From positions 1 to 34,495 of the IMG/VR virus record IMGVR_UViG_3300017782_000086: a DNA stretch of 34,495 nt. One strand, written 5' to 3'. Numbering within the stretch: position 1 is the stretch's first letter; each line of letters opens with the position of its first letter. The notes under the pieces were generated by a model, which made no database searches, had not been told where the DNA came from, and worked only from the letters and a program-made list of their open reading frames with translations. Origin of the DNA: a virus. A program made the translations under genes and the position numbers. Positions 1-34,495 of this stretch are shown here, piece after piece.

Positions 1-257
1 GAACCAGGATGTTCAACTAAATGCGATAGCGCGTTTTTCATAGTTGTGGACAGCAGATCAATACTAGGCTCTACTGAATATACCTTAGAAGCTCCTAAAT
101 CTAAAGCGCGACACGTAAACATGCCAATGCAAGCTCCAAGATCAACTACGATATCACCAGCCTTGACAGGTACCCACCAGTCGTATGTTTCTTTGTGAAA
201 GAATTCTTTAAACATTGTTTCGAGGGTTTCAAGATCATTAAGTCCTTCGGTAGACAT
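1..257 (-). CDS. Partial class I SAM methyltransferase, FkbM-like (C-terminus outside window)
   Basis: The 85 visible residues begin MSTEGLNDLETLETMFKEFF and contain a typical SAM-binding motif I, VVDLGACIGMFT, followed about 20 residues later by the acidic VEPS motif that would bind the ribose hydroxyls. This order is that of FkbM-type methyltransferases, which O-methylate sugars or small molecules. The target cannot be read from this fragment. It starts 17 bases after the stop of gene 46 and is on the same strand, so it is probably the last visible gene of the recombination operon. The end is cut by the window edge. Confidence 0.7.
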   Translation of the reverse strand, partial: MSTEGLNDLETLETMFKEFFHKETYDWWVPVKAGDIVVDLGACIGMFTCRALDLGASKVYSVEPSIDLLSTTMKNALSHLVEHPG

Positions 258-274
258 TGAGTTATTTAACAAAG

Positions 275-1987
275 TCAAGCTGTAACCTCACTAAAGTTTT
301 TAACTTTTTGGAAACGAATATGACTATCAAACTTGTCTCCAAACTGATGGCCACGATGGCTAATAACAAATATATTATCATCAGCATTTAGATTATGTAA
401 TGTGTCAATAAGATTTTCAATACCGACTGAGTCAAGAGCACCATCCAACGTTTCGTCAAGTAGCAATAAATTGGTAGAAACAGAATTTCTTAGTTTCGCA
501 ACAGAACGCCAAGCCAACATAATTGACAACGTGATCCTGAGCTTTTCTCCTTCACTGAACGATGCGTAAGAAAACGCGTCACGGAACCTTGACTTAATTA
601 CTTCATTAAAGTTTTCGTCAAGTTGGAAGTCAACAAACAAGTCAAACGCGCCAAGATACTTATTGATTAGTTTATTCATAACAGGAATGTATTGGCGAAT
701 GATTTTTGCTTTGATACCGCCATCTCTCAACATTGTTTGCACAACGCTAATAACTTCCTTTTGATTAAACAGATCTTGCTGCTTTATTTCAAAGTCTTTT
801 AATTTTGTACTTAACTCTTCGAGCTTTGATGTATCAACTGCTTCAACCTGTTCTTCAGCTTTTGTCAATTCATTCTTATATGAGTTCAAAGCATTCATAG
901 ATACCTTAATAGTTGCACGATGGTCGCCAATAGTCAAATTAAGTTCAGAAATTTGATCCTCAACATTTGATATTTCTTCGACTCTAGTTTCGTAGCCTGC
1001 TATCTTTTCCAATAACTGTTCAAGACCGCCGTCAAGTTCGCCAATCTTTTTACCTTTATCGGTAATAATAGTTTCTTTGAAATCGTGTTCAATACCTTGT
1101 TTACATGTAGGACAGTTATCGTGATTGTTATAAAAAGAAAGCTCATCATGATGGCCACGAAGTTTAATAGCTAATTCTTGTTTTAATTTCTTTGCTTTGT
1201 CAATCTTTGCTTTGACTGATTGCTTATCTGTAATAGTTTTAACCAGTTCTTCAATATTTGTTTGAAGCTGTTCTATTGCTTCTTTTTCTTCTTCAACCTT
1301 AACCAAATGGCCTGACATTTTTTCACGTACTTTTTCAACTTCATCTTCACGGATCTTGCGGATTGAAGCGTTGTGCTCCTTTGCAGAATCGAGCTTTTGC
1401 TCTGTAAGATCCATTTGATAACCGGTCTCGGCAATGTTATCTTTATTAATTGATACACGATCTTTTAGCAAAGTATTCATTGTACTAAAGACTTGTATAT
1501 CCAACAGATCTTCAATGATATCACGTCGAGTGTGAGCAGGCAATTCCATAAACGGAACGTAAGTTGCACTACCTAACACAACGATTTGATTAAATGATTT
1601 ATAATTTAAGTTGAGAATGTTTTGCTCAAGATACGATTGGTAATCTCGAGACGCAGCGTCCTGATTTATGACTTCACCATTTTTCCATATTTCAAAGACT
1701 ACAGGCTTAATGCCACGGCGAACCATATATTTGTTTTGACCAATTTGGAACTCTATTTCAACAAGAGTGTCTCGGCCATTAATACTGTTAATAAGTTGGT
1801 TCTTATTAATTTTACGAAATGCTTTACCGTATAAACCAAAAACGATAGCGTCCAACAATGTTGACTTACCGCTACCATTTGTACCGCTGATTAAAGTTGT
1901 TCTGTTATTATTAAGCGGGATTGTCGTCCAAGAGTTACCAGACGATAGTAAATTTTTATAACGAACAGTTTTAAATTCAATCTTCAT
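275..1987 (-). CDS. 46: Recombination endonuclease subunit gp46 (SbcC/Rad50-like ATPase)
   Basis: ATPase partner of gp47 in the T4-type end-processing complex, which resects double-strand ends for recombination-dependent replication. At 570 residues it has the usual length. Visible motifs: Walker A GTNGSGKST (residues 35-43), a long charged coiled coil from about 180 to 410 interrupted by a zinc hook CPTC (Cys292 and Cys295), ABC signature FSEGEK (477-482) and Walker B LLLLDE (507-512). The ATG overlaps the stop of gene 47 by four bases (ATGA), implying translational coupling and matched amounts of the two subunits. The protein looks intact; nothing suggests truncation. Confidence 0.96.
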   Translation of the reverse strand: MKIEFKTVRYKNLLSSGNSWTTIPLNNNRTTLISGTNGSGKSTLLDAIVFGLYGKAFRKINKNQLINSINGRDTLVEIEFQIGQNKYMVRRGIKPVVFEIWKNGEVINQDAASRDYQSYLEQNILNLNYKSFNQIVVLGSATYVPFMELPAHTRRDIIEDLLDIQVFSTMNTLLKDRVSINKDNIAETGYQMDLTEQKLDSAKEHNASIRKIREDEVEKVREKMSGHLVKVEEEKEAIEQLQTNIEELVKTITDKQSVKAKIDKAKKLKQELAIKLRGHHDELSFYNNHDNCPTCKQGIEHDFKETIITDKGKKIGELDGGLEQLLEKIAGYETRVEEISNVEDQISELNLTIGDHRATIKVSMNALNSYKNELTKAEEQVEAVDTSKLEELSTKLKDFEIKQQDLFNQKEVISVVQTMLRDGGIKAKIIRQYIPVMNKLINKYLGAFDLFVDFQLDENFNEVIKSRFRDAFSYASFSEGEKLRITLSIMLAWRSVAKLRNSVSTNLLLLDETLDGALDSVGIENLIDTLHNLNADDNIFVISHRGHQFGDKFDSHIRFQKVKNFSEVTA

Positions 1988-3048
1988 GCAACCTGCTGTG
2001 CCTCAATATATAAATCATCAATTAGCATTTTAATATCTTTCCTATCAACCTTTGTGTCAAGAGAGTCAATATAACTATGTAGGATTTCTTTTGTATCCTT
2101 TGTTTCATCAAGGATATCTTCAACCCCTTCTGACTCTAAATTAAGACTGTCCTCAATAGCTTTAACATCAGCGGCGCCTGCATCAGTTAATTTGTTAATG
2201 AACAAGTCATATATGTATGGATTGGAACGTTCTTTCACAATCACTTTAATATATGCATCTTTGATATTATCAGTATCCAAGGATGCAATTTCTTCAATAG
2301 TCATATCGGTATCGTCGTAGTCTATCTTATGATAAATTTGAAACGGATTTAAGATCCATTCCAATCCACGTGTTTCAGTATCAAGTATACGGAAACCACG
2401 ACGTCCTTCGTAATCGGACCAAGTCATTTCATACGGAGCGCCAAGGTACTTAATATTGCCATACTCTGAAGGATGGTGAAAGTGTCCTGAGTAAACTTGC
2501 TCAAAATGAGTGAACACGTCTTTTTGTAAACCGTGGTCGTTAATTGCACCTTTCAACATTTCAAAACCTTGGATAGCAAAGTGGCCCATACAAATGTTTG
2601 CAGTTGAGTTTTTTATTACCGTAAGACTTTTTTCCATATTATCTTTTGTAAGCCATGGAACCATAATAACACTAGTTGACCCAAATGTCAACTCAATTGG
2701 ATTGTCTTGGTAAATGTTGAAGTTTGAATACTCTTGAAGCAATAGGTTCATCGAGTTAACTTCGTTGGTGTTTGTATAATATACAGAATGGTTTCCAACA
2801 ATTGCATGGTACTCAATGTCACGTTTTGACAATTCGTCAAAGAACATTTTCTTAGCTCTTGCGAGTGTAACATAGTTAACATACTTACGGCGGTCAAAAG
2901 TATCGCCAAGGTCAAGTACAGTCTTAATACCATGTTCGTCTAAATATGGAAAAAATACTTTGCTGAAAAACTTTTCTTGATGATCCAAGAATACTTTAGA
3001 GTCACCTCGTACACCGAGATGCATATCTGTAATAATTGCTATTTTCAT
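1984..3048 (-). CDS. 47: Recombination endonuclease subunit gp47 (SbcD/Mre11-like nuclease)
   Basis: Metallophosphoesterase nuclease subunit that works with gp46. The five-part metal site is visible: TDMHLG (Asp8, His10), LDLGDTFDRR (Asp49), VGNHS (Asn86, His87), a later MGHFAI, and GHFHHPSEYG for the last histidines. Length 354 residues fits the T4 protein (about 340). Its start codon shares one base with the stop of gene 55 (TAATG) and its end overlaps gene 46, so 55-47-46 form a tightly coupled unit. The acidic C-terminal third presumably contacts gp46, by analogy with Mre11-Rad50. Confidence 0.96.
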   Translation of the reverse strand: MKIAIITDMHLGVRGDSKVFLDHQEKFFSKVFFPYLDEHGIKTVLDLGDTFDRRKYVNYVTLARAKKMFFDELSKRDIEYHAIVGNHSVYYTNTNEVNSMNLLLQEYSNFNIYQDNPIELTFGSTSVIMVPWLTKDNMEKSLTVIKNSTANICMGHFAIQGFEMLKGAINDHGLQKDVFTHFEQVYSGHFHHPSEYGNIKYLGAPYEMTWSDYEGRRGFRILDTETRGLEWILNPFQIYHKIDYDDTDMTIEEIASLDTDNIKDAYIKVIVKERSNPYIYDLFINKLTDAGAADVKAIEDSLNLESEGVEDILDETKDTKEILHSYIDSLDTKVDRKDIKMLIDDLYIEAQQVA

Positions 3049-3551
3049 TACTTTTTCTTTTCTTTATCTCTAGTTAGCTTGTCCTCGAAGTCTTGAACAA
3101 ATGCATTCATATAATCAGCATTAGTATTGAGATTAAGAACTACTTCATCACCGGCATAAGTTCCGCCAGTTGCAATCATACTTTGCGAAGATTTAAACCG
3201 GATATACATTTGCTTCTTTTCCTTTTGAATACGTCGTAGGAACGCGTACCAAATAATTTGAGTAAAGTATGCAAATGGGTTTTGAGATTTCTCAGGATTA
3301 AAGTTATTGATATACTGAAGACAGTTTTCAATTCCGTCTGATATCATATCTTCTTTGTAGGAATACCCACTAAAGTTTGGTTTTGTTGCGAGTCTTGTAG
3401 CAATTTGATAAATGCATTTACCTATGTAGTCAGGCACTCGAGGCGTTATCTCGCCTTGGTCTTCTGCTTCGCGGCAAGCTTTCTTGTAATTGATTAAAGC
3501 TTCCAGCAGGTCTTTGTTGTTGACGTAGTTCCGTTTGCGAGGTTTCGCCAT
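3048..3551 (-). CDS. 55: Late-transcription sigma factor gp55
   Basis: Phage sigma factor that directs host RNA polymerase to TATAAATA late promoters together with the sliding clamp. It has 167 residues, slightly shorter than T4 gp55 (185). The recognisable core includes the segment around PNFSGYSYKEDMISDGIENC and the following NPFAYFTQIIWYAFLRRIQKEKKQ, a sigma region 2-like helix that melts and binds the -10 box. A good ribosome site (aaaggagga) lies 8-10 bases before the ATG, and a minus-strand promoter sits directly upstream at 3587-3615. Its presence fits the exact late boxes found at 7098, 25845, 32155, 32159 and 32184. Confidence 0.93.
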   Translation of the reverse strand: MAKPRKRNYVNNKDLLEALINYKKACREAEDQGEITPRVPDYIGKCIYQIATRLATKPNFSGYSYKEDMISDGIENCLQYINNFNPEKSQNPFAYFTQIIWYAFLRRIQKEKKQMYIRFKSSQSMIATGGTYAGDEVVLNLNTNADYMNAFVQDFEDKLTRDKEKKK

Positions 3552-3586
3552 GGACGGTGTCCTCCTTTATTGTGGGGTATATTAAT

Positions 3587-3615
3587 ATAGTATTCTAAAA
3601 AGACTAATATGTCAA
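3587..3615 (-). promoter_or_regulatory. Sigma70-type promoter for gene 55-47-46
   Basis: Read on the minus strand: TTGACA (3615-3610), a 17-base spacer, then TACTAT (3592-3587), placed 36 bases before the gene 55 start. The -35 box begins immediately after the TAG stop of the upstream methyltransferase gene. Confidence 0.7.
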
Positions 3616-4209
3616 CTACTTTTTTCTAACATTGCGTGCTGATACAAAAGATGGTTCTTCTGGATCACGCAATTCATATACAAAAAGTTCGTTAAGTAAT
3701 TCTATCCATTGGTCTTTTTTAATGCGATTGAGAAAAAATCCTTTGTAATGCTCACGGTTTTCAACACCCCAAGTATTATCTTCGTAATGGTCAAATGTAG
3801 GTGGTATTTGTTTCTTGTGATCTGAAAGGTCAATATGTATTCCACCAGACCCTTCATCGTCTATCTTATTATAGATCCCAACAAGAGTATCAAATACTTC
3901 GTCCTCGGGTATATGTTCTAAAACGGAATCACATCTGAACTGTTCTGCCATCAAAGGCATATCGTTTCTGATATCATCAATCACATACATATCATGTAAA
4001 CGAAATGAATACTCATGTTTCTTTATCCAAATGTTTTTAGCTGTTTGAGTATATCCTGCTTCAAGTAAACCTATAAATTCTTTTGAAGCGTTGTGTTTAA
4101 TCGGCCTACGATCTATCCCAACATACGGAACATCTTTTGGAACTGGCCAATGGGTTTGCTTATGTTGGAATTGACTAAGATCGTAACCGCAACCAAAGTC
4201 TATAAACAT
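3616..4209 (-). CDS. Class I SAM-dependent methyltransferase, target unknown
   Basis: 197 residues starting MFIDFGCGYDLSQFQ; the FIDFGCG at the extreme N-terminus is SAM motif I, so the fold begins almost at the first residue. VGIDRRP follows as motif II, and RCDSVLEHIPEDEV is the typical motif IV region of methyltransferase family 11/23 proteins. The start is fixed by the SD-like run aaaaagg before the ATG. Related stand-alone methyltransferases are common in marine T4-like phages, but the substrate (DNA, protein or surface sugar) cannot be told. It lies between uvsW and gene 55, and the 80 bases on its upstream side carry promoters pointing the opposite way. Confidence 0.7.
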   Translation of the reverse strand: MFIDFGCGYDLSQFQHKQTHWPVPKDVPYVGIDRRPIKHNASKEFIGLLEAGYTQTAKNIWIKKHEYSFRLHDMYVIDDIRNDMPLMAEQFRCDSVLEHIPEDEVFDTLVGIYNKIDDEGSGGIHIDLSDHKKQIPPTFDHYEDNTWGVENREHYKGFFLNRIKKDQWIELLNELFVYELRDPEEPSFVSARNVRKK

Positions 4210-4236
4210 TTTTTTTCCTTTTTACGAAAATATTGG

Positions 4237-4264
4237 TTGACATACTCTGGATACTGTGTATAAT
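4237..4264 (+). promoter_or_regulatory. Consensus sigma70-type promoter antisense to uvsW
   Basis: TTGACA at 4237-4242, 16-base spacer, TATAAT at 4259-4264, both hexamers exact. It reads rightward into the 3' end of uvsW, which is on the other strand, and no plus-strand gene of useful size follows. Confidence 0.6.
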
Positions 4265-4277
4265 AGACTTATGTCTC

Positions 4278-4285
4278 TATAAATA
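4278..4285 (+). promoter_or_regulatory. T4-type late promoter box antisense to uvsW
   Basis: An exact TATAAATA on the plus strand, 13 bases past the -10 box of the promoter at 4237-4264 and 5 bases before the uvsW stop codon. Transcription from it would give RNA complementary to uvsW mRNA. Confidence 0.5.
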
Positions 4286-4289
4286 ATAA

Positions 4290-5783
4290 TTAGATGTTAA
4301 CTGTATATATCTTATATGGGAATTGTTCAGAACCATAAATCTCAATACGTTTGCGGAAATGTTTGAGCGTATAGTTTTCAAACGATCCTACCGACAGGTC
4401 ATCAGTAATATCATACAGCGTAGCTTTATCAGCATCGTTACCTTTTCGAAGAGTCCGTCCAATTGATTGAAGTACTTTGATTTCAGATTTAGAACCAGAC
4501 GCAAAGATTACGTTATCCAATTTCTTAAGATTAACGCCAGTACTGAATACACCATAAGATGCAAGAATGTCATGTTGTTTAATCGGATCGTTTTCAATCA
4601 TATGACGAATACGCTCGCGTTCTTCACCTTTTGTTGCGCCATATATAAAATGTAGTTGACGATCGTCTCTCCGAAGGAGTGGCTCTAATATCTTACCATG
4701 TTTTTCAACTAAATCAAACAACACTAAGTTATTTTGACCTTTAAGAGACCATAACAAATTACGAATGAATATGTTTCTCTTTTCGTTATTAACAATAAAC
4801 TCTCTTTCAGCTGGGTATTTTTTCTGAGTTTCTTTAACTTGTTTGAAAGCGTCTTTAAACTTTTTACGAGTTTCGTTATTATGAGAAAGAACAATTGCTT
4901 TGATGTTGAAATCTGCAACTGTCCCGCTTTCAATTAAATCCTTAGTATTAACAAAGCGACGTACTGGCCCAAAGCAACCTTCAAGAACAAGTTGGTGCGT
5001 TTTACTTTCCTCAGTTTTTAGAGTACCTGTAAATCCATGACGGTAATAGCACTCGTCTAAACCTTCCATGATTTTCTGCAAAGACTTAGCTTGAAACAAA
5101 TGAGCCTCATCTCCTAATGCTACTTTGAATTGAGAGAACCAATCTTTTGGTTGTTTAATCAATGATTGCCAAGTACTTATGACAATAGGTGCCGAAGTAT
5201 TCTTATCAACACCACCTTGGATTTTATATATCAAACTAGGATCACAACCATAGTCTTCGAAGTCGCCAGCCATCTGATGAACAAGACCAATTGTAGGCAC
5301 AATAATTAAAGTTCTATGACCATATGTTTCGTAATAATGTTGTTGCATAAGATAAATGATTAAAGATTTACCTGATGAAGTTGGAGATAATGATAATGAT
5401 CTACGGTCTCTCAATGCACTAACAACATAATCGTTCTGATAATCTCGAGGCTCGAACTTACAATTTACATCTCTTGCAATTTGATAACCGTAATCATCAG
5501 GAATATCATCGCCGTGTATCAGATCGTCGTCAGCATTAATTTCATAACCTCTATCTTCGCAAAATTTAACTAAGTGTTTCATTAAACCTACGTAAAGAGT
5601 TGGACGCATTGGCTGATACAGACGTATCCAACCATCCCACATACGATTTTTGTATGCAGGAGTAAATTGATAATTATTTGGTCTAAATGAAAAGAATTGC
5701 TGAATCTCTTGACGAGTTCCAGGATCTGCGGTTACTTTCAAATAAACAGCATTAATCTGTTCAACATTTACAACGTCAGTCAT
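4290..5783 (-). CDS. uvsW: UvsW-type SF2 helicase/annealase
   Basis: ATP-dependent helicase that unwinds R-loops and recombination intermediates and helps switch T4 from origin-dependent to recombination-dependent replication. 497 residues, close to T4 UvsW (502). Motifs: an N-terminal DNA-binding region, the Q-like PRDYQ (about 112-116), Walker A SPTSSGKS (133-140), DEAH (225-228), GFTGTLK as motif III, and QSIGRTLRKG as motif VI. The start lies 6 bases from the end of the preceding 93-residue gene, so it is expressed from the uvsY side. The strong opposing promoters at its 3' end suggest antisense control, which is inference. Confidence 0.95.
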   Translation of the reverse strand: MTDVVNVEQINAVYLKVTADPGTRQEIQQFFSFRPNNYQFTPAYKNRMWDGWIRLYQPMRPTLYVGLMKHLVKFCEDRGYEINADDDLIHGDDIPDDYGYQIARDVNCKFEPRDYQNDYVVSALRDRRSLSLSPTSSGKSLIIYLMQQHYYETYGHRTLIIVPTIGLVHQMAGDFEDYGCDPSLIYKIQGGVDKNTSAPIVISTWQSLIKQPKDWFSQFKVALGDEAHLFQAKSLQKIMEGLDECYYRHGFTGTLKTEESKTHQLVLEGCFGPVRRFVNTKDLIESGTVADFNIKAIVLSHNNETRKKFKDAFKQVKETQKKYPAEREFIVNNEKRNIFIRNLLWSLKGQNNLVLFDLVEKHGKILEPLLRRDDRQLHFIYGATKGEERERIRHMIENDPIKQHDILASYGVFSTGVNLKKLDNVIFASGSKSEIKVLQSIGRTLRKGNDADKATLYDITDDLSVGSFENYTLKHFRKRIEIYGSEQFPYKIYTVNI

Positions 5784-5789
5784 ATAATC

Positions 5790-6071
5790 CTATACTTCAA
5801 TATCTACAAATTCACCTTGTGTATATGCAACAGGAACTTTATCTCCATTTGGTGCATAACGAACAGCAGCTTGCTGTCTGAGTATATTTATCTCTTCTAT
5901 CCGCTCTTCGATTTCCTTAACTCGATAGCTAGCAATTTCAGCTCGAGTTGCCGCTTCAACGACGCGAATACGTTCTTTTTCTAATGGCGGCTTAATGTTT
6001 TCACTGTTAGGATACGTTACAGAATGACCATACATCGATGCTTGAATTGCTTGTTCAGCTACTGATTTCAT
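5790..6071 (-). CDS. Small helical protein between uvsY and uvsW
   Basis: 93 residues, no family recognised. The middle, about 30-67, is highly charged and predicted helical (KERIRVVEAATRAEIASYRV, then KEIEERIEEINILRQQ), followed by a short acidic tail ending EFVDIEV. The ATG overlaps the uvsY stop by one base (TAATG), and uvsW follows after 6 bases. T4 also has small uvsY.-1 and uvsY.-2 genes between uvsY and uvsW, so the position is conserved even though I cannot show homology. It may act with the recombination proteins or simply fill the operon. Confidence 0.75.
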   Translation of the reverse strand: MKSVAEQAIQASMYGHSVTYPNSENIKPPLEKERIRVVEAATRAEIASYRVKEIEERIEEINILRQQAAVRYAPNGDKVPVAYTQGEFVDIEV

Positions 6072-6508
6072 TAGTATTCTCCAGCTTGGAATTTCATAAT
6101 ATCAATTATATTTTTGATAATGAAATTGCGACTATGTATTGTCTTAACGATATCTTCGAGATAGTTTGCACGTACCGAATGATAATCTATTTTAAGACTT
6201 AAGTTGATAATGTCTTTATCGCTCTGTATATATTTATCCATATCTTGGCGAATAACTTTTTTCTGAAAAGGTCGCCAACCCCGTTCGTGCAAATCTTCTT
6301 CTGCCATGGATCCATCAATCCATTCACGTTTTGCCATCTCAAGTTCTTTATAATCATACCGAAGCTTTTTTACTTTTAGCGCTTCCTTATAATATAAATT
6401 GTAATACTTACTATGCAATTCAGGAATTCGCTTTGATTCACCCATAAGGTTTGTTTCATCGATTTTAGAATCTTTTGACCACAGCTCGCTGATATCATCA
6501 GTGCTCAT
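6071..6508 (-). CDS. uvsY: Recombination mediator UvsY
   Basis: Loads the UvsX recombinase onto single-stranded DNA covered by the phage SSB. 145 residues against 137 in T4. The C-terminal stretch KTIHSRNFIIKNIIDIMKFQ followed by AGEY closely matches the T4 ending (KSRGFAIKHIQDMRAFEAGK), and the whole protein is alpha-helical and charged as expected. It is preceded by its own minus-strand promoter (6535-6563) and the RBS gaggagt, and is followed by a small gene and uvsW, the same neighbourhood as in T4. UvsX itself is not in the window. Confidence 0.88.
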   Translation of the reverse strand: MSTDDISELWSKDSKIDETNLMGESKRIPELHSKYYNLYYKEALKVKKLRYDYKELEMAKREWIDGSMAEEDLHERGWRPFQKKVIRQDMDKYIQSDKDIINLSLKIDYHSVRANYLEDIVKTIHSRNFIIKNIIDIMKFQAGEY

Positions 6509-6534
6509 ACTATACTCCTCTAGCTTATACTGCT

Positions 6535-6563
6535 ATTCTACACTAGAATCAGTGGAATGTCAA
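6535..6563 (-). promoter_or_regulatory. Sigma70-type promoter for uvsY-uvsW
   Basis: Minus strand: TTGACA (6563-6558), 17-base spacer, TAGAAT (6540-6535), 27 bases before the uvsY start. The spacer holds CTGATTC, the reverse complement of the GAATCAG box seen in several plus-strand promoters here, but in the middle of the spacer rather than next to the -10. Confidence 0.7.
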
Positions 6564-6566
6564 CAA

Positions 6567-7058
6567 TTATAATTGAGTGATTGTGAAACCGTTATGACGG
6601 AATGTGACGGTTACTTCAGGATTTACGACATCGCCAGGTGTAATATCTAAACTGATTGGAGAAATTGTAAGTGGGAACGCGTCTTTAAACCTAAACTCTA
6701 TATTTGGGTTCTTGTGGCTGTTTGTTACTATAATGACGATATCTGACTTTAAGCCATCCCTTGTGTTCTTTAAACGATCAAATTGCGACAAACTTTCAGG
6801 AGTTGCAAGACCTTCCATCCAATTTAAAATTTCTATATAATTATCAAGATTTTCGTTAAGGACAAAACTCAAGTCAAGTTCAGCATACTCAAGATGGTCA
6901 GGAACTTGATAAATATTTTTCAACGGGTTAGGCGTAGTAACTGCAGACATCGAAACTGAAGGCAAGATAGCCCGCTGTGTTGTAAACACTACATTTGGTA
7001 TTCTTTCAATAGACACCAAAAAGGATGTTGGATTCAAATAATTTGTCTGCATGTTCAT
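6567..7058 (-). CDS. Putative tail-tube-fold virion protein (gp19/gp54-like)
   Basis: 163 residues, the same length as T4 tail tube gp19. The pattern fits the tube fold: an N-terminal strand PTSFLVSIERIPNVVFTTQR, a proline after the second strand (ILPSVSMSAV), YAELDLSFVLNENLDNYIEI leading into a 'W' helix (LNWMEG), and an amphipathic closing strand NPEVTVTFRHNGFTI. No clear sequence identity to one named T4 gene is visible, so gp19-, gp54- or gp48-like are all possible. An exact minus-strand late box lies 40-47 bases upstream (7098-7105), as expected for a structural gene. Confidence 0.6.
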   Translation of the reverse strand: MNMQTNYLNPTSFLVSIERIPNVVFTTQRAILPSVSMSAVTTPNPLKNIYQVPDHLEYAELDLSFVLNENLDNYIEILNWMEGLATPESLSQFDRLKNTRDGLKSDIVIIVTNSHKNPNIEFRFKDAFPLTISPISLDITPGDVVNPEVTVTFRHNGFTITQL

Positions 7059-7065
7059 TTTCCTA

Positions 7066-7094
7066 TTTACATTCTGTCCCGAATCAGTTAGTAT
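7066..7094 (+). promoter_or_regulatory. Promoter for the topoisomerase operon, with GAATCAG box
   Basis: TTTACA (7066-7071), 17-base spacer ending GAATCAGT, TAGTAT (7089-7094). The GAATCAG occupies 7081-7087, the same register as in four other promoters of the window. Confidence 0.65.
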
Positions 7095-7097
7095 AGA

Positions 7098-7105
7098 TAT
7101 TTATA
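7098..7105 (-). promoter_or_regulatory. T4-type late promoter for the tube-like gene
   Basis: TATAAATA read on the minus strand (7105-7098), 40 bases before the start of the 6567-7058 gene. It is interleaved with the divergent early promoter of the topoisomerase operon. Confidence 0.65.
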
Positions 7106-7142
7106 ATAAATAGAGTAACCGGAAACAGAAACAAGGATCCGT

Positions 7143-7208
7143 ATGGACAACGACGACATTCCGCATAAATGGGATGATCCGTGCGATGATTGTACTCATT
7201 GGTTTTGA
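7143..7208 (+). CDS. Possible 21-residue leader peptide before the topoisomerase gene
   Basis: A short frame, starting ATGGACAACGACGACATTCC with AAGGA six bases before the ATG, encodes MDNDDIPHKWDDPCDDCTHW and a final F. It is acidic with a CxxC and two histidines. It ends 25 bases before the topoisomerase gene. Only the ribosome site and position support it; it could equally be untranslated leader. Confidence 0.3.
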   Translation: MDNDDIPHKWDDPCDDCTHWF

Positions 7209-7233
7209 GTACCATATATAAAATGGAGACAAT

Positions 7234-9063
7234 ATGTCTGAACAATTTAAAATCTTAACAGCTCGTCAACACGTTCGTGAACGCATTGGTATGTACATGG
7301 GATCAAGCGCCCGTGAACCTATTGAGCGTTTTATGATGGGCAAATGGGATAGAGTTGAATACGTTCCAGCTTTATCAAAAATGATTGATGAAATATTAGA
7401 TAATTCAATAGATGAAGCAATTCGCACGAATTTCAAATATGCAAATAAAATTGACGTGTCTATCAAAATGGACAACTCAATTACCGTAACAGATAACGGC
7501 CGCGGTATACCGCATGAATTGGTTTACGATGAAACCACAGGAAGTAAGATAGCGCAAGCAACCGCGGCGTGGACCCGTGTTAATGCAGGTACATCCTTTG
7601 ATGATGAGCGAGTAACTATCGGAACGAACGGCGTAGGATCTGCGGCGACTAACTTCTTGTCTTCAAAATTTACAGGCAAAACATGGAACGGTGGCAAATG
7701 CCAAGTTGTTACTTGTACTAACGGCGCTGAAACAATTAAAGAATCCGTAATGAACAAAGCAGGCAACGGAACTGAAGTTTCATTTGTTCCTGACTTTGAT
7801 CTGTTTGAATGTAATAGCCTAAACGAATACGATACGATTTCTTTAGTTGAAGATCGTCTTATCAGTTTGCAAATGGCATTTCCTGAAATTACATTTTCAT
7901 TCAATAAGAAACGTATTAAAGTTAACGATCTTAAAAAGTATTCTAAAATGTTTGTAGGCGACCAGCCAGCAATTATAGAAAAATCTGATAACTTGTCGTT
8001 CTTTATTGCTCACTCGTCAGACGGGTTTCGTTCAAACAGTTTTGTGAACGGTGTTAATACACGCCAAGGTGGAACATATGTTGATTTTGTAATGAATAGC
8101 ATTGTTGAAGAATTGTGCGTTATGATTAAACGTAAACACAAGATTGAAATCAATCGTAATCATTGTAAAGGTAATCTTACGTTTATTATGTTTGCTCGCA
8201 ATTTTACTAATCCAAAATTTGACAGCCAAACTAAAGAGCGTTTAACAAACCCAACTGGAAACGTTAAAGAACACGCATTAGCCGCAGGAATTAAAGAAGC
8301 TGTTTTCTTTGCTCGCAAAATTTTAAATACTCCTGAGCTTATTGATCCTATCATCGAAGCGCAACTTGCGAGAAAGATTGCAGCTGATAAACGTGCCGCT
8401 ACGCTTGCTCAGAAAGGCCTACGCCGCGTTAAGGTTGCAAAACATATTGCTGCCAACAAACCAAACGCAACTTTGAAGATTGTTGAGGGTGACTCAGCTA
8501 TGGGTTTCTTACTTAAGGTTCGCGATGCTAATAAGGTTGGGGCATACCCGCTTCGTGGTGTTATTATGAATACATGGGATATGAAACCTGCTGATGTATT
8601 GAAGAACAAAGAACTCTCTGAGCTCGTTGCGGTTTTAGGACTTGATATTACTAATCCTAATAGTGTTGACAATATGACATATGAAAGCATTGCAACTCTA
8701 ACTGATGCTGACCATGATGGTATTGGTCATATTAGTCCATTGCTGATTGCATTCTTTTTCAAATTCTGGCCACGGCTATTGACTGAAAAACGCGTAAAGA
8801 TTACTCGTACACCTATGATGATTTCAACATTTAAAGATAAGGTTACTTGGTTTTATGATTACGATAGTGCAAACGATCATAAACAAAAAAATCCAAATTG
8901 GAAACACCGTTACATCAAGGGTCTCGGTTCATTAACTGAAAACGAATATGATAGTATTATTAACGATCCGCAATATGATACTGTTACAGTTGATGATGCA
9001 AGTATTTTTCAAATGATGTTTGGTAAAGACTCAGCATTACGTAAGGAGTATATGTTCGCATGA
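7234..9063 (+). CDS. 39: Type II DNA topoisomerase large subunit, gp39 and gp60 fused
   Basis: ATPase and TOPRIM subunit of phage topoisomerase II, which relaxes DNA during replication. 609 residues in one frame. GHKL ATPase motifs: EILDNSIDEA (about 53-62), VTDNGRGIP (near 88) and GTNGVGSAATN (near 130). The TOPRIM part shows VEGDSA (about 416-420) and DADHDG (about 491-496), the metal-binding acids. In T4 the ATPase part (gp39) and the TOPRIM part (gp60) are separate genes; here they are continuous, as in several other T4-like phages. RBS ggag precedes the ATG. Confidence 0.95.
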   Translation: MSEQFKILTARQHVRERIGMYMGSSAREPIERFMMGKWDRVEYVPALSKMIDEILDNSIDEAIRTNFKYANKIDVSIKMDNSITVTDNGRGIPHELVYDETTGSKIAQATAAWTRVNAGTSFDDERVTIGTNGVGSAATNFLSSKFTGKTWNGGKCQVVTCTNGAETIKESVMNKAGNGTEVSFVPDFDLFECNSLNEYDTISLVEDRLISLQMAFPEITFSFNKKRIKVNDLKKYSKMFVGDQPAIIEKSDNLSFFIAHSSDGFRSNSFVNGVNTRQGGTYVDFVMNSIVEELCVMIKRKHKIEINRNHCKGNLTFIMFARNFTNPKFDSQTKERLTNPTGNVKEHALAAGIKEAVFFARKILNTPELIDPIIEAQLARKIAADKRAATLAQKGLRRVKVAKHIAANKPNATLKIVEGDSAMGFLLKVRDANKVGAYPLRGVIMNTWDMKPADVLKNKELSELVAVLGLDITNPNSVDNMTYESIATLTDADHDGIGHISPLLIAFFFKFWPRLLTEKRVKITRTPMMISTFKDKVTWFYDYDSANDHKQKNPNWKHRYIKGLGSLTENEYDSIINDPQYDTVTVDDASIFQMMFGKDSALRKEYMFA

Positions 9064-9212
9064 TACAATGGTATGATATGTTAGCTGCAATCTTTTGTGC
9101 GTGGTTAATACTAAATTTTTTATTTTTTCCATACATCGGCCCAGTTATATCATATAGCTTGTGGGAAGGATGGAAAGTGTATTGCAATTATCGGTTGACA
9201 TATGGAGATTAA
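9060..9212 (+). CDS. Small single-span membrane protein (50 aa)
   Basis: Starts at an ATGA overlap with the topoisomerase stop, so translation is probably coupled. It reads MIQWYDMLAAIFCAWLILNF, then LFFPYIGPVISYSLWEGWKV and a short polar tail. Residues about 8-34 are hydrophobic and would span the membrane once, perhaps twice as a hairpin around FPYIGP. No family recognised. Its last codons contain the -35 box of the next promoter (9195-9200), which shows how tightly the region is packed. Confidence 0.6.
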   Translation: MIQWYDMLAAIFCAWLILNFLFFPYIGPVISYSLWEGWKVYCNYRLTYGD

Positions 9213-9223
9213 TATTGTAGAAT
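9195..9223 (+). promoter_or_regulatory. Sigma70-type promoter for gene 52
   Basis: TTGACA (9195-9200) inside the end of the preceding small gene, 17-base spacer, TAGAAT (9218-9223). It lacks the GAATCAG box at the -10, although GAATCAG does occur further down in the leader (9266-9272). Confidence 0.6.
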
Positions 9224-9281
9224 GGATAGAATCATTAATTTAATATTGTGGTATCGTGAATTGAGAATCAGAGGAGCTGAA

Positions 9282-9395
9282 ATGGGAGTAACTAATAAAG
9301 GTGCTTGGTACTCTAGATATAATAGATTAAACTGCCTATGGTGGGCAACTCAAAACAGCGGTACACACTACACAGACGGGACGTATTTTAAATGA
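9282..9395 (+). CDS. 37-residue aromatic-rich small protein before gene 52
   Basis: Begins after a good ribosome site (agaggagctgaaATG), reads MGVTNKGAWYSRYNRLNCLW and ends DGTYFK, overlapping the gene 52 start as ATGA. It is rich in Trp and Tyr and basic in the middle. The same frame opens 20 codons earlier at 9222, but that ATG lies within the -10 box of the 9195 promoter and could not be on that transcript, so I prefer 9282. Function unknown; translational coupling to gene 52 is one likely role. Confidence 0.5.
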   Translation: MGVTNKGAWYSRYNRLNCLWWATQNSGTHYTDGTYFK

Positions 9396-10741
9396 GCCTT
9401 TTAGATTTCACAACTGAAGCTAATGAATATCCAATATCAAAAGTTGCCAGGAACGAATGGTTATCGTTTGCGATGTACACGGTTGAATCACGAGCAATTC
9501 CAAATATGATTGACGGATTGAAACCAGTTCAGCGCTTTTACTTATATTCATCAATCCTAAATTCTAAAAACGATTTCAAAAAGGTATCAGCGGTTGCTGG
9601 TATTATATCAGATTATGGTTATAACCACGGCGAGGCAAGCGCAGCTGGAGCAGGTCAACTTATGGCCGCAGAGTGGAACAATAACGTTTGCTTAGTTGAA
9701 GGTCGAGGATCGTTTGGTACTCGGTTAGTTCAAGAGCCCGGTGCAGCTCGATATGTTTACACTCGTTTACATCAAAATTTCAAAAAGTATATCCGTGATT
9801 TAGATCTAGCTCCACAGCACAGCGATCCTGAACACGAGCCACCTGCGTTTTATATTCCAGTTATTCCACTCGTGTTGACCAATGGAACTAAAGGTATTGC
9901 AACTGGTTTTGCTACAAACATACTACCTCGAAGCGCTGACGCACTTTCTCGTGCCTGTCGCGAATATGTGACGTATGGTAATATATCGAAAAGGCTTCCA
10001 GTGTCCTTTCCGGACTTCAAAGGTACCGTAAACTATGACAAAACTGAGGATAAATACACAGTTCTTGGTTGTTTTGAAAAGAAGAGTAAAACAGTATTAG
10101 AAATAACTGAAGTACCATATGGCTTTGACAGAGAAGGCTATGTTAAAGTACTCGACAAGCTAGAAGAAGACGGAGATATCGTTTCCTACGAAGATCTTTG
10201 CGATAAATCCGGTTTTAAATTTGAAGTTAAATTAAAACAGAACACTTCATCAACATGGACTAACGCAAAAGTTATTTCAAAATTTAAACTATCAAAGCCA
10301 TTAACTGAAAACTTAACAGTAATTGGATTTGACGGAAAGCTGCGCGAATATAAAGACGAACGTCATCTTATTAAAGACTTTTGCGAATTCCGTATGGGTG
10401 TTCTTCAGCAGCGTATTGATTTGCGCAAGAAAGAAGCTGAAGAGGAAATGCGTTGGCTGAATGTTAAAATGCAATTCATTCAAGCAGTACTTGATAATCG
10501 TATTGAGTTTAAAGACAAAAAGAAAGCTGATGTATCAGAGCAGATTTACATTGAAACGGATGCACAGCGTAACTACGATGATGTTGACCGTTGTCTCCGT
10601 ATTAATATACTAAGCCTTACACAGGAAATGGTAAAGGCATTGGAGAAAGAAATCAAAGAGGCTGAAAAGGATCTTAAGTTCTGGTCTAAGACAACACCAG
10701 CAAAACAATTCACAACAGATCTTGACGAGTTGGAATCATAA
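9392..10741 (+). CDS. 52: Type II DNA topoisomerase medium subunit gp52
   Basis: DNA breakage-rejoining subunit, GyrA/ParC-like. 449 residues against 442 in T4. The N-terminal LSFAMYTVESRAIPNMIDGL KPVQR is the classic start of the domain. EGRGSFGTRLVQEPGAARYV carries the catalytic tyrosine, most likely Tyr121 following Arg120. A long charged coiled coil follows about residue 340 (DLRKKEAEEEMRWLNVKMQF). The C-terminal beta-pinwheel of gyrase is absent, as in all T4-type enzymes. It partners the 609-residue subunit encoded just upstream. Confidence 0.95.
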   Translation: MSLLDFTTEANEYPISKVARNEWLSFAMYTVESRAIPNMIDGLKPVQRFYLYSSILNSKNDFKKVSAVAGIISDYGYNHGEASAAGAGQLMAAEWNNNVCLVEGRGSFGTRLVQEPGAARYVYTRLHQNFKKYIRDLDLAPQHSDPEHEPPAFYIPVIPLVLTNGTKGIATGFATNILPRSADALSRACREYVTYGNISKRLPVSFPDFKGTVNYDKTEDKYTVLGCFEKKSKTVLEITEVPYGFDREGYVKVLDKLEEDGDIVSYEDLCDKSGFKFEVKLKQNTSSTWTNAKVISKFKLSKPLTENLTVIGFDGKLREYKDERHLIKDFCEFRMGVLQQRIDLRKKEAEEEMRWLNVKMQFIQAVLDNRIEFKDKKKADVSEQIYIETDAQRNYDDVDRCLRINILSLTQEMVKALEKEIKEAEKDLKFWSKTTPAKQFTTDLDELES

Positions 10742-11151
10742 TGTATTATGTTAGTTATGGAAAGCCAAACAAAATATCCGATGATCTTATGGATAAGGCT
10801 GTACTGTTTGCATCAGACTTCCTTGAAATAGACGAGTCTGTAGAAATAGATTTTGGTGGAGAATTTGATAACGACTGTGCCGGCTATTGCGACTACGATG
10901 ACGAAGATGGTATAACATTATTTGTCAATCCAAAGCTTAATAAGAAAATGGTAATCATGACTCTGTTTCACGAGTTTGTCCACGCAAAACAATATATAAA
11001 CGGTGAGCTTGTTTCTGGGATAGGTAACAGGCGATCGCGTTGGAACGGTAAACCATACGACGGAGACTACTATTCTTTACCGTGGGAAAAAGAAGCATAC
11101 GAATTAGAAGCAGTTATGTCAGACATATTTTTCAGTGAATTATCTAAATAA
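10741..11151 (+). CDS. HExxH zinc metalloprotein, paralog of the 12133-12546 gene
   Basis: 136 residues. TLFHEFVHAKQYINGEL holds HExxH, and PWEKEAYELEAVMSD downstream supplies a glutamate likely to be the third zinc ligand, an arrangement seen in SprT- and ImmA-like metallopeptidases. The N-terminal 40 residues are acidic. The start shares one base with the gene 52 stop (TAATG). The second copy at 12133-12546 has the same HExxHxKQY and WEKEA motifs, so the pair arose by duplication. A peptidase role is inferred from motifs only; a non-enzymatic zinc domain is possible. Confidence 0.7.
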   Translation: MYYVSYGKPNKISDDLMDKAVLFASDFLEIDESVEIDFGGEFDNDCAGYCDYDDEDGITLFVNPKLNKKMVIMTLFHEFVHAKQYINGELVSGIGNRRSRWNGKPYDGDYYSLPWEKEAYELEAVMSDIFFSELSK

Positions 11152-11154
11152 CTA

Positions 11155-11183
11155 TTGACATTATATCGCGAATCAGATAGTAT
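11155..11183 (+). promoter_or_regulatory. Promoter with GAATCAG box
   Basis: TTGACA (11155-11160), 17-base spacer with GAATCAG at 11170-11176, TAGTAT (11178-11183). Six bases later TATAAATG (11189-11196) differs from the late box by one base, so the unit may be read both early and late. Confidence 0.7.
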
Positions 11184-11209
11184 AGTTCTATAAATGGAAG
11201 GAACTGTAC

Positions 11210-11383
11210 ATGATTGAACTTATTACAATTGCCGAACGTCTTCGTAGTTTATCTCGCCGTGCCGATAACTTTGGCAAATCTCGGCAGGAACTCCTTGAAG
11301 AAATTATTATGATTGCTGAAGATTATGAAGATCGCGCTGAGCGTCTTGAAATGGCTCAAATTATCGAGGCGCAAGCTGTATGA
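11210..11383 (+). CDS. 57-residue helical protein
   Basis: Begins MIELITIAERLRSLSRRADN after the ribosome site ggaaggaactgtac and ends AQIIEAQAV. It is entirely predicted helix with alternating Arg/Glu, likely a small coiled coil that dimerises. No family recognised. It is the first gene behind the 11155 promoter and overlaps the next start by ATGA, so it leads a five-gene unit to 12546. Confidence 0.65.
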   Translation: MIELITIAERLRSLSRRADNFGKSRQELLEEIIMIAEDYEDRAERLEMAQIIEAQAV

Positions 11384-11586
11384 TATTTTCTACTTCGTTA
11401 GTAAAAACGCAAGGCCATTGGGCTGTTGGTACAGAATGGCAATATGCTAAAGGTATAGTAAAAATGCATGACGAAGGTTTTAGTTGTTCGTGCAAAAAGA
11501 AACCGCGTAAAGCGTGTAGCCATATTCGTAACGTAAAACTACGGCTGCATGGAACTTTTGATGAATATTATAAGGAGGCTGCGTAA
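11380..11586 (+). CDS. Small SWIM-type zinc-finger protein
   Basis: 68 residues. FSCSCKKKPRKACSHI gives the pattern CxCx(n)CxH that defines the SWIM zinc finger, a nucleic-acid or protein-binding motif. The preceding HWAVGTEWQYAKGIVKMHDE resembles the strand that normally precedes SWIM domains ('..V.g..g..Y.V'). A free-standing SWIM domain is unusual; most are part of larger ATPases, transposases or RNA-binding proteins. It is coupled by overlapping codons to both neighbours. A role in regulating transcription or recombination is possible but not shown. Confidence 0.6.
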   Translation: MIFSTSLVKTQGHWAVGTEWQYAKGIVKMHDEGFSCSCKKKPRKACSHIRNVKLRLHGTFDEYYKEAA

Positions 11587-11675
11587 TGGGAGCTTTTGTT
11601 GGATGTAGTGTTTTCTTTATTACATTGGTAGCTGTTACAGCTGTGTACGAAACATTTTTTTTAAAGGAGAAATAA
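11586..11675 (+). CDS. 29-residue single-span membrane peptide
   Basis: Reads MGAFVGCSVFFITLVAVTAV and YETFFLKEK. The first 20 residues are a membrane span and the end is charged. TAATG overlap with the SWIM gene at the start, and its last codons (aaggagaaataa) form the ribosome site of the next gene. Such peptides are common in T4-like phages, and function is unknown. Confidence 0.5.
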   Translation: MGAFVGCSVFFITLVAVTAVYETFFLKEK

Positions 11676-12158
11676 ATGCCTAACTGGTGTATGAACGATG
11701 TTCTTATTAGTGGACCTAAAGAAAAGGTTAATAACTTATATAATGAAATCATGGATGCAGGTGGTCTTTTGTGTGTTATGTCACCATCGAATAAAGATGC
11801 CATCGAAAGTTGGGGTACTAAATGGGATGTAGATCCTGAAAACTTATCTATAGAAGAAGAAAAAGATATTGCCGTAATTTCAGGTACTGTGGACAGTGCG
11901 TGGAGTCCTCCTGTAGAAGCGTTTCAAACCTTCTTGGAAACTAACCCAGATTGTATTGCTGAGCTAAGATACTATGAATCAGGTATGGAATTTATTGGTA
12001 TGTTTACTAATGGTAAAAATGAGTATTACGAATATGACTCAAATGATATTAGATCGTTAGACTCAATTCCTAAAGATCTTGTTGAGCACTTTGCCCTCGA
12101 TGAAGAAATCCAAATGAACTTTGAGGAAAATGATGAAGTTTGGGAAGATGAATATTAA
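11676..12158 (+). CDS. YubB/Api92-like ferredoxin-fold protein
   Basis: 160 residues starting MPNWCMNDVLISGPKEKVNN. The opening MPNWC-N-(x)4-G is the signature of the YubB ferredoxin-like (Api92-like) family found in phages and plasmids, and DSAWSPPVEAFQTF is the second family motif. The C-terminal part is strongly acidic (NFEENDEVWEDEY). The family has no established function. The start is set by the ribosome site aaggagaaata. It overlaps the following HExxH gene by about 26 bases. Confidence 0.75.
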   Translation: MPNWCMNDVLISGPKEKVNNLYNEIMDAGGLLCVMSPSNKDAIESWGTKWDVDPENLSIEEEKDIAVISGTVDSAWSPPVEAFQTFLETNPDCIAELRYYESGMEFIGMFTNGKNEYYEYDSNDIRSLDSIPKDLVEHFALDEEIQMNFEENDEVWEDEY

Positions 12159-12546
12159 AGTAGAAAATTTAGAAGAGGCTTTAACAATAGACTTTGTTAA
12201 CCTATGTTGCGCGGAGCTTGACATAAAGCCTGATAGTATTGAGGTCGTTGGAACTGCATATTTAGCTGACATGGCAGGAGCTGCCAGGAGAACAGGCCTA
12301 TGCATAGATCTTGATGAAAAAAACTATATGGTAATTGCTGCAATAAAAGATCGTACACTTACTGAAATATATACCACTATCGCTCATGAAATCGTACATA
12401 TAAAACAATATATGAAAGAAGACCTCGGTAAACTACTTGATAGCGAAAAGCCAATATACGAAGATCGTTGGTGGGAAAAAGAAGCAAGAGAAAAAAGTTT
12501 AGTTTTTGTGAAAAAATTTGTTGACATTCTCGAGAGAATCAGATAG
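12133..12546 (+). CDS. HExxH zinc metalloprotein, second paralog
   Basis: 137 residues from the ATG at 12133, chosen because GAGGA lies six bases upstream and because it gives an N-terminus as long as that of the paralog. The ATGs at 12130 and 12148 are alternatives. IAHEIVHIKQYMKED carries HExxH and DRWWEKEAREKS the likely third ligand, matching FHEFVHAKQY and PWEKEA in the 10741-11151 gene. Its last codons (VDILERIR) are made by the -35 box and spacer of the 12521 promoter, including the GAATCAG box. The substrate is unknown. Confidence 0.65.
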   Translation: MKFGKMNIKVENLEEALTIDFVNLCCAELDIKPDSIEVVGTAYLADMAGAARRTGLCIDLDEKNYMVIAAIKDRTLTEIYTTIAHEIVHIKQYMKEDLGKLLDSEKPIYEDRWWEKEAREKSLVFVKKFVDILERIR

Positions 12547-12549
12547 ATT
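12521..12549 (+). promoter_or_regulatory. Promoter with GAATCAG box, inside a coding end
   Basis: TTGACA (12521-12526), 17-base spacer with GAATCAG at 12536-12542, TAGATT (12544-12549). The whole -35 and spacer encode the last residues of the HExxH gene. Its leader, 12553-12577, is nearly identical to the leader behind the 30421 promoter. Confidence 0.7.
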
Positions 12550-12579
12550 GTATATATCAAATGGAAAAAAGGAATCACC

Positions 12580-12804
12580 ATGAACATTACATTTTTTGAA
12601 CAAACTGCTCAACAGCGTACGGTTGCTAACTTTGGCCGTAAGATGATGTGGTTTTCCGAGAGTGGCGAAAATATGAATGTACCTTTGGCAATCTTGAATG
12701 CGTTTTCAGATGTAGGAGAGCATCTTGCAGAAACTGCATCAACTAAAGGTTTAAACGACGCACAATTGATGACTATCAAATATGCTAAAAAGGTTATGAA
12801 ATAA
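12580..12804 (+). CDS. Conserved-looking small protein (74 aa), unknown
   Basis: Begins MNITFFEQTAQQRTVANFGR with ribosome site aaaaaagga seven bases before. It is mixed alpha/beta with a basic C-terminus ending KYAKKVMK. No family recognised. It is the first gene behind the 12521 promoter and shares one base with the next gene (TAATG). Confidence 0.65.
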   Translation: MNITFFEQTAQQRTVANFGRKMMWFSESGENMNVPLAILNAFSDVGEHLAETASTKGLNDAQLMTIKYAKKVMK

Positions 12805-13040
12805 TGTTTAAATTTAGTAAAGATTTAGATCTAGAAGAATTCAAAGAATTTAAAGTTGTTGATTGGTTTTATGATAACTTTGATGAACAAGAGCGTGAAG
12901 AGGTTAAAGACATGTCTCGCCAGATCGCGATGAATAAATATCTGTCTGAATACAATTCAGATATAGATATCAGCTTTGAGTGTGATGGTTCGTCAGAACC
13001 GTTTGATGAATGGGATTTTAGTAGTGAATATGTTGATTGA
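12804..13040 (+). CDS. Very acidic small protein (78 aa)
   Basis: Begins MFKFSKDLDLEEFKEFKVVD and ends DEWDFSSEYVD. Asp and Glu make up about a third of the residues, with almost no basic residues in the second half. Small acidic phage proteins often mimic DNA to inhibit host DNA-binding enzymes, but nothing here proves that. Coupled to the preceding gene by one shared base. Confidence 0.6.
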   Translation: MFKFSKDLDLEEFKEFKVVDWFYDNFDEQEREEVKDMSRQIAMNKYLSEYNSDIDISFECDGSSEPFDEWDFSSEYVD

Positions 13041-13140
13041 AATAATTCTCCCTAACATTGTTTTTTGGTGTGTATACGGCTGGGTTTGTTTTTTACCCTA
13101 CAAAATCTTTCAGAACGCAATAGACAACCATAAAGGATAA
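13030..13140 (+). CDS. 36-residue single-span membrane peptide
   Basis: Overlaps the end of the acidic protein gene by 11 bases and reads MLIEIILPNIVFWCVYGWVC, then FLPYKIFQNAIDNHKG. Residues 4-24 are a hydrophobic span. The ribosome site is weak (tagtga), so support is mainly the clean membrane profile and the snug fit, with its last codons supplying aaagga for the next gene. Confidence 0.45.
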   Translation: MLIEIILPNIVFWCVYGWVCFLPYKIFQNAIDNHKG

Positions 13141-13144
13141 CACA

Positions 13145-13615
13145 ATGTCTAAGTTTATTATTACAGCAAGCTTATTGTTGGCCGCAACTACTGCAGCCGC
13201 AGATGCAAAACCAAAAATGGTTGGTGTACAAGACTATTACGCTAATCAAGTTATTTCTAAACCGTATAAGGCCAAAGAATGCTACGATGTAGAGACTCCA
13301 ATTTACGGCAGACAGCAAGGTGGCGACGCTGGTGCTGGCGCTTTAGGTGGAATGATCCTCGGAGGAATTCTTGGCAAAGGCCTAACCGGTGATGACGGAG
13401 GTGCAGCCGCTGGTGCTGTCCTGGGCGGTATCATTGGCGCAAACGAAGCGCAAAATGGTAGCAAGCGCGTTATCACCGGTTATCGCCTGGAACGAAAGTG
13501 TGATACAGTAACGCGATACCGCGATACCACACGAAAGGTTTATGACTATTCAGTTGTTACCTTTAGGCAAAATGGTAGAACATACGAGCTGCAATTTATT
13601 GATGTAACAAAGTGA
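13145..13615 (+). CDS. Exported glycine-zipper (17-kDa antigen-like) protein
   Basis: 156 residues. A signal peptide MSKFIITASLLLAATTAAAD is probably cut after TAAADA, so it is periplasmic rather than a lipoprotein (no lipobox Cys). Residues about 60-100 are two glycine-zipper segments (GAGALGGMILGGILG, then GAAAGAVLGGIIGA), as in the Rickettsia 17-kDa surface antigen family, which insert into membranes. The C-terminal region is a basic beta-rich domain with one Cys pair (CYDVE, CDTV). In bacteria such proteins sit at the outer membrane; in a phage it may disturb the envelope or block superinfection. It sits directly before the tRNA genes. Confidence 0.75.
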   Translation: MSKFIITASLLLAATTAAADAKPKMVGVQDYYANQVISKPYKAKECYDVETPIYGRQQGGDAGAGALGGMILGGILGKGLTGDDGGAAAGAVLGGIIGANEAQNGSKRVITGYRLERKCDTVTRYRDTTRKVYDYSVVTFRQNGRTYELQFIDVTK

Positions 13616-13617
13616 TA

Positions 13618-13695
13618 GGTCTCTTAGCTCAGCTGGATTAGAGCAAGTGCCTTCTAAGCACTAGGTCGTAGGTTCGAGTCCTACAGAGATCACCA
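13618..13695 (+). tRNA. tRNA-Arg (anticodon TCT)
   Basis: Full cloverleaf: acceptor GGTCTCT pairs with AGAGATC (one G-U), anticodon stem AGTGC/GCACT with loop CTTCTAA, T-arm GTAGG-TTCGAGT-CCTAC, discriminator A and encoded CCA. It reads AGA, a codon that is frequent in these AT-rich genes. Confidence 0.95.
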
Positions 13696-13697
13696 TT

Positions 13698-13782
13698 GCT
13701 CGCATGTTGGAATTGGTAGACAATGAAGACTTAAAATCTTTTGCCTTAGGGCGTACCGGTTCGAGTCCGGTTGCGAGTACCA
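13698..13782 (+). tRNA. tRNA-Leu (anticodon TAA)
   Basis: 85 bases with CCA. Acceptor GCTCGCA pairs with TGCGAGT, anticodon loop CTTAAAA, a long variable arm (TGCCTTAGGGCG) as expected for a class II tRNA, and T-arm ACCGG-TTCGAGT-CCGGT. It reads TTA, also frequent in the window. Confidence 0.93.
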
Positions 13783-13788
13783 TATAAC

Positions 13789-13865
13789 ACTCTTCTAGCT
13801 CAATTGGTTAGAGCAGAACGCTCATAACGTTTTGGTTACAGGTTCGAGTCCTGTGGGGAGTACCA
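13789..13865 (+). tRNA. tRNA with anticodon CAT (elongator Met or lysidine-type Ile)
   Basis: Acceptor ACTCTTC pairs with GGGGAGT (two G-U), anticodon loop CTCATAA, T-arm ACAGG-TTCGAGT-CCTGT, CCA encoded. The anticodon stem (GAACG/CGTTT) lacks the three G-C pairs of initiator tRNA. Elongator Met and the Ile tRNA whose C34 is changed to lysidine share this anticodon and cannot be separated by eye. Confidence 0.92.
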
Positions 13866-13884
13866 AATTAAAAGGAGTTCACGA

Positions 13885-14073
13885 ATGTGGGCACTTGTCT
13901 TTATATACTTTTACGACACTATTCCATATGCTGAATTAGTGACAAAACATGACACAATGACAGAATGCTTTTATGCTCGTGAAGCTCTTAGTGATGATGT
14001 AGGTAAAGGTGGCGGCTACTTCAAATCAGGGCAACAAGCTCTATGTATTAATTTAACTGAAAGATCAATATAA
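13885..14073 (+). CDS. Small protein (62 aa), unknown
   Basis: Begins MWALVFIYFYDTIPYAELVT with the strong ribosome site aaaaggagttcacga, and ends NLTERSI. The N-terminus is hydrophobic but interrupted by Asp and Pro, so a short beta-rich domain is as likely as a membrane anchor. It has two Cys (TECFY, ALCIN). It follows the tRNA genes and shares one base with the next gene. Confidence 0.65.
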   Translation: MWALVFIYFYDTIPYAELVTKHDTMTECFYAREALSDDVGKGGGYFKSGQQALCINLTERSI

Positions 14074-14366
14074 TGTATAAACTAAATGATATTGTTACGG
14101 TACTAACAACCAACGGCGAATATGTTGGTAAATTCGTATCTCAAGATAACGATAAGGTGGAACTCAAAGATCCTAGGTTTGTATCTGTCAGCGACCAAGG
14201 AATGGGATTTGCAAATGGTATTTCTATGACAGGCCATGCAAACCCAAAAGAAGTTACTCTCTATGGTATTTCGTGTATTATGGAAACAAACGAACAAGTA
14301 CAAGACGCATATCGTCAAATGACAAGTGGACTTGTAACACCACCAAAAACCAATCTGATTGTATAG
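14073..14366 (+). CDS. Small beta-barrel-like protein (97 aa)
   Basis: Begins MYKLNDIVTVLTTNGEYVGK and continues with VSQDNDKVELKDPRFVS. The alternating strands and the 'xGxYVGKfvxxxxdkVxLkdPR' pattern resemble an Sm- or SH3-like barrel, a fold that often binds RNA or peptides. Proteins with this DPRFV...GMGFANGISMTG layout are, to my memory, widespread in marine T4-like phages without known function. The C-terminal 30 residues (NEQVQDAYRQMTSG) are helical. Confidence 0.6.
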   Translation: MYKLNDIVTVLTTNGEYVGKFVSQDNDKVELKDPRFVSVSDQGMGFANGISMTGHANPKEVTLYGISCIMETNEQVQDAYRQMTSGLVTPPKTNLIV

Positions 14367-14375
14367 GAGAAAGAA

Positions 14376-14579
14376 ATGGAATTACGTGACCAAATGGTAA
14401 CAGCTTTGAAAGATCATGCTCGAGCTCATATTGAAAAACATCGTATGAATGCTGAGATTTATTTGCGCAACCCAGTTGGAGTTGGTGAGCATTCCGAAGT
14501 TATGGAAGAAATTGAAAAGCAACTTGAAGAAATGGCCAAGTACGAAGATCAGCTTGATATGTTGACTAACTATTTCTAA
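14376..14579 (+). CDS. Small helical protein (67 aa)
   Basis: Begins MELRDQMVTALKDHARAHIE behind ribosome site aggagaaag and ends DQLDMLTNYF. Two charged helices joined by the loop RNPVGVGEHS, so probably a helical hairpin. It shares its last base with the following glycosyltransferase start (TAATG). Function unknown. Confidence 0.65.
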   Translation: MELRDQMVTALKDHARAHIEKHRMNAEIYLRNPVGVGEHSEVMEEIEKQLEEMAKYEDQLDMLTNYF

Positions 14580-15391
14580 TGCATCCTAAGCTTAAAGGAT
14601 TTCCAAAGTGTTATGTTGTCAACCTTGAAGAAAGTGTTGAACGCAGAGACTATATGAATTCCGAGTTTGATAGACTCGGTTTAGATGGAACCGTCCTACA
14701 ATACAAAAGACTTGAAGACAGCGATTTAAAGATCGTCGGCGACCGTGACACTTTGGGCATACTGCCATTAGGTGCTACTACTTCTCATCTCCTAACCATT
14801 AAATGGTGGTATGAAAATACTGACGATGAACAAGCCGCATTCTTTGAAGATGACTGTGACTTTAGCACTATTCAACATTGGAACTTTGTTTATGAGGATT
14901 ATGTTAAGGAGTTTGGCGTATTGTGGGACGGTCTCCAACTGTGCTGTATGCACGAAGGCTGGGCTGTGATGTATCCACGCCACCGTAATGGACATGATCA
15001 TGGACTTCAGTGCTATGTAATTAAACGCCATTACGCTAAAAAGATTATAGATTATTATTTTATAAATGATAACACAATACATTTTAGGATGCCGTATATA
15101 TTAAAGAGTGAAGATAGTAAAAAATATAAACCTACTATAGAAAATGTTGTATATGGATTAGGCACTTTCTATATTCACCCACTATTTAATCATAACGTAC
15201 CGAAATTTCCATCAACAGTTCACGATCCAAATTCACAACATTTAAAAGATGTTGCGAATCACGCATATGGATATGTTAAGCAGTGGTGGGAAACCAAAGG
15301 AGGGACTGGTAACCTTAATGAATTATTCACTTATGAGTGGTGTTGTCCACCGCCTCAAACATTTTCCCAAGTCATGCATATTGATAGGTAG
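14579..15391 (+). CDS. Glycosyltransferase family 25 (LPS-type)
   Basis: Transfers a sugar from a nucleotide donor, typically onto lipopolysaccharide. 270 residues. The N-terminal PKCYVVNLEESVERRDYMNS EF is the standard GT25 start. LLTIKWWYENTDDEQAAFFE is followed by EDDCDF (about 88-95), which carries the acidic metal-binding motif. LQCYVIKRHYAKKIIDYYF is the family's tail helix. The last 70 bases overlap the start of the next gene in another frame. With the epimerase and oxygenase downstream it may remodel host surface sugars or decorate the virion. Confidence 0.8.
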   Translation: MHPKLKGFPKCYVVNLEESVERRDYMNSEFDRLGLDGTVLQYKRLEDSDLKIVGDRDTLGILPLGATTSHLLTIKWWYENTDDEQAAFFEDDCDFSTIQHWNFVYEDYVKEFGVLWDGLQLCCMHEGWAVMYPRHRNGHDHGLQCYVIKRHYAKKIIDYYFINDNTIHFRMPYILKSEDSKKYKPTIENVVYGLGTFYIHPLFNHNVPKFPSTVHDPNSQHLKDVANHAYGYVKQWWETKGGTGNLNELFTYEWCCPPPQTFSQVMHIDR

Positions 15392-15851
15392 TCTTGCAGG
15401 CTGTTCATATCTTGATGCAGAAACAAAATTAAGTCACCTTGAGTATATTACGAAAGCCTCTAAATATATAGGTTACTCGGAAACAGAGCAACGTGAAGAG
15501 TTAAGAAAGTTTCTAAAAGTAGATCCTGTTTACACTGAATGGTGCGCAGCATATGTTAACGCTGTATTGCGTGAGTCTGATATACCAGGTTCTGAAACCG
15601 TATCAGAAAATCCATTTATGGCAAGAAGTTTTACAAACTTAGGCTACCAAGTTAATACACCAGATTATGGAGATATCGTAGTATTAAAACGCGGACAACC
15701 TTGGGAAGGTCATGTTGGTTTTTATATTGACCTTAAGATTATAGGCGGAGACGTTTATTATAGAATTCTTGGAGGTAATCAAGATAATGAAGTATCAATT
15801 AAATTATTTAGAGCCGCTGATGTCGTGGCAGTTAGGCGATTAGCTCTATGA
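15318..15851 (+). CDS. Predicted lipoprotein with CHAP/NlpC-like cysteine peptidase domain
   Basis: From the ATG at 15318 (alternative 15333) the protein opens with a basic segment and a short hydrophobic stretch CILIGSLAGC whose LAGC is a lipobox (Cys29), so it is probably anchored in a membrane by lipid. The mature part has the triad expected of CHAP-type peptidases or amidases: Cys76 in TEWCAAYVNAVL, His132 in GHVGFYI and Asn154 in GGNQDN. Such domains cut peptidoglycan cross-links. A lipid-anchored peptidoglycan hydrolase could help lysis or entry. The signal region is coded inside the 3' end of the glycosyltransferase gene. No strong ribosome site is seen, so the exact start is uncertain. 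Confidence 0.65.
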   Translation: MNYSLMSGVVHRLKHFPKSCILIGSLAGCSYLDAETKLSHLEYITKASKYIGYSETEQREELRKFLKVDPVYTEWCAAYVNAVLRESDIPGSETVSENPFMARSFTNLGYQVNTPDYGDIVVLKRGQPWEGHVGFYIDLKIIGGDVYYRILGGNQDNEVSIKLFRAADVVAVRRLAL

Positions 15852-16711
15852 AAGTATTAGTCACTGGCGCCACTGGCTATATTGGTAGTCATGTGTGCAA
15901 ACAGTTAAAAGAACACGGTCATACAGTATATGGATTTGATTTAAATATTCATAACGAACATAATGATGTGGAAAAATACTGTGATAAGTTTTGGGTACAA
16001 GATCTTATGGATCATTGGCTCATGGGTTGGGGAGACGCAGTAGTTCACCTAGCAGGACGTAGTGTTGTTCCTCAATCATTAAAAGAACCATCAGCATATT
16101 ATCGTACTAACATCATGGGTACAAAAAACGCTGTTGAAAAACTCAGAACAGAAAATTTTATATTTGCAAGTACGAGTTCCGCGTTTGAAATGGCTTCGCC
16201 ATACGCAAGAAGTAAGGTAGGAGCAGAAGATGTAATTAAGGAGAAAGCAGATGGGTATACTATTTTTCGCTTTTTTAACGTCAGTGGTACTGATGGTGTT
16301 AACCGCCAACTTGGTGTGGCTTCCCATCTTATCCGTGTTGCTGCTATGGTGGCTGCTGGCAAGCTTCCCAATGTTAAGGTCTTTGGTAACGATTATGATA
16401 CTAGGGACGGTACTTGCATTCGGGATTATATACACGTCAGTGATCTTAGCAGTTCTATAGTTAAAGCAGTTGAAACCGGTCCTAGTAATACTCCATACGA
16501 ATGCTTAGGTTCTCAAAGCGGTTGGACAGTCCACGAAGTACTTGATACAATGGAAAAAGTTACAGGTGTTAGTATGAACCGTGAAATTGTTGGCAGGAGA
16601 TTAGGCGATCAAGCAGCGGCCGTGGCGACGCCGTCAACATTATGCAATTTGACTAAAACTTTAGAAGACATGTGTTTAGACCAGTATAATTTAGAAATGA
16701 GCAATCAATGA
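15848..16711 (+). CDS. NAD-dependent sugar epimerase/dehydratase (GalE-like SDR)
   Basis: 287 residues. N-terminal Rossmann motif VTGATGYIGSH (GxxGxxG, residues 5-15), FDLN binding the NAD ribose, and the active-site YARSK (Tyr119, Lys123) preceded by ASTSSAF. RDYIHVSDLS is a hallmark of UDP-glucose 4-epimerase relatives. It is shorter than GalE (about 338) in the C-terminal substrate domain. It overlaps the lipoprotein gene by ATGA and the next gene by ATGA. It probably makes a nucleotide sugar for the GT25 enzyme next door. Confidence 0.85.
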   Translation: MKVLVTGATGYIGSHVCKQLKEHGHTVYGFDLNIHNEHNDVEKYCDKFWVQDLMDHWLMGWGDAVVHLAGRSVVPQSLKEPSAYYRTNIMGTKNAVEKLRTENFIFASTSSAFEMASPYARSKVGAEDVIKEKADGYTIFRFFNVSGTDGVNRQLGVASHLIRVAAMVAAGKLPNVKVFGNDYDTRDGTCIRDYIHVSDLSSSIVKAVETGPSNTPYECLGSQSGWTVHEVLDTMEKVTGVSMNREIVGRRLGDQAAAVATPSTLCNLTKTLEDMCLDQYNLEMSNQ

Positions 16712-17412
16712 AGATCCAACCACTCGCGCTATTTCCAACTAATATAACTCATACAATCCACGAAGTTACTAAGGACGAACAAGAAAATTGGTTTGATTTG
16801 TATTTTAAACATTGCGGGAATGATGGAAGAACTCACGATCTTTTAGGATATGAGCAGGTTCAATTAGAGCCGAGCTTAGAAGGTTTTTATGAAAATAAAG
16901 TAATGCCGAGTGTGCGTGAATATTTTAAAACATTAAGTATTGACTCAACAAAATTTGATGTTCACGTAACCAAAACCTTTTTCAACGTAGTTGACGATAA
17001 CGGAATCAACAAACACAACCATGAAGAAAACCATATATCGTTTACTTATTATCCATATATAAAACCGGGTAAAGAAAAAAACCTTATCTTGTATGATACA
17101 AAGCCTTGTCATGCAAACGAATTGCATCAAGGTTGGTTTCATCATTATGTTGATGAATGGACTGAAATGAATTGTACTAATTTTTCTATTCCTGTAGGGC
17201 AAGGTTCTATGCTAATTTTTCCAAGCAATATGAGCCATAACCTTGCAAAGAAAGACACGGAAAGTACAGTTATAAAATCATTTAACACTAAGGAAGATTT
17301 ACTTAAAAGCAGATTTTGCGTTGCAGGTGATATGATTATTACTAAAAAGGCTCAAACAAGAATTTATCATAGAACCTTATCATCTCCTGAAAAGTGGAAA
17401 ACATTTAGTTGA
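16708..17412 (+). CDS. Putative 2OG-Fe(II) oxygenase
   Basis: 234 residues. The double-stranded beta-helix pattern is seen as FNVVDDNGINKHNHEENHIS, then FTYYPYIKPGKEKNLILYD, a hydrophilic insert, and GSMLIFPSNMSHNL, giving the first and last metal histidines of the HxD/E...H set. The layout fits the phage 2OG-FeII_Oxy_5 group that hydroxylates unknown substrates. The residue between the two histidines that should be Asp or Glu is not certain. Its stop codon TGA lies inside the -35 box of the next promoter. Confidence 0.6.
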   Translation: MKIQPLALFPTNITHTIHEVTKDEQENWFDLYFKHCGNDGRTHDLLGYEQVQLEPSLEGFYENKVMPSVREYFKTLSIDSTKFDVHVTKTFFNVVDDNGINKHNHEENHISFTYYPYIKPGKEKNLILYDTKPCHANELHQGWFHHYVDEWTEMNCTNFSIPVGQGSMLIFPSNMSHNLAKKDTESTVIKSFNTKEDLLKSRFCVAGDMIITKKAQTRIYHRTLSSPEKWKTFS

Positions 17413-17437
17413 CAATCCACAAAAGTTGGTATATATT
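17409..17437 (+). promoter_or_regulatory. Sigma70-type promoter overlapping a stop codon
   Basis: TTGACA (17409-17414), whose TGA is the stop of the oxygenase gene, 17-base spacer, TATATT (17432-17437), 24 bases before the next start. No GAATCAG box. Confidence 0.65.
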
Positions 17438-17461
17438 AAATGTATCTAAAGGAGAATCAAT

Positions 17462-17686
17462 ATGGATTACCAAACGACATTAGCAACAGAACTTGCAATT
17501 GATATTATGATGAACGGTTATCACCAGCCTTTAGTAAATGGTAAAGCTAATATTGAAAAGATTGAAGATGAAATCGTCAAAGGTATATACGCAGGTGAGT
17601 TAAAAGAAATAGATCAAGAAACAGTAAATATGGCAGTTATGTTTGTTGACGATATAATAAAAGAGTTTGGAGATTTGGATGGGTAG
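17462..17686 (+). CDS. Small helical protein (74 aa), unknown
   Basis: Begins MDYQTTLATELAIDIMMNGY with ribosome site aaaggagaatcaat. It is acidic and mostly helical, ends IKEFGDLDG, and its last codons provide the ribosome site GGAG for the FkbM gene. No family recognised. Confidence 0.6.
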   Translation: MDYQTTLATELAIDIMMNGYHQPLVNGKANIEKIEDEIVKGIYAGELKEIDQETVNMAVMFVDDIIKEFGDLDG

Positions 17687-18401
17687 TTACCAAATAAACT
17701 ATAAAGAAGTTAATTTATTCGGCAACGTTTATTTCATACCTTCTTATGCATTACGTCGGCCGGCAGCTGAAGTGATGATAAACGGTTATAGGTATGAAGG
17801 AAGAACTCATGAGTTTGTTACTAATGTATTGAAACAAACTAAAATGTCTATGATCCATGGCGGTACGTTTTTTGGTGATATGGTTCCACATTTTTCTGCT
17901 CATTGCGACGCCACGTTATATGCCTTTGAGCCAGTATTAGAAAATTATGTTCTTACAAGACGCTGCGTTCAAGAAAACGATTTGACTAATGTTATATTGT
18001 TTAACGCAGCTATGAGTCTTGAAAGTGGTCACGCATATATGCAAACATTTGACAACGGTCATATGGGTGGTGCATCACAGATTACAGAAGATGATAGTAA
18101 GAAAACACAATTAGTTAACACAATTTCAATTGATGATTTGACTGTAAAGGAATTATCAATTATGCATTTAGATCTTGAAAATCACGAGCCGTCGGCAATA
18201 CGCGGAGCGAAGAATACAATAATGCGGGATGAACCTATTGTAATTATGGAAGACTATCACGATAAGGCTGGCGATATACTTAAAGAATGGGGATATGAAT
18301 ATATTGGACAGCTAAAGTTCTCTCCACATAATTGGTTAAATATATGGTCAACAGAAAAGTTTAAAGATGTCGCAACCAACAATTTACAAACACAATCATA
18401 A
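17679..18401 (+). CDS. FkbM-family methyltransferase
   Basis: 240 residues from the ATG at 17679, which has GGAG six bases upstream; a TTG four codons earlier is less likely. The SAM motif is degenerate (MIHGGTFFGDMVPHFS) but YAFEPV (motif II), NAAMSLESG and IMHLDLENHEPSAIRGA (the FkbM 'lKiDvEGhE..Vl.Ga' signature) are clear. FkbM enzymes O-methylate sugars or polyketides. In this neighbourhood a sugar made by the epimerase and GT25 enzymes is the likely substrate, by inference. Confidence 0.75.
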   Translation: MGSYQINYKEVNLFGNVYFIPSYALRRPAAEVMINGYRYEGRTHEFVTNVLKQTKMSMIHGGTFFGDMVPHFSAHCDATLYAFEPVLENYVLTRRCVQENDLTNVILFNAAMSLESGHAYMQTFDNGHMGGASQITEDDSKKTQLVNTISIDDLTVKELSIMHLDLENHEPSAIRGAKNTIMRDEPIVIMEDYHDKAGDILKEWGYEYIGQLKFSPHNWLNIWSTEKFKDVATNNLQTQS

Positions 18402-18510
18402 ACAGTTTTTGAAACTTCAACGGTTTAAGAAAGAAACTCTTAAACTAAAACGAATGCGCAAAAGAGACTTGAAAGAATATGTCCTTAAAAATAATCCAAT
18501 TCATAGCTAA
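18367..18510 (+). CDS. Possible 47-residue very basic protein
   Basis: A frame from ATG 18367 reads MSQPTIYKHNHKQFLKLQRF and continues with about 40 percent Lys/Arg/His before NNPIHS. It spans the 77-base gap between the FkbM and thioredoxin-like genes but overlaps each by more than 30 bases, and I see no clear ribosome site. The gap may instead be untranslated. Confidence 0.3.
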   Translation: MSQPTIYKHNHKQFLKLQRFKKETLKLKRMRKRDLKEYVLKNNPIHS

Positions 18511-18733
18511 TTACTCAAACTCAGCTAAGCTGTTAGATAAACAAATGGCCGATAAAGACTTTGGAGTTGATATTCAAAAAATAGACATAATGAGTAATGT
18601 CGGTCTTGCGAATACTTATGGAGTTAAAACTTTGCCGTGCATCTTGTTATTAAAAGATGGCGTGGAGGTTGATAGACTACAAGGTAACATACCATTGCGT
18701 TTAATAACTGAAATGATTAATCGTCATTCCTAA
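18479..18733 (+). CDS. Thioredoxin-fold protein without the CxxC pair
   Basis: 84 residues, shorter than thioredoxin (about 105). The fold order is recognisable: IIQFIANYSNSAKLLDKQM, IQKIDIMSNVGLANTYGV, then VKTLPCILLLKDGVEVDRLQ, with the conserved cis-proline in TLP. The active-site WCGPC is replaced by ANYSNSAK, so it cannot do normal dithiol exchange. T4-like phages often carry thioredoxin or glutaredoxin genes; this one may have become a binding protein. Its end overlaps the convergent methyltransferase gene by 17 bases. Confidence 0.65.
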   Translation: MSLKIIQFIANYSNSAKLLDKQMADKDFGVDIQKIDIMSNVGLANTYGVKTLPCILLLKDGVEVDRLQGNIPLRLITEMINRHS

Positions 18734-19292
18734 AGTATATATTGCAGTTTCTAACGTGATTAATGTTTCTCTTATTACACGCTTTCTTTTGTATACCTGA
18801 GCTTATTTTGTCTCTACGATATCCACGCTTTTCCCACTCATCAATCCATTCTCTTTCATGCCTTTCAGCAATATGGCCATTGCCACCTTGCCCAGGTCTT
18901 GCAGCTGAAAACAAAACAACGCGTGGATTTTTAGAAACAAGATAGTCAAATATTTCAGCATGGAATTTTTTGTCAATATGTTCCATAACTTCAATAGACA
19001 CAATTGCATCATAAGTTGGTAATATTGGCGATGGTTCAGGATCTTTAGTTATATCCCAAACAATATTTTCACAACCTTCGTTTTGAAACATATTTGGATC
19101 CATCGGCGCAGGTTCTACACCGTGAACGATTGGAATATCGGAATTGGACATATAATTACAATAATGCCCAATTCCGCAACCAAATTCAAAAACTGAACTT
19201 GGTTTAAATTTGTCCACAAAGGATCTTATCATACCATCGTCAAAGTTATTAGGGTACCACTTCTTATGGTCTTCAAAGGTCCAATGTGCCAT
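18717..19292 (-). CDS. Class I SAM methyltransferase (family 11/23-like)
   Basis: 191 residues. SSVFEFGCGIGHYCNYM is SAM motif I, HGVEPAP motif II and YDAIVSIEVMEHIDKKFHAE motif IV with the typical 'EVmEHi'. FSAARPGQGGNGHIAERHER is the substrate-side loop often seen in small-molecule or sugar methyltransferases. It is the last gene of the long minus-strand operon that starts at 25802 and runs into the thioredoxin-like gene tail-to-tail. Confidence 0.75.
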   Translation of the reverse strand: MAHWTFEDHKKWYPNNFDDGMIRSFVDKFKPSSVFEFGCGIGHYCNYMSNSDIPIVHGVEPAPMDPNMFQNEGCENIVWDITKDPEPSPILPTYDAIVSIEVMEHIDKKFHAEIFDYLVSKNPRVVLFSAARPGQGGNGHIAERHEREWIDEWEKRGYRRDKISSGIQKKACNKRNINHVRNCNIYFRNDD

Positions 19293-19295
19293 AGT

Positions 19296-19454
19296 TTACT
19301 CTTTACGCCAAATTGTCCATGCTCCCCAAGCAATGGCGGCATAAGCAATCATTTGAGTTAACGGGCTGAATATAATAATCGCAGCACCGGCAGCGACCAT
19401 TAAAATTCCGTCAAAACTTGAACGTTCTGAAATCTTTGATTTTAACCAATTCAT
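19296..19454 (-). CDS. Small two-span membrane protein (52 aa)
   Basis: Begins MNWLKSKISERSSFDGILMV and ends AWGAWTIWRKE. Two hydrophobic segments (about 17-30 and 34-47) form a hairpin, with a basic amphipathic N-terminus. Ribosome site aaaggagag and ATGA overlap with the upstream gene support it. A holin or membrane-stress role is conceivable from the topology but unproved. Confidence 0.65.
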   Translation of the reverse strand: MNWLKSKISERSSFDGILMVAAGAAIIIFSPLTQMIAYAAIAWGAWTIWRKE

Positions 19455-19648
19455 TTTGTTCTCTCCTTTAAAATATCATTCATTACGCTAGTAGCTGTAT
19501 GTGTAAAACATCTAGGAGCAACAGCATGTACTAATAACGCAGGCACGAGTAACTGTAATCTGATTGCGGCCTTTACTGCATGTTTAGCATGCTGCAATCC
19601 TGTTTCACCAACTTCTTCTAAATGCAATTTACACTGTTTACTAAACAT
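19451..19648 (-). CDS. DUF6356-like small protein (65 aa)
   Basis: Begins MFSKQCKLHLEEVGETGLQH; the CxxHLxExGExxxQH signature and the following AKHAVKAAIRLQLLVPALLV HA match what I recall of the DUF6356 family in alphaproteobacteria and phages (the family name is from memory). The second half is a hydrophobic helix, so it is probably membrane associated. Function unknown. If the family assignment is right it favours an alphaproteobacterial host. Confidence 0.6.
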   Translation of the reverse strand: MFSKQCKLHLEEVGETGLQHAKHAVKAAIRLQLLVPALLVHAVAPRCFTHTATSVMNDILKERTK

Positions 19649-19651
19649 AAT

Positions 19652-19960
19652 CTAATCCTTCTTTTGTTTTATAACTTTTGTTTTAGACCCAGCTTCTAAC
19701 GCTCGTAGCCGCAGTTCTAAATCATCAATTTTCTTTGTGACCTTTGGATAGCGCTTGCGCCACGCCTCAGGATCATCTTGTAACCATTCCCAACCAAACT
19801 TATCAACTAGGTAGTCTAAAGTATTATCAAGCTTACCCATTAAATATAGCGCAGCTTTGGTATTTCTAAACCAAGCTAAAAAGGCAGCGCCTAAAACGGA
19901 TCCTCCAATAGCTGTATATATCCACAGCGTATCGCCAAACATTCTAGTTAGCATTTCCAT
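19652..19960 (-). CDS. Membrane-anchored protein (102 aa) with coiled-coil tail
   Basis: Begins MEMLTRMFGDTLWIYTAIGG and has one membrane span (about 12-32: WIYTAIGGSVLGAAFLAWF). A soluble tail follows with many Trp (WEWLQDDPEAWRKRYPKV) and ends in a short heptad coil (KIDDLELRLRALEAG) and a basic tip. No known family; likely faces the cytoplasm. It belongs to the late exported/membrane operon. Confidence 0.65.
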   Translation of the reverse strand: MEMLTRMFGDTLWIYTAIGGSVLGAAFLAWFRNTKAALYLMGKLDNTLDYLVDKFGWEWLQDDPEAWRKRYPKVTKKIDDLELRLRALEAGSKTKVIKQKKD

Positions 19961-19976
19961 TTTGTTGTCCCTTATT

Positions 19977-20543
19977 CTATTTTCTAATATACCAAGATGT
20001 TCTTATATTTAAAACATTCGCTTTTCCGTAAAAATCGTTTACAGCATCCCATACTTTTATATCGTCATGATCTTTAATATAATCATGTCCTGCAATACAT
20101 CCGCCATCTTTTACTTTTTTATCCCAAGCAAATATATCTTTCATCACAGCACTATACCTATGATCGCCGTCAATGAAAACAAAATCTACAGATTTATCTT
20201 CGAATTGTTTGCTAGCTTTAACGGAGTCTAAGTTTAATATATTAACATAATCTTTTACTGGGTTAATGTGTTCATTCAAGTTTGACACATCATGGTCAAT
20301 TGCGTAAAAATTTATATCTTTTTTACTGTCTTTTATCGCTTCCGCCATCCACGCAGTACTTTTACCTTGCCATATTCCAATCTCTACAATAGTACCGCCA
20401 TCTTTTATTCTATTTACTTCGCTACTATAAATGTCGTCAAAATTGAATAAACCTGGTATAGCCAAAAAATAATTATTTTTCAATCTATCTTCTGATCTAT
20501 TTCCGTAATGTTTAAAGCGATCAGCGTCATATTTTAGTCCCAT
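19977..20543 (-). CDS. Class I SAM methyltransferase (family 24-like)
   Basis: 188 residues. GTIVEIGIWQGKSTAWMAEA is motif I, FYAIDHD motif II, and VDFVFIDGDHRYSAVMKDIF followed by VKDGGCIAGHDY is the signature of the Methyltransf_24 group, which methylates sugars (for example in cephalosporin or surface glycan pathways) or unknown small molecules. It sits among membrane proteins, and is the second methyltransferase in this operon. Confidence 0.75.
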   Translation of the reverse strand: MGLKYDADRFKHYGNRSEDRLKNNYFLAIPGLFNFDDIYSSEVNRIKDGGTIVEIGIWQGKSTAWMAEAIKDSKKDINFYAIDHDVSNLNEHINPVKDYVNILNLDSVKASKQFEDKSVDFVFIDGDHRYSAVMKDIFAWDKKVKDGGCIAGHDYIKDHDDIKVWDAVNDFYGKANVLNIRTSWYIRK

Positions 20544-20546
20544 GTT

Positions 20547-20741
20547 TTATTTATCTTTATGGCTGTGAGTTCCGCTTTCGTGCGAATGGCCATGACCAAA
20601 ATATTCCCATATAACCCAGCCACCAATACCAAAAGGTACTGCATGTAATAATAGGTGTAAAATAAAAAGTATTGTACTTATAGCATAAGTTATATGAGCT
20701 GCTTTGCTGTGAAAGAATTTATCAAACAGTTTAGCCACCAA
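20547..20741 (-). CDS. Membrane protein with His-rich tail (64 aa)
   Basis: Begins MVAKLFDKFFHSKAAHITYA, spans the membrane once or twice (about 15-47), and ends HGHSHESGTHSHKDK, a histidine-rich tail able to bind Zn, Ni or Cu ions. It overlaps the upstream gene by 11 bases. No family recognised. Confidence 0.6.
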   Translation of the reverse strand: MVAKLFDKFFHSKAAHITYAISTILFILHLLLHAVPFGIGGWVIWEYFGHGHSHESGTHSHKDK

Positions 20742-20979
20742 AAGTATTCATTATCATTGGACCAAAGGCTGTTGCAACAAAACCTAGTATTGCAATAGCT
20801 ATAAGACCAAGGATAAGCCATTTTGCTTTGAAATCATCAACCCGCATGGCAAAGCCTATTACTTCATTATTCATTACCCTAAAGCTTAAATCAAAAGTTC
20901 CTTCTGGTGTATCTTCATCTTTTAATGGTACAGGCTTTTGTAATATTTTTGGTATTTCAATTTCATCAGACATTTTCAT
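20731..20979 (-). CDS. Tail-anchored membrane protein (82 aa)
   Basis: Begins MKMSDEIEIPKILQKPVPLK (a start at the second Met, 20973, is also possible) and ends with a membrane span of about 25 residues (WLILGLIAIAILGFVATAFG). The N-terminal 45 residues are soluble, with a possible beta hairpin (GTFDLSFRVMNNEVIGFAM). Its start overlaps the stop of the lipase gene. Confidence 0.6.
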   Translation of the reverse strand: MKMSDEIEIPKILQKPVPLKDEDTPEGTFDLSFRVMNNEVIGFAMRVDDFKAKWLILGLIAIAILGFVATAFGPMIMNTFGG

Positions 20980-21703
20980 TTTCTTTCGTGTATTTACAAT
21001 AATGGTTCATACCGTGATCGTATGCTCCGTCGAATGGCATTCCTTTTTTAAATGCGCGCCATCTTCCACGCCACTTATCTTTTGTTCTTTGCCATTTACT
21101 CATTTTTCTAATATTACCGAAGTAGTTGATGTATCGCGGTTGCGAATGGTGTCTATATCCCATTGCAGCAAAAGGAACACAAGTGACCAAGTCGTTATTG
21201 TTAACATGGCGGAAATGAGGTATATTATCAAACGATTTAACAAATTTTCTAGTTCCTACTCTTGGCGACCCATATGTATATAAAGCAGTAACTTTATCAC
21301 CGAGTCGGCTTGTTGCAACTGTTGCCATTGCAGCTCCTAAAGAATGGCCGCAGAGAAACAAATGTTTTCCAATTCTTTTCATTTTAGATAAAGCCTTTTC
21401 AATATCAGGCCACACCTTATTTACTTCTTCTTGAAACCCGTTATGTACCAATCCGTGTCCATTGTTTGGTTTATCTGGCCAAGCGTTTAAGTCCGCCTTA
21501 ATATCGGAAAACTCTTTTGGCTCAGTGCCACGGAATGCAATTACGATTTCTTCTTTATTTGAAATGATGTGGCATTGTGCACCGTTTACTTCAACGAACT
21601 TGTGGGTTGTATAACCTAGTTTCTTATATTTAGGTTTTGCTTCAGGCCCATCTAAATACGCAAGTTCGGCGATCTCTGCCATCTTTGCACAATTTTCTAA
21701 CAT
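20966..21703 (-). CDS. Class 3 lipase (alpha/beta hydrolase)
   Basis: 245 residues. IAFRGTEPKEFSDIKADLNA is the strand and oxyanion region of the family, FLCGHSLGAAMATV the nucleophile elbow (Ser121), YTYGSPRVGTRKF the next family motif, and NNDLVTCVPF with MGYRHHS supply the likely Asp171 and His185. No signal peptide or membrane span, so it acts inside the cell unless released at lysis. Esterases of this family hydrolyse glycerolipids. Placement between coiled-coil and membrane proteins in a late operon suggests a role in breaking or modifying host membranes; this is inference. Confidence 0.82.
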   Translation of the reverse strand: MLENCAKMAEIAELAYLDGPEAKPKYKKLGYTTHKFVEVNGAQCHIISNKEEIVIAFRGTEPKEFSDIKADLNAWPDKPNNGHGLVHNGFQEEVNKVWPDIEKALSKMKRIGKHLFLCGHSLGAAMATVATSRLGDKVTALYTYGSPRVGTRKFVKSFDNIPHFRHVNNNDLVTCVPFAAMGYRHHSQPRYINYFGNIRKMSKWQRTKDKWRGRWRAFKKGMPFDGAYDHGMNHYCKYTKENENV

Positions 21704-21705
21704 TG

Positions 21706-22047
21706 TTACTCCCCTGCTGCTAGCATTCTTTCTAAAATATCATCTTGTCTCATTTCCATGATATCTATCTGTATTTGTTGCATGTCGTGAAACGTTTCAT
21801 GCCTTGCATATTTTGAAGCAATTGCTCCTGATAATGCAAGATGATTCATTTCAGTTGTCTTTTCTAATTCTTTAACTTGAAGTTCTAATTTTTCCGTACT
21901 AATTATAAGATCATTAATCTGTTTTTGTTGCTCTAAACTTTCGGCAGTATTTTGCTCTTGAAAATAACCTAACGTTGCGACTTCGTTTTCTAAGTTGTTT
22001 ATTGTATTTCCCATAGCTAGAAATACTATAATGGCAATAGCTTCCAT
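21706..22047 (-). CDS. Coiled-coil protein with hydrophobic N-terminus (113 aa)
   Basis: Begins MEAIAIIVFLAMGNTINNLE: ten hydrophobic residues that may anchor it, then a long heptad-patterned helix (about 15-65, QQKQINDLIISTEKLELQV) and a second helix (MQQIQIDIMEMRQDDILERM). The layout resembles i-spanins or membrane-tethered coiled coils, but the anchor is short. It ends two bases before the lipase start. Confidence 0.6.
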   Translation of the reverse strand: MEAIAIIVFLAMGNTINNLENEVATLGYFQEQNTAESLEQQKQINDLIISTEKLELQVKELEKTTEMNHLALSGAIASKYARHETFHDMQQIQIDIMEMRQDDILERMLAAGE

Positions 22048-22057
22048 TTAATTATAC

Positions 22058-22267
22058 TTATCCTCTTTTCATTAATTTTCTTTTGAGTTCTTCCCTCGGA
22101 TCGACTTGAACTGTGGGGGTTTCCCGTGGCGTTCCCTCCACCTCTCCATTGTCTTGAATAGAACTGGGTCGTGGCGTATTACTATTGAGTTCTGCTCTAA
22201 GGATTTTAATTCTTCTTCTGATATCTCGAATTTGTTCTCTAGTATTTTCATAATAGTCGTCAGACAT
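22058..22267 (-). CDS. Small charged protein (69 aa)
   Basis: From ATG 22267 it reads MSDDYYENTREQIRDIRRRI, continues with a Ser/Pro-rich linker (NTPRPSSIQDNGEVEGTPRE) and closes with a basic helix ending KRKLMKRG. A GTG three codons earlier is less likely. It is coupled to the Cys-rich gene upstream by an 8-base overlap. Unknown function. Confidence 0.55.
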   Translation of the reverse strand: MSDDYYENTREQIRDIRRRIKILRAELNSNTPRPSSIQDNGEVEGTPRETPTVQVDPREELKRKLMKRG

Positions 22268-22379
22268 CTTTTTCACATTTGCATCTTATGCAAACATCGT
22301 TTTGGCAATTTTTACAATCAGATTTATCACAATGGCAATCATGGCCGCATGCTGTACACGTTTTCGTTGGTCCTGACAT
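22260..22379 (-). CDS. Cysteine-rich mini-protein (39 aa)
   Basis: Reads MSGPTKTCTACGHDCHCDKS, then DCKNCQNDVCIRCKCEKDV. Ten of 39 residues are Cys in CxxC, CxC and CxxC pairs plus two His, enough for two zinc sites or a metallothionein-like cluster. It is flanked by overlapping start and stop codons (gene order conserved on the strand), so I think it is real. No signal peptide is visible. Function unknown; metal binding is a direct reading of the composition. Confidence 0.6.
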   Translation of the reverse strand: MSGPTKTCTACGHDCHCDKSDCKNCQNDVCIRCKCEKDV

Positions 22380-22388
22380 GTTTATCTC

Positions 22389-23051
22389 CTATTCTGATAA
22401 TGGATTATCTAATGCTTCTTGCAATCTTTCAAAGATCTCTCTATCAAGCTGTTTCATATCAGCCCTGATATCTTTATCTGTTTGGCGAACACCAGCTTCA
22501 ACCTCTCGGATAGATGCAGTTACATCTTTTTGAACTTGGTTCATTTCTGTTCTTACACCTTCAAGAGTTGCACCAATACTTGCTTGTGTAGATTTAATTC
22601 TTGCCTCAGAGTTTTCTAAATTAGTACTAATACGATCACGTAAATCAGACATCGTATCTTGATTACTTTTGAGTGTTACTCTTAATCGCTCTTCAAACGT
22701 ATCTAATTTATCGTAAACATCTTTACGCAACGCTCTTACGGTGGTTTCCATTGCAACTATTTGATCTTCTAACGATGATATTAACTCTTCACTCCTGTTA
22801 ATGTCACCTTTTAAATCATCTTTAATGTCTTGTGTATATCCAATAGCATCTTCTAATTTTTGTAATTGCATTGCGTTGGCAGCTGCAATTTCATCAATAT
22901 CAATATTTTCAACAATTTCTTTCATGTTCATGTAGTCCGTGTAAAATTCAAAACCCGCATAGGCGCCACCGCCTAAAGTAGATAATGCCGTTAAAACCGC
23001 CACCATCTTACCACCTCTAAACGTAGTTCCTGCAAATTCAAATTCAGCCAT
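22389..23051 (-). CDS. Membrane-anchored long coiled-coil protein (220 aa)
   Basis: Begins MAEFEFAGTTFRGGKMVAVL; residues about 15-38 are a membrane span (MVAVLTALSTLGGGAYAGFEF), followed by an unbroken helical coiled coil of about 170 residues with heptads through EELISSLEDQIVAMETTVRA and DRISTNLENSEARIKSTQAS. It would form a rod reaching some 20 nm from the membrane. The shape resembles chemoreceptor signalling rods or spanin-like bridges; no sequence family is recognised. Ribosome site gaggagtaaat. Confidence 0.65.
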   Translation of the reverse strand: MAEFEFAGTTFRGGKMVAVLTALSTLGGGAYAGFEFYTDYMNMKEIVENIDIDEIAAANAMQLQKLEDAIGYTQDIKDDLKGDINRSEELISSLEDQIVAMETTVRALRKDVYDKLDTFEERLRVTLKSNQDTMSDLRDRISTNLENSEARIKSTQASIGATLEGVRTEMNQVQKDVTASIREVEAGVRQTDKDIRADMKQLDREIFERLQEALDNPLSE

Positions 23052-23053
23052 AT

Positions 23054-23464
23054 TTACTCCTCAAAAGATAATTCTTTCAATTGCTGAAGCTCTCTTCTTA
23101 AACGTTCTAATTCCAGCGATTTTAACTGTAATTCCATTTCGTATAACCTATTACAATCAATTCTTTCTTTAGGTCTTGCGCCGAGTGGTATAACAATCCT
23201 TGCGTATACACCGACGTTATCAACACGTCTGTCGTTAATATATCGATTCACTTCATCATAATAACCGCCGTCAATAAGACCAGTTACACCGAGCTCAAGT
23301 TGTGTAGCCGATCCGATGGCATTAGAACAATCTAAATCACCAGCCTTGAATTTATCAGATTGGTAATTTCCTGGTGCACTCGGTAATGCTAAACTTACCG
23401 AACCAGAGTCTGCATTTGCGGTAGTCGTAAACAACAGCAAACACAATGAAATAATGTAACGCAT
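23054..23464 (-). CDS. Exported protein with C-terminal coiled coil (136 aa)
   Basis: Signal peptide MRYIISLCLLLFTTTANADS with a likely cut after ANA. The mature part is short and soluble, has two Cys (DLDCSN, RIDCNR) that could pair, and ends in a strong leucine-rich coil (YEMELQLKSLELERLRREL). The C-terminal coil may pair with the rod of the next gene. The arrangement of a periplasmic coil beside a membrane-anchored coil recalls u-spanin/o-spanin design, but no lipobox is present. Confidence 0.65.
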   Translation of the reverse strand: MRYIISLCLLLFTTTANADSGSVSLALPSAPGNYQSDKFKAGDLDCSNAIGSATQLELGVTGLIDGGYYDEVNRYINDRRVDNVGVYARIVIPLGARPKERIDCNRLYEMELQLKSLELERLRRELQQLKELSFEE

Positions 23465-23471
23465 AATGTTC

Positions 23472-23846
23472 TCACTTTATCTTGGAGCAAATCCTCGATT
23501 TCACTCCGGTTGATAGTACATCTTCCCTCAATAATTTAGAGGTAGTACATATATATACAGCTTTACTTCCATGCTCGCTTTTGATATAGACATTAAACTG
23601 CTGCTTTTCCAAATAGTTAATCTTTATTATTTTATTTTGTGAAGCAAACGGAAGTGGCTCCCAATATTTATTAAAGACTTCAATTTCGTAGTATTCTACA
23701 TCGGTTCTTCTATTCCATATATCCATGGTTGTCACCAACACACCGTCAACATATGCAGGGCGCATTTTTGGGTATGTTGGTGTCAATTCGTGTGATAAAA
23801 CCGGTGTACAAGTTAACATAATAAACAAACTCACCAAATACTTCAT
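23472..23846 (-). CDS. Exported small beta-rich protein (124 aa)
   Basis: From the ATG at 23846, which has GAGGGA seven bases upstream, it reads MKYLVSLFIMLTCTPVLSHE, a signal peptide. The mature part is beta-rich (VTTMDIWNRRTDVEYYEIEV, then KINYLEKQQFNVYIKSEHG) and resembles the immunoglobulin-like N-terminal domain of pilus chaperones, with two Cys near the end (AVYICTT, SRICSKI) that could form a disulfide. The chaperone comparison rests on pattern only. Confidence 0.6.
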   Translation of the reverse strand: MKYLVSLFIMLTCTPVLSHELTPTYPKMRPAYVDGVLVTTMDIWNRRTDVEYYEIEVFNKYWEPLPFASQNKIIKINYLEKQQFNVYIKSEHGSKAVYICTTSKLLREDVLSTGVKSRICSKIK

Positions 23847-23885
23847 TCTTAATCCCTCAATATACTTTTTACCCAAATTAACACC

Positions 23886-24386
23886 TTAGTCCGCAATACA
23901 CTCTGCAATAACGTTTGCCTTGTATTCACCACCAGGTAGTGATTTACCTACACCATATTTTGCTTCTGACTCAACTGAGAACCAAGTAGATCCAGCTACA
24001 CTAAGATCGTATTCAGTGTGGTTGTCGTACTCAATTTTAGCTGCTTCATATCCTGACATATTAGTATCTGATGTATTCGTTACTGTAACTTCGCCATCCC
24101 ATGTTACTGAGTCAGTAAGACTCGGCGCAGATGAAAACGAAGTTGGCCAGGAAATTTTAGCGGTGTAATAATCTGCAATGGCAACATCATAGCGTACAAC
24201 TGGATAAACACCACCGTCTGCAGGTGTTGTACTTAATTCGTCTGGTGTAGGGTTACCATAAACACCAGCTGTGTCCGTAAAAATCGAACATTTTGACGCT
24301 ACGTTACCGGTGATTGGAGTTTCCGCCGCGCCTGCAGAACTGCAAATCAGCATGGCTGCACTGCCAAGTATTAAATGTTTGAACAT
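23886..24386 (-). CDS. Exported pilin-like or coat-like beta-sandwich protein (166 aa)
   Basis: Signal peptide MFKHLILGSAAMLICSSAGA, cut after GAA. The mature protein has one early and one late Cys (ASKCSIF, IAECIAD) likely bridged, many Thr/Ser strands and a final strand SLPGGEYKANVIAECIA, which matches the 'LPaGtYt..v.' ending of fimbrial and SCPU-domain subunits. A good ribosome site (aaggagaaattgt) precedes it. A phage-encoded exported beta-sandwich could be a surface or decoration protein; together with the neighbour above it looks like a chaperone-subunit pair, which is inference. Confidence 0.6.
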   Translation of the reverse strand: MFKHLILGSAAMLICSSAGAAETPITGNVASKCSIFTDTAGVYGNPTPDELSTTPADGGVYPVVRYDVAIADYYTAKISWPTSFSSAPSLTDSVTWDGEVTVTNTSDTNMSGYEAAKIEYDNHTEYDLSVAGSTWFSVESEAKYGVGKSLPGGEYKANVIAECIAD

Positions 24387-24397
24387 ACAATTTCTCC

Positions 24398-25297
24398 TTA
24401 TCGTTCGTATTGTGAGCGTACCATAGATCTATGATTAGCGTCAGACGCTAAGTTCCTCATCGCTCTTCTATTATCCGGATAACTCGTCGAAGGTAACACT
24501 AAGGTATCTTCGTATATTCCACCCGGGATCGTTACTTCATAATATGGTACAATCTTTGGATTTAACGATAAATTTGCTAAAATTGATTGCTGGGCTGCGC
24601 CATCAACTAACTTGTCGATATTGTTATTACCACCCAGCTGCTCCTCCAAATCATCTTCTACTTCATTACTGTTGTCTGCTTGTTCTAATTCTTCCTCATC
24701 TCTATTTGCTTCACGGTTTAATTCTGCTTGGACCCACTCGTCATAATACGGATCGCCAATTGACGGTGGTTGCGCAAGAGAAGCTAAATACTCAGCTAGT
24801 GCCGTGGAATATCCAGGGCAACTTGGATTTGATAATGGTGAAAAACATTGGAAACTTTCATCTACTACCATCTTGTAATTGTAAACTACAAATGGGTCCG
24901 TAACCGTACCTTCGCCTTCAACACTTATTTTGCCATCTCCCCACCTAGAAGAATCTGTATAATCAAATCTAAAATATTTCCTTACAGTTCCGCCGGGATT
25001 ACCACTCCAATCATCTGTTTCTTCAAAAATATTTGTCCCAGGATTTGCAGCGTCTTCGTTTGAAATCGTAACAGTTGCATCTGCCTCAGGATCTTTTACC
25101 ATTGTATATTGATAAGCTAAACCATTTATTTCTACTGTGATATAAGGTGCAGTTGAATCAGGTAAAACATTTTTCATTGCCCACGCTAAAGCTTCCGCCG
25201 CAGCGTTATTAGTTGAACTATATGTTGTATCAGAGTAGCAATAAGAGAAGGAGGCCGCCCACAAGGCCACCGCCGAACAAAGTAGACTTGGTCTCAT
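24398..25297 (-). CDS. Exported acidic protein (299 aa), start nested in upstream gene
   Basis: Signal peptide MRPSLLCSAVALWAASFSYC, cut near YSD. The mature part is acidic: a beta-rich N-terminal half (PYITVEINGLAYQYTMVKDP, KYFRFDYTDSSRW), two Cys (FQCFSP, PSCPG), a very acidic linker (NRDEEELEQADNSNEVEDDL) and a C-terminal region of strands with basic tail. No family recognised. The first 68 bases, coding for the signal peptide, overlap the last codons of the 25230-25802 gene, where they code for a membrane span in another frame. Confidence 0.65.
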   Translation of the reverse strand: MRPSLLCSAVALWAASFSYCYSDTTYSSTNNAAAEALAWAMKNVLPDSTAPYITVEINGLAYQYTMVKDPEADATVTISNEDAANPGTNIFEETDDWSGNPGGTVRKYFRFDYTDSSRWGDGKISVEGEGTVTDPFVVYNYKMVVDESFQCFSPLSNPSCPGYSTALAEYLASLAQPPSIGDPYYDEWVQAELNREANRDEEELEQADNSNEVEDDLEEQLGGNNNIDKLVDGAAQQSILANLSLNPKIVPYYEVTIPGGIYEDTLVLPSTSYPDNRRAMRNLASDANHRSMVRSQYER

Positions 25298-25802
25298 CGT
25301 TCATATCCTTTATTATATTGCTTTGCGGATCTTCAGGTTGTTCATCACGATTGGCAATCCATGCTGCCTTGGCTGCGTCACCAATCATACCATCGTAAGG
25401 ACAAGGTGTGCCTGCGTCCATCATAGCATTAAATACACGAGGATCTTGACACATTACCGAAACAGCGGCTACCTTCATTCCCATATCATATAATGTTTTA
25501 GCGTTCTTTAGTTTTTCACAGTTCATATCACGAACCATCTTGGCACCCGATATACCTAATATCTGTGTTTGAACCGCGCCTGATACACCTACGGTACATA
25601 AATCTGAATTGGCTGAATTAATCGAAGGAGCGATCGCCGACGGCGGCGGAGAATTAACTGTAGTCTCCGATGTACTATTACTGTTGATAGTACTATCTGT
25701 TGTGCTCTCTGTAACTATTGGCTCTGCCCCCGCTGTGGTTGGTCCAACAAAAGGTATAAATAATATAAACAGAAAGAGTAATTTTTTTAGCATAATGTTC
25801 AT
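25230..25802 (-). CDS. Exported protein with C-terminal membrane anchor (190 aa)
   Basis: From ATG 25802 it begins MNIMLKKLLFLFILFIPFVG, a strong signal peptide, followed by a Ser/Thr/Asn-rich linker (TESTTDSTINSNSTSETTVN), a compact domain with four Cys (DLCTVG, MNCEKL, VMCQDP, TPCPYD) and a final hydrophobic segment GGGLVGGLLLLLLL. A start eight codons upstream is possible. The linker looks like those of surface-exposed proteins. It is the first gene of the late minus-strand operon. Confidence 0.65.
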   Translation of the reverse strand: MNIMLKKLLFLFILFIPFVGPTTAGAEPIVTESTTDSTINSNSTSETTVNSPPPSAIAPSINSANSDLCTVGVSGAVQTQILGISGAKMVRDMNCEKLKNAKTLYDMGMKVAAVSVMCQDPRVFNAMMDAGTPCPYDGMIGDAAKAAWIANRDEQPEDPQSNIIKDMNDETKSTLFGGGLVGGLLLLLLL

Positions 25803-25844
25803 CCCATTAACTGATAATAAAAGCATACTTTACTCTATTATATA

Positions 25845-25852
25845 TATTTATA
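25845..25852 (-). promoter_or_regulatory. T4-type late promoter for the exported-protein operon
   Basis: TATAAATA on the minus strand (25852-25845), about 43 bases before the first start codon. A TTGACA lies just upstream (25871-25866) but has no -10 at proper spacing, so gp55-dependent late expression is the best reading. Confidence 0.65.
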
Positions 25853-25874
25853 AGAATTTTGGCTCTGTCAACAA

Positions 25875-25892
25875 TTTGACACTTAAATAAAT
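25875..25892 (+). repeat. 18-bp direct repeat, left copy
   Basis: TTTGACACTTAAATAAAT, identical to 28047-28064. It lies directly before the glycosyltransferase gene; the other copy is at the end of the acyl carrier protein gene, so the pair brackets a three-gene block. Confidence 0.6.
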
Positions 25893-25905
25893 TTGACGGT
25901 GATAC

Positions 25906-27264
25906 ATGAAAGCAATTGTTGATAAAATAAAGATTTGGACTTGGGGCATAGCTATGTGCCCAGTACGCAAAACGGCTACGTGGCATGGACCGGAGTCTCA
26001 AAAGTTTGGCGAAGATATCAGTGACGTAAAAACAATTTGGTATGATAAGAAGATACGCGAACAGCTCTTTAAATATTTTGCAGATTATCAAGGCGATGAA
26101 ATTACCTCAGAATTTTGTCCTGAGTATAAAATAATAAATCAAGACACAGTTAACGATGATGATATAAACCTTGTAGTTATACCAGGTGATGATACTCGTA
26201 CTTTAGCTGAAATCCCAGGTTTGTTATTACAAAGAAAAGATTTAATAGAATTCGTAAATAACAATAATGTTAAGATAGTTGTAGCATGGATATTTGAGCA
26301 TATAAGCTTGCATCCCGTCCATTACATGGGCGATAATGTTCAAATGAAAAAATTCTTTTTACAATTTGATAAATTAATAGAACAGTTGCCACCGAGTAAG
26401 TTTCAGTGGTTATTAAATTCATATGATAAAGACCACAAGTTTACTTTATGGCATGACAAATACGATCATCCTATTGGAATCCACGCAGACAAATATAAAC
26501 CATATGTAACTCATATTGATTGCTTTGATAAAATATCTCAGTTTGAATATCTCAATTGGGATCCGTATGCAGACCACACATATAAGTTATCAGTGCCAGT
26601 TGGAATGATAGATGGAAGATGGTTGCGTTTGGATTTAATCGCTGAATTAATTGAAAGAAACATATTATGGCAAAAGGATGTAATACATACGCAAAACGTA
26701 CCAGACCCAGAAGAAGCTATTAAAAAATATTTGGGCCCAAACCCAGACCCTGTGATAAAGCAAGCAACACGTGATACTGTAGACCGCGTTGGACCTGAAA
26801 ATGTTTTTCAACATCGCATTATAAGTAACAAAGGTTATGACATCAACCTTGACTGGATAAAGGTTGCAACTGGTACATTTTGGTATAGAACTCCACCACA
26901 ATTTATAGATTCACAATTTCAGGTTGTAATTGAATCAAGAATTCATTTGCCGTCAATTACTGAAAAAGTTTATAGACCACTAATGCTAGGACAACCATTC
27001 GTATGGATTGGTGGTCCCTTTTTGAAACCGTATTTGGAAAGTAAAGGATATCAGTTTTATCCATGGATTGACTATTCGTTTGACGATGAAGAAGACCAAC
27101 TTATTCGCTTTAATAAGATAATTGACGAAGTAGAAAGATTATACCACACCGACTTATCGCAATATTTAATTGATACCGATGAAATAAATATACATAATAT
27201 AAAGGCGTTTCGATACAACGAACGCAACACATCTGATATGGAAGAGTTCTTAAATGATTTATAA
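25906..27264 (+). CDS. Putative glycosyltransferase (GT10/fucosyltransferase-like C-terminus)
   Basis: 452 residues. The C-terminal part FQVVIESRIHLPSITEKVYR followed by PLMLGQPFVWIGGPFLKPYL matches the 'E..iTEKi..al..g.vPi..G' donor-binding signature of GT-B enzymes such as alpha-fucosyltransferases and viral glycosyltransferases. The N-terminal half is unfamiliar, with HADKYKPYVTHIDCFDKISQ as a possible linker. It would transfer a sugar to an unknown acceptor. Its end overlaps the oxygenase gene by 11 bases. Confidence 0.6.
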   Translation: MKAIVDKIKIWTWGIAMCPVRKTATWHGPESQKFGEDISDVKTIWYDKKIREQLFKYFADYQGDEITSEFCPEYKIINQDTVNDDDINLVVIPGDDTRTLAEIPGLLLQRKDLIEFVNNNNVKIVVAWIFEHISLHPVHYMGDNVQMKKFFLQFDKLIEQLPPSKFQWLLNSYDKDHKFTLWHDKYDHPIGIHADKYKPYVTHIDCFDKISQFEYLNWDPYADHTYKLSVPVGMIDGRWLRLDLIAELIERNILWQKDVIHTQNVPDPEEAIKKYLGPNPDPVIKQATRDTVDRVGPENVFQHRIISNKGYDINLDWIKVATGTFWYRTPPQFIDSQFQVVIESRIHLPSITEKVYRPLMLGQPFVWIGGPFLKPYLESKGYQFYPWIDYSFDDEEDQLIRFNKIIDEVERLYHTDLSQYLIDTDEINIHNIKAFRYNERNTSDMEEFLNDL

Positions 27265-27799
27265 CATAAAATTAGAACACGATTTTTCAAAGTTTTTGCA
27301 GGCGGACTATGAACAGCACAAGGGTAGTTGTATAAGTTATCAGGTTCGTGAACAAGAAGATATTCATAAAACGTTTGGTGGATTTCCTGAAAGCTATTCT
27401 GAAGAAAACACAAAGATCCAACAACTATGGTTTGATCCTATTGACGTAGACTTTGAAGAACTCGGCGATAAACTAAACATTGAGCCAGTTACAATAAGTA
27501 CTATATTGCAACCTCCTGGAAATACTATTACAATGCATAGGGATACGTTTTTTAAAATAAATAAACTGTTCCCTGATGAAACGCGTAAAAAGGTCCGAGC
27601 CAATATTTACTTAGAAGATTGGTCTCCAGGACACTTTATAAACTATCAAGATGAAAATAAGAATTGGCAAACAAGTACTCATTGGAAAGCTGGTGACGGA
27701 TTTGTTTGGGACAGCGATCATTTACACCTTAGCGCAAACGCTGGCTTAACACCAAAATATACTTTACAGATTAGCGGATTTTATAATGGAAAGGAATAA
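27254..27799 (+). CDS. Aspartyl/asparaginyl hydroxylase-like 2OG oxygenase
   Basis: 181 residues. TITMHRDTFFKINKLF gives HxD, RANIYLEDWSPGHFINYQ is the central strand pair, and WKAGDGFVWDSDHLHLSANA carries the distal His with the 'g....wds...H...N.g' ending of the family. TPKYTLQISG closes the barrel and holds the likely 2OG-binding basic residue. Such enzymes hydroxylate Asp, Asn or small molecules. Sandwiched between a glycosyltransferase and an acyl carrier protein, it could tailor a carrier-bound or glycan substrate. Confidence 0.7.
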   Translation: MIYNIKLEHDFSKFLQADYEQHKGSCISYQVREQEDIHKTFGGFPESYSEENTKIQQLWFDPIDVDFEELGDKLNIEPVTISTILQPPGNTITMHRDTFFKINKLFPDETRKKVRANIYLEDWSPGHFINYQDENKNWQTSTHWKAGDGFVWDSDHLHLSANAGLTPKYTLQISGFYNGKE

Positions 27800-27801
27800 C
27801 A

Positions 27802-28062
27802 ATGAGCAAACCTATCAGTGAATTAGAAGATTGGGTATTTAACTATTTAAAAGAAGAAACAGGCGAAGATTTAACAAGAGAACATATGATTGATAATTAT
27901 ATTGATTCTCTTGATGTAATGAATATCGTCATGGAAGCCGAAGACGTATTTTATCCAGGAAAAGAAATTCCTGATAACGTAGTTAGAGAATGGATACAAA
28001 ACATGGGCACTATTGGTGAATTCATTGATAATGTACATGATTATGCTTTGACACTTAAATAA
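27802..28062 (+). CDS. Acyl carrier protein-like
   Basis: 86 residues, the length of a discrete ACP. The four-helix pattern is clear, and YIDSLDVMNIVMEAEDVF contains DSL with Ser36 as the site for 4'-phosphopantetheine. Strongly acidic like other ACPs. The start is supported by aaaggaataaca. It would carry acyl or aminoacyl groups for a synthase; no synthase or phosphopantetheinyl transferase is in the window, so host enzymes may load it. Its last codons form part of the right copy of the 18-bp repeat. Confidence 0.8.
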   Translation: MSKPISELEDWVFNYLKEETGEDLTREHMIDNYIDSLDVMNIVMEAEDVFYPGKEIPDNVVREWIQNMGTIGEFIDNVHDYALTLK

Positions 28063-28064
28063 AT
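28047..28064 (+). repeat. 18-bp direct repeat, right copy
   Basis: TTTGACACTTAAATAAAT covering the last codons and the TAA stop of the acyl carrier protein gene; identical to 25875-25892. Confidence 0.6.
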
Positions 28065-28116
28065 ATATAGCGATAATCGCATTCCGATAACAATAATAAT
28101 AAATGAGGAAAAGAAA

Positions 28117-28599
28117 ATGAGCCATCAGAACGAATATGACGTAACTGTAATTAAAGTAGTGGACGGTGATACTGTAGATGTAGATATTGATCTGGGTTTT
28201 GGTATTTGCCTAAAAGATGAAAGGGTACGTATCATGGGTATTGATACACCTGAGTCAAGAACATCAGACCGCGTAGAAAAACTATTCGGTAAAGCATCAA
28301 GTAAAAGACTTGGCGAGCTTTTAGCAGTAGATGCAAAACTTATCACAACCGAGAACAAACATGGCGAAGATATGAAAGGCAAGTTTGGTCGGATCCTTGG
28401 CGATTTCCGTGCAGCGGACGGTCGTTTAATTACAGAGATCATGATTGAAGAAGGGCATTGTGTACCTTACTTTGGCGGATCAAAAGAAGAGACGCAAGCA
28501 GCTCACGAAGTAAACAGACAACGTTTATTGGGTGAAGGTGTTGTTAACCGCGACGATTATGATAAGATGGTTATTGCGGAAGCTAACGAAAAGAAATGA
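28117..28599 (+). CDS. Staphylococcal nuclease-like (SNase/thermonuclease) protein
   Basis: 160 residues. DVTVIKVVDGDTVDVDIDLG is the conserved SNase opening with the calcium-binding Asp. ERVRIMGIDTPESR holds the first catalytic Arg and 'gIDtPE'. KFGRILGDFRAADGRLITEI carries the second Arg, and MIEEGHCVPYFGG matches 'l...G.a.......'. A ribosome site (gaggaaaagaaa) is present. Without a signal peptide it works in the cell, probably in degrading host DNA or RNA or in repair. It overlaps the next gene by ATGA. Confidence 0.85.
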   Translation: MSHQNEYDVTVIKVVDGDTVDVDIDLGFGICLKDERVRIMGIDTPESRTSDRVEKLFGKASSKRLGELLAVDAKLITTENKHGEDMKGKFGRILGDFRAADGRLITEIMIEEGHCVPYFGGSKEETQAAHEVNRQRLLGEGVVNRDDYDKMVIAEANEKK

Positions 28600-29042
28600 T
28601 ATATCCATCTAGCGACACTATGCAGATAAAACAATTTTCTATCACTAAGCAAATTGATTTTATTGAACCTTGGTTTGCTGATGATTTAGAAAACAGATTG
28701 AAAAAATTAAAGCTCACAAAATTTGATTTTATTTGCATACCAGAGTTTGAATTTTCAAGACATAAAAATACAGTAACTATAGAATCTCAATTTTGTAAAG
28801 GAAACCACGATGATCTTGACGTAGTCAAAATTTATAATGACTTGATAAGTAAGGAATGGACTTTTGAAGATCCAACACCAGACAATTTTATTGTTTGTGA
28901 TCGTAACGCCCAAACCTATGCAGTGGATCTTGACTCGTTTACCTATTTACCAAATATAGAAGATCGTCAAAGAATTTGGGAGCAAAAAATAGGTGAATGG
29001 CACAAATCTGTTGAGTACTACGACAAAAATATACTAAAATAA
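28596..29042 (+). CDS. Kinase-like fold remnant (148 aa)
   Basis: Begins MIYPSSDTMQIKQFSITKQI. The second half, SKEWTFEDPTPDNFIVCDRN followed by AQTYAVDLDSFTYLP, looks like the catalytic and metal loops of a kinase or phosphotransferase ('D.tp.Nfiv' and 'iDlD.f'). The ATP-binding N-lobe of a normal kinase (about 100 residues) is missing, and the catalytic HxD is replaced by EDP. It may be a pseudokinase that binds rather than phosphorylates, or a truncated relative. An alternative start is at 28620. Confidence 0.5.
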   Translation: MIYPSSDTMQIKQFSITKQIDFIEPWFADDLENRLKKLKLTKFDFICIPEFEFSRHKNTVTIESQFCKGNHDDLDVVKIYNDLISKEWTFEDPTPDNFIVCDRNAQTYAVDLDSFTYLPNIEDRQRIWEQKIGEWHKSVEYYDKNILK

Positions 29043-29065
29043 TTTAGTTTGTTTTCATTTTATTG

Positions 29066-29094
29066 TTGACATTTGGTTTAGAATCAGTTATATT
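29066..29094 (+). promoter_or_regulatory. Promoter with GAATCAG box
   Basis: TTGACA (29066-29071), 17-base spacer with GAATCAG at 29081-29087, TATATT (29089-29094). From -35 to -10 it differs by one base from the promoter at 30421. Confidence 0.75.
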
Positions 29095-29125
29095 GTTTAT
29101 ATAAGGTAAACAAAGGAACAACCAA

Positions 29126-29356
29126 ATGTCAACAATTACACATCTCCACAACGGCGCAATGATTAAAGCTGACGTAATCGAAAGCTTTCAAAAAGCAATC
29201 CGCAACGACTTCAATCTTCGTCCTGGATTTGGTTCAACAGACTTTTGGAATTTCGTTGAGTCTGATATGTATATGGATCTTTCAGATTTTTACAAATCAT
29301 CTTACATCGATGAATGTTTTGCTGTCTTAGCAGAAATTGAAGTTTTAGGAGTATAA
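29126..29356 (+). CDS. Small protein (76 aa), unknown
   Basis: Begins MSTITHLHNGAMIKADVIES with ribosome site aaaggaacaacca and ends LAEIEVLGV. Mixed helical protein, acidic in the second half. First gene of the 29126-30424 unit behind the 29066 promoter. No family recognised. Confidence 0.65.
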   Translation: MSTITHLHNGAMIKADVIESFQKAIRNDFNLRPGFGSTDFWNFVESDMYMDLSDFYKSSYIDECFAVLAEIEVLGV

Positions 29357-29358
29357 TA

Positions 29359-29604
29359 ATGACACCTTGGATCCAAGAAACTCGTAATGGCTTTGAAATT
29401 GCTGAAGAAGAAGTCAATCGTATTGAAGCTTTACCTGTTGAAGGTGAGCAGTCTATTATGGTTAAACGTGACATGAAATCATGGGCTATTAAAACTAGTC
29501 TATGGCCAAACGAGCCATATAAGAATATTATTGTTCTTCATGCTATTGACCGTGGATGGCTTCAAGAAAACTTTACTGGCATGGAGGTTTACGGAGATGT
29601 CTAA
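29359..29604 (+). CDS. Small protein (81 aa), unknown
   Basis: Begins MTPWIQETRNGFEIAEEEVN and ends FTGMEVYGDV. It contains WPNEPYKNIIVLHAIDRGWL, probably a strand-helix unit. It starts two bases after the previous stop and overlaps the next start by 8 bases, typical of coupled small phage genes. Confidence 0.6.
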   Translation: MTPWIQETRNGFEIAEEEVNRIEALPVEGEQSIMVKRDMKSWAIKTSLWPNEPYKNIIVLHAIDRGWLQENFTGMEVYGDV

Positions 29605-29866
29605 ACCAGAATATTTTGAATATGGTGGCGTGACTTACGATGTTACGTTTGGAGAATCAGATACAGTTCGGCACGGTGGTCCTTTTGACCGCGGAAGCGC
29701 TGATTCGTATTATGGCCGTCGTCTTGACCCGCATTACTGGCCTCTTGGCACTGGTAAAGCGTTTCGTATAGAAAAAGAATTCATGACTGAAGATCAGATT
29801 AAAGAGTATTATGCAGGACATGAATATAATGAAACCGTAAACATGGACTTTAAGGACTGGGGATGA
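29597..29866 (+). CDS. Small protein (89 aa), unknown
   Basis: From ATG 29597 (GGAGG nine bases upstream) it reads MSKPEYFEYGGVTYDVTFGE, then DSYYGRRLDPHYWPLGTGKA and ends VNMDFKDWG. The repeated Y-G-R and DPHYWP segments suggest a small compact domain of a phage-only family; I do not recognise it. Confidence 0.6.
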   Translation: MSKPEYFEYGGVTYDVTFGESDTVRHGGPFDRGSADSYYGRRLDPHYWPLGTGKAFRIEKEFMTEDQIKEYYAGHEYNETVNMDFKDWG

Positions 29867-29979
29867 TTTACATTATTAACGGCAAACGTTTCAACTGTGT
29901 TCTCGATGCAATGGAATACAGAGACATTCTTGATGCTAATTATATAAACGTAGTATGGAAACAATATGCACGAGTTTAA
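29863..29979 (+). CDS. 38-residue protein
   Basis: Overlaps the previous stop as ATGA and reads MIYIINGKRFNCVLDAMEYR, then DILDANYINVVWKQYARV. Beta-hairpin followed by helix. It overlaps the next gene by 14 bases. Supported only by position and amino-acid composition. Confidence 0.45.
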   Translation: MIYIINGKRFNCVLDAMEYRDILDANYINVVWKQYARV

Positions 29980-30424
29980 TCCTGCCTTTACGCCTTATCA
30001 AATGTTAAAGCTTGGTATCTTTGACGGTTCTTACTATAAAGATACTAATCCAGATTTTGATCGTAAACCAACGATTACAAAAACAAATCTTTTCATGGAA
30101 GGCGCTTCACAACCTTTATCTGTATGGAAAGAAGCAGGGTGGATTACAAAAGAAGATCCTATGGGATGGTTTCAGTGGTACCTTCGTTACTATCAAGGCC
30201 GTCGTTTACCTGAGCTAGACACTTGGCAAATTAAGCGTTGGAAATCTTTTGGTGCTCGTCATGGTGCTCAAGTAAAAAAGAATGGAAATGGAGATTTAAC
30301 CAAGCGTCGTAAACAACGCCAAGCTTTATTACATTGGGGATTTGATCCAATTCCTGATATTGAAGTAGAAAATAAATTTGATTTTTTATGTTTTTTATGC
30401 AATAAAATGAAAATAAGCTATTGA
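29966..30424 (+). CDS. Conserved phage protein of unknown function (152 aa)
   Basis: Begins MHEFNPAFTPYQMLKLGIFD, then GWITKEDPMGWFQWYLRYYQ GRRLPELD, a tryptophan-rich basic block. The 'FtPyqMLklGiFdGsYy' and 'GWI...DPmGWFQWY.RYy.GRR' pattern is, as I remember, shared by unannotated proteins of marine phages and some bacteria. The C-terminus is basic and ends CNKMKISY with a last TAT-TGA that overlaps the -35 box of the 30421 promoter. A nucleic-acid-binding role is plausible from the many Arg, Lys and Trp. Confidence 0.65.
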   Translation: MHEFNPAFTPYQMLKLGIFDGSYYKDTNPDFDRKPTITKTNLFMEGASQPLSVWKEAGWITKEDPMGWFQWYLRYYQGRRLPELDTWQIKRWKSFGARHGAQVKKNGNGDLTKRRKQRQALLHWGFDPIPDIEVENKFDFLCFLCNKMKISY

Positions 30425-30449
30425 CATTTGGTTTAGAAACAGTTATATT
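30421..30449 (+). promoter_or_regulatory. Promoter of the RNA locus
   Basis: TTGACA (30421-30426), overlapping the TGA stop of the preceding gene, 17-base spacer with GAAACAG (one base off GAATCAG) at 30436-30442, TATATT (30444-30449). The leader that follows (30453-30476) copies that of the 12521 promoter including a Shine-Dalgarno run, yet no protein gene begins after it. Confidence 0.75.
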
Positions 30450-30480
30450 AGTTATATCAAATGGAAAAAGGAATCAGTTA

Positions 30481-30676
30481 AGAACTATTTTTCTCATACG
30501 TCCGTGTAGAGGGCAGGCCACCTGAAAACACAATCTCGCGAGAATAATTCGCCTGTGAAATATCAGTGTCGTGAAAACGTGGAGATGTTAGTTTCAATCA
30601 AACTAGAGCGGCAACGTCAATAAGGCCGTGCGGAGAGATTGGAAATACTAGCTGGGCGTATGAGGAAAATAGTTCT
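30481..30676 (+). ncRNA. Candidate structured RNA 1 with 20-bp closing stem
   Basis: 30481-30500 pairs with 30657-30676 over 20 bases (19 Watson-Crick, one G-U). Inside, 30531-30537 (CAATCTC) pairs with 30635-30641 (GAGATTG). Hairpins form at 30538-30541/30549-30552, 30589-30594/30600-30605 and 30608-30612/30625-30629. No open reading frame covers it. It follows the 30421 promoter and ends four bases before tRNA-Pro. It does not match the conserved blocks of RNase P RNA, tmRNA or SRP RNA that I know. Marine phage RNAs such as GOLLD or ROOL lie beside tRNAs but are longer. Unidentified. Confidence 0.6.
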
Positions 30677-30680
30677 ATTA

Positions 30681-30757
30681 CTCGGTGTAGCTTAGTATGG
30701 TAAAGCGCCTGGTTTGGGACCAGGAGACCGTAGGTTCAAATCCTACTTCCGAGACCA
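30681..30757 (+). tRNA. tRNA-Pro (anticodon TGG)
   Basis: 77 bases with CCA. Acceptor CTCGGTG/TTCCGAG with one U-U mismatch at position 6:67 and a G-U at 7:66, anticodon stem CCTGG/CCAGG with loop TTTGGGA, T-arm GTAGG-TTCAAAT-CCTAC. It lies alone between two structured RNA segments, away from the cluster at 13618. Confidence 0.92.
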
Positions 30758-30761
30758 AAGA

Positions 30762-30934
30762 ATAATGAGGAAAACCCGACCAGGAGGTAAGAACTCATTA
30801 TATAAACCCTAAGTAAGGAAGTGGCCCTCTAACTTAGGTCGGTAAAAGCACTGGTACCGTAGATGAAAACCCAGTCGGTTGTTGCATACGTCAAATGCAA
30901 ATAAGGGGAGAGGCACTGCAGAAAGCCTCTCCCT
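30762..30934 (+). ncRNA. Candidate structured RNA 2 with pseudoknot and 3' hairpin
   Basis: 30762-30769 (ATAATGAG) pairs with 30794-30801. The loop of that hairpin (30776-30781, CCGACC) pairs with 30837-30842 (GGTCGG), which would make a pseudoknot. 30808-30814 can pair with 30832-30838. 30905-30914 pairs with 30925-30934 as a GC-rich 10-bp hairpin with a 10-base loop (one G-U at the base). No reading frame is present. No T-run follows the last hairpin, so it looks like a stabilising 3' end or a processing site rather than a terminator. It may be one transcript with RNA 1 and tRNA-Pro. Confidence 0.5.
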
Positions 30935-30960
30935 CGAAAACTATATAAGGACACAATATT

Positions 30961-31755
30961 ATGTTTTGGAATAAAAAGTCAAAAGATCCAGTAATTGAAT
31001 TTTACATACCAGATGATATGAATGTAGAATCATATAGACCTGTACCGGGAGACCGTAGTATACCGGAATGGTATAGAAAAATACAAACCCGCCTTGATCC
31101 TAAACATTTGCCTGAAAACGTAAATCCTGAAGATTACGCAGGTCCTGGAAAGAGTTTAACAATTAAAAGGTGTATGCCTGTTCTTGATGCAATGTCTGGT
31201 GGATATGTAATAAAAGCTCCAGTAGATATAAACATTAGAGCTTATCAGACGGAAGACGACGTAAAATTTGATGCTGAATGGGGTAAAAGTGGATTTTCAG
31301 ACCACGGCTTTATTCATTATCATGGTACATGGCAATTAGGAACACACTCATTATTTAATACGGTTCCACCATCTGCAATAGCGTTAAAACTTGTTTCTTG
31401 GTTTTGTATTAAAACGCCTCCTGGTTATAGCTGCATGTTTCATAGTCACACCAATAACGATCAGCTGAAAGATTTAGGAATAGAATTTATGTCCGGAATT
31501 GTAGACACGGATACATATAATTTAGAAATTAATTTTCCATTCTTATTTACCAACCTAGATCCTAATGGCATACATATACCTCAAGGTACTCCGCTCGTGC
31601 AAGTCTTTCCATTTAAAAGAGAAACGTGGAGCCATGAAGTTAAAAGCATGGATAATGAATTCGGTAAAAAACGCCACCGTGACATTACTGTTTTACAGAG
31701 TGTGTTTCACGGTGGCTATCGTAAACTGTTTCGTAAACCAAAAAAGTTTAAATAA
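30961..31755 (+). CDS. Conserved protein of unknown function (264 aa), possibly DUF6065-like
   Basis: Begins MFWNKKSKDPVIEFYIPDDM. The 'PgDRSIPEWYRKI' motif, CMPVLDAMSGGYVIKAPVDI and the later WFCIKTPPGYSCMFHSHTNN are, from memory, typical of a widespread unannotated family in marine phages (DUF6065, uncertain). It has no signal peptide. Four His (HYHGTWQLG, FHSH) might bind metal in a cupin-like barrel, though this is only a guess. Ribosome site ataaggacacaatatt lies in the tail of the RNA locus. A 10-bp inverted repeat sits near its 3' end. Confidence 0.6.
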   Translation: MFWNKKSKDPVIEFYIPDDMNVESYRPVPGDRSIPEWYRKIQTRLDPKHLPENVNPEDYAGPGKSLTIKRCMPVLDAMSGGYVIKAPVDINIRAYQTEDDVKFDAEWGKSGFSDHGFIHYHGTWQLGTHSLFNTVPPSAIALKLVSWFCIKTPPGYSCMFHSHTNNDQLKDLGIEFMSGIVDTDTYNLEINFPFLFTNLDPNGIHIPQGTPLVQVFPFKRETWSHEVKSMDNEFGKKRHRDITVLQSVFHGGYRKLFRKPKKFK

Positions 31756-32106
31756 TTAGTCGTCGCTGTTTCCGCCACGTCCTTTTAATGCATCAGCACC
31801 AAAGAAGGCTGAAACTAAGACCGCAATAGAGGCAAAATACGTTGGGGCAATATCTGCAATTAGCTGTGCTGCAGTATCTAATCCCAACCAAGAAGTTAGC
31901 ATTATCCCTATCGGATAAAGCAACAAGCCAAATAAAGCAAACCATGCCATCTTACGAATAGCATCACGTTGCGCATCAGCATCTTCCATTTCTAGCATTT
32001 TACGCTGCATATCAAGTTCTTCATTAGTGATCACTCCATCGCCGTTATAATCCGCGGCTTTGGGGTCATATTTCGATGGTGCAGCTTCTTTTTTCTTACC
32101 TGCCAT
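31756..32106 (-). CDS. Membrane protein with EF-hand (116 aa)
   Basis: Begins MAGKKKEAAPSKYDPKAADY. DYNGDGVITNEELD (about 19-32) is a complete EF-hand calcium loop (D-x-N-x-D-x-V-x-x-E), followed by a charged helix and two membrane spans (WFALFGLLLYPIGIMLTSWL, then YFASIAVLVSAFFGADAL). Its gene is convergent with the 30961 gene, stop next to stop, and divergent from the structural module, sharing a palindromic late promoter. It may sense calcium at the membrane during late infection; function unproved. Confidence 0.65.
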   Translation of the reverse strand: MAGKKKEAAPSKYDPKAADYNGDGVITNEELDMQRKMLEMEDADAQRDAIRKMAWFALFGLLLYPIGIMLTSWLGLDTAAQLIADIAPTYFASIAVLVSAFFGADALKGRGGNSDD

Positions 32107-32152
32107 TTCATTCTCCTATAAAATTTTGAATTGCATGACAAATAACTCACGT

Positions 32153-32168
32153 TTTATTTATAAATAAA
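32153..32168. promoter_or_regulatory. Palindromic bidirectional late promoter
   Basis: TTTATTTATAAATAAA is a perfect 16-base palindrome holding TATAAATA in both directions (plus at 32159-32166, minus at 32162-32155). It can fire both the EF-hand gene and the structural module. Confidence 0.6.
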
Positions 32169-32183
32169 GAAAAGGATAATTGT

Positions 32184-32191
32184 TATAAATA
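32184..32191 (+). promoter_or_regulatory. T4-type late promoter for the structural module
   Basis: Second exact TATAAATA on the plus strand, 36 bases before the start codon at 32228. The 121-base gap 32107-32227 holds only these promoters and ribosome sites. Confidence 0.65.
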
Positions 32192-32227
32192 AAACAAAGC
32201 CTAGTCGAATTATAGGAGGAGATGAAC

Positions 32228-32410
32228 ATGGCACTACAAACCGACGGTACAACACGTATTACAAACTCAGGTCAACTTGCAAATATTTCAGGTACAGACT
32301 CAGTTTCAGATTCAGCAATCAATACGGCAATTAAAAACCAAAACAACGTTTTAAGAATTTATAACGCTGCAGGCACTGAAGTTAAAACTTTATTCTGCGC
32401 GCAAAACTAA
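32228..32410 (+). CDS. Small virion-type protein, module copy 1 (60 aa)
   Basis: From ATG 32228 (AGGAGG eight bases upstream; an ATG at 32222 is too close) it reads MALQTDGTTRITNSGQLANI and ends EVKTLFCAQN. It matches the 33425-33610 protein throughout: both have a run like 'sg.d.......d.AIN.aI.n.nn.L.I..a.GT.VKT'. Likely a small fibre or cement domain. It is followed closely by a larger protein, the second half of the repeated module. Confidence 0.65.
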   Translation: MALQTDGTTRITNSGQLANISGTDSVSDSAINTAIKNQNNVLRIYNAAGTEVKTLFCAQN

Positions 32411-32422
32411 AAGGTTTTTAAC

Positions 32423-33400
32423 ATGACAGTTAGAGCACCGGCGTATTTAGACACGTCCAATACTTTTATCACATATGTATACTCTGCTAATTCCACTCAA
32501 ATGGATAGCGTATACAATTATGCCGCATATCGTTATACCACTAGTACAAATGTAGAATTAGAGGTTGTTTCATCTGGCGGTAATCTTGGAAATATGACTG
32601 ATAGAAGAAAACAAGCAGGTGATGCTGGATCTAATACTGGAGCAGGACAAACGTTTCCAACAGAAGCAGTTACCGATAACATCAGCAATGTTGATACTAC
32701 GTCTGCAACTATTTCCCAAACGGTTACTGTGACTAGCGAGCCAACATACACCGATGAAAACTATGCGTTTCCTGCGTACGTTACATCGTCTGGTCATATA
32801 CGATCTATGACTAAAGCAGACTTTTATGATACGTTCATATATCCAACAATTACTAGAATGACTGCTGGTGGATCAGGGGCTGATGCTGATAGAACTGGTA
32901 CTTATATTGTTAGTACCTTAAGTTCCATTTCAGGGGCGCAATTAGTTTCAGCTACTCCTGTATTTACAGATACTCGTGCAAATGCCGCAAACTACACAGC
33001 TGCAGGCATTGCAGAAAATAACGACCAACCTGTCGACATCAACGATTATTATTTACATCAAATTGTTGCCGTTGCGTTAGCTCCAGACGAAATTCCAATT
33101 TATGTTGACTCGTCAACTGGTGACATAAGACAATACAGTACAACTGCTTGGCGAAATATGTTAAGAGATCATTTAAAGTACGTAGCATCTTCTGTTACTC
33201 CTTATAGAATACGGTACAATATTAATGGTGGCGGAAACAACTGTGGTACTGGTATGGCTGATACATATTTGTCTGGTACATCAGCGCAAGGTTATACTAC
33301 TAGATTTGACTCGGCGACAACTACATATTACGCGCAAGAATTTCCAAACGGTACACCTGCAACCAGAGTAACATATTATTTAAGAATAACCGCGGATTGA
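32423..33400 (+). CDS. Probable virion structural protein, module copy 1 (325 aa)
   Basis: Begins MTVRAPAYLDTSNTFITYVY. Rich in Thr, Ser, Ala and Tyr with no membrane or signal segment, as in fibre and decoration proteins. Blocks shared with the 33620 protein include VVSSGG, MTDxRxQAG, YIVSTLSSISGAQLVSATPV and FTDTRANAANY, so the two are paralogs. Late promoters upstream at 32159 and 32184 fit a structural role. No match to a specific T4 gene is visible. Confidence 0.6.
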   Translation: MTVRAPAYLDTSNTFITYVYSANSTQMDSVYNYAAYRYTTSTNVELEVVSSGGNLGNMTDRRKQAGDAGSNTGAGQTFPTEAVTDNISNVDTTSATISQTVTVTSEPTYTDENYAFPAYVTSSGHIRSMTKADFYDTFIYPTITRMTAGGSGADADRTGTYIVSTLSSISGAQLVSATPVFTDTRANAANYTAAGIAENNDQPVDINDYYLHQIVAVALAPDEIPIYVDSSTGDIRQYSTTAWRNMLRDHLKYVASSVTPYRIRYNINGGGNNCGTGMADTYLSGTSAQGYTTRFDSATTTYYAQEFPNGTPATRVTYYLRITAD

Positions 33401-33406
33401 TAAATA
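33399..33406 (+). promoter_or_regulatory. Near-consensus late box before module copy 2
   Basis: GATAAATA, one base off TATAAATA, begins just after the stop codon of copy 1 (overlapping it by two bases) and 19 bases before the start of the second small gene. It may give copy 2 extra late expression, but the distance to the start is short. Confidence 0.35.
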
Positions 33407-33424
33407 TCTGATAGGAGAAAAGAC

Positions 33425-33610
33425 ATGGCAATTAAAGTAGGAGCTGATACAGTTATCACCGACCTTAAAGCACTCAACGGTATAACTGACACAGATGATA
33501 CAACACAAACAGCTATTAATGATGCAATTGTAAACGTTGATAATAAGCTAGTTATTAAAGATGCAACAGGAACGGCTGTAAAAACAATTTATGGCGCCTC
33601 GGACGCGTAA
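33425..33610 (+). CDS. Small virion-type protein, module copy 2 (61 aa)
   Basis: Begins MAIKVGADTVITDLKALNGI and ends ATGTAVKTIYGASDA. Paralog of 32228-32410, with a ribosome site (taggagaaaagac). The Cys near the end of copy 1 is replaced by Gly. Confidence 0.65.
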   Translation: MAIKVGADTVITDLKALNGITDTDDTTQTAINDAIVNVDNKLVIKDATGTAVKTIYGASDA

Positions 33611-33619
33611 GGAAAACTC

Positions 33620-34495
33620 ATGGCGGCTAGATCACCATTATATTACAGTGGCGGAGAAATATTAACCGCGACCAATCTTGACACAGTCGTGGATCAAGTT
33701 GTGCGAGCATATGGCCAAAACCCAGGTGTTACACTTACAGTTGTTTCATCAGGCGGCGACGCAAAATTTCAAATGACTGATACAAGATACCAAGCGGGCG
33801 CGGTTTCAGTCGGCGATGGTGCATACCTTCCTGCTGGCGAAACACCTAATATTACTACAATAGAAACAACATCATCAAATATAAGGGAAACGGTTACTGG
33901 CGGTACTCAACCTACGGCGTCTAGTGATCCTAGATCCTTTCCAGTATATTATAATAGCAGCAATGAAATACAAGCTATGGATGAAACTGATTTTATTGAT
34001 ACGTTTATAAAACCAGCATTAGATACAATTGTCGCAGATAATAGTGCAGGAGAATATTTTGTTTCAACTTTATCTAGTATTACAGGCGCAACAAGAGTTT
34101 CAGCTACTCCGATATTCGTTGATACGCGTGCTGATGAAGCCTTATACGATGATGTTGGTATTACAGGCGAAACTTTAGACCAACCTGAAACAGTGAATTC
34201 ATATTACTTATTTCAAAGAGACGCTGGTGATAGCGAATATGGAGAAACTGGGTGGGTAGATCTTATGTATATTGATACAGATGGCGCGTTAAGAGTATAT
34301 AGTGATGCTCAAATTTCTGCGCTGTTTGAAGATTATATTTCGTATGCAGCTGCAACCACAACCGGATCTAGACTTTCTTATAGTATTAATGGCACAGGTA
34401 CAACGAAAGGCACTGGCATGGTTGATACTGTTTTAGATGGAGCTTCTGCCAGCGGTTATACTGAAGGCGACGTTGATCCAGACACAAATTACTAC
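33620..34495 (+). CDS. Probable virion structural protein, module copy 2 (partial, 292+ aa)
   Basis: Begins MAARSPLYYSGGEILTATNL and runs open to the window end. Its order of blocks follows copy 1: LTVVSSGGDAKFQMTDTRYQ, YFVSTLSSITGATRVSATPI, FVDTRADEALY, SYSINGTGTTKGTGMVDTVL. The copies differ most between the blocks. The end of the gene is outside the window. Confidence 0.6.
   Translation, partial: MAARSPLYYSGGEILTATNLDTVVDQVVRAYGQNPGVTLTVVSSGGDAKFQMTDTRYQAGAVSVGDGAYLPAGETPNITTIETTSSNIRETVTGGTQPTASSDPRSFPVYYNSSNEIQAMDETDFIDTFIKPALDTIVADNSAGEYFVSTLSSITGATRVSATPIFVDTRADEALYDDVGITGETLDQPETVNSYYLFQRDAGDSEYGETGWVDLMYIDTDGALRVYSDAQISALFEDYISYAAATTTGSRLSYSINGTGTTKGTGMVDTVLDGASASGYTEGDVDPDTNYY

Follow-up and report, generated by a model that had tools for sequence, protein, structure and literature searches.

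GOLLD and ROOL, RNAs of phages and prophages, form RNA-only nanocages (PMC12286853). For OLE and GOLLD, the covariation of adjacent nucleotides in palindromic loops has been argued to reflect a kissing-loop homodimer, the symmetric kissing loop of OLE carrying the tetranucleotide palindromes GGCC, GAUC or AGCU; OLE moreover binds Oap proteins (PMC12286853). The phi29 pRNA is likewise named among the multimerising RNAs (PMC12286853). Here we describe two RNA families, RNA1 and RNA2, which flank a tRNA gene in a T4-like phage and which, by analogy with OLE and GOLLD, would work through symmetric kissing loops while lying outside GOLLD, ROOL and any Rfam family tested. Palindromic loops with covarying adjacent nucleotides, the signature of a symmetric kissing loop, were found at alignment columns 36-37 of RNA1 and at columns 36-37 and 137-138 of RNA2.

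With GOLLD and ROOL the two RNAs share that they are phage-encoded, structured and often tRNA-adjacent, and with loop L21a of GOLLD the adjacent-nucleotide covariation. The initial annotation had also drawn the comparison with GOLLD and ROOL, on account of tRNA proximity; the comparison is apt, but it is the covariation in palindromic loops that makes it so, and not the neighbouring tRNA. In contrast to GOLLD, which often exceeds 800 nt, RNA1 measures 91-223 nt in the copies parsed and the core of RNA2 about 130 nt; GOLLD and ROOL furthermore have another fold and sequence, and the oligomer of RNA1 and RNA2 is a prediction. RNA1 resembles OLE in carrying GGCC and GAUC in a similar type of loop, whereas the binding of Oap proteins is a trait of OLE and neither RNA1 nor RNA2 has an Rfam OLE match. 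The phi29 pRNA is a small multimerising phage RNA as well; its loop-loop contacts, however, form between two different complementary loops and it has a role in packaging, and for RNA1 and RNA2 no Rfam match to it was found. The HIV-1 DIS bears a palindrome with purine flanks in its apical loop, as do the RNA1 loops of the 11-nt type (GAA or GCA, then NNNN, then A), but the RNA1 core spans 4 nt and RNA and virus are unrelated, which makes this an analogy and not a homology.

By position, the closest analogues are T4 rnaC and rnaD (the small stable RNAs species 1 and 2), a pair of small RNAs beside a tRNA in a T4-type phage. Homology was rejected by covariance model scores, the RNA2 and RNA1 models reaching at best 8.0 and 10.4 bits on T4 69500-73500 with filters off, both outside rnaC and rnaD. 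T4 (L124) rnaD and the RNA2 described here do share a 17-nt match, CCCTRAGTAAGGAAKTG, equalled in 1 of 300 shuffles and negative by covariance model, and an additional similarity, GCCCTCTWAC.

The window, i.e. the whole stretch of 34,495 nucleotides analysed here, covers 34.5 kb of the genome of a T4-like phage, with genes for gp46/47-type SbcCD, UvsW and topoisomerase II. We call these phages marine judging from the context of relatives and from gene content. The locus of interest is laid out as follows.

Ending at 30424: 152-aa ORF, left border of the gene-free stretch
30421-30449, + strand: putative sigma-70-like promoter, TTGACA-17-TATATT, before RNA1, identified by consensus match
30481-30676, + strand: RNA1, new structured RNA family (covariance model match 30483-30674, 151 bits)
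30681-30757, + strand: tRNA-Pro, anticodon TGG (ARAGORN; Rfam 66.8 bits)
30762-30937, + strand: RNA2, 5' stem-loop plus core, 3' of tRNA-Pro
30961-31755, + strand: 264-aa ORF, PHROG 7084 with weak DUF6065, 3' of RNA2, a neighbour outside the RNAs

No credible ORF was found between 30425 and 30960, the longest ones listed there having at most 41 aa, in agreement with the initial annotation, which had reported about 480 bases devoid of a credible protein gene. Its promoter and its tRNA-Pro were recovered too, the former by a consensus scan (11 of 12 consensus bases), the latter by both ARAGORN and Rfam. The gap between the 3' end of RNA1 and tRNA-Pro amounts to 4 nt. Repeats of the promoter region occur at 29070-29118 and 12535-12577 (82-84% identity), possibly a promoter class common to several sites of the phage. 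A second tRNA cluster (Arg, Leu, Met) lies 17 kb away at 13618-13865. The nearest relative of the locus, contig L050, shows the same order of RNA1, tRNA-Pro, RNA2 and a homolog of the 264-aa protein, its RNA1 belonging to a different subtype; a search with the neighbouring proteins returned distant relatives only.

The Rfam search that had been proposed matched nothing but the tRNA in the window, at the gathering threshold and at E≤5; 12 relatives yielded nothing beyond tRNA and tmRNA, and two short regions no match at E≤1. This holds for the GOLLD and ROOL models in all of these searches, and for group I introns and other known ribozymes in the window at E≤5 and the short region at E≤1. A blastn search of 50,697 phage records returned no homolog of RNA1; RNA2 had no match in the same number of phage records and none in Rfam, and a single pattern scan of GTDB genomes did not return RNA1. 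Together with the abundant compensatory change in homologous loci, the lack of any Rfam match at permissive E-values supports the earlier proposal of two structured RNAs of a new type. Beyond the initial annotation, which had a single sequence at its disposal, relatives reveal that both RNAs recur as families and that their loops are palindromic. Judged from comparative sequence data, RNA1 and RNA2 are two recurrent structured RNA families with the secondary structures given below.

RNA1 consists of a long closing helix that encloses several arms:

30481-30503, + strand: closing helix P1, 5' strand, pairing with 30654-30676
30504-30531, + strand: P2 arm with apical loop; compensatory GUG/CAC to AUG/CAU
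30516-30519, + strand: predicted kissing-loop tetranucleotide GGCC; self-complementary in one register, with adjacent-column covariation
30532-30587, + strand: P3 module of variable size, its length in other copies being 4 to 89 nt; pairs supported
30588-30651, + strand: P4 arm, UUAGU/ACUAG and CAAUC/GAUUG, bearing the P5 hairpin with the conserved loop AACGUCAAUAAG; covariation
30654-30676, + strand: closing helix P1, 3' strand, pairing with 30481-30503

The fold of RNA1 is far more stable than expected (z = -5.75; none of 200 shuffles equally stable). The stem of 20 bp that had been seen to close 30481-30676 proved slightly longer, with 23 bp in the minimum free energy structure, and P1 is given as 21-23 bp. 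Compensatory change in homologous loci, set beforehand as the check on this stem, is abundant, with two-sided changes at 13 of 21 P1 pairs, so that the refuting outcome named in advance, a lack of such changes, does not apply; P2, P3, P4 and P5 likewise show compensation. In an alignment of 35 sequences 97.8% of the cells are paired, and significance was assessed by shuffles and register controls. Hereby, 22 pairs have changed on both sides, where shuffles average 11.0, and 135 cells are double-changed against 33.9 in shuffles, values that none of 500 shuffles reached; pairing falls to about 40% when the partners are slid by 1-3 columns. Since G-U pairs are included, the covariation acts at the RNA level. 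The single-strand segments are highly conserved.

The P5 extension of the P4 arm is wholly absent in L093 and L098 and is replaced by a hexamer-palindrome loop in L089 and L097 (GAGCUC) and in L090 (CUGCAG). Because it is lost or swapped as a unit, P4 must be a nested helix. A hairpin pseudoknot UUAGUUU-CAAUC-AAACUAG was rejected in view of uncompensated A.C mismatches in L091, L092, L094, L095 and L105 and of the nested helix in L089, L090, L093 and L098. A group I-like core was dismissed as well, given the missing Rfam match, the intergenic position and the nested P4.

Homologs of RNA1 were collected by exact-pattern scans of IMG/VR, in which an exact 21-mer from the P2 arm matched 15 contigs, a core pattern 75 contigs (including L047, a chance match) and two broader patterns a further 27 loci. 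The family thus obtained comprises about 100 homologous contigs. For both RNA1 and RNA2, distant relatives are undersampled because of the exact patterns, and contig counts take in near-identical sequences. RNA1 has the same orientation as the genes around it, tightly fitted between them, and its near-identical cores stand in flanks that are unrelated among contigs. By covariance model search it occurs just once in 25 of 26 whole contigs of up to 275 kb, at differing loci, and each locus holds one copy except in L088, where a tandem second RNA1-like copy (419-531, - strand, 46 bits) has the loop CCGG and the adjoining copy GGCC. An ORF follows closely 3' in 68 of 100 copies, whereas a tRNA (Thr, Pro, Asn or Trp) follows at 3-7 nt in 14 of 100.

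Further RNAs were observed on contigs with RNA1. Permuted tmRNA genes, with tags such as ANDNVAPSGYALAA, are present in L028 (9451-9844), L064 (6549-6949) and L070 (6787-7181), and others in L037 (7460-7922) and L059 (1252-1586); those of L028 and L064 match the Rfam permuted and alphaproteobacterial tmRNA models. Directly 3' of RNA1 in L033 (oriented 5974-6080) lies a second small RNA of about 105 nt with a P1-like stem GACTTTTTTACTCAGCGTC / GGCGTTGAGTAAAGGAGTT, an RNA1-like GAGGGGACCGGGCCTAAA arm and another interior, which the RNA1 covariance model does not match. About 140 unannotated nucleotides between RNA1 and the next ORF in L015 (oriented 3930-4075), missing from the close relatives L013 and L023, are probably structured. 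In L031 and L083 a conserved non-coding segment about 130 nt 5' of RNA1, ending in GGCAGCCGGGGCGGGGGGCGTG, looks like an additional structured RNA.

The apical loop of RNA1 varies in sequence while remaining palindromic. Its central four bases read GGCC, GAUC, GUAC, GCGC or CCGG, with the wobble forms UCGG and GGCU. At one register all 13 distinct loops are self-complementary when G-U pairs are included, 11 of them by Watson-Crick pairs, while any other register gives 0-2 of 13. The adjacent columns 36 and 37 hold GC 17, AU 10, CG 4 and UA 4 times, counts that overstate the number of independent events because relatives may have inherited the loop in common or acquired it by recombination. In a ranking of all column pairs they are the second strongest covarying pair, with one P1 pair ahead, and no better partner for them exists among all alignment columns. 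As neighbouring nucleotides cannot pair within one chain, the partner should be a second molecule bearing an identical loop. When the loop columns are left out of tree building, parsimony requires at least 14 switches of the tetranucleotide, a count that includes any module exchange and depends on a short alignment. The RNA1 types of L089 and L090 carry two palindromic loops each.

RNA2 comprises the following elements:

30762-30801, + strand: 5' stem-loop AUAAUGAG...CUCAUUAU, predicted by minimum free energy and kept in L050
30804-30937, + strand: core, new structured RNA family, about 130 nt (model search 144 bits)
30808-30838, + strand: P1 hairpin, apex GGCC at 30823-30826
30840-30875, + strand: H-type pseudoknot, CGGU/ACCG (30840-30843 with 30856-30859) and ACUGG/CCAGU (30850-30854 with 30871-30875)
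30882-30900, + strand: hairpin UUGCAU/AUGCAA; UUGCA to CUGCA with UGCAA to UGCAG, and UCUACU/AGUAGA in L091
30906-30933, + strand: terminal GC hairpin, loop palindrome CUGCAG at 30916-30921, stem pairs compensate

An exact RNA2 21-mer scan gave zero matches because the 5' hairpin is not conserved, and a pattern drawn outside the terminal loop found the family in 55 IMG/VR contigs. In L011, L086 and L088 another hairpin takes the place of the 5' stem-loop; 30762-30801 is assigned to RNA2 provisionally. The homologs sit directly 5' of RNA1 or near tRNAs, 29 of 56 copies lying within 300 nt of a tRNA. RNA2 alone folds with z = -2.56, the pseudoknot being left out, and its hairpins compensate in an alignment of 10 sequences. 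The possible pseudoknot of the initial annotation gains support from relatives such as L011, in which CGGU/ACCG becomes UGGU/ACCA and ACUGG/CCAGU becomes UCUGG/CCAGA, both strands of each helix having changed; the GC-rich 3' hairpin, placed before at 30905-30934, is present at 30906-30933.

Two candidate kissing loops are predicted in RNA2, the P1 apex and the terminal loop. The former is palindromic in most relatives (GUAC, UCGA, ACGU, UUAA, GCGC) and contains, at the adjacent columns 36-37, the strongest covarying pair among 43 distinct sequences. The latter is a perfect hexamer palindrome in 56 of 56 copies (55 contigs and the window), namely CUGCAG in 44, CCUAGG in 9 and CUCGAG in 3; its central columns 137-138 rank sixth in covariation, and the hexamer switched at least 7 times by parsimony on a tree built without its columns. 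Overall, the comparative data on both families show that their loops are under selection for self-complementarity. Hetero-kissing between RNA1 and RNA2 was rejected, as the RNA1 loops vary while RNA2 stays CUGCAG in L050, L064, L084, L086, L088, L091 and L098. RNase P-like motifs noticed by eye in RNA2 were discarded, being not kept in relatives and without Rfam match. In L011 (2308-2438) and L128 a T-run follows the terminal palindromic hairpin, which may also be a terminator there. A divergent RNA2-like RNA adjoining a tRNA in L102 (698-820, - strand, 21.9 bits) has the terminal hairpin loop CCUAGG.

We regard it as probable, on the whole, that RNA1 and RNA2 are phage non-coding RNAs with covarying folds and self-complementary loops that are released, associate with themselves and act in trans. 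The promoter at 30421 would drive one transcript that comprises RNA1, tRNA-Pro and RNA2 and probably also takes in the 264-aa gene. RNA1 would be released by virtue of its P1 helix of 21-23 bp and of RNase P cutting the 5' end of the tRNA, and RNA2 by processing of the tRNA 3' end together with its own 3' hairpin, both becoming separate stable molecules. A single precursor processed at the tRNA, as proposed initially, is plausible at this locus, because the promoter precedes RNA1, only 4 nt separate it from tRNA-Pro and a tRNA begins 3-7 nt behind 14 of 100 copies; it cannot be the general model, since RNA1 is in most cases followed by an ORF and has no tRNA close by. Comparative sequence strongly suggests that two molecules of one kind then associate through kissing contacts between their matching palindromic loops, one per RNA1 (two in the L089 and L090 types) and two per RNA2, which with two such loops could form chains or closed rings. 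The homo-oligomer would act in trans during infection and not as regulator of one neighbouring gene, a view supported by the single RNA1 copy at differing loci. Our best guess for its role, by analogy, is an RNA scaffold or a sequestering particle like GOLLD or ROOL.

The main rival is a cis-acting 5' leader, in which P1 hides the Shine-Dalgarno (SD) sequence or serves as RNase III site and RNA1 thus controls or insulates the next gene or tRNA. This reading, which we hold to be unlikely, accounts for an overlap seen at part of the loci: in 41 of 68 ORF-followed loci, against 0 of 14 tRNA-followed ones, the P1 3' strand contains GGAG, usually with 4-5 nt between the end of P1 and the start codon. 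Such an arrangement, together with the prevalence of ORFs behind RNA1, would be shown by a cis element as well and weighs against trans action; the tight fit on the coding strand also suits a leader. The P1 5' strand tracks these changes of the 3' strand, so that pairing is preserved irrespective of what lies behind. However, P1 lacks the SD at 27 of 68 ORF loci and at 14 of 14 tRNA loci. Moreover, what follows RNA1 has nothing in common among loci (genes of several families; tRNAs Thr, Pro, Asn and Trp), the gene most often found there is also known in places that lack RNA1 and then has its own SD, RNA1 is present once per phage, and a leader leaves the palindromic-loop covariation unexplained.

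The preferred reading, self-association of a trans-acting RNA, has its own weak points in the shortness of a 4-nt kissing core, for which OLE nevertheless provides a precedent, and in that a dimeric protein could recognise the palindromic loops instead. GATC, GGCC, CCGG, GTAC and CTGCAG are familiar restriction-site sequences, so that several loop palindromes would fit sites bound by a dimeric protein or acting at the DNA level in place of RNA-RNA contacts. Yet each palindrome occupies precisely the tip of a conserved RNA hairpin, and their sequence is free to vary while self-complementarity is kept, whereas a protein site should hold its sequence; we therefore consider this alternative highly improbable. 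Least probable of all appears a mobile element, an RNA or DNA cassette resembling an intron or a MITE, that spreads among intergenic sites. The nearly identical cores in unrelated flanks and the swapped or deleted modules would suit it, but its occurrence as a single copy in 25 of 26 contigs, covariation at the RNA level including G-U pairs, the lack of matches to Rfam introns at E≤5 and E≤1, a position between genes in the loci inspected and highly conserved single-strand segments argue against it.

Going further, and with some reservation, we consider it possible that marine T4-like phages encode a suite of small RNAs which self-assemble into homo-oligomers free of protein, each with a lineage-specific palindromic loop as an 'address' that is always self-complementary, so that co-resident RNAs would assemble only with themselves. 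Co-resident cases are the tandem RNA1 copies of L088 (GGCC and CCGG) and RNA1 together with RNA2 in one genome.

To our knowledge, few natural RNA homo-oligomers have been described, and most of these are very large RNAs. RNA1 and RNA2 add two families of small RNAs for which the comparative evidence of self-pairing loops is clear, from uncultured, mostly marine phages. The presence of either RNA flags RNA islands, where tRNAs occur along with permuted tmRNAs and more unannotated RNAs, in phages that are missing from isolate collections. Because RNAs of 90-230 nt are easily transcribed, mutated and imaged, the role of phage RNA assemblies becomes testable.
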